Positions 1 to 64,000 of a DNA stretch of 64,000 nt are shown piece after piece. The translations under genes were made by a program, and so were the position numbers. Under the pieces are notes generated by a model. The model saw only the letters and a list, made by a program, of their open reading frames with translations, did no database searches and was not told the DNA's origin. This DNA is from Methanolobus vulcani (GTDB lineage: Archaea > Halobacteriota > Methanosarcinia > Methanosarcinales > Methanosarcinaceae), in the NCBI RefSeq assembly GCF_006546655.1, contig NZ_VIAQ01000017.1:1-64000 (forward strand), written 5' to 3'. The number at the start of each line of letters is the position of its first letter. The stretch's first letter is position 1.

Positions 1-82
1 ATCTCAGATAATAGAGCTATTTTAAATTATACTTGCATACGAACTGTTCGCATACAGGCAAATCTTGGAGTACAAAAAAACA

Positions 83-2374
83 ATGTCAAATGTTTCCAGA
101 CTTATTATAGTTGAAGGAATTGTACAAGGTGTAGGTTTCCGCCCTTTCGTGTATCGCATAGCGAAAAATCACAACATTACCGGTTCTGTTAAAAATAACG
201 GAGGAAGAGTTGAGATCATAGCTGAAGGTAGTTGCGGCAACATTGAATCATTCATACATGACCTGAGAACAGAAAAGCCTGCAGTGAGCCAGATATATGC
301 AATCGATTTTAAAGAAATTGATACGAGCGGCTATGATGATTTCACAATTATCAAAAGTAGCACAGAAAAAACACCTAATTCCATACTTGTCCCTGACATT
401 GGAATCTGCAGTAACTGTACTCAGGAACTTGCTGACCCTGAAAACAGACGTTATGAGTACCCTTTTATCTCATGTACTGAATGTGGTCCAAGGTACACAC
501 TTACAAGAACGCTCCCATACGACAGGCAGAACACATCCATGTTCGATTTCAAACCATGTACAGCATGTAATAATGAATATACATCACCTGCTGACCGCCG
601 TTTTCATGCTCAAACCGTGTGTTGTCAGGAATGCGGACCGGAACTAACATTCACAGATAACACAGGTAATATCCTTTCAAAAGGAAAAGCGGCCATCGAT
701 GAGTGTGCAAAAGCCATCAATGATGGTAAGATACTTGCCATAAAAGGATATGGTGGATTTCACCTGTCCTGTGATGCTTTTCAGGATGAAGCAGTAAAAC
801 TGCTGAGAAGCAGAATTGGCAGACCACAGCAGCCATTTGCAATTATGACAAAGGACATCGAAACCGCAAGACAGATCGTCCACATAAATGAAAAAGAGGA
901 AAAACTTCTCCTGAGCAGCAAAAGACCTGTTCTTATCCTTAATAAAAATGAGGATTCTGATTCAGGCTGTGATTATGAGGAACTTGCACCTCAACTGCAC
1001 AACATTGGAGTGATGTTACCATACTCAGGCATCCATCACATGCTTTTCAAAAATACATCAAGTAATGCTTATGTCATGACATCAGCCAATATTCCCGGCT
1101 TGCCCATGGTCATCGAGGATGAAGTGGCTATTCGTGAACTTGGACATATTGCTGACAATTACCTGCTTCACAACCTGAAAATTGAGAATCGTATAGATGA
1201 CTCTGTTATCAGAGCCTTTAAAGAGGACCATGTTTTCATCCGCCGCTCCCGAGGGTATGTTCCTGAACCTATCGAACTGCCTTTTGACATCAGACCATCT
1301 GTAGGTGTTGGAGCTGAACTTAGCAACACCCTGATATTTACTTCAGGAAACAAAGCATATATTTCTCCCCATATTGGAAACACAAATCATTTTGAGACTG
1401 CTATGTACCACGCAGAAGTCTTTGACAGGTTCTCAAAGCTCACATCCATAGAACCTGAAAGCTGGGGATGTGACATGCATCCGCACTTCAATACCACAAA
1501 ATTTGCAATGGAGACTGGTGGAGATATTGTTGTACCCGTACAACACCATCATGCTCATCTTGTATCGCTGATGGCAGATGCAAAACTTGACCGTGATGCT
1601 GAGATTATAGGCATAGCCCTTGATGGAGTAGGTTATGGTTCGGATGGAACGGTGTGGGGCGGGGAGATTTTACAGGCAAGTTATACAGAACACAGCAGAC
1701 AGGGACATCTTAAAGCCCATGCCATGCCAGGAGGAGATCTCTGTTCTTATTATCCAGAACGGATGGTCATTTCTATGTTAAGAGGACATGTGGATGAAGA
1801 TGAGTTATTTGCCCTGCCTTTTGAGTTAAAACATGGTAAAATGGAGCTTAAAATGGTAAGAGAGCAACTGGAGAAGAATATCAATGTAGTAATGTCCAGC
1901 AGCTCAGGAAGAGTTCTTGATGCAGCAGCAGCCCTTCTTGGGATATGCAAATACCGCAGTTATCAGGGTGAACCTGCCATGAAACTGGAATCTTATGCAA
2001 GAAAAGCAACTGAAAGGTCACTGGAACTTCCGGTTACTATCAAGGATAATGTGTTTGATACCGGAATGCTGCTTTTTGAGCTTTACAATAAGATCAATGA
2101 AAATGAGTATTCAGTACCGGAACTTGCATGGGCCTATGAGACAGCATTTGCCCGTGGAGTTTCTGAGATGGCTGTAAGAGCAGCAGAAAGAACACGTATT
2201 GATACGATTGGACTTACAGGCGGTGTTGCGTACAACGAGCATATTAGTTACCGTATACGTGATATAATTAAGGAAAATGACCTTGAGTTCATCTCACACT
2301 CAAAAGTTCCCTGTGGAGATGCAGGTATCTCACTTGGACAGGCAATTGTAGCAAGCCTGAAAAAAGAAGAATAA
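83..2374 (+). CDS. hypF: Carbamoyltransferase HypF, [NiFe] hydrogenase maturation
   Basis: HypF makes the thiocarbamoyl group on HypE from carbamoyl phosphate and ATP, the source of the cyanide ligands of [NiFe] hydrogenases. The order of domains is visible: an N-terminal acylphosphatase domain (VQGVGFRPFVYRIA near residue 10), two zinc-finger-like units (CSNC, CTECGP, CTACN, CCQECGP, about residues 105-190), a YrdC-like nucleotide domain, and a Kae1-like C-terminal domain with HHHAHL and GDAGISLGQ. I chose ATG 83 because TTGGAG at 65-70 is a reasonable ribosome binding site; the frame is open upstream to a TTG at 65. The length (763 aa) is normal for the family. It lies apart from hypCDABE, with the tat genes between them. 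Recognition is secure. Confidence 0.96.
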   Translation: MSNVSRLIIVEGIVQGVGFRPFVYRIAKNHNITGSVKNNGGRVEIIAEGSCGNIESFIHDLRTEKPAVSQIYAIDFKEIDTSGYDDFTIIKSSTEKTPNSILVPDIGICSNCTQELADPENRRYEYPFISCTECGPRYTLTRTLPYDRQNTSMFDFKPCTACNNEYTSPADRRFHAQTVCCQECGPELTFTDNTGNILSKGKAAIDECAKAINDGKILAIKGYGGFHLSCDAFQDEAVKLLRSRIGRPQQPFAIMTKDIETARQIVHINEKEEKLLLSSKRPVLILNKNEDSDSGCDYEELAPQLHNIGVMLPYSGIHHMLFKNTSSNAYVMTSANIPGLPMVIEDEVAIRELGHIADNYLLHNLKIENRIDDSVIRAFKEDHVFIRRSRGYVPEPIELPFDIRPSVGVGAELSNTLIFTSGNKAYISPHIGNTNHFETAMYHAEVFDRFSKLTSIEPESWGCDMHPHFNTTKFAMETGGDIVVPVQHHHAHLVSLMADAKLDRDAEIIGIALDGVGYGSDGTVWGGEILQASYTEHSRQGHLKAHAMPGGDLCSYYPERMVISMLRGHVDEDELFALPFELKHGKMELKMVREQLEKNINVVMSSSSGRVLDAAAALLGICKYRSYQGEPAMKLESYARKATERSLELPVTIKDNVFDTGMLLFELYNKINENEYSVPELAWAYETAFARGVSEMAVRAAERTRIDTIGLTGGVAYNEHISYRIRDIIKENDLEFISHSKVPCGDAGISLGQAIVASLKKEE

Positions 2375-2438
2375 AATGTGAGAATAAAAGGATAAAATAC
2401 GGGTTAAATGAGAAGAATGGCCATGTTAGCCATCTAGT

Positions 2439-3173
2439 TCATTTCTTTTTTCCTTTTCCTGCACCCATAATCTTTACTATTACAAGACTCAACTCAAAGA
2501 AAACCACCAGAGGCACACCAACCATCATCTGACTGATGATGTCAGGAGGTGTTATCACAGCACCCACTATCAAGCATACAACGTAGATGTGTTTTCGATA
2601 TGTTACAAGAGTTTTATACTGAACTATATCGTAACGCGTCAGCAGTGTCAATATGAGTGGAGTCTCAAAAACAAGACCAAATATCAGAGTTGCCTGCACT
2701 GCAAATGATATGAAACTGAATATCGAATAAGTGGCAGTAACCCCTGAAGCTGCAGCGTTCAGGTAGAGATAATCAATAAAGAGTGGCAGCATAATGAAAT
2801 ATGCATATGAGGCACCTACAAGGAATGAAAGAAGAGCGAAGAATGAGACGATTGCAACAGGGCCTTTTCTTATTTTTAGAGTTACAAGTTTTCTTTTCAG
2901 AAGAGTTTTGACTGCGAAATATAGCAAAAATGGAAGCAGACAGAACAATCCTACAAATAGCGCTATTTTCATTTTAAGCAGCATTATTTCCAGAGGAGAC
3001 ACATAGACAAGCTTTGCTCCTTCCGGTAAAAGGTCATCCTTGATAGTGCTTATAATTAAGCCTGCAAACTGGAAAGATACCATAAAAAGGACAAAGAAAA
3101 CTGAGAACAGCAGTGCCAGTTTCTTTCTTAGTGAAACTATGACTATACTGATATCTTCCATAAATGAATTCAA
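2439..3173 (-). CDS. tatC: TatC-like protein, divergent paralogue
   Basis: This is a polytopic membrane protein of the TatC family, the twin-arginine translocase component that normally binds signal peptides. About six hydrophobic segments are visible and the overall layout matches the neighbouring tatC. It lacks the motifs expected for signal-peptide recognition: no EHxxELR at the N-terminus (it has SLRKKL) and no GLYxxE motif in the first cytoplasmic loop, where the neighbour has SRGLYPNERKF. It may therefore be an accessory or structural subunit. The start is ambiguous: TTG 3173 has AGGTGA just upstream, while ATG 3161 has no clear ribosome site. It is transcribed divergently from the second tatC. 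Confidence 0.8.
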   Translation of the reverse strand: MNSFMEDISIVIVSLRKKLALLFSVFFVLFMVSFQFAGLIISTIKDDLLPEGAKLVYVSPLEIMLLKMKIALFVGLFCLLPFLLYFAVKTLLKRKLVTLKIRKGPVAIVSFFALLSFLVGASYAYFIMLPLFIDYLYLNAAASGVTATYSIFSFISFAVQATLIFGLVFETPLILTLLTRYDIVQYKTLVTYRKHIYVVCLIVGAVITPPDIISQMMVGVPLVVFFELSLVIVKIMGAGKGKKK

Positions 3174-3241
3174 AATATCACCTTTACGTTTTTTCGGGTA
3201 CTATGTTTTTATTCTATATATCCCAAACCTATTCTGATTTT

Positions 3242-4006
3242 ATGGATAACGAACAAATCAAAAACGGAAAACAAAAAGCAGAAACCATAAATTCAGCAAC
3301 ACTAGGCGTATCGGGAGATTATAGCGAACATGTCAGATTTCATCTGAAGGAGTTGCGCAACCGACTAGTAGTAATAATTGCCGCAATGATCCTTTGTGTT
3401 TTTATTGCTTACCCATTTACAGAATACCTTCTTACCCATGCATGGAGTATGTTTCTGGGCGAGCAGGTCGGCATGAACATCTACACTCCATTTGAATGGA
3501 TGTTTGCCAGAGTGAAAATTGCATTGCTGATAGCATTAGCATTTACGTTCCCGTTTACCTTTTATGAACTTTTCAGGTTTGCATCAAGAGGACTATACCC
3601 AAATGAGAGGAAATTCATAAAAAGCGTAGTCCCAATCTCATTCCTGTTTTTCATTGTCGGAGCTGCAATTGCACTGGTATTCATTCTGCCACTAATGTTC
3701 AATTACATAATTCTGTCCTCAGACACTGTGGCTGAGAACCAGATATCTGTAAAGCAGACTGTGTCGGTGGCTGTAACACTTCTTGCAGGTACGGGACTAG
3801 TGTTCCAGATACCGGTTCTGATGTTCTTTGCAACTAGAATGCAGATTATCAAGCGGCAGACACTTCAGAAAATGAGACTTCTTGTGTATGCATCACTTCT
3901 GACACTTTCATTATTTATTACACCAGACCCTACTTTTATTGCCCAGCTTGTCTGTGCAGTTCTTCTGGTAGTGTTATTTGAGATTGGATTACTTGTTTCA
4001 AAGTAA
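3242..4006 (+). CDS. tatC: Sec-independent protein translocase TatC
   Basis: This is the TatC receptor subunit of the twin-arginine translocase in the cytoplasmic membrane. It has a soluble N-terminus with SEHVRFHLKELRNRL (conserved Glu and ELR), six likely membrane spans, and SRGLYPNERKF, equivalent to the loop with the second signal-binding glutamate. ATG 3242 lies about 24 nt after a TATA-like CTATATAT (3214-3221), so the mRNA is probably leaderless; the frame stays open upstream to 3164, but that would overlap the divergent gene. It is followed by two tatA genes in the same direction. An evident substrate nearby is the hydrogenase small subunit at 9333, which has an RR signal. Confidence 0.93.
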   Translation: MDNEQIKNGKQKAETINSATLGVSGDYSEHVRFHLKELRNRLVVIIAAMILCVFIAYPFTEYLLTHAWSMFLGEQVGMNIYTPFEWMFARVKIALLIALAFTFPFTFYELFRFASRGLYPNERKFIKSVVPISFLFFIVGAAIALVFILPLMFNYIILSSDTVAENQISVKQTVSVAVTLLAGTGLVFQIPVLMFFATRMQIIKRQTLQKMRLLVYASLLTLSLFITPDPTFIAQLVCAVLLVVLFEIGLLVSK

Positions 4007-4058
4007 GCGAACAAATAAACTATATATTCCAGAAAGAAATAAGGGGTCTATTGATATC

Positions 4059-4367
4059 ATGATAGGTTCGCTCGAGATAGTTGTAATATTGGTCGCTGCG
4101 TTGCTTATCTTTGGTCCGGACAAAATACCAGAACTTGCGCGGGCTGCAGGAAAAGCATGGGGTGACTTCCAGAAAGCACAACTATCGGCTGAACTTGGAC
4201 TATCCGATCTTGATATGATGAAACCGACTAAGGCTACTAAAGAACCTGAACCGGATGAAATGGATAACAAGATCAGGCAGATAGCAGAATCAGCAGGAAT
4301 AGATGTGCAGGGAAAAAGCACAGAAGAACTTCTTTCCCTTATGGAAGAAGCTGCAAAGGCCAAATGA
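4059..4367 (+). CDS. tatA: Twin-arginine translocase pore subunit TatA
   Basis: This is a 102-residue TatA/B-type protein: a short N-terminal membrane span (residues 3-20), the FGPDKIPELARAAG hinge and amphipathic helix, then a charged tail. The phenylalanine-glycine-proline hinge is the family hallmark. ATG 4059 was chosen because AAGGGG lies about 11 nt upstream and the domain starts exactly there; the open frame extends into the tatC end. It forms part of a tatC-tatA-tatA row. Whether it acts as TatA or TatB cannot be decided from sequence alone. Confidence 0.92.
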   Translation: MIGSLEIVVILVAALLIFGPDKIPELARAAGKAWGDFQKAQLSAELGLSDLDMMKPTKATKEPEPDEMDNKIRQIAESAGIDVQGKSTEELLSLMEEAAKAK

Positions 4368-4428
4368 TATTAAAACCCTAGTATAAATTATATACTAGTA
4401 ACACATAAAAACGGAGTAGTGATAGTTA

Positions 4429-4755
4429 ATGATAGGCGGATTAGGCCCTACTGAACTTTTACTGATCTTTGGAGTAATCTTTTTGCTCTTTGGAGCTGCC
4501 AAATTACCGGAACTCGCACGTTCCATGGGTACATCCATGGGTGAGTTCAAGAAGGCACAGAAAGAGTCCGAGCTCTCAGTAAAAGAATTCGAACGTTCCC
4601 TAAAGGACCAAGTAAACCCAACACCAGCAGAAGAATCAAAAGAAGAGACAAAGACTGCTGATGTTAAACAGGTAGCAGCAAATCTAGGAATTGACACTAC
4701 CGGCAAGAGTGATGATGAAATCCTCGCCGAGATCAATAATATGCTGAAAAAGTGA
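4429..4755 (+). CDS. tatA: Twin-arginine translocase subunit TatA, second copy
   Basis: This is a second TatA/B-type protein of 108 residues. It has an N-terminal span (ELLLIFGVIFLLFGAAKLPELARS) and an amphipathic helix followed by an acidic-basic tail. Both tatA proteins end with a similar short segment (xGIDxxGKSxxE/D), which suggests a tandem duplication that kept the tail. A GGAG site precedes the ATG. It is the last gene of the tat row and a strong hairpin follows it. Confidence 0.92.
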   Translation: MIGGLGPTELLLIFGVIFLLFGAAKLPELARSMGTSMGEFKKAQKESELSVKEFERSLKDQVNPTPAEESKEETKTADVKQVAANLGIDTTGKSDDEILAEINNMLKK

Positions 4756-4793
4756 GTTTAACACCTGTTCTGACTCACTTATCTTTTGTTTTC
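4750..4793 (+). terminator. Terminator of the tat operon
   Basis: The perfect 8-bp inverted repeat AAGTGAGT / ACTCACTT (4750-4757 and 4773-4780) is followed by T-rich sequence. The tatA stop codon lies inside the left arm. Confidence 0.65.
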
Positions 4794-4977
4794 AACCGTT
4801 TCTCATATTTACTAATTCTTACTAATAAACAACCTACAGATATGAAGAGAGATTCTTCGAAGGCATTAAGTTGTTTAATCTACACCACTTAGCTATTTTT
4901 CGAATAGGACATGTAGCAATATTTTTATTTATTGAGTAAATTATTCTAAATGCCTTGTGCAGGATACATTACTCATC

Positions 4978-5634
4978 ATGTTCAAAAATAGCAAAATCAC
5001 TCAATTGACACTTTTGGTATTAGCAATCTTACTCATTTCAGCACTTCCTGTAAATGCTACCAATCAAACAGAAAATAACTCTGTAGACCTAAACTTTTCT
5101 TCTCGCATAGGATACCCTTTACCTCCGGTAAATCTTGGCCCTCATATTTTTGAGTATCAAGAAACAAGACCAGAATTTATGAGTCATAGAGGCACATTTC
5201 CTGTTTTAAATGAAACTGGTCCTGGATACGAATGGATATTTTCAGTTGCTAGGAGTTCTGAGAATCTTTCATCAGATTTAGGCCCATATATGCAAAAATC
5301 AGATGGATCTGGTGGACCCATCACTAAGCTGGGAGCTACGGGTGGGGGATATATTGATATTACGATGAATTCTACCCAATATCAAGATATAACTGAATCT
5401 GATGTCGATGCAATGTATGGAATAATCAATAGACATTGTGAAGAAATGGTTGGAATAAAGGATGTTCCTGCAGTATTTCTCTGGGATAAAGCTATTGAAA
5501 ATACAAAAAATGAGAGTTTCATAAATGAAACAGTGAATATTGAAAAAACGGGAAAAGAAACTTCTGGTTTTTCATCATTAATGAGTATTCCTATATTCGC
5601 GATATTACTACTATTTAAAACAAAAAAAGAATAA
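4978..5634 (+). CDS. Hypothetical exported protein with C-terminal membrane anchor
   Basis: I do not recognise a family. The 218-residue product has a clear N-terminal signal peptide (ITQLTLLVLAILLISALPVNA) and a C-terminal hydrophobic stretch followed by lysines (FAILLLFKTKKE), the layout of a surface protein anchored at its C-terminus. The middle has N-glycosylation-type NxS/T sites, a KLGATGGGYIDI motif and one cysteine. ATG 4978 is preferred because it starts directly at the signal peptide; a GTG lies at 4957. There is no obvious operon partner, and it faces the hypE end. Confidence 0.7.
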   Translation: MFKNSKITQLTLLVLAILLISALPVNATNQTENNSVDLNFSSRIGYPLPPVNLGPHIFEYQETRPEFMSHRGTFPVLNETGPGYEWIFSVARSSENLSSDLGPYMQKSDGSGGPITKLGATGGGYIDITMNSTQYQDITESDVDAMYGIINRHCEEMVGIKDVPAVFLWDKAIENTKNESFINETVNIEKTGKETSGFSSLMSIPIFAILLLFKTKKE

Positions 5635-5646
5635 AGCCTGCTCTCT

Positions 5647-6699
5647 TCAGCAGACTCTAGGAATTGGATCGCCAACTGGCATTCCAAGCTGACGCAGGCT
5701 TCCAATGGATGTCCTGAGCAGAACCTTACCCTTATGCTCACTGACAGCCTTACCAACTATTCTGGCATTCTGGCCATATTTGTGAGACTTCAAAAGCTCA
5801 AGAACCTGCTCAGCGTATTCCGGACGAACTCCGATAACAGCTTTTCCTTCATTGGCTATCTCAAGAGGATTGAGCCCGAGCATCTCACAGGCTGTGCTCA
5901 CAGCCATGTTAACTGGAATATCAGTTTCTTCAAGGATTATGCCTACACCGCTTTTCTGAGCCATTTCATTGATACATGAAGCCAGACCTCCACGAGTGGG
6001 GTCTTTCAGGGCACAAATCACCGGCTGGCCGTCTTCAGTTCTAAGTTCAAGTGGAGCTTTCAGGAGTCCGTTAACAGGAGCAACATCAGAAACGAGCTTT
6101 GTTTCAAAATCAAATCCTTCCCTGTGAGAGAGTAAAGCTATTCCGTGGTCTCCAAGGTTTCCTGTAACAATGATAACATCATCAGGAGAGAGTCCGTTGT
6201 CCCTGACAACTTTTGGAGCAACTCCAACACCTGTTGTGTTGATAATCATAGAATCCAGTTTGTTACCCTGAATAGTCTTGGTATCTCCGGTTATGATGGC
6301 AACTTCAGCTTCTTCTGCTGCGAGGTTCATAGATTTGATAATCTCTTCGAATGAGGAAATCTCAAAACCCTCGGGAATAATGACAGCACAGGTCAGAGCC
6401 AGCGGCTTTGCACCCATGACAGTAAGGTCGTTCACAGTACCGCATACAGCGATTCTTCCAATATCTCCGCCCGGGAAAAAGAGAGGATCAACAACATGAC
6501 TGTCAGTTGTCATAACTATCTCATAGTCATCTCCCATTTCTTCAGGTATAGAAATGGTTGAACCGTCATCAAGATCGTCAAGACCGACTGTTCCGGCTGA
6601 ACGTCTGGAGATGTTTTTCAGGATTATACCGCCAATGAGCTGCTGCATGAACTCTCCGCCGGCACCATGTTCCATACTTATCCTGTTCTGCTGGGACAT
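5647..6699 (-). CDS. hypE: Hydrogenase maturation protein HypE
   Basis: HypE accepts the carbamoyl group from HypF on its C-terminal cysteine and dehydrates it to a thiocyanate, which supplies CN to the iron centre. The protein (350 aa) has the PurM-like ATP-binding fold (MEHGAGG start, DPTRGGLA) and ends in PIPRVC, so the essential terminal cysteine is present. The start is ATG 6699; the frame is open further upstream but runs into hypB. It is the last gene of hypCDABE, 5 nt after hypB. Confidence 0.96.
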   Translation of the reverse strand: MSQQNRISMEHGAGGEFMQQLIGGIILKNISRRSAGTVGLDDLDDGSTISIPEEMGDDYEIVMTTDSHVVDPLFFPGGDIGRIAVCGTVNDLTVMGAKPLALTCAVIIPEGFEISSFEEIIKSMNLAAEEAEVAIITGDTKTIQGNKLDSMIINTTGVGVAPKVVRDNGLSPDDVIIVTGNLGDHGIALLSHREGFDFETKLVSDVAPVNGLLKAPLELRTEDGQPVICALKDPTRGGLASCINEMAQKSGVGIILEETDIPVNMAVSTACEMLGLNPLEIANEGKAVIGVRPEYAEQVLELLKSHKYGQNARIVGKAVSEHKGKVLLRTSIGSLRQLGMPVGDPIPRVC

Positions 6700-6704
6700 G
6701 GAAA

Positions 6705-7382
6705 TCAATCCTTGTTTTCCTGTTTGAGCTGGTCTGCCATGGATGAGATGGTTGAGAACCACTTATCCATGCTTTCAGCATCATGAATAGAAGTTTTAAG
6801 AACTGGTATATCAGGATTCAGGTGCTTTGCATCGTCCTCCATCTTTTCCGCACTGGCAAACACAGCCTCTGCAAGATCCTTTTTGTGGATGATTGCAATG
6901 TCCGTATGCTTGAATATCATCGGATGTTTCAGTACAATATCATCACCTTCAGTGACGCTCACAACCACAACACGCAGGTGCTCACCAAGTTTGTAGTCTG
7001 CAGGACAGATGAGATTACCAACATTCTCCATGAGCAGGATGTCAACATTCTTGAGGTCAATGGATTTCAATGCCTTCTCAACAAGTTTTGCATCAAGATG
7101 ACATTCCCTTCCGGTGTTCACAGGAATTGTTGTAACACCGAGCTTTGCTATTCTTCCGGCATCCATATCAGCTACCACATCACCTGCAATAACAGCCAGA
7201 CGGTATTTACTTCCAAGATTCTCAACCGTCTTTTCAATAATAGTGGTCTTTCCGGAGCCTATAGCCCCCATGAAATTGATTGCCAGAACGCCATTCTTAT
7301 CTAGAAGTTTCTTGTTCCTGGCTGCAAGCTTATCGTTGGCCTTGAGAACATCATGGCCCACATTGATCACATGCATTAACAT
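6705..7382 (-). CDS. hypB: Hydrogenase nickel incorporation GTPase HypB
   Basis: This GTPase delivers nickel to the hydrogenase large subunit together with HypA. The P-loop GAIGSGKTT is at about residue 40, and further GTPase motifs (AGDV, ENVGNLICP, HKKDL) follow. The histidine-rich nickel store seen at the N-terminus of some bacterial HypB proteins is absent, as is usual in archaea. A GGGAG site precedes ATG 7382; a second ATG lies at 7376. An 83-nt gap separates it from hypA. Confidence 0.95.
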   Translation of the reverse strand: MLMHVINVGHDVLKANDKLAARNKKLLDKNGVLAINFMGAIGSGKTTIIEKTVENLGSKYRLAVIAGDVVADMDAGRIAKLGVTTIPVNTGRECHLDAKLVEKALKSIDLKNVDILLMENVGNLICPADYKLGEHLRVVVVSVTEGDDIVLKHPMIFKHTDIAIIHKKDLAEAVFASAEKMEDDAKHLNPDIPVLKTSIHDAESMDKWFSTISSMADQLKQENKD

Positions 7383-7465
7383 AATAAAAGTCTCCCAATT
7401 GTTTAATCTTATTAATAATTCTTAAATTTAGCAGTTTTAAAAAATATACATTATAACCAGTATCG

Positions 7466-7849
7466 CTACTGTTCAATATCAATACTCTCAATGACAAGTT
7501 CATGCCCTCCGGATGCATGCATAGTTTGGCCGCACTGCGGGCATTGAACATCCAGAAAAGTCCTGATGTCATCGATTATTTCATCATCAACAAAACATAA
7601 TTTCTTAGCATCTTCGCAAAATCCGCACTCACACTGCATTTCCGGATAAATTTCGTTAATAATGATCTCCGCACCTTTTGCAATGTTATCTTCCTTTAAT
7701 GTCTCAAGACAGAACATTATCTGGTCTGGATTCACGTGTGTAAGTCTTCCTACACCCAAGGTTATAGAGTTCACACCCTTTGCAGTATTTTCTTCTGCAA
7801 CGGAGATCACATTATCCATTATCTCACAGGCCAGTGAATACTCATGCAC
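7466..7849 (-). CDS. hypA: Hydrogenase nickel chaperone HypA
   Basis: HypA is a small nickel/zinc chaperone. I chose GTG 7849 because it gives the invariant Met-His-Glu start (MHEYS), where His2 is the nickel ligand; upstream starts would bury it. Two CxxC pairs of the zinc site are present, though the first reads CECGFC and the second CPQC. The start overlaps the end of hypD by 8 nt, which suggests translational coupling. Confidence 0.93.
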   Translation of the reverse strand: MHEYSLACEIMDNVISVAEENTAKGVNSITLGVGRLTHVNPDQIMFCLETLKEDNIAKGAEIIINEIYPEMQCECGFCEDAKKLCFVDDEIIDDIRTFLDVQCPQCGQTMHASGGHELVIESIDIEQ

Positions 7850-8912
7850 TATCAGCACCTCTGTATCGGTACCAGTTATAACACATGCCTTCCTGGCTTA
7901 CCATGCATGAACCAACCGGAGTCGATGGTGTGCACTTCTTTGCAAAGAGCGGGCAATTGTCAGGTTTTTCCTTACCTTTCAAAATTTCAGCACAGCGACA
8001 GAGTGATGATGCGGATTTTTCATATGAGTAATCTCTCATCTTTTCATTGAGGAGATCTTCATAGATCACTGCTGCATCATATTTTGCAAACTCTGGCTTC
8101 ATCTTCAGCCCGGATCCATTTATTGTTCCAAGGCCACGCCATTGTGAATCCGTAACCTCAAAGACCTGATACATCATTTCCTGGGCTCGCACATTGCCTT
8201 CATCCCTGACGGCTCTTGGATATGCATTCTCAGCGGAGTACTTTCCAGAACCATTCATCTGCTCCAATATCATAACTATGGAGAGAAGCACATCAACCGC
8301 TTCAAAGCCTGCTGCAACTATAGGGAATCCCTGTTCAGCAAACTGCTGGAACGGATGAACACCAATAATAGTACAAACATGCCCGGGAGCTATGAAAGCA
8401 TCAACCTCTATCTCTTTAATGAGTTCTGCAACGGCAGGGATAGTGAGTTTGTGTGAGAGCAACAGGCTGAAATTTTCAGGCGGATTGCGCAGGATTGCTG
8501 CTGCATTTGTAGGTGCTGTGGTCTCAAAACCGATGGCAAAGAAGACAACTTTGCTCTCAGGTTCTTTATTTGCAATGGCAAAGGCATCATCTATGCTGTA
8601 CACCATTCTTACATCGCAGCCCCTTGATCTGGCATCCATAAGACTGCCATTGCTACCGGGAACACGCATCATATCACCAAAGGAAGTGATTATGATACCT
8701 GATTCTGCCAGTGCAATAGCCCTGTCAATTTCCTCTTCAGGGGTTACACATACGGGACAGCCAGGACCACTGAGCACTTCTATTTCCTCAGGCAGGACAT
8801 CACGCAGTCCGTAACGGGAAATAGTTCTCTCATGAGTGCCGCAGATGTGCATTATCCGGACAGGCATTGAGAGTTCACGTATCTTTTCCAGGAGTTCTGA
8901 CTCAGCAGACAT
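7842..8912 (-). CDS. hypD: Hydrogenase maturation protein HypD
   Basis: HypD is the [4Fe-4S] scaffold on which Fe(CN)2CO is assembled with HypC. The conserved motifs HICGTHE, GPGCPVC, GFETTAPTNA and GHVCTIIG and a cysteine-rich C-terminus (CRCAEIL, CPLFAKKC, GSCMVS) are all visible. The length (356 aa) is normal. It starts 2 nt after hypC and overlaps hypA. Confidence 0.96.
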   Translation of the reverse strand: MSAESELLEKIRELSMPVRIMHICGTHERTISRYGLRDVLPEEIEVLSGPGCPVCVTPEEEIDRAIALAESGIIITSFGDMMRVPGSNGSLMDARSRGCDVRMVYSIDDAFAIANKEPESKVVFFAIGFETTAPTNAAAILRNPPENFSLLLSHKLTIPAVAELIKEIEVDAFIAPGHVCTIIGVHPFQQFAEQGFPIVAAGFEAVDVLLSIVMILEQMNGSGKYSAENAYPRAVRDEGNVRAQEMMYQVFEVTDSQWRGLGTINGSGLKMKPEFAKYDAAVIYEDLLNEKMRDYSYEKSASSLCRCAEILKGKEKPDNCPLFAKKCTPSTPVGSCMVSQEGMCYNWYRYRGADSA

Positions 8913-8914
8913 CC

Positions 8915-9145
8915 TTACTCTCCTTCCATAAGCTCTTCAATGAGCGCAAGGGTTTCTTTTCCTTCTTCTTCAGTAAGCAAAGAGATAGCATAGCCAACAT
9001 GCACAAGAACATACTGCCCAAGGAGCGCGTCATCGCAGCCACCAAGAAGGTCGAGCTTGATCTGCCTTTCCACGCCGCCAAAATCGACCATGGCAGTATA
9101 TTCATCCAGCAATGAAGTCACTTTGCCAGGAATTGCAATACACAT
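8915..9145 (-). CDS. hypC: Hydrogenase maturation chaperone HypC
   Basis: This 76-residue chaperone begins MCIAIPGKV; the N-terminal cysteine binds iron and the large-subunit precursor. It is the first gene of hypCDABE. A TATA-like TTTATATAC lies about 30 nt upstream on the minus strand (around 9170-9180), so the 5' leader is probably very short. Confidence 0.95.
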   Translation of the reverse strand: MCIAIPGKVTSLLDEYTAMVDFGGVERQIKLDLLGGCDDALLGQYVLVHVGYAISLLTEEEGKETLALIEELMEGE

Positions 9146-9332
9146 GAAGTTTGAATTAGCATTGGAGGTATATAAAAGATACTTACTTAAAAACTGAATA
9201 TCTATTAGAAATTATTAATGAATATTATTCAAAATTAAGAACAGTCGGAAACCTTTATTAGCATGAAAAATCATGATATTCGCGTTCAAGTATTCACAAT
9301 CAAAAATTATCAGGTATCAGGAGCCTAAACCT
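9146..9332. promoter_or_regulatory. Divergent promoter region of hypC and vhtG
   Basis: This is the A/T-rich gap between the two divergent hydrogenase operons. TTTATATAC (minus strand, about 9170-9180) fits hypC and CTTTATTAG (plus strand, about 9252-9260) fits the vht operon. AGGAG at 9319-9323 is the vhtG ribosome site. Co-regulation is an inference from the layout only. Confidence 0.5.
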
Positions 9333-10493
9333 ATGGAAAAAAGTGAGAATCGCGACTTTTTTAGTATGGATAGAAGAACGTTCCTCAAGGTGGTGGGCGC
9401 TATTGGAGCGTCTGCGTTTTTAGGAATACACAGTTCAAAGATTACAAAAGCCCTTGAGCTTTCAAAAACAAAGATCATCTGGATACATGGAGCGGAGTGT
9501 ACCGGTTGTTCCTCATCCCTCTTAAATGGTGGAAACCCGGACCTTTCCCAGGCAATTGATAAACTCAGTGTTGACCTTGCTTTCCACGAGACACTGCTTG
9601 CACAGCAGGGTATATTTGTCGATGGAAGTCCGGCATCAACCTCAGAACTTAACTCTGAGATACTGCTGGATGAGGCCATTGAAGAAGGAAACTACATACT
9701 TGTTGTCGAAGGATCAATTGCAAACGGACCTGATGGTTCAGGTAAGTACTGCATGTATGGAGAACGCACATTTAAGGAAATATTCGAAAAGGCTGCAACT
9801 AATGCAACTGCAATCATGGCTGTCGGAATGTGTGCTGCATACGGCGGTGTCAATTCAGCAGACAGTGACATTAAAGATATTACTGACTTCAGAGGCGTTG
9901 CATACCTAAACGAGGATTCTTCCAAAGGCATGCTTTCCATACTTGGAATTGACAAGCCTGTAATCAACATTGCAGGATGTCCGGCACACCCCGACTGGGT
10001 TCTTCTTACCCTCGCAGCGGTGATCCTTGGAAAGATAGACATCAATAACCTCGATGCAGTTCTTGACACCTACGGCCGTCCTGTTGTATTCTTCCCAACT
10101 GATAACTCAATGCATGATAATTGCCCACGCAGAGGATATTATGACAGAGGTATCCTCGACGATGACCTCTCAGGAGAAGGTTGTCTCCTGAAAGTCGGAT
10201 GTAAAGGTCCGTACACACGTTCAGACTGTGGTCTGCGCAGGTGGAACGGTTCCGTAAGTATGTGTACCCAGGCAGGTTCCCCATGTATCTCATGCTGTGA
10301 ACCTGGTTTCCCTGACGTTGCATCCCCATTCTATGAAATGATCGAAGATAAGCCACTGGCATATGGTATGAACGTCGGAACAATGTCAACTATTGGAGTA
10401 GGCGTAGCTGCTGCTGGTGTAGCTGCACATGCCGCACGCAGGATCGTTTTTGACAAATATGCTGAAGACCGCAAGAGAAAAGAGGAGGAATAA
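9333..10493 (+). CDS. vhtG: Methanophenazine-reducing hydrogenase small subunit
   Basis: This is the electron-transfer subunit of the membrane-bound F420-nonreducing [NiFe] hydrogenase, which faces the outside of the cell and passes electrons from H2 to methanophenazine. The N-terminus has a twin-arginine signal (MDRRTFLKVVGA, then a hydrophobic stretch). Cysteines for three Fe-S clusters are visible (ECTGCSSS, GMCAAYGG, AGCPAHPDW, DNCPRRGYYD, CKGPYTRSDC, CISCCEPGFPD), and the C-terminus carries a hydrophobic anchor ending in ARRIVFDKY. ATG 9333 follows AGGAG by 9 nt. It is the first gene of vhtGACD and its transport would need the tat genes at 2.4-4.8 kb. Confidence 0.95.
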   Translation: MEKSENRDFFSMDRRTFLKVVGAIGASAFLGIHSSKITKALELSKTKIIWIHGAECTGCSSSLLNGGNPDLSQAIDKLSVDLAFHETLLAQQGIFVDGSPASTSELNSEILLDEAIEEGNYILVVEGSIANGPDGSGKYCMYGERTFKEIFEKAATNATAIMAVGMCAAYGGVNSADSDIKDITDFRGVAYLNEDSSKGMLSILGIDKPVINIAGCPAHPDWVLLTLAAVILGKIDINNLDAVLDTYGRPVVFFPTDNSMHDNCPRRGYYDRGILDDDLSGEGCLLKVGCKGPYTRSDCGLRRWNGSVSMCTQAGSPCISCCEPGFPDVASPFYEMIEDKPLAYGMNVGTMSTIGVGVAAAGVAAHAARRIVFDKYAEDRKRKEEE

Positions 10494-10495
10494 AA

Positions 10496-12286
10496 ATGAC
10501 CCGCGTTGTTGTAGATCCTTTAACTCGTATAGAAGGACACCTTCGTGTATCCACTGAAGTTAATGCGAATGGTGAAATTACCGATGCACAGAGTTCAGGA
10601 ATGCTTTTCAGAGGAATGGAACGCATACTCGTGAACCGTGATCCAAGGGATGCTTCACGTTTCACACAAAGAGTATGTGGTATCTGTCCAACCGCCCAGG
10701 GAATGGCATCTGTCAATGCTCTGGATGACCTTTATGAAGTTGCTGACCAGATCCCAAAGGATGCCCTTGTCACAAGGAACATCATCCAGTCAATCAACAC
10801 AATGGCAAGCCACGCAACACACATCTATGTATTATGGGGACCTGACCTGGTAAACCCTGCATATAGAGACCTGCTGGCAACCGTTGAAGGTACAGGCAGT
10901 GTTGTATGGAAAGAACTCCTTTCCCGTTTTGCACCAATCAGTTACAAATTAAATGGAGAATCCATAACCCCTGGTACAGCTTATATTAATGCGATCAAGG
11001 AAAAGAAAAACCTTGAAGAAGCAATGGCAGTTATCGGCGGAAAGATGCCACACCAGATGGCAACCGTTACCGGTGGTGTCACATATCGTCCAAACCTGGC
11101 AGATATAGGTACACTGACAGGACATTATTACAAACTGATGGATTTTGTGAATAGCTCAACCCTGGGAGTAAACGCCCAGACATGGCTTGACAACACTTAC
11201 AGGGCTTCATCACCACAGAAAGCAGTGAACTTCCTGCTGGAACACCTGCAGAACCTGGTGGATAAATCCCTCTCATCTAACGACTTCTCCTTCTCAGCCG
11301 GATGGGGTGACCTTGAGCTACTCAGCGCATTCGGATCCGAACTTATCGGTGAAAAGACCCTTGGTTTGCCTGCAAGCTTAAAGATAGACAAGACCGGAGG
11401 ATACGCAGAGGATGCAAATATAGGATTCCTGACATACGGCGCATTCTATGATGTAGAGAATGGTGACGGTTATGACCCGGTAGGCTTTGGGCAGAGTGCA
11501 TTCCAGCAAGCTGCATTCATTAACAGCTCATTTGAAAAGAAAGCATTCGATCACAAATACGTCACTGAAGAAACCAGCCATGGATTCTACAGTTCTGATG
11601 ATGCACTACATCCATATGATGGAGTCACTGAACCTCTAACAACCGCCAGTGAGATCACCTATGAAGGTGGCAGCGACAGCAGGTACAGCTGGATAAAGGC
11701 ACCACGCTACAATGGAACACCATGTGAGGTAGGTCCTATTTCCCGCCTGATCGCAATGGAAGAACCTCTGACCATGGGCATGATGCAGGTATTCGCAGAC
11801 AATGGATATTCCGCAGTGAACAGCTTTACAAGAATGGTCGCAAAGGCACAGGAACTTCTTATCCTTGCCGAACAGTTCCTTAAATGGGTGACTGTTGACC
11901 TTGATCCAAACGGTAAATACTTTGTCAACCCTGACCTGGATAATGCCAAGGATTCAAAAGGAATTGGTCTCTGGGAAGCACCACGTGGTGCACTTGGTCA
12001 CTGGGTGAAAGCAGGTTCTGACCTGAAGATCACAAATTACCAGATGGTTGTTCCAACCACATGGAACTGCTCTCCAAGAGATGCAAACGGTGTGGCAGGT
12101 CCTCTTGAACAGGCACTCATCGGTACAAAGATCTCTGCAGCAGAGAATGCCCTTGGTGTTGACAACACAAACCCAACAGGTATTTTGCACACTGCAAGGT
12201 CCTTTGACCCATGTATTGCATGCGCTGTCCATACCATTGACCTGACTGACAAGGCAAGAACTTCACGAACTTTTAACATTGTATAA
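10496..12286 (+). CDS. vhtA: Methanophenazine-reducing hydrogenase large subunit
   Basis: This is the nickel-iron catalytic subunit. The two pairs of metal-binding cysteines are in RVCGICPT near the N-terminus and DPCIACAVH near the C-terminus. The tail after that histidine (TIDLTDKARTSRTFNIV) is the segment normally removed by the maturation protease after nickel insertion. It starts 2 nt after vhtG. The protein has no signal of its own, so it is presumably exported as a complex with VhtG. Confidence 0.96.
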   Translation: MTRVVVDPLTRIEGHLRVSTEVNANGEITDAQSSGMLFRGMERILVNRDPRDASRFTQRVCGICPTAQGMASVNALDDLYEVADQIPKDALVTRNIIQSINTMASHATHIYVLWGPDLVNPAYRDLLATVEGTGSVVWKELLSRFAPISYKLNGESITPGTAYINAIKEKKNLEEAMAVIGGKMPHQMATVTGGVTYRPNLADIGTLTGHYYKLMDFVNSSTLGVNAQTWLDNTYRASSPQKAVNFLLEHLQNLVDKSLSSNDFSFSAGWGDLELLSAFGSELIGEKTLGLPASLKIDKTGGYAEDANIGFLTYGAFYDVENGDGYDPVGFGQSAFQQAAFINSSFEKKAFDHKYVTEETSHGFYSSDDALHPYDGVTEPLTTASEITYEGGSDSRYSWIKAPRYNGTPCEVGPISRLIAMEEPLTMGMMQVFADNGYSAVNSFTRMVAKAQELLILAEQFLKWVTVDLDPNGKYFVNPDLDNAKDSKGIGLWEAPRGALGHWVKAGSDLKITNYQMVVPTTWNCSPRDANGVAGPLEQALIGTKISAAENALGVDNTNPTGILHTARSFDPCIACAVHTIDLTDKARTSRTFNIV

Positions 12287-12299
12287 AGTGGTGAATTCC

Positions 12300-13154
12300 A
12301 TGGAAGACAAGAAGATAGATAAAGAATGTCCTAAGCTTGTCAGCAGAAAAGCTATTAAGATGTATGGTGAGAGGCATATCGAAAGATATTCCTTCCTTGA
12401 GAGGTTGGCGCATTTTGCCCACCTCACAGCTTTATTTGTTCTGCTGATCACAGGATTCAAGATATATATGGGCTGGGAATTCCTAACATATCATGCAGCT
12501 CTGAATATCCACATGGCATTTGCAATCATTTTCATGGTTGCCAACTGGATAATCATTCCATATAACATCATTACAACAGAATGTCCTCACTGTGAGATAT
12601 GTGACGCTGGTGGAATACGTGGTTATTCACACAGGGCCATGCACATCGCAAGAAGGTACCTCTTCGGTCCTACTGATGCCAAAAGAGTGAAGCAGATATT
12701 GCTAAACTACCTAGGTAAGGCACCATACCCTGCTTACACTGTATTCGATGTGAAGAACAGAGGATACATAGACAAACTCCACCCTATGACAAAATTCCTG
12801 TTGGTATTCGAAGGAGCAGCAGTAGGCCTTGTATTTATTAGTGGAATTCCACTTTATCATCAGCAGTGGGAACTGTTGGGTATACCTATCGGTCACTGGA
12901 TTCTTCTTGCAGGCGATATGATCGGCCCATACTTTAATCTGGGTACACTGGCACTTATCCGTACAGTACACCTGCTGGTGGCTTACTTCTTTATTATTGA
13001 AGTAACAGTACACGTAGGTATCATTGAACTGGATCCAAAGATATGGAAATTCCACAAAGCAATTTTCTGGACCGGAACAAGTGACCTTTGTGACTATCAC
13101 TATGTTGACCTTATCAACGTAGATGATGATGAACCTATAGCTCAAAAGGAGTGA
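12300..13154 (+). CDS. vhtC: Hydrogenase cytochrome b subunit
   Basis: This membrane b-type cytochrome hands electrons from VhtG to methanophenazine. About five spans are visible, with candidate haem histidines in FAHLTALF, ALNIHMAF, and RTVHLLVAYFFIIEVTVHVG. ATG 12300 was chosen because GGTGA lies 6 nt upstream. Its stop codon lies within AAGGAGTGAT, the ribosome site of the next gene. Confidence 0.94.
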   Translation: MEDKKIDKECPKLVSRKAIKMYGERHIERYSFLERLAHFAHLTALFVLLITGFKIYMGWEFLTYHAALNIHMAFAIIFMVANWIIIPYNIITTECPHCEICDAGGIRGYSHRAMHIARRYLFGPTDAKRVKQILLNYLGKAPYPAYTVFDVKNRGYIDKLHPMTKFLLVFEGAAVGLVFISGIPLYHQQWELLGIPIGHWILLAGDMIGPYFNLGTLALIRTVHLLVAYFFIIEVTVHVGIIELDPKIWKFHKAIFWTGTSDLCDYHYVDLINVDDDEPIAQKE

Positions 13155-13158
13155 TTCT

Positions 13159-13629
13159 ACGATCCGAATACTTGGATGTGGCAATCCCTTAAGAGGGGAT
13201 GATGGAATAGGCATTCACGTTGTAAATCGCTTAAGTGAAATGCGTGATGAATTGCCTGATAATGTGGAACTGATGGATGCCGGTGTCGGTGGACTCGATA
13301 TACTGAACATGCTGGAAGGAGTCAGTGATGTGATTATCGTAGACGCCGTGAAAGGTATCGGAGATGTTGGTTCTGTTCATCGGTTGTCAGCTGATGATGT
13401 TAAAAATGCCATATCCAAGGAATGTATTTCCGTTCACGATATCAGTCTTGCAGATGTACTAACTATAGCCGAACAAGTCCAGGAAATGCCAGACCGACTT
13501 ACAATCTTTGCCGTAGAAATTGAGAAGGCAGACGAGATCTCAGTTGATCTGTCTGAAAAGGTTAAGGACTCACTGGACACAACTGTTAAGCTGGTATTTG
13601 ATGAAATCAGTGCGATGAAAGCTTGTTGA
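13159..13629 (+). CDS. vhtD: Hydrogenase maturation protease with apparent ACG start
   Basis: This endopeptidase family trims the C-terminus of the hydrogenase large subunit. The conserved N-terminal motif IRILGCGNPLRGDDGIG is encoded from 13162, with the Asp-Asp-Gly site that reads nickel. This frame has no ATG, GTG or TTG between the stop at 13138 and ATG 13240, and a start at 13240 would delete the motif. ACG 13159 is where the start codon would be expected and lies just after AGGAGTGAT (13147-13155). Either a non-standard start is used or ATG has changed to ACG, possibly by sequencing error. The function is clear from the motif and from its place at the end of vhtGAC. Confidence 0.85.
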   Translation, partial: TIRILGCGNPLRGDDGIGIHVVNRLSEMRDELPDNVELMDAGVGGLDILNMLEGVSDVIIVDAVKGIGDVGSVHRLSADDVKNAISKECISVHDISLADVLTIAEQVQEMPDRLTIFAVEIEKADEISVDLSEKVKDSLDTTVKLVFDEISAMKAC

Positions 13630-13652
13630 GGGTTTACCTGATCCGTCCCTCA
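13627..13652 (+). terminator. Hairpin after the vht operon
   Basis: The inverted repeat TGAGGG / CCCTCA begins at the vhtD stop codon. No strong T-run follows, so termination is uncertain. Confidence 0.3.
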
Positions 13653-13735
13653 GCAATTATCACTGCACCATATTTCTGAATATGAGTTCGCTCATGTACA
13701 GGCTAGTTTAAAAAACTTTGAATTTAGAGAGAAAA

Positions 13736-13751
13736 AGTATCATTTGATACT
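13736..13751. promoter_or_regulatory. Palindromic operator candidate
   Basis: The perfect palindrome AGTATCATTTGATACT (7-2-7) lies 55 nt before the winged-helix gene at 13807. Autoregulation by that protein is an inference. Confidence 0.45.
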
Positions 13752-13806
13752 AAGTAAGAAACAAATACAGAGTAATGGTTGATTAAAACATACTCAGGAG
13801 ATAACA

Positions 13807-14091
13807 ATGGAAAATCCACGCTCAACTCCATTAGAGGAACTACTTGTCTGGATCCTCAGTGTTGACCGCCGTGTCATACTAATGGAGTCCATAGACTATC
13901 ATCAGGTGATCAAAGCATCTGATGTCGCACAGAAAACAAACAGATCAACTCAAAACATAAGCCGTGCCTTGACGGAACTCAAGAATAAAGGCATTATTAA
14001 ATGCCTTACACCTGAAAAAACGACCTGGAAAAGGTATATGTTAACAGATACAGGAATAAAGGTACGTCAAAAACTCCAACAGTACCACTGA
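13807..14091 (+). CDS. Winged-helix transcriptional regulator (paralogue 1 of 3)
   Basis: This 94-residue DNA-binding protein has one winged helix-turn-helix. The recognition helix region reads TNRSTQNISRALTELKNKGII, followed by a wing with LTPEKTTWKRYMLTDTG. It shares VDRR, KASDVAQ and PEKTTWKRY with the proteins at 15790 and 16615, so the three are paralogues. Signals, ligands and targets are unknown. It lacks the upstream small ORF found with the other two. A palindrome precedes it and a strong terminator follows. Confidence 0.85.
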   Translation: MENPRSTPLEELLVWILSVDRRVILMESIDYHQVIKASDVAQKTNRSTQNISRALTELKNKGIIKCLTPEKTTWKRYMLTDTGIKVRQKLQQYH

Positions 14092-14126
14092 CCTCTTTTC
14101 TGTAAGACTGACACTGTTAACGTTTG

Positions 14127-14160
14127 AAATGGGCTTTTGCCCATTTGTTTTTCTTTTTTG
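14127..14160 (+). terminator. Intrinsic-type terminator
   Basis: The perfect 8-bp stem AAATGGGC / GCCCATTT with a TTTT loop is followed by a long T-rich tract. Confidence 0.75.
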
Positions 14161-14218
14161 TGATTTTCTGAATTATAAATATGAGATTATGAGATTCACT
14201 GAAAAATCATATTGCACA

Positions 14219-14746
14219 TTACTCTTTATGCAAGTGGTAGGCAAGTTCTACAATACCAGATTCATATTCCTCTGATGAGATGGGATATAGTCTGATACTG
14301 TTCTTAATGTCCTTGAAAAGAGGTATTCCTTTTCCAAGAATGATTGGTTGTATTGCAATCCTGAGTTCACTGATAAGTCCCCTGTTTAGAAGAGGAGATA
14401 TTATTGAAGAGCCACCAACAATCCATATATTACCACCGGTTCCAATAATTAGATTTTCTGTGACACTGACCGGATCGTCTGAAAATAAAATACCCTCTCT
14501 TATCTTTTCATGTTCCGGATAAGGATTCTGAGTTGTGAAAACGTAGCATTCTTTTCCTTCATAAGGCCACTTGCCAAAATCAAGCACCTGCTTATAGGTT
14601 TTGTGTCCCATCAGCAGAGTATCTGTTTTAGCAAGGAAGCTATCAAAATCATATTCATCTTCACCAAGTAGCCAGTCAACATTACCATCTTCATCTGCAA
14701 TATAGCCATCAAGGCTACATGTTATCAGTAATATTACATCACGCAT
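14219..14746 (-). CDS. Dihydrofolate reductase family / RibD C-terminal-like reductase
   Basis: This 175-residue protein of the DHFR superfamily resembles the bacterial YwjB/YyaP group rather than true folate enzymes. The N-terminal SLDGYIADEDGNVDWL, LLMGHKTYKQ and the Gly-rich IIGTGGNIWIVGGSS are typical for binding NADPH. The true substrate is not known. ATG 14746 has GGGGA 6 nt upstream; the frame extends to a GTG at 14761. It stands alone, convergent with the winged-helix gene. Confidence 0.8.
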   Translation of the reverse strand: MRDVILLITCSLDGYIADEDGNVDWLLGEDEYDFDSFLAKTDTLLMGHKTYKQVLDFGKWPYEGKECYVFTTQNPYPEHEKIREGILFSDDPVSVTENLIIGTGGNIWIVGGSSIISPLLNRGLISELRIAIQPIILGKGIPLFKDIKNSIRLYPISSEEYESGIVELAYHLHKE

Positions 14747-14939
14747 GTAATTTCCCCACACCTAATTACGTTTCTTACATTATATTTGCTTACTGGCATT
14801 AGAAAAAATTGATGATGATAGATCTATCATGTCATTGAATCTGAGTAAAGGTTATCATTTGTTTTTTCATAACCACACCCCATTTTGTGTAGTTTTAAAC
14901 CCAGACGAAAAAGAATATATACCAGACAATACTAGTCTT

Positions 14940-14960
14940 TCTCTATAGAAATAGTAGAGA
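14940..14960. promoter_or_regulatory. Inverted repeat before rrf2 (operator candidate)
   Basis: TCTCTA and TAGAGA are separated by 9 nt, just before the ATG at 14969. A repeat with the same 9-nt spacing follows the gene at 15391-15409. An Rrf2 protein binding both is plausible but not shown. Confidence 0.45.
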
Positions 14961-14968
14961 TTATACAA

Positions 14969-15376
14969 ATGAAGCTTTCAACAAAAAGTGAATATGCCTG
15001 TCTTGCACTCATAGACCTCTCCGAGAACTATGATACAGGATACATCAAAATAGAAGATATTTGTCATAGACAAAACCTTCCAAGAAAATATATCGAGCAG
15101 ATATTACTAACCTTAAAGACAGCAGGATATGTGAAAAGCCGCCGTGGAGCCAATGGTGGTTACATGCTGGCTAAAGAACCCGGACAGATATCCCTGGCAG
15201 AAATAGTAAGACTCATGGATGGAGCCCTGGCACCTGTTAATTCAGTGAGCAAATACTTCTATGAATGCACACCGCTAGAAAAAAATGATGCACTGATCAA
15301 GGTATTCAGGGAGATCAGAGACTATACTTCTGATAAAATGGAGAATACAACATTTGCGAATCTGATAAGTGAATAA
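14969..15376 (+). CDS. Rrf2 family transcriptional regulator
   Basis: This 135-residue regulator begins MKLSTKSEYACLALIDL, the classic Rrf2 start, with the winged helix LPRKYIEQILLTLKTAGYVKS and RRGANGGYMLAK. Rrf2 proteins of the IscR/NsrR type hold an Fe-S cluster on three cysteines. Here only one cysteine (FYECTP) lies in that region, so cluster binding is doubtful. Inverted repeats occur before the gene and before the small ORF that follows, which suggests autoregulation of a two-gene unit. Confidence 0.9.
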   Translation: MKLSTKSEYACLALIDLSENYDTGYIKIEDICHRQNLPRKYIEQILLTLKTAGYVKSRRGANGGYMLAKEPGQISLAEIVRLMDGALAPVNSVSKYFYECTPLEKNDALIKVFREIRDYTSDKMENTTFANLISE

Positions 15377-15390
15377 TTTTTTAAATTGAA

Positions 15391-15409
15391 TCTATACTAT
15401 ATCGATAGA
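15391..15409. promoter_or_regulatory. Inverted repeat after rrf2 (operator candidate)
   Basis: TCTAT and ATAGA are separated by 9 nt, the same geometry as the repeat before rrf2. It lies about 35 nt before the small ORF at 15444. Confidence 0.4.
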
Positions 15410-15443
15410 GAAAATCAAGTATACGGTCAAAGGGGAATTTCAA

Positions 15444-15539
15444 ATGAATGTTAAAGAAGCCATAAACAACCAGTGCAATGTTGCGCAGGAACATACAGGA
15501 CAAATTCTATGCAACCCCTTCCAGTATATAAAGAGCTAA
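15444..15539 (+). CDS. Small ORF, 31 aa, downstream of rrf2
   Basis: The short frame starts MNVKEAINNQCNVA and contains two cysteines. It has a good ribosome site (AAGGGGA about 7 nt before ATG). I see no family. It could be a small protein under Rrf2 control or the remnant of a longer gene. Confidence 0.4.
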   Translation: MNVKEAINNQCNVAQEHTGQILCNPFQYIKS

Positions 15540-15600
15540 GATAGGAAAAACGATTGCTGTTAGAAGATATGAGAACTTATGACGGACTGTGAAAAGTTTC

Positions 15601-15632
15601 GGGAAAGGTTTAATTACATGAATAATCATGAG
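15601..15632 (+). repeat. Duplicated upstream block, copy 1
   Basis: These 32 nt, starting GGGAAAGGTTTAATTACATG, recur without change at 16420-16451. In both places the block lies 60-95 nt before a conserved small ORF and a winged-helix gene. It probably belongs to a promoter or leader shared by the two cistrons. Confidence 0.7.
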
Positions 15633-15694
15633 ATATATGCGGTGAAAATACCATCATTAATCATTACAAAGACACATATAAGGAGATTTGAACC

Positions 15695-15802
15695 ATGGAA
15701 GAAGCAGAAAATATCTTAAAAGGACCTAAATTAAGAATACGTCGAAAATTACAAGATAGTTACTGTACGCTGATAAAGGAGGAATATCTATGTTCCATAT
15801 GA
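15695..15802 (+). CDS. Conserved small ORF upstream of winged-helix gene, copy 1
   Basis: The 35-codon frame overlaps the start of the winged-helix gene by 13 nt. An AGGAG site lies 8 nt before its ATG. The peptide resembles that at 16511: both share a K-P-(K/E)-L-R core, then KL, (D/N)SYC, basic residues and a cysteine near the end. Conservation of frame and of the SYC motif suggests a translated product or a regulatory leader peptide. No family is recognised. Confidence 0.5.
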   Translation: MEEAENILKGPKLRIRRKLQDSYCTLIKEEYLCSI

Positions 15803-16119
15803 TGGGAGCGGTAAAGATGCCAGGACAACTTCAAAATGCTATGTCAGATGAGGAAATAATCTCCTGGGTACTCGGTGTTGACAGACGCATTGTAATTCTG
15901 GGGTCCATGAAGAACCATCCAATCCTTAAGGCATCCGATATTGCCCAGGAAACAAACAGGTCTACTCAGAATATAAGCCGTGCTCTTAAAGAGTTCAACG
16001 AAAAAGGGTTCATTATGTGTCTTAACCCTGAAAAAACAACCTGGAAAAGATATACAATTACTGCTGCTGGAAGAGAGTTGCTTCAAAAACTCGATGATGT
16101 TTATTTCGATCCAAATTAA
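15790..16119 (+). CDS. Winged-helix transcriptional regulator (paralogue 2 of 3)
   Basis: This 109-residue regulator has the same winged helix as its paralogues (TNRSTQNISRALKEFNEKGF, PEKTTWKRYTI). It is very similar to the protein at 16615 over its whole length, including MMGAV at the start. AAGGAGG precedes the ATG. The start lies inside the end of the upstream small ORF, which points to translational coupling. The ligand and targets are unknown. Confidence 0.85.
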   Translation: MFHMMGAVKMPGQLQNAMSDEEIISWVLGVDRRIVILGSMKNHPILKASDIAQETNRSTQNISRALKEFNEKGFIMCLNPEKTTWKRYTITAAGRELLQKLDDVYFDPN

Positions 16120-16122
16120 GTG

Positions 16123-16158
16123 AGAGGTTGCTAACGTCAGGGTCAGCTTTCCTCTTTT
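16123..16158 (+). terminator. Conserved hairpin terminator, copy 1
   Basis: The stem AGAGG / CCTCT has an inner GCT / AGC pair and a T-run. The same structure with sequence changes in the loop follows the next paralogue. Confidence 0.65.
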
Positions 16159-16419
16159 ACTCTTATTTTCACTTATCACACAATTCTTCATTTCGAAATC
16201 CATCCTATTTTCTTTTTTATTATTGTGCAATTGAGAGAGATGTTCTGATAGATCAGATAACCTTAAGCTTAAGTAAGATAATCGGAAGTATCTTTCCGCC
16301 CCAAGTCACCGGTATAGAAAAAATGCTGATAAAAATGAGATTTCTATTTAAATGGCAAATATAGGAAAATGTGCATTGTTGCAAAATATGAAAGCTTATG
16401 AAAGATAGTGAAAACCTTT

Positions 16420-16451
16420 GGGAAAGGTTTAATTACATGAATAATCATGAG
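16420..16451 (+). repeat. Duplicated upstream block, copy 2
   Basis: Identical over 32 nt to 15601-15632. It is part of the duplicated winged-helix cistron. Confidence 0.7.
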
Positions 16452-16510
16452 GTATTCGTGGTGTAACACATTATTAATTATGATAAATAATTAAAATGGA
16501 GACCTGAACC

Positions 16511-16612
16511 ATGAGAAAAACTGAAAGTATCATAAAAAAACCTGAGTTAAGAACGTGTCAAAAACTGAAAAATAGCTATTGTCAACAGAAAAAGGAGGGG
16601 TTGTTCTGTTAA
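16511..16612 (+). CDS. Conserved small ORF upstream of winged-helix gene, copy 2
   Basis: This 33-codon frame starts MRKTESIIKKPELR and ends in a cysteine. GGAG lies 9 nt before the ATG. It is the counterpart of the ORF at 15695. The winged-helix ATG follows its stop after 2 nt. Confidence 0.5.
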   Translation: MRKTESIIKKPELRTCQKLKNSYCQQKKEGLFC

Positions 16613-16614
16613 AG

Positions 16615-16926
16615 ATGATGGGAGCAGTCAATATGGAAAGAACTGCTGCGAACCACATGTCAGACGATGAATTAATCGCGTGGGTATTCAGTGTTGACAG
16701 GCGTATGGTTCTGGCTGAATCAATTAAGAATCATAAGATATTGAAAGCCTCTGACATAGCTCAGGAAACAGGCAGGTCTACACAGAATATAAGTCGGGCT
16801 CTTAAAGAGTTCAATGAAAAAGGATTTATCATGTGTCTCAATCCTGAAAAGACCACATGGAAAAGATACACAGTTACAAATGATGGAAGAAGCCTATTGA
16901 AAAAGATCGATAAGGTCTATCTTTAA
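16615..16926 (+). CDS. Winged-helix transcriptional regulator (paralogue 3 of 3)
   Basis: This 103-residue regulator is nearly the same as paralogue 2 (GRSTQNISRALKEFNEKGF, PEKTTWKRYTV). ATG 16615 was chosen by alignment to paralogue 2 (MMGAV); AAGGAGGGG lies about 14 nt upstream, and the frame stays open to 16579. It arose by tandem duplication of a unit of about 800 bp that includes the leader ORF and terminator. Confidence 0.85.
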   Translation: MMGAVNMERTAANHMSDDELIAWVFSVDRRMVLAESIKNHKILKASDIAQETGRSTQNISRALKEFNEKGFIMCLNPEKTTWKRYTVTNDGRSLLKKIDKVYL

Positions 16927-16941
16927 TCTCAAAGAAAAACG

Positions 16942-16977
16942 AGAGGTTGCTAACGTCAGGCCAGCATTCCTCTTTTA
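16942..16977 (+). terminator. Conserved hairpin terminator, copy 2
   Basis: AGAGG / CCTCT with inner GCT / AGC, then TTTT; equivalent to 16123-16158. Confidence 0.65.
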
Positions 16978-17031
16978 CTTCTCATTTTAATCCGCATCCC
17001 ACAATTTCCATTCCGGTATTCATATCTTTTT

Positions 17032-18756
17032 TCAGGCACTATCCGTAACCTCTTTGATATAGGGACCAAGAATCATGTCCTTGTAAGCTCCGCCTGCAGG
17101 AACCTTAGGATAGAGAACTTCTTCCCTGTCAGTGCAGATCTCAAGGAAACAAGGTCCTTCTGAATTAAGGAAAGCCTCCATTCCATCTTTCAAATCTTTT
17201 CTGTCAGTTATCCTTTCTGCAAAAGCAAAGCCGAATGATTCTGCAATTTCTGAAAAGTTAACGTCCTTTGGTCTCTGTGTTCCTGTCCTGACACCATCAT
17301 ATGCAGCATCCTGAAGGTTCTGTACCATTCCATCGATCCTGTTGTTGAGCATGAGTATTTTTATGGGCAGGTCCAGTGATGCGATTGTATGCAGTTCTCC
17401 AAGATTCATTCGCAAACTGCCATCGCCGTCTATTGCTATGACCCTTGCATCAGGATTTGCAAAATGGACACCTATGGATGTTGGCATGGAAAAACCCATT
17501 GTCCCAAAGGAACCGGATGTCATGAAGGATTTTGCTTTCTGCATTGGAAGATACTGGGCTGCAAGCATCTGGTGATTGCCGACACCTGTGGTTATCCTGG
17601 TGTTATCATCAATATAGTCTGACAGCATGGACATGACCTCAGCAGACTGGATAGATTCAGACTGACGATTGTAGTCCAGTGGCCAGGTCCTCTTTAGTTT
17701 TCTGGCACGTTCCTGCCATTCAGTGATATTCAATGTAATGTTATGCCTTTTAGCATAGTTGAGCAGGTCCATTACGGCAGTGGCTGCATCACCAATAAAT
17801 GTGAACTTTGGAGAACGTTCGATCTTTATCTGATGCATTTTCTCAGGATGGATATCAATATAAGCTACGTCAGTGCCAATCGCAAAACCGACTTTTTCAG
17901 CGACCCTGTCATCCCAGCGGACACCGATAGCAAAGAAGAAGTCGTTCTCCTGGATGAGCATATTGGCATAGGGTGTGCCGAACATCCCAAGCATTCCAAG
18001 GTTAAGGTCATTCCGGCCGTCAAGGACACCTTTTGCCATGAGCGTGTTGACTGCTGGTATTCTGAAATATTCGTTAAATTCGCGTATAGCATGGCTTCCG
18101 GCTTCGGAGTTGAGACCTCCTCCAAGATAGAGCAAGGGTTTTTTTGAGTTAAGGAACAACTGGAAGAATTCCTCGCACTGGTCGTCGCAGAGATGCCTGT
18201 CATCGTTGTAACTTTCTTCAAAACGCATGATGTTTATGTCATTGTATTCATGAGTCCTCAGTTGTTTGTTCAATGGGAAATCTATAACGACAGGTCCTGG
18301 TTTACCTGATTTTGCAAAGTAATAGGCATCTTTGACTATTGATTCGACATCGTCATCGCTTGATAGCAGAATGACCTTTTTGGAAGCTTCACCGAATACG
18401 CTCTCAACATTAATATGCTGGAAGGAGTCAGTACCTATCTTGTATTCAGGAACCTGCCCTGCAAAGACCAGCAGGGGAATGCTGTCACCATATGCATCGG
18501 CGACACTTGTGAGCGTGTTGGTGATTGCAGGTCCGGATGTGACTATTGCAACACCGACCTCGTTGCTTGATCTGGAGTAACCGGCTGCACTGAAGGCTGC
18601 TGACTGCTCGTTTGAATTGATAACTATTTCGATGTCACTCTTTTCAAGGGCATGGAATACCGGAAGTATTGCCGCTCCGGTATAACCGAATATTTGTTTG
18701 ACCCCGAGGTCCTCCAGACATTTTACTAATATTTCTGCTCCATTCATTTCTTCCAT
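17032..18756 (-). CDS. ilvB: Acetolactate synthase large subunit-like (ThDP enzyme)
   Basis: This thiamine diphosphate enzyme would join two pyruvates to 2-acetolactate, the first common step of valine and leucine synthesis. The catalytic glutamate is in NSNEQSAAFSAAGYSR, the ThDP motif is GDGSLRMNLGELHTIASLDLPIKILMLNN, and all three domains (PYR, central, PP) are present in 574 residues. ATG 18756 has GGAGA 7 nt upstream; the frame is open to 18816. No small regulatory subunit gene adjoins it, so another ThDP enzyme such as a pyruvate oxidase homologue is possible. A valine-rich leader ORF with a terminator-like hairpin directly upstream supports a role in branched-chain synthesis. Confidence 0.85.
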   Translation of the reverse strand: MEEMNGAEILVKCLEDLGVKQIFGYTGAAILPVFHALEKSDIEIVINSNEQSAAFSAAGYSRSSNEVGVAIVTSGPAITNTLTSVADAYGDSIPLLVFAGQVPEYKIGTDSFQHINVESVFGEASKKVILLSSDDDVESIVKDAYYFAKSGKPGPVVIDFPLNKQLRTHEYNDINIMRFEESYNDDRHLCDDQCEEFFQLFLNSKKPLLYLGGGLNSEAGSHAIREFNEYFRIPAVNTLMAKGVLDGRNDLNLGMLGMFGTPYANMLIQENDFFFAIGVRWDDRVAEKVGFAIGTDVAYIDIHPEKMHQIKIERSPKFTFIGDAATAVMDLLNYAKRHNITLNITEWQERARKLKRTWPLDYNRQSESIQSAEVMSMLSDYIDDNTRITTGVGNHQMLAAQYLPMQKAKSFMTSGSFGTMGFSMPTSIGVHFANPDARVIAIDGDGSLRMNLGELHTIASLDLPIKILMLNNRIDGMVQNLQDAAYDGVRTGTQRPKDVNFSEIAESFGFAFAERITDRKDLKDGMEAFLNSEGPCFLEICTDREEVLYPKVPAGGAYKDMILGPYIKEVTDSA

Positions 18757-18814
18757 TTGAATTCTCCGTGAAGAAACGATTCCGGCACAGGATAGACTGA
18801 TCAGTAAAGTAACC

Positions 18815-18860
18815 AAAAACAGTGCACTTGAGCCAGAAAAGTTTCTTTTGTTAGCTCAAG
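18815..18860 (-). terminator. Attenuator-like hairpin before the acetolactate synthase gene
   Basis: On the minus strand CTTGAGC pairs with GCTCAAG. An inner AAAAG / CTTTT stem extends the hairpin, and GTTTTTG follows. The stop codon of the valine-rich leader ORF lies inside the left arm, and the structural gene starts about 58 nt after the T-run. A ribosome held on the valine codons would cover the left arm. See the leader ORF and the second copy at 22699. Confidence 0.6.
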
Positions 18861-18924
18861 CGTTTAGCACTACCACTACTACGGGCACTTCTACTAAGGT
18901 GTGAGTTGTGGTAGGGTTAGACAT
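18856..18924 (-). CDS. Valine-rich leader peptide upstream of acetolactate synthase
   Basis: This 22-codon ORF starts MSNPTTTHT and ends VPVVVVVLNA, with five consecutive valine codons, then a leucine codon, just before its stop. A TATA-like CTTAAGTATC (18946-18955) lies about 25 nt before the ATG, so the transcript is probably leaderless. The stop codon overlaps a hairpin followed by a U-tract, then the acetolactate synthase gene. This is the layout of the bacterial ilvB leader (ivbL). A diverged copy with the frame kept is at 22746-22820, which favours translation. Function by attenuation is an inference. Confidence 0.6.
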   Translation of the reverse strand: MSNPTTTHTLVEVPVVVVVLNA

Positions 18925-18945
18925 TAGGTTATGGTTGGTGGAAGT

Positions 18946-18955
18946 GATACTTAAG
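18946..18955 (-). promoter_or_regulatory. TATA box of the leader transcript
   Basis: CTTAAGTATC on the minus strand, within a block shared with the second copy (TCCAATAC, then CTTAAATAC at 22842-22851). The spacing to the leader ATG is about 25 nt in both. Confidence 0.5.
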
Positions 18956-19215
18956 GGTATTGGAGTTAATGATTAAGAAGCGTGTTTTTTCCTTGTCTCA
19001 ACTTTGTTATACACGTCCCTGGAAAACCTCAATGGTGTTTCATCTATATTGAGACTTTTCTTTCTCATCTCGATCAAACTACATCCATAATCACACTGGC
19101 ATGATACCAACGAATCTACCACTCATAAAAAAATATTGTAATATTTGGATTAAATTATTTTTTGTGAGAAGAAAAGGAAAGCGGCCTGGGAAAATGCCAC
19201 TTCCCACATTTAGAC

Positions 19216-21024
19216 TTATGACCTTCTGAACAGCATAACCATGAAGACCATAGAGACAGCCACCCAGAGTTCAAAACCCGGAAGTCCTTTTTCTTTGACC
19301 ACTGTTGAACTGGCAGATACCTCCGGAACTACAAGTATTTCCTGAGTCGGAATTACTTCTGTTTTGTCAGGTAGTATCATTGGAGTTGTTGGATCCTCTG
19401 AACTCAATTCAAGTTCTGCAGTCTCCCCTTTCTGAATTGGATTCTTGCCATAATCCTGCAACTGTTCTGTATTAGAATTCATTACGAAGAACTCAAAGTC
19501 ACCATCATCAAATGCTGTTATGTCCACATCGTATTCATCCGTTGTTGGCAGAGTGAAATACCACTGATGTCCGCCTTCTCCATCAGACATTTTTAGAAGA
19601 GATGCATCAGGGATATCAAAGGCCATTTCGTTATCACTAACAGCACCCAACTGTCGTCCACTGCTGTCAGTGATCAGAATATTTACCGGGCAATGCAAAC
19701 TGCCTACCAAAAAATCTCTCGCATCAAAGAAAACAGGTTCATTCGAGTTGGTGATATTATATGAATTCATGTTACCACTTAATTTATCACCTGCTGCACC
19801 GAAAAACATCTTTTCCCATTCACTGATAGACATCACCTCCGGTTTCTGCTGAACCCATGGATCAAATACAACTCCAGTCTTCTTCCAATAGGTTCCTACG
19901 GGATATACAACGACAGCGTGATGTGCGTAAAATGATCCTGCTATCGGGCCGAAATCATAACCGTTCAAAAGATGACACTCATCAGGAGTTGATTGGATAT
20001 TATGAAGGAATTCCAAAACCATTGCCTGATATCCACCACATGTAAATTCACCATAATCACTATTTATGACAGAATACATGTTATTAACAGAACCAGGATT
20101 AAAACCAAGAGTTGTCCATTCATTACCTGCTTTTATATCTGTTTGATATGGTCCTTCAGGGATACGTTGTTTGTAGAGACGGATCACCTCTTCAAGATCT
20201 GCTTCCTTGTCACAGGGACATTTCACAACTACTTTAGTCTTAGCTACGGTCTTCTTATCTATTTTGGCAGAAATCGTACAGGTGCCGATGTCCTGGGAAG
20301 TAAAAAGGCCACCGTCAGAACTAAAAAGACCAGCGTTGTCAATTGTCCCTATAATTACATTATCTTTGTAATCACTAATTGATAGGGATTGTGCAACATC
20401 CCATTTAACATCACTATCATCGACATCTGAAATGATTCCATTCCTCTCTTTTTTTAGAGTGAAATCAATTGTTTCACCAAATTCTATCTCTTCATCTGCA
20501 GGAACAATGAAAAAGTCTTCTTTGTTATCTTCTGCAGCCATCAAAAAAAAAGTCAGAGATCTATAACCTCTAATCTGTTCACTCGACACTTGTACACTGT
20601 AAAAATTAGGTGTCGCATATTTAAGTTCATCATAGTCTGAGCCTAAGATATAGTTGAACATGAATTCATTCGTTGAATTAGATGTTCGTTTTATAGGGTA
20701 GCCTCGTTTGAGAAGTGACCATCCTTTAGTATCTACTCCTTCAACTTCAATTATAGTATAAACACCATTCTGCTTGTTTTCCGGAGTGGTATCGACTAAA
20801 AATTGGACATAATCACCCCTTCCTTCAACATGATAAGCAGGGTCATATCCTACTACATCACCGTTAGGGAAAGTGAACTTGAAAGTAAACTCTCCAGAAG
20901 GGTGTGGAAGTTCATAGGTTGTAGCTGCTGATGTTACAATTATCATTGAATTGAAAAGTGTTATAGAAAGAATTAGAATAGTTAAGACTCTATATTTCTT
21001 GAAGTTTGGATTTTTTAAGCTCAT
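19216..21024 (-). CDS. Surface protein with transglutaminase/papain-like core and PGF-CTERM anchor
   Basis: The 602-residue product has an N-terminal signal peptide (ending TSAATTYE), beta-rich domains, and near residues 330-400 a likely catalytic triad of the transglutaminase-like/papain fold: Cys in FTCGGYQAM, His in YAHHAVVVYPV, Asp in VVFDPW. The C-terminus GLPGFELWVAVSMVFMVMLF followed by RRS is the PGF-CTERM signal used by archaeosortase for removal and lipid anchoring. A protease or cross-linking role outside the cell is an inference. It is a single gene with no operon partner. Confidence 0.75.
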   Translation of the reverse strand: MSLKNPNFKKYRVLTILILSITLFNSMIIVTSAATTYELPHPSGEFTFKFTFPNGDVVGYDPAYHVEGRGDYVQFLVDTTPENKQNGVYTIIEVEGVDTKGWSLLKRGYPIKRTSNSTNEFMFNYILGSDYDELKYATPNFYSVQVSSEQIRGYRSLTFFLMAAEDNKEDFFIVPADEEIEFGETIDFTLKKERNGIISDVDDSDVKWDVAQSLSISDYKDNVIIGTIDNAGLFSSDGGLFTSQDIGTCTISAKIDKKTVAKTKVVVKCPCDKEADLEEVIRLYKQRIPEGPYQTDIKAGNEWTTLGFNPGSVNNMYSVINSDYGEFTCGGYQAMVLEFLHNIQSTPDECHLLNGYDFGPIAGSFYAHHAVVVYPVGTYWKKTGVVFDPWVQQKPEVMSISEWEKMFFGAAGDKLSGNMNSYNITNSNEPVFFDARDFLVGSLHCPVNILITDSSGRQLGAVSDNEMAFDIPDASLLKMSDGEGGHQWYFTLPTTDEYDVDITAFDDGDFEFFVMNSNTEQLQDYGKNPIQKGETAELELSSEDPTTPMILPDKTEVIPTQEILVVPEVSASSTVVKEKGLPGFELWVAVSMVFMVMLFRRS

Positions 21025-21171
21025 GTTTGCCTCTAGGTAATTTTAATAAGGATTTTTATATCCCTCTTGGTTTAGTAAGTATATCATATACATTTTCTAA
21101 CCAGAATATGGATAGGATTCCTGCACCTCTCTGACAAAATCCAGTACATCAGAAAATTTTGTAATTTTTCT

Positions 21172-22014
21172 TTAAAGCACATCAGACCCAGAATATAGAA
21201 TCTCATTTGCCCTATCCCAGCAAGCATCTGCTTCCTCTGTCCTTCCCATTGCATATAGTATTGAACTTTTTAGTTCCCAGGCATCTAAATTTCTAGAGCC
21301 AGCATCAGTAAGGTAGTCACAGATTTTTAAAGCTTCATCGTACTCTCCAAGTTGAAAATGACTGTCGGCTCTGTGCAGCATATAAAATCCGGATGATGAT
21401 CCTAATTCATGTGCTTTCTCGTGTGCTATAATGGACTCTCTCCACTCTCTTTGATAATAATGAGCTTCTCCTTTCATGGACCACACATCAACATTTTCAG
21501 GATCTAATTCCAGAACTTTGTCATATGCTTTTGTTGCATTCTCGTAATCACACCTTAAAGAGTGAGTCTCTGCTTTCAAAATCAAAACACGTGTATCATT
21601 CGGTGATTCTTCGAGTACTTTATCAAATGCATTTATAGCATTATTATATGAATCAATATCTGGATATATTTTTGTTTCATAAAAATAAACCAACCCTTTT
21701 CCATACCAAGCACTTATATTTTCTGGATCTAATTCGAGTACCTGATCGTATGCTGTCATGGATTCATCATAATCTCCAGAGAGATAGTGAGAAAATCCTT
21801 TATAGAGCCAGGCATCTGTATTTTCAGGATTTAACTTAAGAGCTTCATCAAAAGCCTTTATAGCTTCATCATACTCTCCAGAGTCATATTTGCTCTGACC
21901 ATATGAAGTCCAGGCGGTATCATTATCAAATTTAGCAGAATTGTCAATACAGCCTGCACTGATCAAAACAAATGTGATACATACAATTAATAGGACAATC
22001 TTACTTTTAATCAT
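21172..22014 (-). CDS. TPR-repeat lipoprotein
   Basis: The signal peptide ends in a lipobox-like ISAGC, so the protein is probably lipid-anchored outside the membrane. About six tetratricopeptide repeats follow, with the pattern YDEAIKAFDEALKLNPENTDAW. TPR arrays bind partner proteins; the partner here is unknown. It is 280 residues and stands alone. Confidence 0.85.
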   Translation of the reverse strand: MIKSKIVLLIVCITFVLISAGCIDNSAKFDNDTAWTSYGQSKYDSGEYDEAIKAFDEALKLNPENTDAWLYKGFSHYLSGDYDESMTAYDQVLELDPENISAWYGKGLVYFYETKIYPDIDSYNNAINAFDKVLEESPNDTRVLILKAETHSLRCDYENATKAYDKVLELDPENVDVWSMKGEAHYYQREWRESIIAHEKAHELGSSSGFYMLHRADSHFQLGEYDEALKICDYLTDAGSRNLDAWELKSSILYAMGRTEEADACWDRANEILYSGSDVL

Positions 22015-22115
22015 AAGTTGGCTATCTAAGCAATGCTATATATAATCTGTTAAAAATTTAACATGGAGGTATAGTTATACATGACACAGAACATTATGCA
22101 TAACCTCATTCGCAA

Positions 22116-22634
22116 TCACTGCTGGATTTCTTTAGCACCCATAACGGTTATCCAAAGTACCCAGATAAGTTCACCCATTGTGAAATAATCAACAAATGAT
22201 GGTACATATCCTATCAGGAAATATGAGACCGTTGCTCTTAAGTATCCTAATGATCCGACATATAATAGATATCCAATCCATTTTGGAAACATTCCTGATC
22301 TGATAACCAGCGTACCAATTGGTATAAGCCATAGTCCCCAGAAGACTTCTGCTAAGTGCATTGCTTCAGGCATGATTATTGCCATCAATGAGAAAGGTAT
22401 TCCTAAAAGACCGAATATGACTATCAGCGATGCCTGTTCCTTATCGGTATCCATGAATAATTTGTACAGCAATAACGCAACCACTATCTGAAACACCTGT
22501 ACAACAATCTGACCTAACTAACCAACTTTGAATAATGTAGATTCGCTGGCGAGTGTCGGTGCATATAACAATGAAAATATGCTTATGACAGTCCATACCG
22601 GATAAAGAATTCTAAGTTGGGTTATGGTCTTCAT
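22116..22634 (-). pseudogene. DUF4386-like membrane protein, interrupted by TAG
   Basis: This is a close copy of the intact gene at 25517-26035, with the same length of 519 nt. Codon CAG of the intact copy is TAG here (22518-22520), after TLFKVG. There are few other differences. A pseudogene is the simple reading. Because Methanosarcinaceae can decode UAG as pyrrolysine, read-through cannot be excluded from sequence alone. A leader peptide/hairpin unit lies just upstream. Confidence 0.75.
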
Positions 22635-22698
22635 GATAATAATTTTGGTGGGGGTGGCATATATATTTTGGCTTAATGATAAAATTGGGGTTGTGAAA

Positions 22699-22750
22699 GA
22701 AATAAAAACAGCGTACATGAGCCAGAAAAGTTTCGATAATCGTGCTCAAG
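22699..22750 (-). terminator. Attenuator-like hairpin, second copy
   Basis: TGAGC pairs with GCTCA, with an inner CGAT / ATCG stem, then GTTTTTATTT. It follows the valine-rich leader ORF copy and ends about 65 nt before the DUF4386 pseudogene start. Confidence 0.5.
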
Positions 22751-22820
22751 CGTTTAACACTACCACTACTAAGGACACGGGTACTAAAGTCACAGTGTGA
22801 GTTGTGATGGTGTTTGACAT
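22746..22820 (-). CDS. Valine/leucine-rich leader peptide, second copy
   Basis: This 24-codon ORF starts MSNTITTHT and ends LVVVVLNA. It differs from the copy at 18856 by substitutions and a 6-nt insertion, so the frame is kept. A TATA-like CTTAAATACC (22842-22851) again lies about 25 nt upstream. The downstream gene is a broken DUF4386 protein, not an amino-acid enzyme, so this copy may be a relic of a rearrangement. Confidence 0.5.
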   Translation of the reverse strand: MSNTITTHTVTLVPVSLVVVVLNA

Positions 22821-23088
22821 TAGCAGGAGATATTAGGCGAGGGTATTTAAGAGTATTGGAACTTAATCATTAAAAGATAGTTAATTTATTAAATTCTGAA
22901 AGATCTTTATTCAAATTCAGTTGTTTAAAAGTCTGTCATAACAGACCATATAATAAATGGTATAAATATATCAAACGTATAATTGTATATAGATTGTTTA
23001 ATCTGAATTTTGAAATTAAAGAACAGAGTGATATGAAATAAAGCTAGAAGATTTGAACACGCACATTATCTCAAAGGGAGATTAACGA

Positions 23089-25473
23089 ATGAGTTCTTCT
23101 GATAAGAATAAAAATATGGATGAAATTGAACATTCAATTGAAAGAAGACTTAATTATGAGCGTGCTTCGGTCAAATGCATGCGTACTTTGCTTGAGCCTG
23201 GGAGTATAGATAATATCTTACCCAGAATACTTAACATTGTACACAGGGTTGTAGACAACAGCAGAACCTATATTTTTAAAAATGAACTCGATCCTGACCT
23301 CGGTCTCTGTATGTCCCAGATATATGAAGCAGTTTCTTACGGTATTGAACCCCAGATAGACAATCCTGAACTGCAATATCTTTCTTATAATGAAGCTACA
23401 CCCACATTGTTAACTGTTTTAGAATCCAGACAGCATTTTGCACATTTAGTAGAAGAACTTGACGACCCGGAGAGAACAATCCTTTCAGAGCAAGGCATTC
23501 TTTCAGTACTTATTATCCCTATCTATGCCGGTAAGGACTTCTGGGGCTTTATCGGCTTTGATGATTGTGTAAAAGCCCGTGAATGGGATGAAAATGATAT
23601 AGACCTTCTGCGAATGATTGCTGATGGTATCGGAGAGTTTATTTCCCACCGGAAAGCCGAAAATGAACTGAGAGAAAGTGAAGAAAGGTACAGAGCACTT
23701 CACAATGCAACCTTTGGGGGTATCCTTATTCATGACAAAGGAAGAATCCTTGACTGCAATCAGGGATTGGTTGACATGACAGGATACTCAAAGGAAGAAC
23801 TACTTGCAAATGATAGTTTTACTATTGTTACAAAGGAGTCCAAACATATTGTAATGGAGAAATTAGCCTCCCGGTCAGAGGAACCATACGAAATTACAGG
23901 TCGCCGAAAAGACGGAACAGAGTATCCAATAAGAGTGCAGGCAAAAAATATTCCCTATAAAGGAAAGCAAGTCAGAGTTACTGAATTAAGGGACATAACT
24001 GAAGAGAAAGAGTCTGAAAAAGCATTAAAAGAAAGCGAAGAAAGATTCAAAGCTTTGCACCAAGGATCTTTTGGCGGGATTTTCATACACATAAATGATA
24101 TCATAATTGAGTGCAATCAGGGACTTTCAGAAATTACAGGTTATTCACAGGATGAATTAATAGGTAAAAAAGGAATTACACTTGCAGCCGAGCGTTGCAG
24201 AGACAAAATCCTGGATGTTATAGCCACAGATTATGAAGAACCATTTGAAGTAATCGGACTTAGAAAAGATAGGACTGAGTATCCACTTAAGGTTCAGGCT
24301 AAGACCATCCCATATAAAGGAAAAAATGTAAGGATTGTAGAATTCAGAGATATAACCGAGCGGAAAGAATCTGAAAAGGCGCTCAGGGACAGTGAAAGAA
24401 AATTCATGAATTATCTGGAAAATGCACCGTATGGAATCCTCATTCTAGATGAACATGGAAACTATCTGGAAGTTAACAAAACTGCCTGTAAATTAACCGG
24501 TTATGATGAAAATGAGCTTACACAGATGAATATAAGTGATATTATTGCTCCCGAATCATTGATAACCGCAGGACAGAGTTTTGATGAACTAAAAACCCGT
24601 GGCTATACTTCTACTGAACTACAAGTAACACACAAGGACGGGAGTGTAAGCTGGATAAGGAGAGATGGTACTAAACTTTCAGATAATAGATTTATCCTGT
24701 TTAGCAGTGACATTACTGAAATGAAAAAAGCTGAACACTCTTTGATAGAAGCCAAAATGCTTGCAGAGCACAACAACCGTATCAAATCAGAATTCCTGGC
24801 AAATATGAGTCATGAATTGCGTACCCCTCTTACCGCTGTAATAGGATTTTCCGATATCCTGCAGGAAGGTGTAGCAGGTGAGCTCACAGAAAAACAACTT
24901 GGATATGTGGACCATATCAACAAAAGTGGTAACCATCTTCTTGAGATCATAAATGATATTCTAGACCTGTCAAAAATAGAAGCTGGTAAAATGGAACTGG
25001 AATGTGAAGATTTTAATGTATCTGAACTTATTGATGAAACTCTGAAATCCATGTACCCGATGTCAGGAAAAAAGAATATTAAACTCTATTTGAGGAACAA
25101 CATCAATAATGGAAATGTCCATGCTGATAAAATTAAAATCCGGCAGATACTGTATAATCTTCTTAGTAACGCTATTAAATTTACTCCTGACAACGGAGAA
25201 GTCTTTATCAGCATAGAAAAAACAGAGAATGGAATACAGGTCTCTGTTACTGATACAGGAATTGGAATTCCGTCAGAAATGCAGGATGAGATATTCAGTC
25301 CTTTTACACAGGTGGATGCTTCCAGCAAAAGAAGGTATGGTGGCACTGGCCTTGGACTTGCACTTGTAAAACAGTTCGTTGAAATGCATAATGGGAAAGT
25401 CTGGCTTGAAAGTGAAGAGGGAAAGGGCAGTACTTTTACTTTTACAATAAAAAATCAGAAAAAAGATGATTGA
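23089..25473 (+). CDS. GAF/PAS sensor histidine kinase
   Basis: This 794-residue soluble kinase has no membrane span. An N-terminal GAF-like domain (about residues 20-190) is followed by three PAS domains: two are near-duplicates starting (E/D)SEERYRALHNATFGG and SEERFKALHQGSFGG, and the third is at about residue 440. Then come HisKA with FLANMSHELRTPLTAV (phosphorylated His) and a HATPase with N, G1 (DTGIGIP) and G2 (GGTGLGLAL) boxes. The signal is unknown. No response regulator adjoins it; the nearest is at 31269. A GGGAG site precedes the ATG. Two DUF4386 copies flank it. Confidence 0.93.
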   Translation: MSSSDKNKNMDEIEHSIERRLNYERASVKCMRTLLEPGSIDNILPRILNIVHRVVDNSRTYIFKNELDPDLGLCMSQIYEAVSYGIEPQIDNPELQYLSYNEATPTLLTVLESRQHFAHLVEELDDPERTILSEQGILSVLIIPIYAGKDFWGFIGFDDCVKAREWDENDIDLLRMIADGIGEFISHRKAENELRESEERYRALHNATFGGILIHDKGRILDCNQGLVDMTGYSKEELLANDSFTIVTKESKHIVMEKLASRSEEPYEITGRRKDGTEYPIRVQAKNIPYKGKQVRVTELRDITEEKESEKALKESEERFKALHQGSFGGIFIHINDIIIECNQGLSEITGYSQDELIGKKGITLAAERCRDKILDVIATDYEEPFEVIGLRKDRTEYPLKVQAKTIPYKGKNVRIVEFRDITERKESEKALRDSERKFMNYLENAPYGILILDEHGNYLEVNKTACKLTGYDENELTQMNISDIIAPESLITAGQSFDELKTRGYTSTELQVTHKDGSVSWIRRDGTKLSDNRFILFSSDITEMKKAEHSLIEAKMLAEHNNRIKSEFLANMSHELRTPLTAVIGFSDILQEGVAGELTEKQLGYVDHINKSGNHLLEIINDILDLSKIEAGKMELECEDFNVSELIDETLKSMYPMSGKKNIKLYLRNNINNGNVHADKIKIRQILYNLLSNAIKFTPDNGEVFISIEKTENGIQVSVTDTGIGIPSEMQDEIFSPFTQVDASSKRRYGGTGLGLALVKQFVEMHNGKVWLESEEGKGSTFTFTIKNQKKDD

Positions 25474-25516
25474 TTTTATCTGCCTTTCCAAATTGCAGGA
25501 CATTATTATCCCGTAC

Positions 25517-26035
25517 TCAATCCCGTATTTCTTTAGCACCTACAAACGTTATCCATAACACCCATATAAGCTCCCCCATTGTGAAGATATCAATAAAGGA
25601 TGGCACATATCCTATCAGGAAATATGAGACAGTTGCTCCCAGATATCCCAAAGATCCGACATATAATAGATATCCAATCCATTTTGGAAACATTCCCGAT
25701 CTGATAACCAGCGTACCAATTGGTATAAGCCACAGTCCCCAGAAGACTTCTGCGAGGTGCATTGCTTCAGGCATGATTATTGCCATCAATGAGAAAGGTA
25801 CTCCTAAAAGACCGAATATGACTATCAGCGATGCCTGTTCCTTATCGGTATCCATGAATAATTTATACAGCAATAACGCAACAACTATCTGAAACACCTG
25901 TACAACAATCTGGCCTAACTGACCAATTTTGAATAATGTCGATTCGCTGGCAAGTGTCGGTGCATACAGCAATGAAAACATGCTTATGACAGTCCATACC
26001 GGATAAAGAATTCTAAGTTGGGTTATGGTTTTCAT
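25517..26035 (-). CDS. DUF4386-like membrane protein
   Basis: This 172-residue membrane protein has about five or six spans (SMFSLLYAPTLA, FQIVVALLLYKLF, LIVIFGLLGVPFSLMAIIMPEA, YLLYVGSLGYLGATVSYFLIG). The sequence fits the DUF4386 family of unknown role. It is the intact copy of the pseudogene at 22116. Sequence conservation between the copies extends about 40 nt upstream of the start. A TATA-like CATATAT lies about 28 nt before the ATG, with no ribosome site, so it may be leaderless. Confidence 0.75.
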   Translation of the reverse strand: MKTITQLRILYPVWTVISMFSLLYAPTLASESTLFKIGQLGQIVVQVFQIVVALLLYKLFMDTDKEQASLIVIFGLLGVPFSLMAIIMPEAMHLAEVFWGLWLIPIGTLVIRSGMFPKWIGYLLYVGSLGYLGATVSYFLIGYVPSFIDIFTMGELIWVLWITFVGAKEIRD

Positions 26036-26132
26036 GATAATAATTTTGGTGGGGGTGGCATATATGTATTGGCTTATTAATAAAATTAGGGTTGTTATAT
26101 GAGTAGAATTCCCACACTCAACCTACAATCAC

Positions 26133-27233
26133 TTATTCCTTAGACTTAACATACTTCCTTGCAATAGCTACCCCTTTCCACTTTTTCTTCTCAACTCCTT
26201 TCAGACCGATCTCAGCCTTGTCTGCCTGGAAGGCCAGCTCATCGCTGAGCTTATGATAGCTGTCAAACCTTTCCTGAGATATGATGCCATCATCAACCGC
26301 TTTTCTGACGGCACAGTGGGGCTCATTGCGGTGTGTACAATCCTTGAAACGGCAATTTTGGGCAAGTTCGGCAATGTCGGAAAATGTCCTGTCGATGCCA
26401 TCGGATGAATCTCCAAGCTGTATCTCACGGATGCCAGGGTTATCGATGAATATCGTGCCATTTGGGAGAGTAAAAAGCTGTCTTACAGTGGTGGTGTGTC
26501 TTCCTTTATCATCATCTTCACGTACACTTAATGTCTTCTGGATATCGTGACCTAAAAGAGCATTGATGAGGGTGGATTTGCCAACACCTGAGGAACCGAT
26601 GAGTGCTATCGTTTCACCGGGATTCATGAAAGAGTCCAGTTCTTCTAGGTTTGCATTTGTAAGAGCACTGAGAGTTATTACCGGAACATCATCTGCGATA
26701 TCTCTTATTTCCTGTATCGTTTCTGACACATCATCCGGCAGGCTTCCGGCAAGATCGATCTTGTTAATAACAATAACAGGTCTTGCACCGGAAGAATAAA
26801 CAATTGTGAGATATCTTTCGAGTCTTCGCACGTTAAGATCGTGTCCCACTGCTGTGACAATGAAAATCGTATCAATATTTGCAGCTATCAACTGCTCTTC
26901 ACCGGACTCACCTGCAGAACCTCTAGAAAGACAGGATGTTCGTGGGAGAATGTCAACAATTGTGTATGAACCTATGTCACTCTGGTCAAGCAGTACAACA
27001 AAGTCCCCGACAACAGGCTGTTTGCCAACCTTACGCATGGCTCCTGATATTGCTGCCTGTATCTCACCATTTTCAGTAAGGATATTGAAGACCGTTTTAT
27101 GCTGGGTCGAAATCCTCCCGGGAATATAAGGGCCTTTGTAGGCTGAAAAAGCAGATTCAAGTGAAGTATTCCATCCGGGAATCATACTTTCATCTGAAGT
27201 ATTACTTTTTTTGTTCCTGTATTCATCATTCAT
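26133..27233 (-). CDS. rsgA: Ribosome small-subunit GTPase RsgA
   Basis: This is a circularly permuted GTPase that helps mature the 30S subunit in bacteria. An OB domain comes first, then the permuted GTPase motifs in the order [21 protein letters not shown], and a zinc site [14 protein letters not shown]. At 366 residues it resembles the YjeQ/EngC group. The family is mainly bacterial, so acquisition by transfer in this lineage is likely. It is a single gene. Confidence 0.93.
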
Positions 27234-27370
27234 ACCTTTTACTCAAGATACTATGATGAATAAACTTTTTGACAGGAAATAAAATAAAATATTGAGAAAA
27301 TATGAAAAGGAACACTCAGAATACAAAAAATGACGATTAAATATTCTTAAAATCAGTGAACAGATTAAAG

Positions 27371-27406
27371 AAAAACAAAAAAACAACAGAGGAGAAAATT
27401 CCCCTC
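27371..27406 (-). terminator. Terminator of the beta-helix lipoprotein gene
   Basis: On the minus strand GAGGGG pairs with CTCCTC (one G-U pair), followed by a long T-rich run. Confidence 0.55.
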
Positions 27407-27420
27407 AGTTCTTAAAAGAC

Positions 27421-28825
27421 TTACTCAAAAGCAACTCCATCTACATAAAGTGTGTAACCGTTCAACTCGATGTTGTCGGTACTTCCACTTAGTTCTGTAA
27501 CATAGCTGTCACCGGTGAGCGTCCATGTACTTGTATCATCGAGTGTTACTGAAAGCACAGAAGCTGCTGTTCCGTCTGAGTTTATTGCACCGGTATATGT
27601 TGATCCATCTGATATTGACAGGGTCATTTCAGATATTGAATCTACCATTATGTCACCTGTTGCAGTTTGGTCAACAAAGTTGACTTCGCAAACACCGCCA
27701 TTGGAACCTTCAGTTCCCCAGCCATTTAAACCATCGTTACCTGCTATCAATATAAGGTATGTATCGTCAGCAAGTGTCAGGTCAACATCGGTTAGCGTGA
27801 TAACACTCTCAGTATTTGTGACGTAGAACATGTCTCCATTATTGGAAACTAGAGATCCGCCGGTCATTGTGAATGAACTGGTTCCGACTTCTGCATCACC
27901 GGACATACTCTGGTATAGCATCACATTGTGGATGTTCTCTGAACTTTCATCGCCGTATACACCGTCCATATTTCCTGTAACATCACAATCATTGATTGTA
28001 ACGGAATTCAATCCTTCAACAACAACTGCTTCAGAAGTTTCTGCTGTAAGGGTTGCATTGCTTACTGTAACATCTGCTGTGCTGTAGATTGCAGGTGCAC
28101 CTGAGCTTCCACTGGTTGTGTATGTTCCGCCATCAACAACCATTGTTCCGCCGCCACGGTCACTGCGTATTGCAGCCTTCACTGTTGCAAAAACATCCAG
28201 GTTGGTTGCATACATTGTTCCGCCACCGGCAACTTCGATACCACCGGCATTTCCTCCGGAAACATCGATCTCAGTGTCTTCTATGTATATTGTTGCACCA
28301 TCGTATGCAAAAACACCATTGGAACCTTCAGTTGTAGCTGTAACCGAACCTCCATTTATGTAAAGGACTGAATTATCCAGTGCGAGGATTGCAGAATTCA
28401 GACCATAGAAACTTGATGCATCACTGCTTGATGCAGAACCATCTGTTTTCTCAACGGTCACATCAGTGAGTGTTGCAGTAACTTCGTCTTCAGCTCTGAT
28501 CGTATTTTCATCGTCATTTGCAGATGTGTATGTTCCTCCTTCTAGCTCTTCACCATCAGCTAAGACATATGCTCCAGTGCCGGTATCAACACTAGAAGAA
28601 CCACTGTCTCCACCAGGAGGTGTGCCCATTTCACCACCTTCCATTCCATCAGGTGGGGGTCATGTTTCCGTCCATTCCAGTTGGTGCATCTTCCATTTTT
28701 TCCATTTGTACATCCGATGAATTAGTATCACTGGATGTTTGTTCTTCCTGAGTAGTGGTACAACCGGAAGTAAGAACCACTAATACAAGAAAAACCATTA
28801 GTGTATAAATTTTAAAATTTTTCAT
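27421..28825 (-). pseudogene. Beta-helix surface lipoprotein, single frameshift near N-terminus
   Basis: From ATG 28825 the frame encodes a lipoprotein signal (VLVVLTSGCTTT) and a Ser/Thr-rich linker, then stops after GMDGNMTPT. One base fewer in the G5 run at 28655-28659 (C5 on the coding strand) would restore the reading MTPPDGMEGGEMG and join it to the 407-residue frame that starts at ATG 28644. That frame is a repetitive Gly/Thr/Ser-rich parallel beta-helix, as in adhesin-like surface proteins. The break is either a sequencing error in a homopolymer, a true mutation, or slippage switching. The mature domain itself is intact. Confidence 0.7.
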
Positions 28826-29022
28826 ACAAGTACCTTCCTATTCTCCTATTTTTTTTATTCCTTATTAGAATTAAATTAATTAGTGTACAGTTCTTTAACC
28901 TAAAATAATTAAATACATATTAAAATTGATTGAAATATGGTTGTGAGATAGGATTTACACCCTATCTCAAGGTGGTGGTATTGTGGATAGTTTACATCAA
29001 ATCGTTTTTGTTTATCTTACAA

Positions 29023-29121
29023 TCATTCTTCGGCTTTAATGTGTTTTTTAGGTAAAACAGCCTTGAGCACAACGGCTGTTGCAGCCATACAGGCCACACC
29101 TTTCAGGATCTTGTGTTTCAT
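29023..29121 (-). CDS. Small hydrophobic protein, 32 aa
   Basis: The short frame starts MKHKILKGVACMAATAVV and ends in charged residues, with one weak membrane segment. AAAGGAGG lies 7 nt before the ATG. Its start overlaps the stop of the 44-codon frame upstream (ATGA), which is typical of a real coupled pair. No family is recognised. Confidence 0.5.
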   Translation of the reverse strand: MKHKILKGVACMAATAVVLKAVLPKKHIKAEE

Positions 29122-29252
29122 TCATAGCCTCCTTTTAGTGCTTTTTTGTTATTATTGATTGGTAGCTCAGGCAACAAAACCTGCAGCAAAGCCCTGAACA
29201 TTGCAAACAATAGCAATATCGGACCCACGAATGTCATCCATGTATTTCTCAT
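29118..29252 (-). CDS. Small membrane protein, 44 aa
   Basis: This frame starts MRNTWMTFVGPILLLFAM, has one clear membrane span, and ends in a basic, polar tail. GGAGG lies 7 nt before the ATG. It overlaps the following 32-codon frame by 4 nt. It may be a small regulatory or stress membrane protein; no family is recognised. Confidence 0.5.
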   Translation of the reverse strand: MRNTWMTFVGPILLLFAMFRALLQVLLPELPINNNKKALKGGYE

Positions 29253-29490
29253 TACATTTCCTCCATCGTAATTTTGTATTTTTTATCAGATTACATTGAA
29301 CTCTGAATGTTAGTCCGAGTCAGTGTTCTTCTGACAAAAACCTGATTAGCTGACTTTAATATAAGCATACTTAACAAAAGAAGGATTTATTATGAGGTTA
29401 AATTGGAAAATAAAGCTTTATAAAAGCTTCATTTCCTCAGATATTCTTTAAAAAACTAAAAAGAATGGACAGATACCTTTAGGCATCCAT

Positions 29491-30336
29491 TCACTCAATA
29501 GCCTTCATCGCCTTACAAAATAGTACATTTTTCCCGTTCCACATATCTATCTCCGGCAACACATCATCGAAACATTCGATGTTCTCAAAACCTTCCGGCC
29601 CTAGTATCGGTTTCAGGTCATTGGAAGCAAAGAAATGTGTCCAGAAGCGATAGACATCAAAATTATCTGATTCGTCCATCACTATATGCTGATACAGTAT
29701 CACCTTCTCATCCGGATACAGGAAAGAATCAGAGAGTATCAGATATGAGCTGTCTTTCCAGAAGCCACTCTCTTCTATTTCCCATGTCCTTTGCGAGATT
29801 TTGGTTTTGAGATTATTGTCACTCAGGACATCAAAAATAAAAATCCCACCTGGTTTTAAGGCCCTGCGGACTTTCCTGATGAGCGTTTCTCTATCATGCG
29901 GTTTCAGTACACCAAAGTCTGTGAAGACCATCATCACAAGATCGTACTTATTATCCTCATTGAGTTTGAAATAGTTCAGGTTCACATATTTGATATCTAA
30001 ACATTTGTTTCTGGCCTGCTTTCTGGCATACTCAATAGAATTCTTCGAGAAATCGACACCTGTAACACTGTGTCCTCTCTCTGCAATGAGTTCGCAATAC
30101 AGACCCGGACCGCATCCGAGGTCAAGTACTGTCATCTTTTCCTTATTCACCGAATTCAAGATCCAGTCAATTGTACTCTCAATCGATGACCTTCTCCTGC
30201 TTGCCAAATCTATATCCGGATTTAAATGAATGTTCAACAACTGTTCCGAAATGTGGGCATCCGTCCACATAACCGCATTTCCTTCAGCATATAGCTGTGG
30301 TTTCTGTGTAAACTCAATAATATCTGTTAAATTCAT
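29491..30336 (-). CDS. Class I SAM-dependent methyltransferase
   Basis: This 281-residue enzyme has the SAM-binding motif VLDLGCGPGLYCELIAERG, the acidic SVTGVDFS after strand 2, and LKPGGIFIFDVLS. The substrate cannot be read from the sequence. AAGGAGG precedes the ATG. It stands alone. Confidence 0.88.
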   Translation of the reverse strand: MNLTDIIEFTQKPQLYAEGNAVMWTDAHISEQLLNIHLNPDIDLASRRRSSIESTIDWILNSVNKEKMTVLDLGCGPGLYCELIAERGHSVTGVDFSKNSIEYARKQARNKCLDIKYVNLNYFKLNEDNKYDLVMMVFTDFGVLKPHDRETLIRKVRRALKPGGIFIFDVLSDNNLKTKISQRTWEIEESGFWKDSSYLILSDSFLYPDEKVILYQHIVMDESDNFDVYRFWTHFFASNDLKPILGPEGFENIECFDDVLPEIDMWNGKNVLFCKAMKAIE

Positions 30337-30880
30337 AAGCGAGCCCTCCTTTAATGGAAAAATCCGGGACTCGAAATCTTCGATTAACCGCTAACAACTT
30401 TCAATAGAACAGGATGCTTAGTTGTTGTTCATCAGAATAGGTAGATAACGCATTTTATTAAAAATTTGTGCTGAATTTAGATCCATAATAGTTAATAAAA
30501 AAAGCTTACTGGGTAATCAGAACAGGTATTCATATAAGTTTATTTTCTGTAATATATGCTTCAGGATGCTTTATGTATATACAGTTCTGTTGGATTTTTT
30601 GATTGAATGGAATATATTTTATCAAACACCTGTTGAACAATTGAGAAATTAATAAGTTAAGTCGCTTAGTTAAACCCCCTATCATAAAATTTTCTGAATC
30701 TCTCACAGAGGATTAGTTACATACATAAATAATTGTGAGGGGATACCTTATACAAGCCAATACAATAACAGATTTTATATATTATTGGATAATATATTGT
30801 TCAGATTATGCACAATAATAATTACAATTACATTTGCATGAATACATTACATTGACAACTGGCTAATAGGGGAGATGTTG
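30337..30880. other. Intergenic region without a recognised gene
   Basis: About 540 nt of A/T-rich DNA. I see only possible promoter elements for the HPt gene (TTTTATATATTATTGG near 30774-30789) and no convincing ORF or RNA. Confidence 0.5.
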
Positions 30881-31267
30881 ATGCAAACTGAAAAAACTGA
30901 AAATTCATCTTTAACAGCTGATCAAACACACACAGAGCCATTAATATTTGATAGAGAAGCTCTCTTCAGGCAAACCCAGAATAACGTAAATCTTGTTCAA
31001 AAACTTATAGTAATCTATCAGGAAGAAATGTCAAAAAGTCTGAACGAACTCAGGACATATGTGCAAATAAAAGACTATGATAAAATCAGTTCCTGTGCGC
31101 ATAATGTCAAAGGAGCTTCAGCCAATATGGGATGTATGGCCCTCAGTTGTACCGCTGCAAAAATGCAGGAAGCAGCCATTAAGTGTCAATACGATACTAC
31201 ATTCAATACCCTGTCAGAGATGGAAATGCAGTATGATATCCTGTTAAATTATATTGGAGAAATCTGA
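30881..31267 (+). CDS. Histidine phosphotransfer (HPt) protein
   Basis: This 128-residue helical protein has the HPt motif SSCAHNVKGASANMG, in which the histidine accepts phosphate from a hybrid kinase or receiver domain. ATG 30881 fits the GGGGAG site; ATG 30875 is too close to it. The receiver gene starts 1 nt after its stop, so the two are surely co-transcribed and probably exchange phosphate. The kinase is not in the pair; the one at 23089 lacks a receiver domain. Confidence 0.9.
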   Translation: MQTEKTENSSLTADQTHTEPLIFDREALFRQTQNNVNLVQKLIVIYQEEMSKSLNELRTYVQIKDYDKISSCAHNVKGASANMGCMALSCTAAKMQEAAIKCQYDTTFNTLSEMEMQYDILLNYIGEI

Positions 31268-31268
31268 A

Positions 31269-31877
31269 ATGAAAATATTAGTTGCAGATGATGGCCTTAC
31301 ATCACGAACTATGCTGTCAGCAGCTATCAATGGTTGGGGACATGAGACTATTACAGCAGCCGACGGTAATGAAGTATGGGCTATCATGCAGAAAGATAAT
31401 GCTCCAAAATTACTCATACTCGACTGGATGATGCCAGGTATCAATGGTGTGGAACTGTGCAGGAAACTGCGTTCAAAAATGCCAAATGATGCTATATATA
31501 TCATTCTTTTGACATCAAAGAGCAATCCACAGGACATTGCCGAGGGACTTGAAGCAGGAGCAGACGATTATATTATCAAACCATTTGAAAATCTTGAACT
31601 CCGGGCCCGTGTCAATGTCGGAATTAGGATACTTACATTAAGCGAAGAAAAACTGGAACCTGAAAAAAACAGATGTGCCATTGATGCCATCGATGAGATA
31701 TGCCAGGAAATGGTCCAGCCCATGCAATCTGTTCTCGGTTGGTCGGAAATGCTCCTCATGGACCTTCCAGAAAGCGATATAAACTACAAAACATTGAAAA
31801 CCATAAAGGAAGGAGTGGGACAAATTGGATCACTCACCAAAAGAATAATGGCTATATCAAGTAAACAGAAAAAGTAA
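31269..31877 (+). CDS. Response regulator with degenerate histidine-kinase dimerisation tail
   Basis: The N-terminal receiver domain has ADDG, the phosphoacceptor Asp in LLILDWMMPGINGVELC, LTSKS and the KPF lysine. The tail (about residues 130-203) resembles a HisKA dimerisation helix pair (QPMQSVLGWSEMLLMDLPE, compare PLTAILGYSEIL) but has no histidine at the phosphorylation position and no ATPase domain follows. It may dimerise or bind another kinase. It is 203 residues and coupled to the HPt gene. Confidence 0.88.
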   Translation: MKILVADDGLTSRTMLSAAINGWGHETITAADGNEVWAIMQKDNAPKLLILDWMMPGINGVELCRKLRSKMPNDAIYIILLTSKSNPQDIAEGLEAGADDYIIKPFENLELRARVNVGIRILTLSEEKLEPEKNRCAIDAIDEICQEMVQPMQSVLGWSEMLLMDLPESDINYKTLKTIKEGVGQIGSLTKRIMAISSKQKK

Positions 31878-32222
31878 AACGTCTGAAAACGTCTTGCTTT
31901 TCTTTTTTCCGATACTATTTTTTCTATTATGACCATTTATTTTCTCTTTTATTTTGCATCAAGCTGTTTTTATAAGACCTGAAAATAAACTGTATAAATG
32001 CACATCATAACATGAAAATAAAATATATACAACATACAGAACTTTTATTGACTTATATAATTGCTTGAATATCGAGGATTTCTACAGAGCCTCCTGCTGA
32101 TTGAAGTTTTATATGTATGCTAGTTGTGGTTATTCAAACAAAGCTACCTTGAGGAAAATTATTTTACATGAAATAAGAACAATAAAAAAAATTAATATAC
32201 ATTGAATACTTCAAAATTTGTA

Positions 32223-34085
32223 ATGACATCAGATGAATTGCATTACCTCACACCACATGAAGTGGCCAAAAAACTCAGGGTTGAAACAAAAACTATTCAC
32301 ACATGGCTTCAGGAAGGAACCATGGACGGTTTAAAAGTGGGTAGGCTCTGGAGAATACCACGTACTCAACTGGAACAGGCAAATGATAATTGTTTTACGA
32401 ACAGTTCCGGTACTTTGAGTATTAGTGTCAAAGAGATACCACGCAACATGTGTGACTACGATAAGACCTGTGAAGAATGGACCAATGAAGTACCTGAGTA
32501 TTTCAATTTCGGATATGATGTAATAGATGCCTGGGCAAAGGAGGACCGTAACAAACTTGCAATGATCTGGGCCAATCAGAATGGTGAAGAGAAAAGATAT
32601 ACCTTCCGGGACATGATGAAGCTCTCTAACCAGGCGGCAAACATCCTTATCAAGTACGAGATCAACAAAGGTGACAGGGTCGTCCTGATGCTTCACCGCG
32701 TGCCTGAATGGTGGATCTTCGTGATAGCGCTCATAAAGCTAGGTGCTGTTGTATGCCCATGTCCGACACTTCTTACACCAAGCGACCTTCAGTACAGGAT
32801 CAATGCAGGTAAGTTCAAGATGATTATTACTGATATAGAAAATACGCCCAAGGTCGATGAGATACGTGACGAATGCCCAACGCTTAAGGAATGCATGGTC
32901 ATTGACGGAAAAGGTGACGATTGGATTAATTTCCAGTCTGAGCTCCTGTATCCTGCTCCTGTGTCCCATCATTCGGTTTCGATTCCTGCATTAACCCGTT
33001 CATCCGATCCCATGTTAATATACTTCACTTCGGGAACAACAGGCAAAGCAAAGATGGCGCTTCACAACCATGCATATCCTCTGGGTCACAGGGTCACTGC
33101 TGAATTATGGCAGGACCTGACAGAGAATGACCTGCATTTTACTTTCTCGGATACCGGATGGGCAAAATGCGCATGGGGGAAGATATTCGGACAATGGATC
33201 GCTGGTTCATGCAATCTTGTGTATGATATCAGGGGAAAGTTCGAAGCAACTGAGATCCTTCCGCTTATTGAGAAATATGAGGTTACAACTTTCTGCTGTC
33301 CACCTACAGTTTACAGAATGCTCATACTTGCCGACCTGAGCAAGTTCGATCTCAGCCAGCTCCGTCATTGTTGCAGTGCAGGTGAACCGTTGAACCCTGA
33401 AGTTATCAAGGTATGGAAAGAGGGTACGGGTCTTAACATCTATGAAGGCTATGGGCAGACCGAGACATGCTGTGCGATCGCATCATTTGCCTGTCTGGAA
33501 AATAAGGCCGGATCAATGGGAAAACCTTCTCCAGGATGGAACATTGAGCTTCATGATGAAGAGGGAAAGCCGGTAAAAAACTTTGAGGAAGGAAGAATCG
33601 CTATTTCACTTGACCCGCGTCCTTTGGGACTTCTTGTCAAATATCTCAACAATGATGAAGAGAACGCAAAGTCGTTCCAGAACGGATTTTACTACACGGG
33701 AGATAAGGCTTATATGGACGATGATGGTTATTTCTGGTTTGTTGGCCGTGATGATGATGTCATCAAGAGTTCGGGATATCGTATCGGTCCTTTCGAGGTG
33801 GAGAGTGCACTCCTTGAACATCCCGCAGTACAGGAATCTGCTGTAATAGGCTCTCCTGATAATATCCGGGGAATGATCGTTAAGGCATTTATAGTGCTGA
33901 ATGATGGTTTTGAACCTTCTGAGAAACTTATAGAGGAACTCCAGAACCATGTGAAGGCGACCACTGCACCATACAAATACCCTCGTGCCATAGAGTTTGT
34001 AAAAGAGCTGCCAAAATCCATTGGCGGCAAGATCAAGCGAAAAGAGCTCAGGGATATGGATGCTAAAAGGCTTCAGTGTGAGTAA
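32223..34085 (+). CDS. HTH domain fused to AMP-forming acyl-CoA synthetase
   Basis: Residues 8-55 form an excisionase/MerR-type helix-turn-helix (LTPHEVAKKLRVETKTIHTW, then GLKVGRLWRIPRTQLEQ). The rest is a complete AMP-forming acyl-CoA synthetase: YFTSGTTGKAKM (P-loop), GYGQTET, YTGDKAYMDDDGYFWFVGRDDDVIKSSGYR, and the catalytic lysine in KSIGGKIKRKELR. It is closest to medium-chain acyl/acetyl-CoA synthetases. ATG 32223 has no ribosome site but a TATA-like AATTAATATAC lies about 30 nt upstream, so the mRNA may be leaderless. The fusion suggests an enzyme that also binds DNA or a partner; the substrate is unknown. Confidence 0.88.
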   Translation: MTSDELHYLTPHEVAKKLRVETKTIHTWLQEGTMDGLKVGRLWRIPRTQLEQANDNCFTNSSGTLSISVKEIPRNMCDYDKTCEEWTNEVPEYFNFGYDVIDAWAKEDRNKLAMIWANQNGEEKRYTFRDMMKLSNQAANILIKYEINKGDRVVLMLHRVPEWWIFVIALIKLGAVVCPCPTLLTPSDLQYRINAGKFKMIITDIENTPKVDEIRDECPTLKECMVIDGKGDDWINFQSELLYPAPVSHHSVSIPALTRSSDPMLIYFTSGTTGKAKMALHNHAYPLGHRVTAELWQDLTENDLHFTFSDTGWAKCAWGKIFGQWIAGSCNLVYDIRGKFEATEILPLIEKYEVTTFCCPPTVYRMLILADLSKFDLSQLRHCCSAGEPLNPEVIKVWKEGTGLNIYEGYGQTETCCAIASFACLENKAGSMGKPSPGWNIELHDEEGKPVKNFEEGRIAISLDPRPLGLLVKYLNNDEENAKSFQNGFYYTGDKAYMDDDGYFWFVGRDDDVIKSSGYRIGPFEVESALLEHPAVQESAVIGSPDNIRGMIVKAFIVLNDGFEPSEKLIEELQNHVKATTAPYKYPRAIEFVKELPKSIGGKIKRKELRDMDAKRLQCE

Positions 34086-34173
34086 TAAGTATACACCATA
34101 ACAAGTCGGATGATTGTTAGAAGCAATTATGCAAGTCAATAAAAGTTCTATATGTTGTCCTGAATGGTGATTT

Positions 34174-34212
34174 AAATGGGCTTTCAACAGAGCCCATTTT
34201 TCTTTCTTTTTA
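34174..34212. terminator. Bidirectional terminator between convergent genes
   Basis: The 9-bp stem AAATGGGCT / AGCCCATTT is followed by a T-rich run on the plus strand. It separates the plus-strand synthetase from the minus-strand NosD-like gene. Confidence 0.7.
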
Positions 34213-34242
34213 ATACGGCTGAGACTAAAAAAGAAATTTATT

Positions 34243-36000
34243 CTATTTCTCTTTCCGATTCACCACAAAAAATAGTAGCATTAAAATCATGCTCGTAAAA
34301 ACTGCACCCAGGAAAGGAGAACTTTTAGTTTCACCGTTGAGCGAATTACTTTGCAGGTTATCGATGAGAACATTTTCTTCCAGGTTTTGATCCGCTATAT
34401 TGTTATTCAGGCTAGTGTTCTTGCTGGATTGTTCAACATGTATTCCATATCTATTGTTGTTTTGCGCAATATTGCTGTTAAGGATACAATTTTCAGCATC
34501 TATAAGTACAAAACCGAATTCGTTTGAACTTGCACTATTGTTTTTTACTACATTGCTATTACCTGATACCATAAACCCGGCATCAGTATTTGACTTTGCA
34601 ATATTGTTCTCTAAAACGTTGTTGTTTCCTCTGATCTTGAATCCGAAGTCCTTGTTTGAGTTTGCAATATTGTTGTTCAGTTTGCAGTTGCTGCCATCAA
34701 TAGAAAAACCATAGATATTCTTGTTATTTGAAGCGTCGTTGTAGCTAAGTACATTATTAGCGCAGTTATAAACTTCAATTCCGCCATAATTCAGGGTTAC
34801 AGTGTTGTTAATCAGCACGTTGTTGTCACAGCCCATATACAGGAAAATACCAGGTTGATTTCCTCTGGTTACGGTGTTATCAAATAACTCGTTGGAGCTT
34901 GATTCCTGAAGCCACATGCCATATAAGCTACTTTTGAAAACAATGTTGTTTATTATTTTGTTTTCATTTGAATCAATAAGAAAAACTCCAATATTATTTG
35001 TCAGATTGTTTCCTATTATCTGGCAACCCTTTACATTATCCAACCACACCCCAGCTTTATCATCTCCACTTTGATCATATACAGCTCCCCTTATTGTAAG
35101 GCCGCTAATTGTAACATTGTTTGCAGTCACGTAAAATACATTATCTTCCGTACTTTTTGCTTCCACAATCGAATTCGCAGGATCTTCCGTCGTTGACAGT
35201 ATTGCCAATTCCTTATCAACTTCTATATTTTCGGAATAAATCCCCGGATAAATGAGAATGATATCTCCATCTGTTGCATTATCCACAGCATTCTGTATAG
35301 ATGGATAATCAGCTTCTCCGCTACCACCAACTGTGAATATTGATTTATCAAATACATTGTTCTCTGCTGCATTTCTCAGAGCCTTAACATAATCTGAAGC
35401 ATAATCCGTTACTTCGGATTTATATTCCAGAAGCTCATCCGGAGTCAGTTCATACAGTACATCTTTTTCTACATCGGTGTATTCTTCTCCTGAGCTTGGA
35501 GGATATTTTATCCAATCTGAACTATAGGCAACAATAACAACTTTGCCATCTTTTGTTTTATTTGTCAGTTCCATTACGTAGTCAGTATAATTCACTTCAA
35601 TAATGCCAATAATAATTGTTTCTGTTACTGTGAAACCTGCTCTGCTATTATCAACACCCACAACCTTCCCTCCGTAGGTCCTGATCTTTTCGCTCGTAAC
35701 AGCATCTTCAGAAACGGTGGAAGTCTGATTGAGTTCCAGATGGAATTGCTGACCCAAAATATCCATAGTAACCTCTCCATCGGACACATCATCCAGAAAT
35801 ATATCGGGATTGGCTGTGACTGTCTCATAATAATTGAGGTAATCATTTTGCCTGAGTGATGAATTATTGATGTTTACCGGTTCAAATATGCTATTTGCAT
35901 TATCACTTGCATTTGCAGCTGAAAAAACTGAAAACAGCATAATACAAAAAACAGCAGCTAAAAGCAAAATTGTGGCTTTAAATATTTTCTTTGACTTCAA
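34243..36000 (-). CDS. NosD-like right-handed beta-helix surface protein
   Basis: The 585-residue protein has a signal peptide (LLLAAVFCIMLFSVFSAANA), an N-terminal domain of about 200 residues with no recognised fold, then a NosD/pectate-lyase type beta-helix with many repeats of the kind NxISxNxAxxNxxGFxxxG. A C-terminal membrane span followed by NRKEK anchors it. These proteins are common on the surface of Methanosarcinales, where carbohydrate binding or envelope roles are assumed. No copper-enzyme genes adjoin it, so a nitrous oxide role is unlikely. Confidence 0.82.
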   Translation of the reverse strand: MKSKKIFKATILLLAAVFCIMLFSVFSAANASDNANSIFEPVNINNSSLRQNDYLNYYETVTANPDIFLDDVSDGEVTMDILGQQFHLELNQTSTVSEDAVTSEKIRTYGGKVVGVDNSRAGFTVTETIIIGIIEVNYTDYVMELTNKTKDGKVVIVAYSSDWIKYPPSSGEEYTDVEKDVLYELTPDELLEYKSEVTDYASDYVKALRNAAENNVFDKSIFTVGGSGEADYPSIQNAVDNATDGDIILIYPGIYSENIEVDKELAILSTTEDPANSIVEAKSTEDNVFYVTANNVTISGLTIRGAVYDQSGDDKAGVWLDNVKGCQIIGNNLTNNIGVFLIDSNENKIINNIVFKSSLYGMWLQESSSNELFDNTVTRGNQPGIFLYMGCDNNVLINNTVTLNYGGIEVYNCANNVLSYNDASNNKNIYGFSIDGSNCKLNNNIANSNKDFGFKIRGNNNVLENNIAKSNTDAGFMVSGNSNVVKNNSASSNEFGFVLIDAENCILNSNIAQNNNRYGIHVEQSSKNTSLNNNIADQNLEENVLIDNLQSNSLNGETKSSPFLGAVFTSMILMLLFFVVNRKEK

Positions 36001-36151
36001 CTTTTCACCTTGAATTCTCGATTCAGAATCCTATTGTTTTAAAATTTATTTACAATGGATATAAATAACTAGTTTATGGCCAGAAAATCAAACTGAAAGT
36101 CCTTGTACTCTATTTCTATCAACAACACCCTTAAATACCAGATTTACTTAT

Positions 36152-36184
36152 TGTTGTCGTGACAACAGTTGTGTGCACAACTGT
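36152..36184. promoter_or_regulatory. Two overlapping palindromes, MarR operator candidates
   Basis: TGTTGTCGTGACAACA (36152-36167) and ACAGTTGTGTGCACAACTGT (36165-36184) are perfect palindromes with a 2-nt centre, and their centres are 15 nt apart. They end 15 nt before the marR ATG. MarR dimers bind sites of this size, so autoregulation is likely. Confidence 0.65.
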
Positions 36185-36199
36185 GAGCCAGGAGTAAAT

Positions 36200-36673
36200 A
36201 TGGACGAACTACCACTCGCAGCATTCATCTCAATAACATATCGAAGTCAATTTGTGAAAATAAATAATCAGATGAAAGAATTTGATCTTTCTGCAGGCCA
36301 GTTCTTCGTACTCATGGTACTTTCGCGGCATCAGGGAATCACACAGGATACACTTTCATGTGCACTGCTCATAGACAAAGGAAGTATTGCACGAGCGGTT
36401 AGGGTTCTTGAAAATAAGGGTTTTGTTAAACGCGTCACAGATGAAACAAATCGTAGAGCTGTACGTGTCTATCTGACAAAAAAAGGAGAACAGCTTATTC
36501 CAAAAGTATCAAAATTTGAAGAGGAAATGGAAGAAGCTTCACTCTCCGGACTCACTGAAGATGAAAAAAAGCAAACAAAAATATTACTCAAAAAAATAGC
36601 ACAGAACTGTTACGAAGCAGCATACAAAAATGGTGATAGAAAATGGAAGGATTTTCCCCCGAAAGACCTCTAA
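36200..36673 (+). CDS. MarR family transcriptional regulator
   Basis: This 157-residue winged-helix protein has the MarR core (FFVLMVLSRHQGITQDTLSCALLIDKGSIARAVRVLENKGFV) and the wing DETNRRAVRVYLTKKG. GGAG precedes ATG 36200. It overlaps the efflux gene by 31 nt. MarR repressors of such pairs usually sense a compound that the pump removes; the compound is unknown. Confidence 0.92.
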   Translation: MDELPLAAFISITYRSQFVKINNQMKEFDLSAGQFFVLMVLSRHQGITQDTLSCALLIDKGSIARAVRVLENKGFVKRVTDETNRRAVRVYLTKKGEQLIPKVSKFEEEMEEASLSGLTEDEKKQTKILLKKIAQNCYEAAYKNGDRKWKDFPPKDL

Positions 36674-37932
36674 AAATTGGTCAAAAACAAAATTCAAATA
36701 AAAAATATGAGACTTTGAAACTCATAATTATTCTAGGTACATCCATGCTGACCATCATGGGTTCCGCTGCTGTTGCACCAGCACTCCCGGAGATGTTGGA
36801 ATTCTTTGCTGACGTACCAGATGCAAGCCTTTTGGTTTCCATGGTGGTCACACTTCCTGCACTTGGAATTATCATTAGTTCACCTTTCATTGGAATCCTT
36901 GCTGACAAATACAGCAGGAAGAACATGCTTATGATCGCACTTGCAATCTTTGGAATTGTAGGGGCTAGCGGTGCAGTCCTCAATTCACTATACATGATAC
37001 TTGCTTTCAGAGTATTGCTGGGAATCGGTATTGCGGGAATGACAATATGTGCCACCGCTCTTTTAGCAGACAACTATTCCGGTGCGGAACTTAAGAAAAA
37101 GATCGGGCTGCAATCTGCTTGTATGGGTTTTGGGGCCGTGGTTCTTGAAGTTGCAGGCGGTGCTCTTGCAGATATCAGCTGGCATGCACCTTTTTATATC
37201 TACCTCGTCGCACTACTTATCATCCCAGGAGCCCTTATTTCAATAAAAGACTCAAAGAAGAAATCTTCAGAAAACCAAAATGGACACAAACATGCACATG
37301 CCGAGATTTCCGGAAAAAAGAAAACACTCCCACTCAAAAGTATTGCTCTTATCTATGTCGCTACATTTACTCTCATGGTTCTTTTCTTCTCAGTACCAAC
37401 AAAACTTCCGTTCGTACTTGATGAGAAAGGCATTACTTCAGCACTTATAATCGGTGCTTTGATATCAATTCCAGGACTCTTCGGTACGGTTGGAGCACTC
37501 GGGCAGATAAAGGTCTCTGGATTCCTCACAGAGATGAAGACGAATCTCTTCTTCTTCATAATAATGGGGATAGGCGTATTTATTCTCTCGATAGCACCTG
37601 ATATGCTATCACTCATAGCAGGGCTGATAATAACAGGAATCGCTTTTGGAATCATAAACACCACGAACCTTAGCTGGCTTGGAAGAATTGCACCCGAGGA
37701 TTCACGCGGAAAAATATTTTCCGGATTTACCACTGTGCTCTTCCTGGGACAACTGGCAAGTCCTATAGTAATCCAACCAATCCTGAAAACAGGAACACTC
37801 TACGATGCTTATGCTTTCCTTGGAATTGCAGGAATATGTCTTGGAATTGTATTTGGAATTGTTAATGTTATGGGAATAATAGAGCAAACACCTGTGATTT
37901 CTGAGCATCCTACAGGAATGGAAACTGATTAA
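36643..37932 (+). CDS. MFS transporter (drug-efflux type)
   Basis: This 429-residue protein of the major facilitator superfamily has about 12 spans, the motif-A loop GILADKYSRKNMLM between spans 2 and 3, and a His-rich central loop (NGHKHAHAE). GGTGAT lies 5 nt before ATG 36643, inside the marR gene. The His-rich loop could bind a metal, but that is a guess. A truncated paralogue lies at 41341, with an 89-nt block of perfect identity. Confidence 0.9.
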   Translation: MEGFSPERPLKIGQKQNSNKKYETLKLIIILGTSMLTIMGSAAVAPALPEMLEFFADVPDASLLVSMVVTLPALGIIISSPFIGILADKYSRKNMLMIALAIFGIVGASGAVLNSLYMILAFRVLLGIGIAGMTICATALLADNYSGAELKKKIGLQSACMGFGAVVLEVAGGALADISWHAPFYIYLVALLIIPGALISIKDSKKKSSENQNGHKHAHAEISGKKKTLPLKSIALIYVATFTLMVLFFSVPTKLPFVLDEKGITSALIIGALISIPGLFGTVGALGQIKVSGFLTEMKTNLFFFIIMGIGVFILSIAPDMLSLIAGLIITGIAFGIINTTNLSWLGRIAPEDSRGKIFSGFTTVLFLGQLASPIVIQPILKTGTLYDAYAFLGIAGICLGIVFGIVNVMGIIEQTPVISEHPTGMETD

Positions 37933-37990
37933 CTTCTTTCTAATTTGATAGATTTTTTCCTAACCATTAAAAGTTTGATTGGTTTGGGTA

Positions 37991-38677
37991 TTATCTATCA
38001 TCCATCCACTCATCGCCGACCATAACACCATCCTTGAAGGTTATCACCCTGTCAACATACTTCACATGCCAGGGTTCGTGAGTTACCATCACGATGGTCT
38101 GGCCGTAATTGTCATTCAAATCCTTGAACACATCCAGCACCTGCTCTGAGTTTCTGGTATCAAGGTTTGCGCAGGGCTCATCGGCAAACATTATGTCAGG
38201 TTTTTTAGCTATGGCCCTTGCAATGGCCACCCTTTGCTTTTCTCCGCCTGATAACTCATCGGGGATTCTGTCATGTTTATCTTTCAGGCCAACCTTGTCC
38301 AGTGCTTCAAGGGCAACCTTATAGGATTCCTTCTTAGACTTACCTTCCATCATGGAAAGAATGTACACATTCTCGGCGGCGGTCATTTCATTGATAAGGG
38401 CATAGTCTTGGAACACATAACCAACCTGTGTCAGCCGGTAATAGCTTCTTTCCGCTTCAGGCAGGCTGGAGACTTTCAGGCCTCGAATAGTATATTCACC
38501 ATCTGTTGCATCGTCTAGTAATGCCAGAATTCTCAGTATGGTGGTTTTTCCGCTTCCTGAAGCACCCATAATAGCAACGAACTCCCCTTTTTTGATCTCA
38601 AATGAAACGCCATTAAGAGCCTTTACAGTCGTGCTGCCTGAACCATAATACCTTTTGAGGTTCTTTACCTTGATCAT
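37991..38677 (-). CDS. ABC transporter ATP-binding protein (MacB/LolD type)
   Basis: This 228-residue ATPase has Walker A GASGSGKTT, signature LSGGEKQRVAIARAIA, Walker B DIMFADEP and the H-loop VTHEP. It is of the type that pairs with FtsX-like permeases. ATG 38677 lies 2 nt after the permease stop; the longer frame would overlap it. It forms a three-gene operon with the permease and an exported protein. Confidence 0.92.
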   Translation of the reverse strand: MIKVKNLKRYYGSGSTTVKALNGVSFEIKKGEFVAIMGASGSGKTTILRILALLDDATDGEYTIRGLKVSSLPEAERSYYRLTQVGYVFQDYALINEMTAAENVYILSMMEGKSKKESYKVALEALDKVGLKDKHDRIPDELSGGEKQRVAIARAIAKKPDIMFADEPCANLDTRNSEQVLDVFKDLNDNYGQTIVMVTHEPWHVKYVDRVITFKDGVMVGDEWMDDR

Positions 38678-38679
38678 TT

Positions 38680-39891
38680 TCAACGTCCCCATATGGCTTT
38701 CAGTATACTCTCCTTTGACACACTCCATGCAGGCAACGTTCCAGCTATCACTGACAGAGTAAGCATGGTAACAATACTCTGGATAATCAGCATTACATCG
38801 ATCTGAGGTCTTATCTGCATGGTCCCGTAGAACGTCACAGGATTTGCCTGGAAGTAAAACATCAGTGACAGGTACAGTATCAACCCGGCAAAGATTCCCA
38901 GAGAAACATAGAACATACTGAGGAAAGTATATGACAGCACTATCGATCTTGGGGTTACACCAACAGCCTTCAGTATTCCTATCTCTTTTTTCCTGTTCAG
39001 TATATTGATGTAGATTATAATAAGTATCAATGCTGCACCCACGATAAGCCCTACGAACTTTGACATGACATCAATGGCACCCAGGCTTTGCAGTGCTTGC
39101 CTGATAAGTGTCTCCGATTTATCAGCCCATGTGAAGACCTGCTCGTTCACTCCCGCTTCCCTTATCTTGGCCTTCATTTCATCTTCAGTGCCCGGCTCAT
39201 CGATCCTTACAACCACGCTGGTAGCTTTGCCTTTATCCAGACCATATACATCTTCTATCTCCTTGTAATGAACCATAGCATTCAGGTCCACAAGTTCGAA
39301 ATTACCTTCCATGATACCTTTGACCTTATAGGTCCTTTTCACACCATTGCTATATGTCACATCAACAAGTGATCCCACTCTGGTTTCACCCAGATCATCA
39401 TAAATTTCACCAAATGTTGTACTTGTACCTGAGATAATAGAACCAATGATGATCTCATCCCGGGAAAGTTCCCCTAGAAAATCCCCTTCTTTGATAATGT
39501 ACGGATATTGTGAGATCTCATATTCCTCTGTGGGAACCACACCTGTCACAGTCACTCCCACAACATTCTGTTTATGTTCAATAGATGCCCCAACATCCAG
39601 TCTTTTGGTTGCAGCCCTTACTCCTTCAACAGCCCGAACCTTCTGCAAGACATTATCGGCGTTGTTGATGTAGGTATTATCACCTGTCGGTTCGATCACA
39701 ATATCCCCATAGGGGTAGTCCTGCATGATACCGGTAAAGAGGACGGTCATTCCTCCTATCATTGATGGAAGGAACACCAGATTCATAAAAATGAGGGAAA
39801 GAACAAAGACAATGAATAAAAGTGTCTTTTTGTTCCCTCGCTTTATGCTGCTGCTTGCAATGAGAGCTCCAACCCTGATATCATCTATCAT
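38680..39891 (-). CDS. ABC transporter permease, FtsX/MacB-like
   Basis: This 403-residue permease has one N-terminal span, a large outer domain (about residues 50-270) with MacB-core features, and three C-terminal spans of the FtsX domain (NRKKEIGILKAVGVTPRSIVLSYTFLS). It most likely moves substrates or force across the membrane, rather than importing. It lies between the exported protein and the ATPase. Confidence 0.9.
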   Translation of the reverse strand: MIDDIRVGALIASSSIKRGNKKTLLFIVFVLSLIFMNLVFLPSMIGGMTVLFTGIMQDYPYGDIVIEPTGDNTYINNADNVLQKVRAVEGVRAATKRLDVGASIEHKQNVVGVTVTGVVPTEEYEISQYPYIIKEGDFLGELSRDEIIIGSIISGTSTTFGEIYDDLGETRVGSLVDVTYSNGVKRTYKVKGIMEGNFELVDLNAMVHYKEIEDVYGLDKGKATSVVVRIDEPGTEDEMKAKIREAGVNEQVFTWADKSETLIRQALQSLGAIDVMSKFVGLIVGAALILIIIYINILNRKKEIGILKAVGVTPRSIVLSYTFLSMFYVSLGIFAGLILYLSLMFYFQANPVTFYGTMQIRPQIDVMLIIQSIVTMLTLSVIAGTLPAWSVSKESILKAIWGR

Positions 39892-39902
39892 ACCGGATAC
39901 CT

Positions 39903-41135
39903 CTATTCTTTTGTGTCCTCAGCGGGGCTGCTGCTACCTTCCATTAGCTGCTTGATGATCTCATCCTTTGACTTTTTCGTTCTGTAATTATTATAGACCA
40001 GTCCACCAATTACAGCCAAAAGCAACAATACAATAATAATAATAGTTCCTGCACCGCCATTCTGTTCCATGATTATGACATTGACCTTCGTTTCGATCTG
40101 CTCCTCACCGAAATCATCGATATATGTAATGATTACAGGAATTTCGAACTCTCCAGCCTGATCTGCAACAAAAGTTATCACTGCAGGCCCGTCCTCGTCA
40201 GGATCAAGGGTTCCAATAAAGGATTCTTTTAGTCCCTGGAATGGATGGTCTGCATAGACACGTATTGAATTAATGGTCCTGTCACCTGAGTTCTCGATCC
40301 TCATGGTTAATTCCACAGTGTCATCAGTTTGAGGAAGAACTGGATTTACCTTTACAGATGCAAGGTTCAGGCTGCTTTTCCTGTCAAGCACAGTTATCTT
40401 AATATAATATTCATCTTTCTGGATGCCATAATCATCTTCATAGTCTATGATTACAGGGATATCAAAAGTTCCTGAGTTGTTTGCCTTGAACTTGAAAAGT
40501 GCGGTTTGCTTGCCCTCAGGTGCAATGGCACCAATTGTGGAACTTGTTATACCTTTGAAGCCGTGATCAAGATTAACTACTACGGATTTTGCTATGGAGT
40601 CACCAAAATTCTCGATCTCAAGGTCCAGGTCAACCGTGTCCCCTGCATAAATGTACTTAGGATCGGTAATGACAGAAGATATCCGGGGCTCGGCGTGTTC
40701 ACCTGTGACTATGATCTCAACTTCATAGTATGCTGTCCTTTTTACATCCTCGCTTCCGTAAGTTAGCTTCATTTTGATAATATGAGGACCGGGGATGGCA
40801 TCAGGTGTTGTTCGCATATGGTATCGCAACTGCCTTTCACTGTTCTTATATACAAATACCGGAATTTCAGCGACAAGGTCCTCTGTAATAATGATATCAG
40901 ATGGAACACTGATTATCTCGAATGTGATATCCTCAGGAATCTGGGTACCGCAGTTCTCAAGGCTTATCCCCACCGTGAATTCCTCATCCCTGCCCACCGA
41001 ACTTGGACTTATATCCTCCACCACCGCTCTCAAACATTCATCACCTGAAGACTCTGCCTGAACACTGGTGACTCCGGTCAATATAAGTAGCAATGTTAAC
41101 ATGAACAAACATACTGATACGGTATTTCTTTTCAT
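39903..41135 (-). CDS. Exported CARDB/COG1361-type protein of ABC operon
   Basis: This 410-residue protein has a signal peptide (ending VTSVQAES), three immunoglobulin-like repeats of the CARDB/NEW3 kind (each with xxxxVDLDLEIENFGDSxAKSVxV-like patterns), one C-terminal span (AGTIIIIVLLLLAVIGGLVY) and a cytoplasmic tail. It is the first gene of the operon with an FtsX-like permease and ATPase. In methanogens this trio recurs; a role in envelope maintenance or export is inferred. Confidence 0.85.
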   Translation of the reverse strand: MKRNTVSVCLFMLTLLLILTGVTSVQAESSGDECLRAVVEDISPSSVGRDEEFTVGISLENCGTQIPEDITFEIISVPSDIIITEDLVAEIPVFVYKNSERQLRYHMRTTPDAIPGPHIIKMKLTYGSEDVKRTAYYEVEIIVTGEHAEPRISSVITDPKYIYAGDTVDLDLEIENFGDSIAKSVVVNLDHGFKGITSSTIGAIAPEGKQTALFKFKANNSGTFDIPVIIDYEDDYGIQKDEYYIKITVLDRKSSLNLASVKVNPVLPQTDDTVELTMRIENSGDRTINSIRVYADHPFQGLKESFIGTLDPDEDGPAVITFVADQAGEFEIPVIITYIDDFGEEQIETKVNVIIMEQNGGAGTIIIIVLLLLAVIGGLVYNNYRTKKSKDEIIKQLMEGSSSPAEDTKE

Positions 41136-41340
41136 ACTCTAGTCATCTCCCTTTGAACCTTTTCTGTAAACTCCACCAGATTATTAAATATCGGGTTCAA
41201 TGCAAGCATTTGCTGCTAATAGGTCTGGAAGAGAATTCATCATCTTTTCTGAGAGTTTCCACATTGTCCTCTTATATTCATAATTTCCAGTTATTACTAG
41301 AAGTTATGTAAATAACTAATATAAATATTTTAAAACAACA

Positions 41341-42167
41341 GCGAACTTAAAAATAGATTCAGAAGAGCCGTGATTCTTGAAGGGGCCGGCGGTGCTCTTG
41401 CAGATATAAGCTGGCATGCTCCATTTTTCATTTACCTTATAGCACTTCTGATAATTCCGGGAGCATTAGTCTCAATTAAGGATTTTAAGAAAAAAGACTC
41501 TGAAAATCAAAACAGACACAAAAATGCACATGCTGAGACTTCCGGAAAAAAGAAACTACTGCCTCTCAAAAGTATTGCTCTTATCTATGTAGCTACATTC
41601 ACACTTATGGTGCTCTTCTTTTCAGTACCTACAAAACTTCCTTTCGTACTTGACGAGAAAGGTATTACATCAACACTTCTCATTGGTGCTTTGATATCAA
41701 TTCCAGGACTCTTCGGTACGGTTGGAGCACTCGGGCAGATAAAGGTCTCTGGATTCCTCACAGAGATGAAGACAAATCTGCTCTTTTTCATCATGCTTGG
41801 AGCTGGCATCTTTATCCTTTCCATTAAATCTGACATGACATCACTCATAGCAGGATTGATAATAACAGGAATCGCATTCGGAATCATCAATGCAACAAAC
41901 CTCAGCTGGCTTGGGAGGATAGCACCGGTAAATTCACGAGGTAAAATATTCTCTGGATTTACCACTGTTCTTTTCCTCGGTCAGCTTGTAAGTCCCATAA
42001 TCATCCAGCCAATCCTTAAAACAGGAACTCTCTATGATGCATATGCTTTCCTTGGAATTGGAGGCATTGCTCTTGGACTGGTATTTGTAATTGTTAATGC
42101 TATGGAGCTTATTGAGCAAACGTCTGTGATTACTGAGCATCCTGTAGGAATTGGAATAGAAAAATAG
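41341..42167 (+). pseudogene. 5'-truncated MFS transporter copy
   Basis: The frame from GTG 41370 matches the C-terminal 60% of the MFS protein at 36643. Homology begins at about 41341 (SELK, compare GAELK) with a small internal deletion, and the first four or five spans and the motif-A loop are missing. No start with a ribosome site is seen. It probably makes no transporter. The 89 nt at 41685-41773 are identical to 37453-37541 whereas the flanks differ at many silent sites. Confidence 0.75.
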
Positions 42168-42267
42168 TGAGAAGGATACAGCCCAAAATCCTTTTTAGTG
42201 AGCAAATACTTATACCCGAAAGTCATCAGCGCTGAAGAATACATTGATGATGTGAATGGGTGTTGAA

Positions 42268-43263
42268 ATGAATAAGGAAGTAAATATCCTTGGTGGCGGA
42301 TTAAGCGGACTTGCATGTGCTATCATCCTCCAGAAAAACGGATACAACGCTAATATCTATGAAAAAAGAAAGAATAGTGGTGCAAGATTTAACAGCGACT
42401 GGCAGGGACTTGAAAACTGGTCGGAAGATCTGGACGTACTTGATGAGATAAGATCATTGGGTATTGATACTGATTTTAAATATGCACCGGTTTCAGAACT
42501 GGACATTCATTACTCGGATAAGGTCCATACAATTCGTGGTGTAAACTCAGCTTATCTTGTCAAGCGTGGTACTGATAAAGATTGTCTAGATATGACCTTA
42601 TTCAGGCAGGCATCGGAACTTGGGGTAAATATCCGCCATGGAACAATACCTGATGGGATCAATTTTGATATAGTTGCAACAGGACCACCCACAGGAAATG
42701 TCCTTGCAAAAGGTATAAAATTTCATACTAAAAGACCTGACAATTGCCACATGGCTTTTGGCAGCGATATTGCAAAAGGGTTCTACTCGTATCTGCTCGT
42801 AAAAAATGGTGAAGGAACGGTAGCAACCGTTTTTGATAGAAAGGATGTACGTGAATCCGAGAATTATCTTCGTAATACCATTGAATATTTTTCAGATTTT
42901 ATTGATCCGGAAGAGATCAAAACCGGGAAGAAATTTGGCGGCTATGGGCATTTTGATATCAGGAAATCCCTGTATGATGACAACGGTGCAATGCTCATAG
43001 GCGAAGCTGGCGGTCTTCAGGATTATCTCTGGGGATTTGGAATGAGATATGCATTCAAAAGTGCCAGTTTTGCTGCAAGGAGCATTATGACCGGCGAATC
43101 TTATGATGATCTGATAAAAAAGAATCTTCATCAAAGACTTAAACACTCATATCGAAACAGGAAACTCTTTGAGATACTGGGTCCTCTGGCATATCCATTG
43201 GCATTTCACCTTTTCCGTGCAAGCAAAAAACCTGTCAAGCTTCTGAATATGGTTTACAGGTAA
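42268..43263 (+). CDS. FAD-dependent oxidoreductase, geranylgeranyl-reductase-like
   Basis: This 331-residue flavoprotein has an N-terminal dinucleotide fold (VNILGGGLSGLACAIILQKNGYNANIYEKR) and a second FAD motif (GAMLIGEAGGLQDYLWGFGMRYAF). The pattern fits the geranylgeranyl reductase/monooxygenase group; substrate unknown. GGGTG lies before ATG 42268; another ATG is at 42256. It stands alone. Confidence 0.82.
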   Translation: MNKEVNILGGGLSGLACAIILQKNGYNANIYEKRKNSGARFNSDWQGLENWSEDLDVLDEIRSLGIDTDFKYAPVSELDIHYSDKVHTIRGVNSAYLVKRGTDKDCLDMTLFRQASELGVNIRHGTIPDGINFDIVATGPPTGNVLAKGIKFHTKRPDNCHMAFGSDIAKGFYSYLLVKNGEGTVATVFDRKDVRESENYLRNTIEYFSDFIDPEEIKTGKKFGGYGHFDIRKSLYDDNGAMLIGEAGGLQDYLWGFGMRYAFKSASFAARSIMTGESYDDLIKKNLHQRLKHSYRNRKLFEILGPLAYPLAFHLFRASKKPVKLLNMVYR

Positions 43264-43293
43264 ATTATCTGCACCGGAAATTTTGCTAAATTG

Positions 43294-43398
43294 TTATAGG
43301 AGAAGATTGCAACAAGTTGCAAGTAAAACTCCTAAAGTAATGTAAAGAATAGAGAGCACAAGCAGTCCTTTCAACACTAAAGCTGTTTGTTTTTTCAT
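43294..43398 (-). CDS. Possible small membrane protein, 34 aa
   Basis: A short frame starting MKKQTALVLKGLLVL with a single hydrophobic span and a CC pair near the end. The ribosome site is weak. It could be a chance ORF; no family is recognised. The rest of 43264-43665 holds nothing I can identify. Confidence 0.3.
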   Translation of the reverse strand: MKKQTALVLKGLLVLSILYITLGVLLATCCNLLL

Positions 43399-43665
43399 AT
43401 TTGCTCTTTAGTAATTATCAGGTCTGACAATCAATGCCATTTTCAGTTTTAAAAATCTTTTCTTGCAAATATGAGTCATTAACTAAAAACAAATTCATGC
43501 ATGAAAATGCAAAAACAATATTGTAGTTTTGTGGTGTCATTATATCCCTCTCATTAATATCCAGCCTTAGATATTTCTTCGAGAAGATTTACCATACCCG
43601 CAACTGCTACAACACTATTATATTTTAATTCAGCGGTAAAGAAAAAATATTCTTTTAATAAAAAT

Positions 43666-44691
43666 TTACCAGTCACCTAAACATGACTGGCATTCTGAAG
43701 CAGTCTGTTCTTCTAATACCTTAACATTTTTTAACACCTGCTTTTCTGAGAAATCCCTATCATTTACAAGATAATCAAACAATGAATCTGAATCAGGTTT
43801 TTTCCACTTGAAACTATAATCCTCTGTAACAGGAGGATTCATGAAGAATTCCCTTATCTCTTCAAGCGGAGCACATGCACGGATATCCCTGTCTTCTTCT
43901 CTGATAAGTGTCTCGATGTCACCGTGCTTTTTGATAAGTTTCAGAGCGGTTTTTGCACCCACACGATGCATTCCCTCGTTGAAATCCGTACCTATGCAGA
44001 TTGCAAGGTCAATCAACTGCTCACGGCTCAGTTCCAGTTCTTCAAGACTGGAAGAAAGTGAGATGTGTTCGGGAGTTTTTGTAACGTATTTCTTCTGTCC
44101 CGGTAATTTTCGCTTTCCCGTGCTTCCAAGATTGCGAATGACATTCTCGGCTCCAAACAGGAAAACATCATAATCCTGTGAGCCTACGAAATCCACATCT
44201 CCACGGGAAACCATATAGGATGCCTGTGCTTCAGCCTCTGATTCTGCCTGCATCCAGGGGATTCCCATGAGTTCAAGAAGCTTTTTTGATTCAGCAAGTA
44301 TCTGGGGAGTTATACGGGACGTTGCCTGGGCATATTTTTTCATGTCCTCGAGGTTGCCTTCATCCTTTGCAATCTCATAATTAAGGGCTGCATTTTCCTT
44401 GCATTCCTTGCGTTTTTCAAGAGTCTCTTTTTTCATCTCAGGTGGCTTACCGTCAAAAATGTAAACCGGTTTGATATTTGCTTCCCTGAGCCTGCTTGTC
44501 CTTGAAAAGAGCCCGGTGAGATGTGATACAGGATTACCTGAGGAATCCATGAGCATTGAACCGTCACGCTGGCGTATGGCACTGAGGAACTGATAAATTG
44601 TGTTATATGCATCTATTGCTATTACTTTTCCAGAGAGTTCCTCGTAGGTTATCGGGTTTTTTGTGAGTAGTGTTCCTATTTGTGTGCCCAT
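43666..44691 (-). CDS. fen: Flap endonuclease FEN-1
   Basis: This structure-specific nuclease removes 5' flaps in Okazaki fragment processing and repair. The N-terminal nuclease motifs (AIDAYNTIYQFL, YIFDGKPP), the internal acidic residues (AESEAEAQASYM, GSQDYDVFLFG) and the helix-hairpin-helix (LAICIGTDFNEGMHRVGAKTALKLIKKHG) are all present. The C-terminus QSCLGDW looks like a PCNA-binding motif that lacks its last aromatic residue. The length (341 aa) is normal. Confidence 0.95.
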   Translation of the reverse strand: MGTQIGTLLTKNPITYEELSGKVIAIDAYNTIYQFLSAIRQRDGSMLMDSSGNPVSHLTGLFSRTSRLREANIKPVYIFDGKPPEMKKETLEKRKECKENAALNYEIAKDEGNLEDMKKYAQATSRITPQILAESKKLLELMGIPWMQAESEAEAQASYMVSRGDVDFVGSQDYDVFLFGAENVIRNLGSTGKRKLPGQKKYVTKTPEHISLSSSLEELELSREQLIDLAICIGTDFNEGMHRVGAKTALKLIKKHGDIETLIREEDRDIRACAPLEEIREFFMNPPVTEDYSFKWKKPDSDSLFDYLVNDRDFSEKQVLKNVKVLEEQTASECQSCLGDW

Positions 44692-44863
44692 GCTATGCCC
44701 CTTGCTTTGTTTCTGATTTATTTTGACTGCCGTTCAATTGGCACTCTGGTTTATAGTATTGTTGCATAAATCCGGATTTTATAACACATCCCATAAACAA
44801 TAATAGCCTTCAAAAACAATACTACTTACACTTAAAGAAAATTAGGTGTAGTGTGGGTATATT

Positions 44864-47272
44864 ATGACAGGTAGCAAATACATTCGCTGGTTTTCGGAAA
44901 TTACAATTGATGACATACCATCCGTGGGAGGCAAGAACGCTTCCCTCGGGGAAATGTACAGGGAACTGACAGACAAGGATATCAAAATACCAAACGGTTT
45001 TGCCATTACTGCAGATGCCTACTGGCATGTGCTAAAATCAGCAGATGTCCTTGAAGAACTTAAAATAACACTCGAAGGACTTGATATTGAGGATGTGGCC
45101 GACCTTGCAAAAAGAGGAAAAAAAGCAAGGAACCTTGTGTTAGATTCTGGAATTCCTGATGACCTTTGGGATGAGATAAAGGCTGCTTATGATAAGCTCT
45201 GTGAGCAGTATGGTGAGGATACTGATGTTGCAGTTCGCAGTTCTGCAACCGCCGAGGATCTGCCAAATGCATCCTTTGCAGGACAGCAGGAAACCTACCT
45301 GAACGTACACGGCTACCATTCACTAAAAGATGCCTGTAACAGGTGTTTTGCATCACTTTTCACTGACAGGGCAATATCATACAGGGTGAACAACGGCTTT
45401 GACCACTTTAAGGTCGGGCTTTCCATCGGTGTTATGAAAATGGTACGCTCAGACCTTGCGTCCAGTGGTGTTATTTTTACCATTGATACCGAGTCCGGTT
45501 TTGAAAATGTTGTATTCGTTACAGGAGCTTATGGGCTTGGGGAGAATGTGGTACAGGGACTTGTAAATCCTGATGAGTTCTATGTTTTCAAACCCACACT
45601 GAAGGAGAATTTCAAGCCTATAATCAAAAAGCAGAAAGGAAGCAAAGATATCAAGATGATCTACGGACGCGGGGATTCCCGTGTGCTTACCCGTAATGTT
45701 GAGGTTCCTGAAGCTGATAGAAAGCAATACTGTATAAATGATGACGAGGTGCTGCAACTGGCAAAATTTGCTGTGACCATTGAGAACCACTACTCACAGA
45801 AGAGAGGAAAGCATGTGCCCATGGACATTGAATGGGCAAAAGACGGTGAAAGCGGGGAATTGTTTATTGTCCAGGCAAGACCGGAGACCGTGCAGTCGCA
45901 GAAGAGAAAGGATGTGCTGGAGACCTATTACCTCGACAGTAGCGGCGATGCCCTTGTTACCGGAAGAAGTGTTGGTTCCAAAATAGCAGCAGGAAAAGTG
46001 CATGTGGTTGCGGATGTTTCACGGCTTAATGAGTTCAATACCGGTGAGATTCTTGTGGCCGATACCACAACCCCTGACTGGGAACCTGTTATGAAACAAG
46101 CAGCGGCTATCATTACAAACAAAGGAGGAAGGACATGCCATGCTGCCATTGTGAGCAGAGAGCTTGGTATCCCGGCAGTTGTTGGGGCGGAGAATGCTAC
46201 GGAAAAACTGAGAGATAGCATGGATGTTACGGTGAGCTGTGCTGAGGGGGATGCGGGCAGGGTATATGATGGAATCCTGCCGTTCCATATTGAAACTGTT
46301 GAGCTTGAAGGACTGGAGAAGACCAGGACAGAGATTATGATGAACCTTGGAAATCCAGAGGAGGCTTTTGCCATGTCAATGATACCGAATGATGGCATCG
46401 GACTGGCAAGATTGGAATTTATCATTACAAGCTACATCAAGGTGCATCCGATGGCTCTTATCCATCCTGAGAAGGTTGAGGACGAGAAAGTGCTGGAAGA
46501 AATCGAAAAACTCACCGGCAGGTATGAGAATAAGGCTGATTTTTTCGTTGAGAAACTTGCACAGGGTGTTGCTACAATAACAGCCGCATTCTACCCGAAG
46601 CCTGTGGTTGTGCGTATGAGCGATTTCAAATCCAATGAGTATGAGAGCCTTATCGGCGGAGAGTATTTTGAGTTTGAGGAAAACAACCCTATGATAGGTT
46701 TCAGGGGTGCTTCTCGTTATTATGATGAGCGATACCGTGAGGGGTTCGCTCTTGAGTGTAAGGCCATGAAAAAAGTGAGAGATGAGATGGGTCTGACAAA
46801 TCTTATACTTATGATTCCGTTCTGTCGTCGCATTGATGAAGCTAAAAAGGTGCTGGAAGAGATGAAAAAGAACGGGGTTGTCAGGGGAGAGAATGGTCTT
46901 CAGGTCTACATGATGACCGAAATCCCGAGCAATGTCCTGCTCATAGACAAATTCAGCCAGTATTTCGACGGATTCTCAATCGGCTCCAACGACCTCACAC
47001 AACTGACACTCGGCGTTGACAGAGATTCCGAGATCCTTGCATCAACTTTTGATGAACGAGACGAAGCTGTGAAGAAAATCGTGTCAATGGCTGTGCAGGG
47101 TGCAAAGCGAAACAATAAGCACAGCGGTCTTTGTGGCCAGGCTCCAAGCGATTACCCGGAATTTGCGGAGTTCTTGGTTCGGGAGGGAATTGATTCTATT
47201 TCGCTGAACCCGGATTCTGTGATGAAGATTGCGGTTAAGGTGTTAGAAGTTGAGAAATGGATGGGAAAGTGA
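44864..47272 (+). CDS. ppsA: Phosphoenolpyruvate synthase
   Basis: PEP synthase converts pyruvate and ATP to PEP, AMP and phosphate, starting gluconeogenesis in methanogens. The 802-residue protein has an ATP-grasp N-terminal domain (AVRSSATAEDLPNASFAGQQETYLNV), the phospho-histidine site GGRTCHAAIVSRELGIPAVVG, and the PEP-binding barrel ending in CGQAPSDYPEFAEFLVREGIDSISLNPDS. It stands alone, with a probable terminator after it. Confidence 0.96.
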   Translation: MTGSKYIRWFSEITIDDIPSVGGKNASLGEMYRELTDKDIKIPNGFAITADAYWHVLKSADVLEELKITLEGLDIEDVADLAKRGKKARNLVLDSGIPDDLWDEIKAAYDKLCEQYGEDTDVAVRSSATAEDLPNASFAGQQETYLNVHGYHSLKDACNRCFASLFTDRAISYRVNNGFDHFKVGLSIGVMKMVRSDLASSGVIFTIDTESGFENVVFVTGAYGLGENVVQGLVNPDEFYVFKPTLKENFKPIIKKQKGSKDIKMIYGRGDSRVLTRNVEVPEADRKQYCINDDEVLQLAKFAVTIENHYSQKRGKHVPMDIEWAKDGESGELFIVQARPETVQSQKRKDVLETYYLDSSGDALVTGRSVGSKIAAGKVHVVADVSRLNEFNTGEILVADTTTPDWEPVMKQAAAIITNKGGRTCHAAIVSRELGIPAVVGAENATEKLRDSMDVTVSCAEGDAGRVYDGILPFHIETVELEGLEKTRTEIMMNLGNPEEAFAMSMIPNDGIGLARLEFIITSYIKVHPMALIHPEKVEDEKVLEEIEKLTGRYENKADFFVEKLAQGVATITAAFYPKPVVVRMSDFKSNEYESLIGGEYFEFEENNPMIGFRGASRYYDERYREGFALECKAMKKVRDEMGLTNLILMIPFCRRIDEAKKVLEEMKKNGVVRGENGLQVYMMTEIPSNVLLIDKFSQYFDGFSIGSNDLTQLTLGVDRDSEILASTFDERDEAVKKIVSMAVQGAKRNNKHSGLCGQAPSDYPEFAEFLVREGIDSISLNPDSVMKIAVKVLEVEKWMGK

Positions 47273-47276
47273 GAGA

Positions 47277-47297
47277 AAAAAGGAGGTTGTCTTTTTT
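47277..47297 (+). terminator. Terminator after ppsA
   Basis: AAAAAG / CTTTTT stem with an 8-nt loop and T-run. Confidence 0.5.
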
Positions 47298-47498
47298 ATT
47301 TATAGTAGTTTTAATTGATTGCTTCTCATCTAGAAATCAACCATAGAAAAACCACCTCATTCCAATCATAATTAAAATTAAGATACATAACTTCTAGTTT
47401 TGAATCCTTTTCATGAAATTATTCACAGTAATATAACCATCAGTGATTTATACTATAAACCACATACTATAAATTGGTCATAAGGGAGTAAGCTGTAA

Positions 47499-47690
47499 AA
47501 TGAAGCAGCAGCATTCAGTACGGAATCTAAACCTTTTCCGTAATAAGCTTCATTTACGCGTAATTTAATGAAGCGGACATCAGGACAGGGTAAAACCAGA
47601 TTCCTAACCAGTCTTCATTAACGTACGGCTGAAATGAAGAAAAATTCAGGACGGGGTAAAACCCGATCCAGTAATAACCTTCAACACCTT
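47499..47690. repeat. Three-unit imperfect tandem repeat with hairpins, period about 66 nt
   Basis: TCAG(T/G)A starts units at about 47515, 47580 and 47646. CTTCATT recurs at 47548 and 47613 (degenerate at 47679) and AATGAAG at 47499, 47567 and 47633. CTTCATT and AATGAAG within each unit can pair (7 bp). Units 2 and 3 share GGACGGGGTAAAACC-like cores. It has no coding capacity. It could be a structured RNA, a small mobile-element remnant or a protein-binding array. Confidence 0.6.
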
Positions 47691-47834
47691 ATGGCCAACA
47701 TTATCTGTTTTTATTAACATTTTCTAGTATGAGATTTAATCATATTAGGTTGTCAACCTTCTCAAAACACAAAAATCAGTTAGTTCAAAATCTAAAAAAA
47801 AGAAAGTAAAAAAGTAACTACATTCAATAAATTA

Positions 47835-48008
47835 TTATTTCTTTCCCAGGAAGTAATATGCAATTGCACCAAGAATACCAAATATTAATGCTGCAAGTAT
47901 CCAAACCACTTTCATAACAGAAGTTAGACCTTTATTCTGAGTAACTACGTCATATATAACCCATATAACAGAAATTAGGACAATAAGTCCCCATATTGCT
48001 TCTAACAT
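47835..48008 (-). CDS. PLDc_N-like small membrane protein
   Basis: This 57-residue protein has two membrane spans (IWGLIVLISVIWVIYDVV and VVWILAALIFGILGAIAYYFLG) with a short polar loop, the pattern of the phospholipase D/cardiolipin synthase N-terminal domain occurring as a free small protein. GGTGATGAG precedes the ATG closely. The role is unknown, probably in the envelope. Confidence 0.75.
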   Translation of the reverse strand: MLEAIWGLIVLISVIWVIYDVVTQNKGLTSVMKVVWILAALIFGILGAIAYYFLGKK

Positions 48009-48356
48009 TTCTCATCACCTCAATAATTATTTATAAACAATTGACATTGAGTTGTATTTGTATATATATCTTACCTAATTTTAATAACAAGTTATTACTA
48101 CTTTTCAACAGATTTTATTATCTGCCTGTTAAAGAAGTAGATATACTGGTATATGAAGGTAGAATCACATACATGTGACATAATTATCAGCATTTAGTTA
48201 CCTATAAATAGAGTATATAGTAATATAGTATTAGGTGGGAAGTCTACTTCTGAGTTATGCACCGGCAGAAAATGGGAATTTCAGCCTGTGATAGAAGTGA
48301 CTAAAAGACACTTTGGCATTGTGCGAAGAAACTTAAATTATGAGGGAGGAATCTAA

Positions 48357-48497
48357 ATGGAAAACCAACCGGGAATGTCCTGTAAGAAGTGTAAGAACAT
48401 GCTTAAGAAGCAAAAGCTTGGGGTGAACGTTGTTTATTATTGTTCCAACTGCGGATGCATGACAAGTGCTGATTTATTGTACGATTACACTATTTAA
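48357..48497 (+). CDS. Small zinc-ribbon protein, 46 aa
   Basis: The short frame has CKKCKNM and YYCSNCGCM, that is two CxxC knuckles 20 residues apart, as in zinc ribbons. GAGGGAGGA lies before the ATG and a hairpin terminator follows. It probably binds zinc; targets unknown. Confidence 0.65.
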   Translation: MENQPGMSCKKCKNMLKKQKLGVNVVYYCSNCGCMTSADLLYDYTI

Positions 48498-48520
48498 TTA
48501 ACGTAACTTGAATGATAGAA

Positions 48521-48545
48521 AGAAAGGATTGCTTTCTCTTTTTTG
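48521..48545 (+). terminator. Terminator after zinc-ribbon gene
   Basis: AGAAAG / CTTTCT stem followed by TCTTTTTT. Confidence 0.65.
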
Positions 48546-48662
48546 TATAAAAGAAAACTGTCTGTCATTCAATCCCCTGTTTTTTTGAAACTATGCAAAT
48601 TATTGAGATAACCTATTTATAGAAACTCAATCAATTCTAAAAGAACATAAGGAGTTTGTTTT

Positions 48663-48956
48663 ATGGCAACACATTACATTAACAAAATTGGGGTACTATC
48701 CCTTGGAAAAATTTTTGGCGCACTTTATGGTATAATAGGATTGATCGCTGGGGCTTTGATGACATTGATGTCACTAAGAATGGGATCTCTTATGGGTAAT
48801 GAAGGAGCACTTGTAGGATTGTTGTTCGGAGTAGGATCAATAATAGCACTACCGATATTCTATGGAGTTCTGGGATTTGTTTCAGGAATAATAACAGCAT
48901 TGATCTTCAACGTTGTAGCTGGATTTGCCGGTGGTCTGGAGATTGAATTGGACTGA
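48663..48956 (+). CDS. Small conserved-type membrane protein
   Basis: This 97-residue protein has two or three glycine-rich membrane spans (LGKIFGALYGIIGLIAGALMTLM, ALVGLLFGVGSIIALPIFYGVLGFVSGIITALIFNVVAGFAGG) and a short acidic end. AAGGAG precedes the ATG. I know no function for it. Confidence 0.7.
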   Translation: MATHYINKIGVLSLGKIFGALYGIIGLIAGALMTLMSLRMGSLMGNEGALVGLLFGVGSIIALPIFYGVLGFVSGIITALIFNVVAGFAGGLEIELD

Positions 48957-49020
48957 AATACGGGTTGACAGGAATTTACAATAAGCTTAAGCACTTTTTT
49001 CTTTTCTAATTTTTTAGCTA

Positions 49021-49248
49021 TTAAGGTTCGATCCAGACCTCAAGTACCCTGTCCTTAATCTCATAATCCTTTACTGTGGTAAGCTTCATGTCCTTTGGAT
49101 TCTCAATCCATCCAAGATCATAATCTTTCTTTTCCCTGCCGCCACAGCAGACTTTCCTTGTGATACCAAGGTTCAGCTTAACGCGGTCAACATCCGCTTC
49201 ATTGATCTGCTCAACATCATCCTGATATCTTCTTTGAATAAGGATCAT
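49021..49248 (-). CDS. Hypothetical protein, 75 aa
   Basis: This is a charged small protein with a CCGG motif in the middle (ITRKVCCGGREKKDYDLGW). It has no signal or span. I see no family. The start is ATG 49248 with a weak GGG site. The gene lies after lrgAB in the same direction with a 113-nt gap. Confidence 0.6.
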   Translation of the reverse strand: MILIQRRYQDDVEQINEADVDRVKLNLGITRKVCCGGREKKDYDLGWIENPKDMKLTTVKDYEIKDRVLEVWIEP

Positions 49249-49361
49249 AGGAATTACCCTGTAAAAATATGATATCCTCAGAAGATAATCGTTTCTATCT
49301 ACTGCAAATATAACGATAATTACAGCAGTAATTATAGCGGCAATGATAGCAATAACAGCGA

Positions 49362-50066
49362 CTACAACAATAACTTTGCCAGTAAAGGAGCCAAGAACAC
49401 AGTAACAAGCCCTGCAATACCGATTGAAAGACCACTCATTGCACCTTCAGTCTCTCCAATCTCAACAGCTTTTGTAGTTCCAAGAGCATGGGATGAAGTA
49501 CCGATAGCCACACCAAGAGCCACCTCATCTTCAATTTTAAACAACTTGCAAACCATTGGTCCAAGCAACACACCTGCAATACCTGTGAAAACGATTGCAG
49601 CAACAGTTACAGAAGGCATACCTCCAAGCTGGTTGGATATTTCAATTCCAATTGGTGTTGTAACTGATTTTGGAATCATGGAAACACTGAGTATCTCGTC
49701 AAGTCCGAAAATCTTGCACATAACAATGATGCTGGCAATTCCTGCCGCTGAACCAATGCTTATTCCGGCAATGATCGGAACCACATTCTCCTTTAGCAGA
49801 GTTATCTTACGGTACAGGGGAACAGCAAGAATAACCGTTGCAGGCCCGAGGAAGAATGAAATGAACTGGCCTCCATTATTGTAGTCATCAAAACTTATGT
49901 GAAAGCTTAGAAGCAGGGCTATTATCATGAACATACTGAGAACCAGTGGGTTCATCAGCGGTGAGCCTGTCTTTTTGTAGATCTGGACACCTGCATAGAA
50001 TGTCACCAGAGAAATCCCGATACCAAATACAGGAGACTGCACAAACTCAGATACAAGTTCACTCAA
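49362..50066 (-). CDS. lrgB: LrgB/CidB family membrane protein
   Basis: This is the larger partner of the LrgAB/CidAB holin-like pair, linked in bacteria to murein hydrolase export or to transport of small carboxylates such as pyruvate and glycolate. About seven spans and the motif GTSSHALGTTKAVEIGETEGAMSGLSIG are typical. TTG 50066 is the likely start: GGAGG lies 7 nt upstream and the N-terminus then matches the family. It overlaps the lrgA end by 8 nt. With no murein in this lineage, a transport role is more likely. Confidence 0.88.
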   Translation of the reverse strand: MSELVSEFVQSPVFGIGISLVTFYAGVQIYKKTGSPLMNPLVLSMFMIIALLLSFHISFDDYNNGGQFISFFLGPATVILAVPLYRKITLLKENVVPIIAGISIGSAAGIASIIVMCKIFGLDEILSVSMIPKSVTTPIGIEISNQLGGMPSVTVAAIVFTGIAGVLLGPMVCKLFKIEDEVALGVAIGTSSHALGTTKAVEIGETEGAMSGLSIGIAGLVTVFLAPLLAKLLL

Positions 50067-50415
50067 CGGACTGCCTCCTTTTGATAAGTAGCTGTACCGT
50101 TGCGCCGGTAACAACTGCAATTATAAAGGTAGAAACCACCGAGATTATAAAAAGTGCAGTCCATTTTCCTTCAAGTACCGTGAAACATGTAATTAGTCCT
50201 ACTGCAGCCGGTATGAAGAAAAATGACAGGTGTTTCAGCAGGAAATTGCTTACATCCTCAATCATAGAGAGCTTGACAACTCCTGTAAGAAGCAGTACTA
50301 AAAGCAAAACCATTCCAAGGACACTTCCAGGAACTGGAATTGGTAAATAACTGTGTATCAGGTCACCAAGATAGCATATTGCCAGGATGATGGCGAACTG
50401 GATAATATATTTCAT
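50059..50415 (-). CDS. lrgA: LrgA/CidA family holin-like protein
   Basis: This 118-residue protein has four spans with the family motifs PVPGSVLGMVLLLVLLLTG and HLSFFFIPAAVGLI. It is the first gene of the lrgAB pair. Confidence 0.9.
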   Translation of the reverse strand: MKYIIQFAIILAICYLGDLIHSYLPIPVPGSVLGMVLLLVLLLTGVVKLSMIEDVSNFLLKHLSFFFIPAAVGLITCFTVLEGKWTALFIISVVSTFIIAVVTGATVQLLIKRRQSVE

Positions 50416-50607
50416 TTAAGGTCACTTGCGTTTTTTATAATCATTAAAGGGCTGCGTTCTTTGCAGCCTGATGAAACGCTATAAGGTCCGTAGCAGATAT
50501 TAGTATTTTCGGTTCACATGAAGTAGCTGCAAGTTTCAAAGATTTATAAGAATGAACAGGTACTAAAATACTAATAACAAAGAAACAGGTTTGCACCTGT
50601 TTTCAGA

Positions 50608-52116
50608 TCATCTCCTGTTTCCAAATTTAGAAGGAGAGCCACTCTTTTTACCCTTACCCGACTTATTCTGCCTGGAAGAACTATTATTGCTTCCTGAATT
50701 ATGGGATTGGACAGATTTTGCCTTCATATTCCTTTTTGGCTTATTGCTGCCTGAACCATTTGATGCAGATTTAGGTGCAGATTTTCTGGAGCTGGTGTCA
50801 TTGCCTGCATTGTTACCCTTGCTTCGACTGTTACCACTGCTTTTCCTGCCACTGCCACTATTCCTGCCTTTACCTTCGCCTTTTTTACCTCTGCCTTGTC
50901 CCCTTTTAGGACCAGAGTTTCCCCTTTGTCTTCCAAATTGTCTTGGTGCAGGTTTTGCCTCGTCACCTGTGGCATTCTTTGCTTTTTCAGAATGGTAATC
51001 ATGCTCTGCAACTTCGATCTCCATTCTGATGAGCTTCTCTATATCACGGAGGAAATCACGCTCATCTGCAGCACAGAATGAGAATGCAGTTCCATCGGCT
51101 CCTGCTCTTGCTGTACGGCCGATGCGGTGTACATAGCTTTCAGAAATGTTTGGCAGGTCATAGTTGATCACGTGGGAAATATCATCAATGTCAATTCCAC
51201 GGGCTGCGATATCTGTTGCCACCAGCACACGAAGCTGTCCTGACCTGAAGTCCTGAAGGGCTTTTGTTCTGTGTGTCTGGGACTTGTTTCCATGAATGGC
51301 ATCAGCAGGAATCCTGTTTTTGTTAAGCATCTGGGCAACTTTGTTAGCCCTGTGCTTTGTTCTGGTAAAGATCAGGACACATTCCAGATGTTTGCTTCTG
51401 AGAAGCTGAAGTATCAATTCGTTCTTATTCTCTGAATCAACAAAGAATACGAACTGATCTATACGCTCTACTGTTGTTGCCTGGGGGGTAACTTCCACTG
51501 TAACAGGATTTGTTAGCATTTTCCTTGCAAGTTTAGAGATATCAGGAGACATAGTTGCTGAGAAGAAAAGTGACTGCCTCTTTTGTGGCAGCATTTCAAC
51601 AACTTTGTAGACATCCTTGACAAATCCCATGTCAAGCATCCTGTCTGCTTCATCAAGTACAAAATACTCGACTGCAGAAAGATCTACATGTCCCTGGTCC
51701 ACCAGGTCAAGTAAACGTCCCGGAGTCGCTACAAGTGAATCTACACCCTTTGAGATAGCTCTGACCTGCGGGCTCTGACCTACACCGCCAAAAATGACCG
51801 TGTGTTTGAACTGAGTGTATTTTCCATATGTTGAGAAGCTATCCCCTATCTGCGCTGCAAGTTCCCTTGTTGGTGCAAGCACCAGTACACGTGGACTTCC
51901 ACGTCGTGTTTTTTTACGAGCACCTGACATGTTGTGCAGAATAGGTAATATGAATGAAGCAGTCTTACCTGTACCTGTCTGGGCAATACCTATCATGTCC
52001 TTACCTCCAAGGAGATGTGGAATGGACTGCTGCTGAATGGGCGTAGGGCTTGTGTACCCTTCCTCTTTTAATGCGCGCTGAAGCGGGTAAATTAGATTAA
52101 GATCATCAAATGACAT
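50608..52116 (-). CDS. DEAD-box RNA helicase, RhlE/CsdA type
   Basis: This ATP-dependent RNA helicase has motif Q (PTPIQQQSI), AQTGTGKT, PTRELAAQ, TPGRLLD, DEAD, SAT, and HRIGRTARAG. After the helicase core (about residue 370) comes a low-complexity tail rich in G, S, N, K and R that should bind RNA. Such helicases help with ribosome assembly and growth in the cold. It stands alone; the 193 nt before it hold no gene. Confidence 0.95.
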   Translation of the reverse strand: MSFDDLNLIYPLQRALKEEGYTSPTPIQQQSIPHLLGGKDMIGIAQTGTGKTASFILPILHNMSGARKKTRRGSPRVLVLAPTRELAAQIGDSFSTYGKYTQFKHTVIFGGVGQSPQVRAISKGVDSLVATPGRLLDLVDQGHVDLSAVEYFVLDEADRMLDMGFVKDVYKVVEMLPQKRQSLFFSATMSPDISKLARKMLTNPVTVEVTPQATTVERIDQFVFFVDSENKNELILQLLRSKHLECVLIFTRTKHRANKVAQMLNKNRIPADAIHGNKSQTHRTKALQDFRSGQLRVLVATDIAARGIDIDDISHVINYDLPNISESYVHRIGRTARAGADGTAFSFCAADERDFLRDIEKLIRMEIEVAEHDYHSEKAKNATGDEAKPAPRQFGRQRGNSGPKRGQGRGKKGEGKGRNSGSGRKSSGNSRSKGNNAGNDTSSRKSAPKSASNGSGSNKPKRNMKAKSVQSHNSGSNNSSSRQNKSGKGKKSGSPSKFGNRR

Positions 52117-52309
52117 GTGAACCTCGTTTGAATTCAGTAGAATTAGATTTAAGAGACATATTGGCGTCTACAATGTGAAATTCATAAATATCCGTTAATT
52201 TATCGATTATGCTTTTATTTCTACACAAACGATATCAACAAAGTTAAACAGTCAAAATCTTAACAGAAAATGAAAATGCTAACTTCAATAATTTATTTAA
52301 AAAATTGTA

Positions 52310-52387
52310 TGGTGCTCCGGCCGGGATTCGAACCCGAGTCTTCGGCTCGAAAGGCCGGAATGATTGGCCGGACTACACTACCGGAGC
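52310..52387 (-). tRNA. tRNA-Glu (anticodon TTC), with encoded CCA
   Basis: On the minus strand GCTCCGG pairs with CCGGAGC to form the acceptor stem. GGTTCGAATCC is the T-loop, and the anticodon loop CTTTCGA gives TTC. The discriminator A is followed by an encoded CCA. There is no intron. Confidence 0.97.
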
Positions 52388-52454
52388 ACGTTGATTTCGC
52401 TTTAGTGAAGCGACTCCAACATAGCAGATATTGTATTTATACCTTTCGCCTTAA

Positions 52455-52805
52455 TCAGCACATTTCACCTGTTTCTGCATCATCATTGAGGTTTTCGACC
52501 CATGCAGTAAGCTTTCCACAGATCTCTGGCTGGCATGCATCCCTGCATCCGGCGCAAGGAGAGAACATTTCTCCTGATAACAGGAGATCAAAGCAGGGCT
52601 TCTCCTCTTCTTTGACTTTCAGAAGGTAAGTCCTGGCTCCATTCGAAACAGCCTGCTCACGGGTAATAAGATCCTCATTAAGAAGCTTAGAGACAACCCT
52701 GGAGCATTTTCGACTATCAATCTCCAGCATCTTCCAGAGTTCATTCTGGAAAATACCTTCTTTGCTGTCACGAATAAGATTGTATGCAGTCTCTTCGATA
52801 CTCAT
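52455..52805 (-). CDS. Winged-helix protein with C-terminal cysteine cluster
   Basis: This 116-residue protein has a winged helix (NLIRDSKEGIFQNELWKMLEIDSRKCSRVVSKLLNEDLI) and a C-terminal cysteine set (CFDLLL, CAGCRDACQPEICGKL). The cysteines could hold an Fe-S cluster or zinc, which suggests a metal- or redox-sensing regulator. ATG 52805 was chosen over the longer frame because the fold starts there and it avoids overlap with lsm. The gap to lsm is 19 nt. Confidence 0.8.
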   Translation of the reverse strand: MSIEETAYNLIRDSKEGIFQNELWKMLEIDSRKCSRVVSKLLNEDLITREQAVSNGARTYLLKVKEEEKPCFDLLLSGEMFSPCAGCRDACQPEICGKLTAWVENLNDDAETGEMC

Positions 52806-52824
52806 ACTAGTTTCCACTGAGAGT

Positions 52825-53049
52825 TTATTCTTCCATAGGAACAACAAGAATGATATTGTTTCCACGCAACACGACAGAACCAAGGGAACGCAGACGCTCA
52901 CCGTTTGCGACCTCTACAGTATCGACCATATGGAGATTCATATAATCGTCTGCACTTTTTAAAGTTCCTTCGAGAAGGTGAAGGTCACCTTTCATTTCTA
53001 CCTGGACCTTGGATCCAACTAATTTCTGGACTTTTTTACTTGGGAACAA
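52825..53049 (-). CDS. Sm-like RNA-binding protein (Lsm)
   Basis: This 74-residue archaeal Lsm protein forms rings that bind U-rich RNA. Motif Sm1 (VQVEMKGDLHLLEGTLKSADDYMNLHM) and Sm2 (VVLRGNNIILV) are clear. The start is TTG 53049. It is the first gene of a pair with the winged-helix protein. Confidence 0.92.
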   Translation of the reverse strand: MFPSKKVQKLVGSKVQVEMKGDLHLLEGTLKSADDYMNLHMVDTVEVANGERLRSLGSVVLRGNNIILVVPMEE

Positions 53050-53271
53050 AATTAATCCTCTCTTTCATTTAGAATTTCAGGAATATATCAGATGTTTCAT
53101 ATCTTTAATTGAAACAATTATGTTGACTTTTTTCGCCAACGTTTCCATTATGAAATCTCTAGATATAAAAGAGTATTCCTTATCTAACTAAAAAGGTAAT
53201 CAGGTTTATGCCTGACAATGCATCTTTACTGAAAAATGGAAAGTTGTCGACTTTGTAGGTACGAGAGTACA

Positions 53272-53643
53272 TCAGTTCTCTTCATCAATAAACGGATGTT
53301 CACACTGAATCCATCTACGACCTTCTACAAAAGAGTCAGTCTCATTGATAAAACGAACACTACTGCAACCCACGTTGTTTGATATGCAATAAGCAAGCAT
53401 TGATTCACAAAGCGTTTTAATTTGTTCGTTTATCTTTTGAATATCGCGTCCCCAGATTTTGCAGGACATTGCATATCTATCGTTTTTGACCTCATTTTTC
53501 AAAGGATCTACGGAGATCTGACGGCCATTCAATTCAAATCCATCAGCAACTAATGCATCGAATCTCTCCTTTGCTCTTCCTGTATTACATGTCGTTACCT
53601 TCACTGTTTTTTTAACAATATTTCTCCCTGTTTCAGATGACAT
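53272..53643 (-). CDS. Hypothetical protein, 123 aa
   Basis: This is a soluble protein with several cysteines (TTCNTG, MSCKIW, TLCESMLAYCISNNVGCSS, QCEHPF). ATG 53643 has GGAGGG 7 nt upstream. No known family comes to mind. It may bind a metal, but the cysteines do not make a standard motif. Confidence 0.65.
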   Translation of the reverse strand: MSSETGRNIVKKTVKVTTCNTGRAKERFDALVADGFELNGRQISVDPLKNEVKNDRYAMSCKIWGRDIQKINEQIKTLCESMLAYCISNNVGCSSVRFINETDSFVEGRRWIQCEHPFIDEEN

Positions 53644-53825
53644 TTTAAGTCCCTCCATTAATTTGTATTCTTAAATTTGGTTTGTTGTCCCATTATTCTA
53701 AAATTGGGTTAATTATCCGGATAAATGCACTTATTTTAGTAATAACTATAATTATTCCCTACTTATTAATTAATACTTTTACCTAGTTTCGTAAGATTCA
53801 AATATAAAGAATATCTATTAGAACA

Positions 53826-53969
53826 TGACAGGTCAAATGCTAAAAGTAATCTAATTGTTCTCCAGAATAACATTTTCACATAGGTTTAATGTTAGCTCGT
53901 GGCAGCCGGTTTGACTTGTTAATATGGCCAACTCACTGAATACCTCAAGTGATTGGCCATTTCTCCTAT
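53826..53969 (-). repeat. Structured dispersed element, copy 2 (downstream side of nik operon)
   Basis: Read on the minus strand it runs: ATAGGAG, TGGCCAAT, 23 nt, TGGCCA, TATTAACAAGTCAAAC, about 70 nt with GGAGAAC, TTTGACCTGTC. The same order, at close spacing, is found at 61387-61538 on the plus strand. The two copies are inverted relative to each other and bracket the methyltransferase-nik operon. The nature of the element (RNA, operator, terminal repeat of a mobile unit) is open. Confidence 0.65.
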
Positions 53970-54178
53970 GCCTACCATATATAGTTCAGTGTCAAAGTTA
54001 AACAGTTTATGAAAAAGTTATGGATGAATCTATACTCGAGGGATTTTACGTAACACATAACTGCGCTGCCTACTAATTGTGTAGAAAACACGCTTCCAAA
54101 TTAAACTAAATCAAAAGTGAAGTTGCCAATGATTTTCATAATCATCGGCAAACCTACAACAAAAAATATAGAAAGATA

Positions 54179-55204
54179 TCATACCTTTCGTGAAAAGATA
54201 ATTCTGGAACCGTCCGTAAGATCAAGTTCCTTAAAAACATCAAACCCATTTGTTTTCAGGATGTCAATGTATTCTTCTAAGGAAACACTGTTTTCAAAGC
54301 TGTATAATGCACTACTTTTTTTCGTATCATCGAATGTCCACATATTCCAGTTAAGGGCTTCCATTGCGTTGGCATCTTCACCAGGCACCTGCCTGTTAAC
54401 AAAGACTCCACCTGTTTTTAATGCTGATACGATTTTGGGAATTAGATCCGGAACTTTTCCTCCCGGATTTAATGATGAAAATACAATATCATACTCAGAA
54501 CCAATATCATCTGTAAAGAAATTACCCGGTATTACGTCAACCTGATCAGTTCCATATTTTTCAGCATACTTCTTTGTATGCTCGGTCACCTGAGGAAGAT
54601 CAAAAACAAATGCTTTTAGGTTTTCATTCTGACCTGTAAGAGCTATGGAATACAGTCCATGACCACCACCAAGATCAATCATTTTCCTCGAACTGTCAAA
54701 ATCAATGTCCTCTGTGACAGTTTCAACAACTTCCTGAAGCATTCCGCATTTTGCATTCTCTGCCATGGAATGTATTATCCCGTCACCAAAGAAACTCTGT
54801 TTATCAACGATTACCGGACCATTGGTGATAATCTCATCCAGCTTTTCCCACATTGCTATGCTTCGCTCCATATCCCGGAGATAATTTAACTGGGAAAACG
54901 GTGAATCACTGACAAGATAAGTATTGGTTAATCCGGTATTCGAATATTTCTCCCCGTTTAACACGAGAAGACCACATTCACAAAGAACATCACAAAGCAA
55001 TGGCACCATTTCCGGGTTGCATCCCATCTTAGCTGCCAGTTCTTCAGATGAGACAGGATCTTTTGTGTATTCAAAAAGCTGTAGTTTTACAGCTGTTGTG
55101 AGAATCTTATATTTTCTGAAACCATTCATGGAATCGTCTATAAATTTAATTAATTCATCAGAACATACTTCCGGCCTTTTCATCAATTCCTTTGCTGAAT
55201 TCAT
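54179..55204 (-). CDS. SAM-dependent methyltransferase, HIOMT/O-methyltransferase type
   Basis: This 341-residue enzyme has an N-terminal winged-helix dimerisation domain (KLQLFEYTKDPVSSEELAAKMGCNPEMVPLLCDVLCECGLLV) and a Rossmann domain with MIDLGGGHGLYSIALTG and LNPGGKVPDLI. Members methylate hydroxyls or other small-molecule groups. It is the last gene of the nik-type operon, 45 nt after the ATPase gene. Its place suggests that it acts on the compound or chelate that the transporter handles; the substrate is not known. Confidence 0.82.
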   Translation of the reverse strand: MNSAKELMKRPEVCSDELIKFIDDSMNGFRKYKILTTAVKLQLFEYTKDPVSSEELAAKMGCNPEMVPLLCDVLCECGLLVLNGEKYSNTGLTNTYLVSDSPFSQLNYLRDMERSIAMWEKLDEIITNGPVIVDKQSFFGDGIIHSMAENAKCGMLQEVVETVTEDIDFDSSRKMIDLGGGHGLYSIALTGQNENLKAFVFDLPQVTEHTKKYAEKYGTDQVDVIPGNFFTDDIGSEYDIVFSSLNPGGKVPDLIPKIVSALKTGGVFVNRQVPGEDANAMEALNWNMWTFDDTKKSSALYSFENSVSLEEYIDILKTNGFDVFKELDLTDGSRIIFSRKV

Positions 55205-55249
55205 ATTTTAACATCCTGTTGTTAGATTTTTAAATAACTAATAAAATGA

Positions 55250-55948
55250 TCATTTCCATTCCACGATCTTTCCTTTGTCCATCACTGCAATATCGTCGCA
55301 CATCCATTCCACAACGTCCATATCGTGAGAAATGAACAGATAGCTTATACCCAACCTGTTTTGCAGATCTTTCAGTAAATTCAGTATCTGCGACTGAACA
55401 AGTGGATCAAGCATTGATGTAACCTCGTCTGCAACTATCAGTTTTGGATTAAGACTTAAAACACGGGCAATAACCACTCGCTGTAATTGTCCGCCACTTA
55501 GTTCATGTGGATAACGGAACAGAAGTTCTTCATTCAAATTGACAGTTTCAATCAAATCCAGGACCTTCTGTTCTTCCTCATCTGACCTGCACAGTTTATG
55601 TATTCTAAGCGGCTCCAGAAGAGCATCGTAAACCCTCATCCTGGGATTGAGAGAAGACTCGGGATTCTGGAAAATAATCTGCATCTGCCTGCCAAGAGGT
55701 TTAAGACTTCGACCTCTTAGCCCTGTAATATCAATCCCCTCGAAAAGTATGCTTCCTGCCGTGGGTTCTGTCAATCGCAGCACTGTTCTGGCAACTGTTG
55801 TTTTTCCACATCCACTGTTTCCCACTAGTCCCAAAGCTTTACCTTTGCCAATTTCAAAATCAACACCATCGACTGCTCTTATCTCCTTTCTGTTAAGAAT
55901 CCCGGAGTAATGGTATTTTTTAAGACCTGTAACTGATAATAAGTTCAT
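55250..55948 (-). CDS. nikE: Nickel/peptide ABC transporter ATP-binding protein 2
   Basis: This ATPase is of the OppF/NikE type, with GNSGCGKTTVAR, LSGGQLQRVVIARVL and LIVADEVTSMLD. At 232 residues it is short and lacks the C-terminal oligopeptide/dipeptide extension, as NikE does. It overlaps nikD by 4 nt. Confidence 0.85.
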   Translation of the reverse strand: MNLLSVTGLKKYHYSGILNRKEIRAVDGVDFEIGKGKALGLVGNSGCGKTTVARTVLRLTEPTAGSILFEGIDITGLRGRSLKPLGRQMQIIFQNPESSLNPRMRVYDALLEPLRIHKLCRSDEEEQKVLDLIETVNLNEELLFRYPHELSGGQLQRVVIARVLSLNPKLIVADEVTSMLDPLVQSQILNLLKDLQNRLGISYLFISHDMDVVEWMCDDIAVMDKGKIVEWK

Positions 55949-56898
55949 GGCTTATCCTGGCCTCCATTATACAGGAAACACCTGACCTCTGTTTCAATAT
56001 CTGTCAAAAACATATCCGGATGAACTTGCTTACATATATCCATAGCATACTCACATCTTGGATGAAAACGGCATCCGGACGGAGGAGAACTAAGACTGGG
56101 ACTCTCTCCAGAAATCGATCTTAACCCTTTCTTAGGGAGAGAACTTAACAGCACCTGAGTATACGGATGTCCTGGTTCTGCCAGGATATCATTAACGGAT
56201 GCAAGTTCAATAATTTCACCTGCATACATCACAGCAACACGATCACAAATCTTTTCTGCAACATCAAGATCGTGTGTGATAAGAATCATGCTCATATTCT
56301 TGCTTCGAACCAGATTTTGAAGAAGATTCACAATACTTTTCTTTGTTTCAGGATCAAGACCTTTTGTGGGTTCATCAGCTATCAATAGTTCAGGGCTGAA
56401 AGCCATTCCCATTGCAATCATAATTCGCTGCTTCATTCCTCCGCTGAACTGATGAGGAAACTCACCCATCCTGTCGGGATCAATGCCTACCATTTCAAGT
56501 ATGCCGGCGGTTTTTATTCTTGCGTCCTGCTTGCTCATTTTGTCATGATACCGGAAGACCTCTGAAATCTGGTCACCTATACTGAGAACAGGATTTAATG
56601 CAGCCGCTGGATTTTGAAGTATAATACCAATGTTTTTTCCCCTGACATCCCGTAATTTATTTTCAGACAGGGAAAGCAGATCCTCACCTTTGTAGATGAT
56701 CCTTCCACTTATCTCCGTGTTTTCCGAAAGCAAGGTCATAATTGCCCGGCCAAGTATGGATTTTCCACATCCTGTCTCGCCAATGATGCCGATTGTCTCA
56801 TTATTCATGACTTCCAGATCAATGCTGTTGTTGGCTTTAACAGTTCGATTCCCTGACCTGAAAAATACCCGGAGTCCCTCAATTTTCAGCAAGCTCAT
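55945..56898 (-). CDS. nikD: Nickel/peptide ABC transporter ATP-binding protein 1
   Basis: This ATPase is of the OppD/NikD type, with GETGCGKSILGR, FSGGMKQRIMIAMGMA, LLIADEPTKGLD and a C-terminal extension with CRFHPRCEYAMDIC. It overlaps both neighbours by 4 nt. Confidence 0.86.
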   Translation of the reverse strand: MSLLKIEGLRVFFRSGNRTVKANNSIDLEVMNNETIGIIGETGCGKSILGRAIMTLLSENTEISGRIIYKGEDLLSLSENKLRDVRGKNIGIILQNPAAALNPVLSIGDQISEVFRYHDKMSKQDARIKTAGILEMVGIDPDRMGEFPHQFSGGMKQRIMIAMGMAFSPELLIADEPTKGLDPETKKSIVNLLQNLVRSKNMSMILITHDLDVAEKICDRVAVMYAGEIIELASVNDILAEPGHPYTQVLLSSLPKKGLRSISGESPSLSSPPSGCRFHPRCEYAMDICKQVHPDMFLTDIETEVRCFLYNGGQDKP

Positions 56899-57785
56899 TC
56901 ATTCACCAGCATCAGTTCGTTTCCTTTTGGATCAAGCATGTCTCGCAGGCCATCGCCTAAAAAATTAAAAGCAAGAACAATTGTCATTATGGCAATACCG
57001 GGAAATATCGTAAGAAGCGGAGATGTTCGCATAAAGGGAATTCCTGCCTTGAGCATTGAACCCCATTCAGGAGTAGGAGGCTGGATTCCAAGACCAAGGA
57101 AGCTCAGGGCTGTTGCAAAGATAATTGCATTTGCAATATCAAGTGTTGCAAGTACTATGATAGGATTTATGCAGTTCGGGAAAATATGGCGACGCATAAT
57201 ATAGATATCAGAAGCTCTCAAAGCTTTTGCAGCTTCGACAAACTCCTTTTCCCTCAATGAAAACGCTATTCCTCTTACAAGTCTTGTATAAGCTGGCCAG
57301 TGAGTCAGAGCAAGAGCGATTACCACATTCGATAAACTTGGACCAAGAGCTCCGGCAATCACCAGAGCAAGTATAATGCTTGGGAATGCCAGCACTATAT
57401 CTACAAATCTCATTATGGTTTCATCAATAATTCCCCGGCTGTATCCTGAAATTATGCCCAGGGTAGTACCTATAAAAGAAGATATAGCAACTACCAGTAC
57501 TCCTATTCCAAGAGAGTATCTGGTACCGAGGACTAATCTTGAAAAAACACACCTACCCAGATTATCCGTACCGAAAGGATACTCAAAAGAAGGGGATAAT
57601 AACCTGTTTCCCCGATTTTGTTCAAGCGGGTCATGCAGGCTGATATAGGGTGCAAGAACAGCAACAAATGTCAGTAAAAGTATCAGAATACCACCAAAAG
57701 CCGCAGTTCTGTTCTGCATAAAAGCTTCAGGAAGGTGTAACCTGTTGCTTGCTTTATTCTTATATTGTCTGCCAGATTTATTCAT
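56895..57785 (-). CDS. nikC: Nickel/peptide ABC transporter permease 2
   Basis: This 296-residue permease is of the OppC/NikC type, with one N-terminal span, then the typical PFGTDNLGRCVFSRLVLGTRYSLGIG and the EAA loop EFVEAAKALRASDIYIMRRHIFPN. It overlaps nikB by 8 nt. Confidence 0.87.
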   Translation of the reverse strand: MNKSGRQYKNKASNRLHLPEAFMQNRTAAFGGILILLLTFVAVLAPYISLHDPLEQNRGNRLLSPSFEYPFGTDNLGRCVFSRLVLGTRYSLGIGVLVVAISSFIGTTLGIISGYSRGIIDETIMRFVDIVLAFPSIILALVIAGALGPSLSNVVIALALTHWPAYTRLVRGIAFSLREKEFVEAAKALRASDIYIMRRHIFPNCINPIIVLATLDIANAIIFATALSFLGLGIQPPTPEWGSMLKAGIPFMRTSPLLTIFPGIAIMTIVLAFNFLGDGLRDMLDPKGNELMLVNE

Positions 57786-58710
57786 ATCTTATCCTCGGGT
57801 CCAGGAATGCATAAGCAATATCTACTGCAAGGTTAGTGAGTGCGAATGTAACACCAATGATCAGCACACAACCCTGCACCATGGAAAAATCCCTGGCATA
57901 GATGGAATCAACAAGTAATTTTCCAATTCCGGGCCAGGCAAATATCGTTTCAACTATTACACTGCCACCAAGCAAAAAACCAAGCTGCATTCCTGCAAAT
58001 GTGATTATTGGCAGCATTGCGTTTTTTAATGCGTGTTTCAGTATTATTGTCCTGTTATCCAGTCCTTTTGCCTTTGCTGTTACAATATATTCCTGATTGA
58101 GAACATCCAGCATACTGGAACGTGTCAGGCGGGTTGTGATGGCAGCCATGGATGTCCCCAGTGTAACTGCCGGAAGAATGAGATGACTGATTCCTCCGTA
58201 TCCGTAACTTGGCAACAGGTGAAGCGTATATGCAAATAACCATATCAGTAACAATCCCAACCAGAAATTCGGAATTGACACACCTATCAGTGAACCTGTC
58301 ATGAAGAACTGGCCAATTATTGCATTTTTTTTAATGGCAACAATTATTCCCGCAGGAATGGCAATCGTCAGCGATATAATTAAACTGGAGAATGCCAGCA
58401 GCATTGTGGCAGGAAATCTGATAGTGATCTCTTCCAGTACGTCGTCTGATGTCACAAGTGACTGTCCTAAATCAAGACGTAACACATGATCCAGCCATTT
58501 CATATACTGGATATAGACTGGCGCATCAAATCCTTCAGTAACCTTTACCCAATCTATTTGTTCCTGTGTGAGATCCTCACCGTATCTGGCAATCGCAATG
58601 ACTTCCTCCGGGTCCCCGGGTGCGAAATGCATCGTACAGAAAGTTACGATGGTAACTCCCAGAATTACAAAAAATACAAGAAATATTCTTTTGGATATGT
58701 ATTTCAGCAT
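57778..58710 (-). CDS. nikB: Nickel/peptide ABC transporter permease 1
   Basis: This 310-residue permease is of the OppB/NikB type, with FAPGDPEE near the N-terminus, six spans, and the EAA loop NQEYIVTAKAKGLDNRTIILKHALKNAMLPI. It lies 88 nt after nikA. Confidence 0.87.
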   Translation of the reverse strand: MLKYISKRIFLVFFVILGVTIVTFCTMHFAPGDPEEVIAIARYGEDLTQEQIDWVKVTEGFDAPVYIQYMKWLDHVLRLDLGQSLVTSDDVLEEITIRFPATMLLAFSSLIISLTIAIPAGIIVAIKKNAIIGQFFMTGSLIGVSIPNFWLGLLLIWLFAYTLHLLPSYGYGGISHLILPAVTLGTSMAAITTRLTRSSMLDVLNQEYIVTAKAKGLDNRTIILKHALKNAMLPIITFAGMQLGFLLGGSVIVETIFAWPGIGKLLVDSIYARDFSMVQGCVLIIGVTFALTNLAVDIAYAFLDPRIRYE

Positions 58711-58798
58711 TTAACCCGACCATATTGATTGCTATTGTATTTATTCAAAAAGAAAACTTAGCGAAGTAATCAAAAAATAAAAGCAATGGTCATAAGAC

Positions 58799-60370
58799 TC
58801 ATTGCTCATTTTCGATGTATACTCCGTTAAGATTTAGCCATGGATCTTCAGCAGTGATTTCATATCCTTTTACATATGAATTCGCTGCGACTATCTTCTC
58901 TTCGTGAACAAGATAGAAGGCAGGAAGTTCCTCAAGCACCATTTCCTGTAGCTGGTAATACAATTCCTGTTGCTTATCCTCATCAACTGTGGAATCGGCT
59001 GCATTTGCCAGTACATCATATTCAGAGTTGTTGTAATGTGAATATGGACTGGTTGACTGGTGTACAAAGAAATGACGAGGATATGGTCCCCATACAAAGT
59101 ATCCTGTTCTCAAAAGCATATCAAAGTCGCCATCATTTTCAAGACTGGTGATTGCTGCACTTTCAAGTACCTGGATATCTACATCCATTCCAATTTCATT
59201 CAAACTGCCCTGGATTGCTTCTGCCATTGCAGTGTGTCTTGAAGCCCATACTCCTTTTCCGACAATCAGTGTCACTGTAAGTGGCTTACCGTCTTTGTCC
59301 AGAATTCCATCATTATCTGAGTCTGACCATCCGTCATCTGCCAGTATCTCTTTGGCTTTTTCAACATCTGGCTCATACAATTCCAGATCAGGGTTAGAAT
59401 ACATCATTGTTGGAGTAAATGCCCTGCCCTGTGCTGCCATTCCGATTCCCTCAAGAACAGTGTCGACCATTTCTTCTGTGTCAATTGTATATGCCACGGC
59501 TTTTCTGACTTCTTTATCCTCGAAAACACCATTGTTACAGTTAAACTGCAGGAAGTCAGTAAAAGTGGTAAGTGTCCTATAAACTTCAATGTCATCTTCT
59601 TCTTCAAGCCTTGATACATCATATTCTGGCAGCTTGATTGCCATGTCTATTTCTCCTGTTTCAAGGGCCATGACACGGGTAGTAGCCTCAGGTATTACTT
59701 TAAATATGACACTGTCAAGTACGTATTTTTCTCCCCAGTAGTCATCATTTCTGACAAGTATTATTTCCTGATCAGTGACCTGATCCTCAAACTTGAATGG
59801 TCCGGTTCCGATTGGTGATATGAAATTGCCTTCAGCGTCCACACAACTTGGGCTCATAATAGGCCATGCAACATGTGTAAGATAAAATGGAAGTGACATC
59901 TGCTTAGCCATTACGAATTTCACAGTGGTATCATCAACAGCTTCCACAGACTTCAGCGCTCTTAATGCACCCATTTTTTTGACATATGAGTCTTCGCTAT
60001 AAGAAAACACAACAGCATCTGCATTTAGTGGAGTACCATCATGGAAATACACATTTTCCCGCAGATGGAATATCCAGGTTGTACCATTGTCAGGTGTTTC
60101 CCATGATTCTGCAAGTCCTGGTTCTATATTGAGATCAGTATCCAGACGGACCAGTGTCTCATATACCTGTGACCACACAAACCTTCCATCACCATCAGGG
60201 AACTGGCTGAGGTACCAGTTGTTCACATCGGTACTAATTCCAACTGTAAGTTCGTTAGTAGTTGTTGCTTCTTCCTCTGAGTCCACGCAGCCGGACATCA
60301 ACAGGAAGGATGCTATAATAACACATGTTATCAAAACATTCAGATTTTTTCTTTTTTTATTAGTTGCCAT
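58799..60370 (-). CDS. nikA: Nickel/peptide ABC transporter substrate-binding lipoprotein
   Basis: This extracytoplasmic binding protein of the SBP family 5 has a lipobox (LLMSGCVDSEEE) and the family segment LAESWETPDNGTTWIFHLRENVYFHDGTPLNADAVVFS. It is 523 residues. Family members bind peptides, free nickel or metal-chelator complexes. The neighbouring NikR-like gene and hydrogenase genes elsewhere in the window favour nickel, but a metallophore or peptide cannot be excluded. It overlaps the first methyltransferase gene by 11 nt. Confidence 0.85.
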   Translation of the reverse strand: MATNKKRKNLNVLITCVIIASFLLMSGCVDSEEEATTTNELTVGISTDVNNWYLSQFPDGDGRFVWSQVYETLVRLDTDLNIEPGLAESWETPDNGTTWIFHLRENVYFHDGTPLNADAVVFSYSEDSYVKKMGALRALKSVEAVDDTTVKFVMAKQMSLPFYLTHVAWPIMSPSCVDAEGNFISPIGTGPFKFEDQVTDQEIILVRNDDYWGEKYVLDSVIFKVIPEATTRVMALETGEIDMAIKLPEYDVSRLEEEDDIEVYRTLTTFTDFLQFNCNNGVFEDKEVRKAVAYTIDTEEMVDTVLEGIGMAAQGRAFTPTMMYSNPDLELYEPDVEKAKEILADDGWSDSDNDGILDKDGKPLTVTLIVGKGVWASRHTAMAEAIQGSLNEIGMDVDIQVLESAAITSLENDGDFDMLLRTGYFVWGPYPRHFFVHQSTSPYSHYNNSEYDVLANAADSTVDEDKQQELYYQLQEMVLEELPAFYLVHEEKIVAANSYVKGYEITAEDPWLNLNGVYIENEQ

Positions 60371-61220
60371 AATTGAGATCTCCTTTTTTCCACCAGAGTT
60401 TTACTCTGGTATTCATAGCTCTCAGAATAACAGAATTGTTGTCGATTTCAAGATGATCTTTAAGGTAATTCCTGAGGATTTCGACCTGGTTTTCCTCAGA
60501 AACCTTGTAATATGATTTGAAGTGCTCAACAGCATCTTCTTCAGATGAGAAACGATGAATATGCTCAAATGGAAAAACGGTCATGTTGGGGTAAATTCCC
60601 ATATCGTAAAGGACGTTGTAGAGAACATTGCATTTTGGTGAAGGGTAATACTCAGTTCCATGAAGAAGAGGCCAGAGTGCCTTATAATTGATATCCCATG
60701 ATGCGTCACCTGCAAACCAGTAAAGGCACACATATTTAGAAGAAACTTCTTCCATTTTCCTGATGGCTTCTCTTATATTAGGCATTCCCAGTGAATAAGA
60801 AGCTATCACAATATCGTAGGATGACTCAATATCTTCTCCTGCTTCAATATCTTCCCAGCGTTTGTTTACGCAGTCAATGTTGCCTATTTCATCTGTTGCA
60901 ATTCTTTCATTTAATACATTCAGCATCCCTTCTGATGGTTCTACTGCTGTTACATGAGTAACTATTTTTGAGAGCGGGATTGCGAGTGTACCTGGTCCTG
61001 ACCCTATGTCCAGAATTCTTGAATCAGGGGTTAAGGGAAGTTCATTGATGGCTTTTTCGATAAGTGAAGCACCATCCTCTTCAAACATTTTTAAAAATAA
61101 TTGTGCACTTTCTTTGTTTTTCCAGATGGAAGCGCAATCAATTCCGTGCTGTGACTGATTTTGAAGTAAAGTTTGTTCTTTCCATATTTCATTCCAATCG
61201 ATCACGTCTTTCTTTATCAT
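60360..61220 (-). CDS. Class I SAM-dependent methyltransferase, first gene of nik operon
   Basis: This 286-residue enzyme has the SAM motif RILDIGSGPGTLAIPLSKIVTHVTAVEPSEGML and a following IVIASYSLGM region. The C-terminus is rich in aromatic residues (KLWWKKGDLNYGN). The stop overlaps the nikA start by 11 nt, so translation is coupled. Its product is unknown. Together with the methyltransferase at 54179 it frames the transporter, which points to a methylated ligand or metallophore. Confidence 0.85.
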   Translation of the reverse strand: MIKKDVIDWNEIWKEQTLLQNQSQHGIDCASIWKNKESAQLFLKMFEEDGASLIEKAINELPLTPDSRILDIGSGPGTLAIPLSKIVTHVTAVEPSEGMLNVLNERIATDEIGNIDCVNKRWEDIEAGEDIESSYDIVIASYSLGMPNIREAIRKMEEVSSKYVCLYWFAGDASWDINYKALWPLLHGTEYYPSPKCNVLYNVLYDMGIYPNMTVFPFEHIHRFSSEEDAVEHFKSYYKVSEENQVEILRNYLKDHLEIDNNSVILRAMNTRVKLWWKKGDLNYGN

Positions 61221-61285
61221 ATTACCAGCTCGGTCTATAATTTATCGGAGTGAACATGGTTATTGCATATAAATCTGTTTATTTG

Positions 61286-61300
61286 TAACAATAAATGTTA
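61286..61300. promoter_or_regulatory. Palindrome before nik operon (operator candidate)
   Basis: TAACAATAAATGTTA (5-5-5) lies just upstream of a minus-strand TATA-like TTTATATG (about 61267-61274). A TAACA/TGTTA pair with wider spacing is also found before the NikR-like gene. Confidence 0.4.
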
Positions 61301-61386
61301 TTAATTTTTATTTATAAAACAATAAATTGGAATATAGAATATATAATACACACTACAATATTGCTAATTCTTAAAAAAAGTTAGAG

Positions 61387-61538
61387 ATAGGAGGAGTGGC
61401 CAATTTAGGGATGACCTTGGTACAAAAACTGGCCAATATCAACAGGTCAAACAAAGTAGTTATGGTGAACCACAAATTTTCGTATTGATTATTTCGGAGA
61501 ACTTTCAAGTAATCACAGTGTATGTTTGACCTGTCTTG
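61387..61538 (+). repeat. Structured dispersed element, copy 1 (upstream side of nik operon)
   Basis: Plus-strand order: ATAGGAG, TGGCCAAT (61397), TGGCCA (61430), ACAGGTCAAACA (61442-61453), GGAGAAC, TGTTTGACCTGT (61523-61534). The 12-nt arms are a perfect inverted repeat. It is the inverted counterpart of 53826-53969. The rest of 61221-61776 holds no gene I can support. Confidence 0.65.
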
Positions 61539-61776
61539 CTATAGTAAACATTCTTCGTATATTAATGTTACGAATTAAGTTAAAAATAACAATTAATTTG
61601 TATTTAGATTATTAAAGTAATACTCAAAAAAGAGATCAAAATAAAAAACATAGCAAGCAAAGGAATATCATTAAATAATTGAAATCTTGAAATAATCAAG
61701 ATAGTACTACATATGTGGTGAATTAAGAAGAATTATCTAACTTCCATGAATAATAGAAAAATGAAAAATCCTGCAA

Positions 61777-62202
61777 TTAACTCATATTTTCTGATGGAGT
61801 AGCTGTGTTTAGTTTAACATAATTTACTCCTTTTAGTGCAATAGCTCTTTCAGCTACCATTTTAATATCTTCACCCTCACCATCCAGAATAAGGACTTCT
61901 AAAAACAGGTTATCTTCAATATGTATATGGATTGATGATTTGATAATTGAATAGTAATCGATTTTGATTTCAGCCAGAGCCTCTGTGAGACCATACTTAT
62001 TGTGGTCATAAATCAATGAAATTGTAGCAAAGCGTCTTCCGTGTATAACATTCATCCATTCATGATAGTTTATGTAGGTTCTAAGCGTGTCTCTTATGCC
62101 TTCTGAACGAGATGAATAGCCTCTGTCTTTAATAATAGTGTCAAATTTCGTGAGAATATTTTCAGGCATTGAAACGCCTATACGAGTTAATTCTGATTCC
62201 AT
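61777..62202 (-). CDS. nikR: NikR-like ribbon-helix-helix regulator, altered metal site
   Basis: This 141-residue protein has a ribbon-helix-helix (RIGVSMPENILTKFDTIIKDRGYSSRSEGIRD) and an ACT-like metal domain (SSIHIHIEDNLFLEVLILDGEGEDIKMVAERAIALKGVNYVKL). In known NikR proteins nickel is held by three His and one Cys. Here the two His of HIH are kept, but the Cys position (LEV preceded by C) is Phe and the other His position is Ile. It may sense another metal or bind nickel weakly. ATG 62202 has GTGAT upstream. Its place upstream of the nik operon suggests control of it. Confidence 0.85.
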   Translation of the reverse strand: MESELTRIGVSMPENILTKFDTIIKDRGYSSRSEGIRDTLRTYINYHEWMNVIHGRRFATISLIYDHNKYGLTEALAEIKIDYYSIIKSSIHIHIEDNLFLEVLILDGEGEDIKMVAERAIALKGVNYVKLNTATPSENMS

Positions 62203-62239
62203 TTTAATCACTTAACAAATAGAGAAGCATTTTTGGTTT

Positions 62240-62320
62240 GTTACATAATACTAAAATAACAATAAACTATACATATAATATGTTATTTATAATTTTTTGT
62301 GTTACTAATTATTATGTAAC
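62240..62320. promoter_or_regulatory. Nested inverted repeats before the NikR-like gene
   Basis: GTTACATAATA (62240-62250) and TATTATGTAAC (62310-62320) are perfect 11-bp arms 59 nt apart. Inside them AAATAACA (62254-62261) and TGTTATTT (62281-62288) form a second pair. They may be regulator half-sites for autoregulation. The remainder of 62321-62512 shows nothing else. Confidence 0.5.
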
Positions 62321-62512
62321 TTTAATTTTGTAAAACAACAAAAATTGATAGTTGTATCACTCAAGCCATATAATCTGCGAGTGAGGACTTAAAATACAAA
62401 TTAAAAAGTAACTAACAAAAGTAGATAATATTTTCAAAAAGAAGGAATGAGTGAATCTATTAATAGATTCTATTCACATTTCGAAAATCTATTGAACTGA
62501 TACAACTGGAAT

Positions 62513-62908
62513 TCACATATATCCCTGTATCTCAGTGCTGTCCTGCACAGCCTCTGGCTTCTTTTTTACACCTACCTGTGGTCTTGCTATCGGACCAAAT
62601 GCAGCTTCATAATTCTGAATGTGCTGATTCAGCCAGCGCACAAGTTCCACGGCTGCCAGAGGTGACATAATTACCTCGGTCTCAAGCCTTCTCTGGATTA
62701 CCTGCTCTCCTGACTTGTTAGTTGCCATTGGCATATCATTGTAAAAACCAATTCTGAAATCATATGGACTGTGGCCGCCCACAGCACCGATAGAGTACAC
62801 CTGCTTGAAATCCTCAGGTTTGTGAAGCTCTATTCTTACAGTTTTCTTTTTCTTAGCATCTTCCGGTTTATCACTCATTACAACACCTTCGTTTTTTTCT
62901 TTGTCCAT
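62513..62908 (-). CDS. DUF3467 domain protein
   Basis: This 131-residue soluble protein has the DUF3467 pattern HSPYDFRIGFYND, TEVIMSPLAAVELVRWLNQHIQNYEAAFGPI. The function is unknown. GGGAGG lies 10 nt before the ATG. It starts 79 nt after the helicase gene in the same direction. Confidence 0.85.
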   Translation of the reverse strand: MDKEKNEGVVMSDKPEDAKKKKTVRIELHKPEDFKQVYSIGAVGGHSPYDFRIGFYNDMPMATNKSGEQVIQRRLETEVIMSPLAAVELVRWLNQHIQNYEAAFGPIARPQVGVKKKPEAVQDSTEIQGYM

Positions 62909-62987
62909 AATATCATATCCTCCCAGCAGTCTAATCTGACAACATAACTATTATAATTTTTGATATCACACGCAAGAGAAAAACAGT

Positions 62988-64000
62988 TTATCCCTCAACC
63001 TGCTTTCTTAAACTCTTAGCCTTTGCCGAAATATCACGCTTAGAATAAGCCCCGGCTATCATTTCAACAGCCTCAAGGTTGCGCACCACATTGTCAAGAT
63101 ATCCAAGCACATCACCCGGATAAGCCGTAACGCCATAAAGGTGCTCAAGCTTCCTTACAATACCCTCTGGCTCATATCCTTCCGCTCTGATAGAAATTAT
63201 CTTCTCAGAGAACTTACGTTCTGCACAGCCACAATATGGAGAATCGCGGCAATTACAGGTCAAAAAATCAGCCGCAAACTCGAATAACTGGTCACGCAAG
63301 GTAATATCCAGTTTATCCATATTCTCCCCTTCAAAAAGAATATCCAGAGAAGCGCCCTGGAACACCCTTGAAGGAAGATTTACATTCAGAGCCGAAGAAA
63401 TACGATTAGCATACTTGTAATAGACCGAATCAAAGAATTCAAGATTAGAAACCGTAACGATCGGATCCTGTTCCACAAGAACAGAATCGCGTATGAGAAA
63501 TGCCTTTGAAACTGACAGGAAATGTCCTGCTGCTATCTTACCAAATTTAGTGAGAGATACAAAATCTCCTTTTTTATGAATGAACTTATTCTTGGCAAGC
63601 TTTTCAAGCAGGTAATTGACATTAAAATCTGCCAGCATAGATGAATGAATTTTTTCCAGGTCTTTCTTTGAAGAAGTCACAGCAACCGAAGCAAGAACTT
63701 CCTCTAGCTGTTCGTCTTCCCCATACTCAACTTTAGTATGCTCCATCTCACCTTTAAGCAATTTCAGGGCAACAGCATCCTCTGTATCACCCTTATCACC
63801 TGAATACTTCTTATTCGGAACAGACAGTAGCACAACCTGACCACGGTCGTGGTAATCCGGCCTTCCTGCACGTCCAAGCATCTGGAGGAAGTCCTGCATA
63901 GTGAGCCACTCAATACCCATTGCAAGAGATTCAAATATAACCTGTGAAGCAGGGAAATCAACACCGGCAGCAAGTGCGGCGGTTGTAACCACAACAGGTA
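62988..64000 (-). CDS. Archaeal Ski2-like helicase (COG1202 type), C-terminal part
   Basis: This is the C-terminal part of a superfamily II helicase; the gene continues beyond the window. Motifs V and VI (TTAALAAGVDFPA, QDFLQMLGRAGRPDYHDRG) are seen, followed by an extended C-terminal domain with a cysteine cluster (CNCRDSPYCGCAERKF) that may bind zinc. This fits the archaea-specific COG1202 helicases with a DUF5814-like tail rather than Hel308. The frame is open to base 64000. Confidence 0.85.
   Translation of the reverse strand, partial: PVVVTTAALAAGVDFPASQVIFESLAMGIEWLTMQDFLQMLGRAGRPDYHDRGQVVLLSVPNKKYSGDKGDTEDAVALKLLKGEMEHTKVEYGEDEQLEEVLASVAVTSSKKDLEKIHSSMLADFNVNYLLEKLAKNKFIHKKGDFVSLTKFGKIAAGHFLSVSKAFLIRDSVLVEQDPIVTVSNLEFFDSVYYKYANRISSALNVNLPSRVFQGASLDILFEGENMDKLDITLRDQLFEFAADFLTCNCRDSPYCGCAERKFSEKIISIRAEGYEPEGIVRKLEHLYGVTAYPGDVLGYLDNVVRNLEAVEMIAGAYSKRDISAKAKSLRKQVEG

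Follow-up and report, generated by a model that had tools for sequence, protein, structure and literature searches.

A candidate valine-responsive leader-peptide attenuator before an orphan acetohydroxyacid-synthase-type gene in Methanosarcinaceae

The locus

The region analysed is a stretch of 64,000 nucleotides from a contig of the methane-making archaeon Methanolobus vulcani (the window, throughout), whose minus strand carries an ilvB-like gene. The encoded protein is a TPP enzyme that most resembles biosynthetic acetohydroxyacid synthase (AHAS), with a TIGR00118 score of 490.7 bits, below the cut-off of 538, and a match to the plant AHAS in the PDB at an E-value of 1e-107. Since the canonical ilvB in this genome reaches a far higher score with the profile (874 bits vs 490), the ilvB-like gene is regarded as a paralogue. 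The canonical ilvB adjoins a cimA/leuA-type gene, 3' of it; no leader was seen by eye before this cimA/leuA-ilvB operon, and no regulatory subunit was seen near the ilvB-like gene. The latter, though an orphan paralogue that falls below the profile cut-off, is placed in the valine pathway as a member of the AHAS family. A third ilvB-family gene (G000:C1:208382-209977; TIGR00118, 407 bits) is located directly 3' of an aldehyde-dehydrogenase-like ORF, and three similar small winged-helix (MarR-like) genes are clustered on the plus strand beyond the ilvB-like gene (13807-14091, 15790-16119 and 16579-16926). The features discussed below are the following, in window positions.

17032..18756, minus: ilvB-like gene, orphan AHAS-type catalytic subunit, 574 aa (profile and PDB matches)
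18764..18767, minus: Shine-Dalgarno GGAG of the ilvB-like gene, 3 nt 3' of C*
18771..18789, minus: segment C* (TGTGCC-GGAATC-GTTTCTT), rival partner of B* (covariation)
18815..18825, minus: GCACTG, a possible lower stem with Val codons V4-V5, followed by U5 at 18819-18815 (pairing and U-run counts)
18825..18833, minus: right arm GCTCAAGTG of hairpin A:B (direct reading and covariation)
18829..18847, minus: segment B* (AAGAAAC-TTTTCT-GGCTCA), its 3' part overlapping the right arm of A:B
18854..18862, minus: segment A, left arm CGCTTGAGC, containing the leader stop codon; pairs with B, with compensatory changes in L010 and L065
18856..18924, minus: putative leaderless leader-peptide ORF, 22 codons plus TGA, MSNPTTTHTLVEVPVVVVVLNA, intact in relatives
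18868..18882, minus: segment V, five tandem Val codons GTA GTA GTG GTA GTG (direct reading)
18908..18914, minus: segment 1 (CTACCAC, Thr codons), able to pair with the Val codons
18948..18954, minus: TATA box TTAAGTA, its first T 30 nt 5' of the leader ATG
22704..22873, minus: second, decaying promoter, leader (MSNTITTHTVTLVPVSLVVVVLNA) and hairpin before a DUF4386 gene, with no C* seen

Distribution of the leader unit

The initial annotation had described the leader and its hairpin in the window and had proposed looking for them before acetolactate synthase genes of related Methanosarcinaceae. This search has now been carried out on 112 genomes of the family. By protein comparison, 44 of them, from six genera, carry an ortholog of the ilvB-like gene (at least 67% identity), the other 68 having nothing closer than the canonical enzyme (33-38%). 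A covariance model built on the Val run and the hairpin gave 44 positive family genomes, besides one match in G048 (E 0.07) that was taken as chance. The leader ORF with its stop-holding hairpin is present in 44/44 genomes with the ortholog and in none of the 68 without it, a co-occurrence that lies beyond chance (Fisher p 3e-32, relatedness being ignored). The canonical ilvB of the same genomes gave no leader match. With the leader region as query, BLASTN found matches in almost all genomes of the genus, and the relatives that carry the leader include Methanolobus, Methanococcoides, Methanosarcina, Methanohalophilus and Methanohalobium. In one case (L127, G134:C88:12486-14341) the ilvB-like gene is a pseudogene with several stops, yet the leader and hairpin are intact.

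Outside the family, the unit was found in MAGs labelled Nanoarchaeota and Woesearchaeota and in archaeon ADurb.Bin336. All archaeal orthologs with a readable upstream region show a V-rich ORF whose last codons are GCT-TGA (GCT-TAA for ADurb.Bin336) together with the hairpin, and the bacterial homologs L060-L063 are without the unit. Leader ORF and hairpin are carried by four small-genome archaea, all DPANN MAGs, where they precede the ilvB-like gene on contigs L054, L057, L058 and L065. The neighbouring genes look archaeal (ribosomal protein S19e, DHH proteins), so that transfer is a likelier explanation than contamination. The remaining orders of the class, plasmids and a further 370 genomes from one DPANN phylum yielded no matches, and no Rfam family covers the leader, the two weak matches elsewhere in the scanned stretch being attributable to chance.

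In three Methanolobus genomes (the window, L071/G020 and L133/G025), a DUF4386 gene close to the ilvB-like gene is preceded by a decaying duplicate of the leader. These duplicates were considered as members of a regulon and set aside as relics: the start codon has changed from ATG to ATA in G020 and G025, and the copy in the window has an arm mismatch and lacks C*. The DUF4386 gene 3' of this second leader has an in-frame TAG at 22518-22520 (minus strand) where relatives have CAG (Gln), which may reflect read-through, the family being a pyrrolysine-using one, or may mark a pseudogene.

A probably leaderless ORF rich in valine codons

Direct reading places the leader ATG at 18924, the Val run at 18882-18868 and the TGA at 18858-18856, which bears out the 22-codon ORF with five Val codons of the initial annotation, and the peptide follows the pattern MSN…VPVVVVVLNA*. 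The TATA box begins 29-31 nt 5' of the leader ATG in 43 of 46 distinct leaders. This fixed spacing puts the predicted transcription start at or beside the ATG, and the ORF is therefore probably translated leaderless, in line with the earlier proposal. Leaders of 22, 23, 24, 25, 27 or 30 codons occur; they always differ by whole codons and never go out of frame. All relatives keep the frame and its richness in codons for Val and other BCAA, and the C-terminal end is rich in Val, Leu or Ile in every leader, the DPANN ones included. Val/Leu/Ile codons are retained even in lineages where the nucleotides differ. The leaders use GTA/GTG rather than GTT/GTC for valine (298 vs 19; 298/317), as compared with 137 vs 186 (137/323) in eleven genes of the window, a bias for which RNA pairing may account in part.

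No synonymous/non-synonymous signal of purifying selection on the peptide was detected. Its N-terminal half shows 30 non-synonymous against 7 synonymous changes (expected 59:22), and such freedom to change is what is expected of a leader peptide with a dispensable product. The same figures weigh against the view that the ORF encodes a small functional protein, for example a membrane protein, that stands before ilvB by chance. The peptide is hydrophobic, and M. mazei is known to translate hundreds of small ORFs (PMC11456600), both in keeping with such a view; this ORF, however, is strictly tied in cis to the ilvB-like gene and overlaps an RNA switch, which makes an independent function barely plausible.

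Two mutually exclusive helices

The hairpin CGCTTGAGC/GCTCAAGTG, with the leader TGA in its left arm, is seen in the window and kept in the relatives. Its arms are paired in 99% of cells and tend to change jointly (L010, ADurb.Bin336). The inner AAAAG/CTTTT stem of the initial annotation is not conserved, being replaced by loops such as AAGATAATCGAAAC, and was rejected as a part of the device. The U5 run at the foot of the hairpin, 58 nt from the ilvB-like ATG (18756), held up in part: at least four U follow A:B in 48 of 52 sequences, but the run is missing in L020, L054 and L058, and a spacer of 7 nt separates it from the conserved stem unless a lower stem is added. This lower stem, formed by Val codons V4-V5 and GCGCUG just 5' of U5, is paired in 90.5% of cells, with double changes in four of its six pairs. 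Upstream, pairing of the Thr codons of segment 1 with the Val codons is stronger than in synonymous recodings over 11 lineages (combined z about -6.5), although the window taken singly shows it weakly (z -0.7).

The CTTGAGC/GCTCAAG hairpin and U5 had been taken as the whole device, which proved too narrow, as a further segment, just 5' of the ilvB Shine-Dalgarno, also pairs with the right arm and covaries with it. Segment B* consists of the loop and right arm of hairpin A:B, and its partner C* ends 0-7 nt 5' of that Shine-Dalgarno across species. The long B*:C* hairpin first emerged in single-species folds when arm A was masked, and RNAalifold predicts it unprompted on an alignment of 28 sequences. 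Its cells are paired at 94.2%, against 89.4±0.7 in shuffles, and 18 of them carry double changes, against 4.5±1.8 after shuffling (0/500 shuffles); slid versions pair at merely 38-63%. The covariation also holds in a test with two more pairs. Examples of B*/C* are TGAAAAAATCA/TGATTTTTTCA in Methanohalobium, AAAGAAATTA/TAATTTCTTT in Methanohalophilus, CCGGCTCA/TGGGCCGG in L054 and GGCTCAAGTG/CATTTGAGCC in L058. From the end of the C core to the ilvB AUG there are 28 nt at the median and about 28 nt in most species, and at least four consecutive U follow C* in just 13 of 52 sequences.

As judged from sequence, segment A with its stop codon, B* and C* are laid out as in a classical two-state attenuator, the two structures being mutually exclusive because they share B*. 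Full-length equilibrium folds of several species prefer B*:C* even without a ribosome. Predicted accessibility of the Shine-Dalgarno averages 0.77 with A:B and 0.65 with A masked, a difference that depends on the species and is small in Methanolobus. Sequestration of the Shine-Dalgarno through pairing of C* with ilvB codons 2-9 was also considered; the pairing appears in folds but does not exceed that of synonymous recodings (mean z +0.4), so this candidate was dropped.

The nucleotide sequence is strongly conserved and several helices covary, one of them involving the ORF, as could also be expected of an untranslated, riboswitch-like RNA in which the ORF is incidental. Against this, the ORF is intact, its length changes are in frame only, its ATG is fixed at the predicted transcription start, the Val/Leu/Ile codons persist where nucleotides differ, and Rfam offers no match; a riboswitch-like RNA is therefore very unlikely.

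Ribosome position and the sign of the proposed switch

A conserved Val-rich leader, probably leaderless, a stop codon placed in the arm of a hairpin and an AHAS-family gene downstream together make ribosome-mediated attenuation the most likely kind of control, as had been proposed from the window. As A and C* compete for B*, the position of the ribosome would decide which structure forms. This was modelled by placing the leading edge of the ribosome 15 nt past the P-site. In the window, the A:B stem is worth -20.3 kcal/mol when complete, -16.8 with V1, V2 or V3 in the A-site, -12.4 with V4 and -8.4 with V5; from the codon after V5 to the stop only about -2 kcal/mol remains and B*:C* takes over. 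The model thus predicts that stalls at V1-V3 keep A:B, and that ribosomes from V5 through the stop give B*:C* with a mean P of about 0.7-0.8. The earlier idea that pausing on the Val codons would place the ribosome over the left arm fares poorly, given that only positions from V5 onward, or the stop, remove the stem.

In classical attenuators, helix 2:3 can form when the ribosome is starved, and 3:4 when it has reached the stop codon. The layout obtained with the position model is the same, which favours the sign in which starvation leads to A:B and expression. Given also the strict co-occurrence of leader and ortholog, the frame-keeping ORF lengths, the fixed TATA spacing, the Val codon bias, the covariation of both helices and the on average higher predicted Shine-Dalgarno accessibility with A:B, the locus is tentatively interpreted as a ribosome-mediated, valine-responsive attenuator of the orphan AHAS-type gene, ON through A:B under starvation and OFF through B*:C* when valine is replete. 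Transcription would start at the leader ATG and the leader would be read leaderless, B* pairing with either A or C* and never with both. With Val-tRNA scarce, the ribosome would wait on the first Val codons and leave A free, so that A:B* keeps B* off C* and ilvB is expressed. With valine ample, the ribosome would reach the stop codon and mask A, allowing the long B*:C* hairpin to form against the ilvB ribosome-binding site and a U-rich stretch. Expression would then be lowered either by a block of initiation or by transcription termination through loss of coupling. The position of the U run, after A:B rather than after C* in most sequences, counts against this reading, as do the species whose folds prefer B*:C* with no ribosome present, the small difference in Shine-Dalgarno accessibility in Methanolobus and the lack of a synonymous/non-synonymous signal in the peptide. 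Archaeal termination works on U tracts with no hairpin required, and binding of aCPSF1 needs at least two U4 tracts (PMC8716108), a need of which the U runs after C* fall short, so that B*:C* would be a poor terminator in most species.

The opposite polarity, favoured in the initial annotation, would make A:B, extended by the Val codons and abutting U5, an OFF terminator that a ribosome slow on the Val run, above all at V4-V5, prevents from forming, with B*:C* as the ON state. It gains from the frequency of U runs after A:B, from the covariation of the lower stem immediately 5' of U5, from the fall of the modelled stem energy to -8.4 kcal/mol at V5, and from the constant distance between C* and the AUG, which suits a B*:C* hairpin that presents an open Shine-Dalgarno. 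It is weakened by the stable stem left by V1-V3 stalls and by archaeal termination needing no hairpin, which leaves hairpin control of U5 conjectural. The U run is absent from the three sequences named above, C* pairs with the ilvB start no more strongly than in recodings, and no site in the archaeal unit passes a simple consensus scan for terminators. This polarity is accordingly regarded as doubtful.

A different cause of stalling would be arrest by the nascent chain, in which the hydrophobic Val-rich peptide halts the ribosome near the stop in response to a metabolite and so selects B*:C*. All leaders share a hydrophobic C-terminus ending in Ala-stop, and in the model A:B is lost only with the ribosome at the very end of the ORF, both of which would fit. 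The last residues vary, however (NA, HA, SA, FA, VA, PSA, SSA), pairing of arm A at the RNA level accounts for the Ala-stop codons, and the residues bear no purifying signal, so that arrest of this type is considered improbable.

Relation to known attenuators

In bacteria, leader-peptide attenuation is textbook knowledge and depends on tight coupling of transcription and translation. In ivbL of the E. coli ilvBN operon and in trpL, the run of regulatory codons lies about 20 nt before the segment masked by the ribosome at the stop. The archaeal unit recalls the trpL geometry, V1 being 20 nt 5' of A, and likewise has a shared middle segment that pairs alternatively; the E. coli systems differ in their bacterial RNA polymerase, intrinsic terminators, leaders with a ribosome-binding site of their own and proven termination output. 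In translational attenuators of the ermC type, the position of the ribosome in the leader ORF rearranges helices beside the downstream Shine-Dalgarno, as is proposed for the archaeal unit. There, however, the stall is drug-induced and the Shine-Dalgarno takes part in the pairing, something that the predictions for the archaeal unit do not show consistently.

The nearest system in design is the ilvBNC attenuator of C. glutamicum (ilvB-II motif), where the Val-containing leader (MTIIRLVVVTARRLP) of an AHAS gene is translated with no ribosome-binding site, and where terminator and antiterminator share a boundary trinucleotide (PMC11857589, PMC10272879), comparable to the alternative hairpins that share one strand in the archaeal unit. 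The C. glutamicum device is bacterial, controls an operon with a regulatory subunit and ilvC, and has an intrinsic terminator demonstrated by mutants (PMC11857589, PMC10272879); in the archaeal unit no comparable terminator is seen in most species, and the gene that it would control is an orphan paralogue. The ilvB-OMG and ilvB RNA motifs of bacteria, including Leptospira, similarly combine a BCAA- and Thr-rich uORF with a predicted structure 5' of ilvB, but belong to other organisms and models and are known from prediction (PMC10272879).

Of the unannotated small ORFs in M. mazei, ribosome profiling assigned about 10% to 5' UTRs, where they may be uORFs (PMC11456600). A search of the open-access literature turned up no account of an archaeal leader-peptide attenuator, and a review of archaeal transcription-translation coupling does not mention attenuation. 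On balance, we consider it slightly more probable than not that the unit is the first leader-peptide attenuator in Archaea, one that would combine a leaderless Val-codon sensor with an output specific to archaea, either control at the ribosome-binding site or FttA/aCPSF1 termination that depends on coupling, in place of a bacterial intrinsic terminator. The unit is complete also in DPANN archaea, which likely acquired it by horizontal transfer. If so, archaeal ribosomes would serve as amino-acid sensors, and the locus would offer a natural setting in which to probe coupling, as well as FttA-dependent or translational control, in vivo, open to direct testing in culturable Methanosarcina and Methanolobus species. 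It would also suggest that the same Val-run device before ilvB was invented independently, or else transferred.
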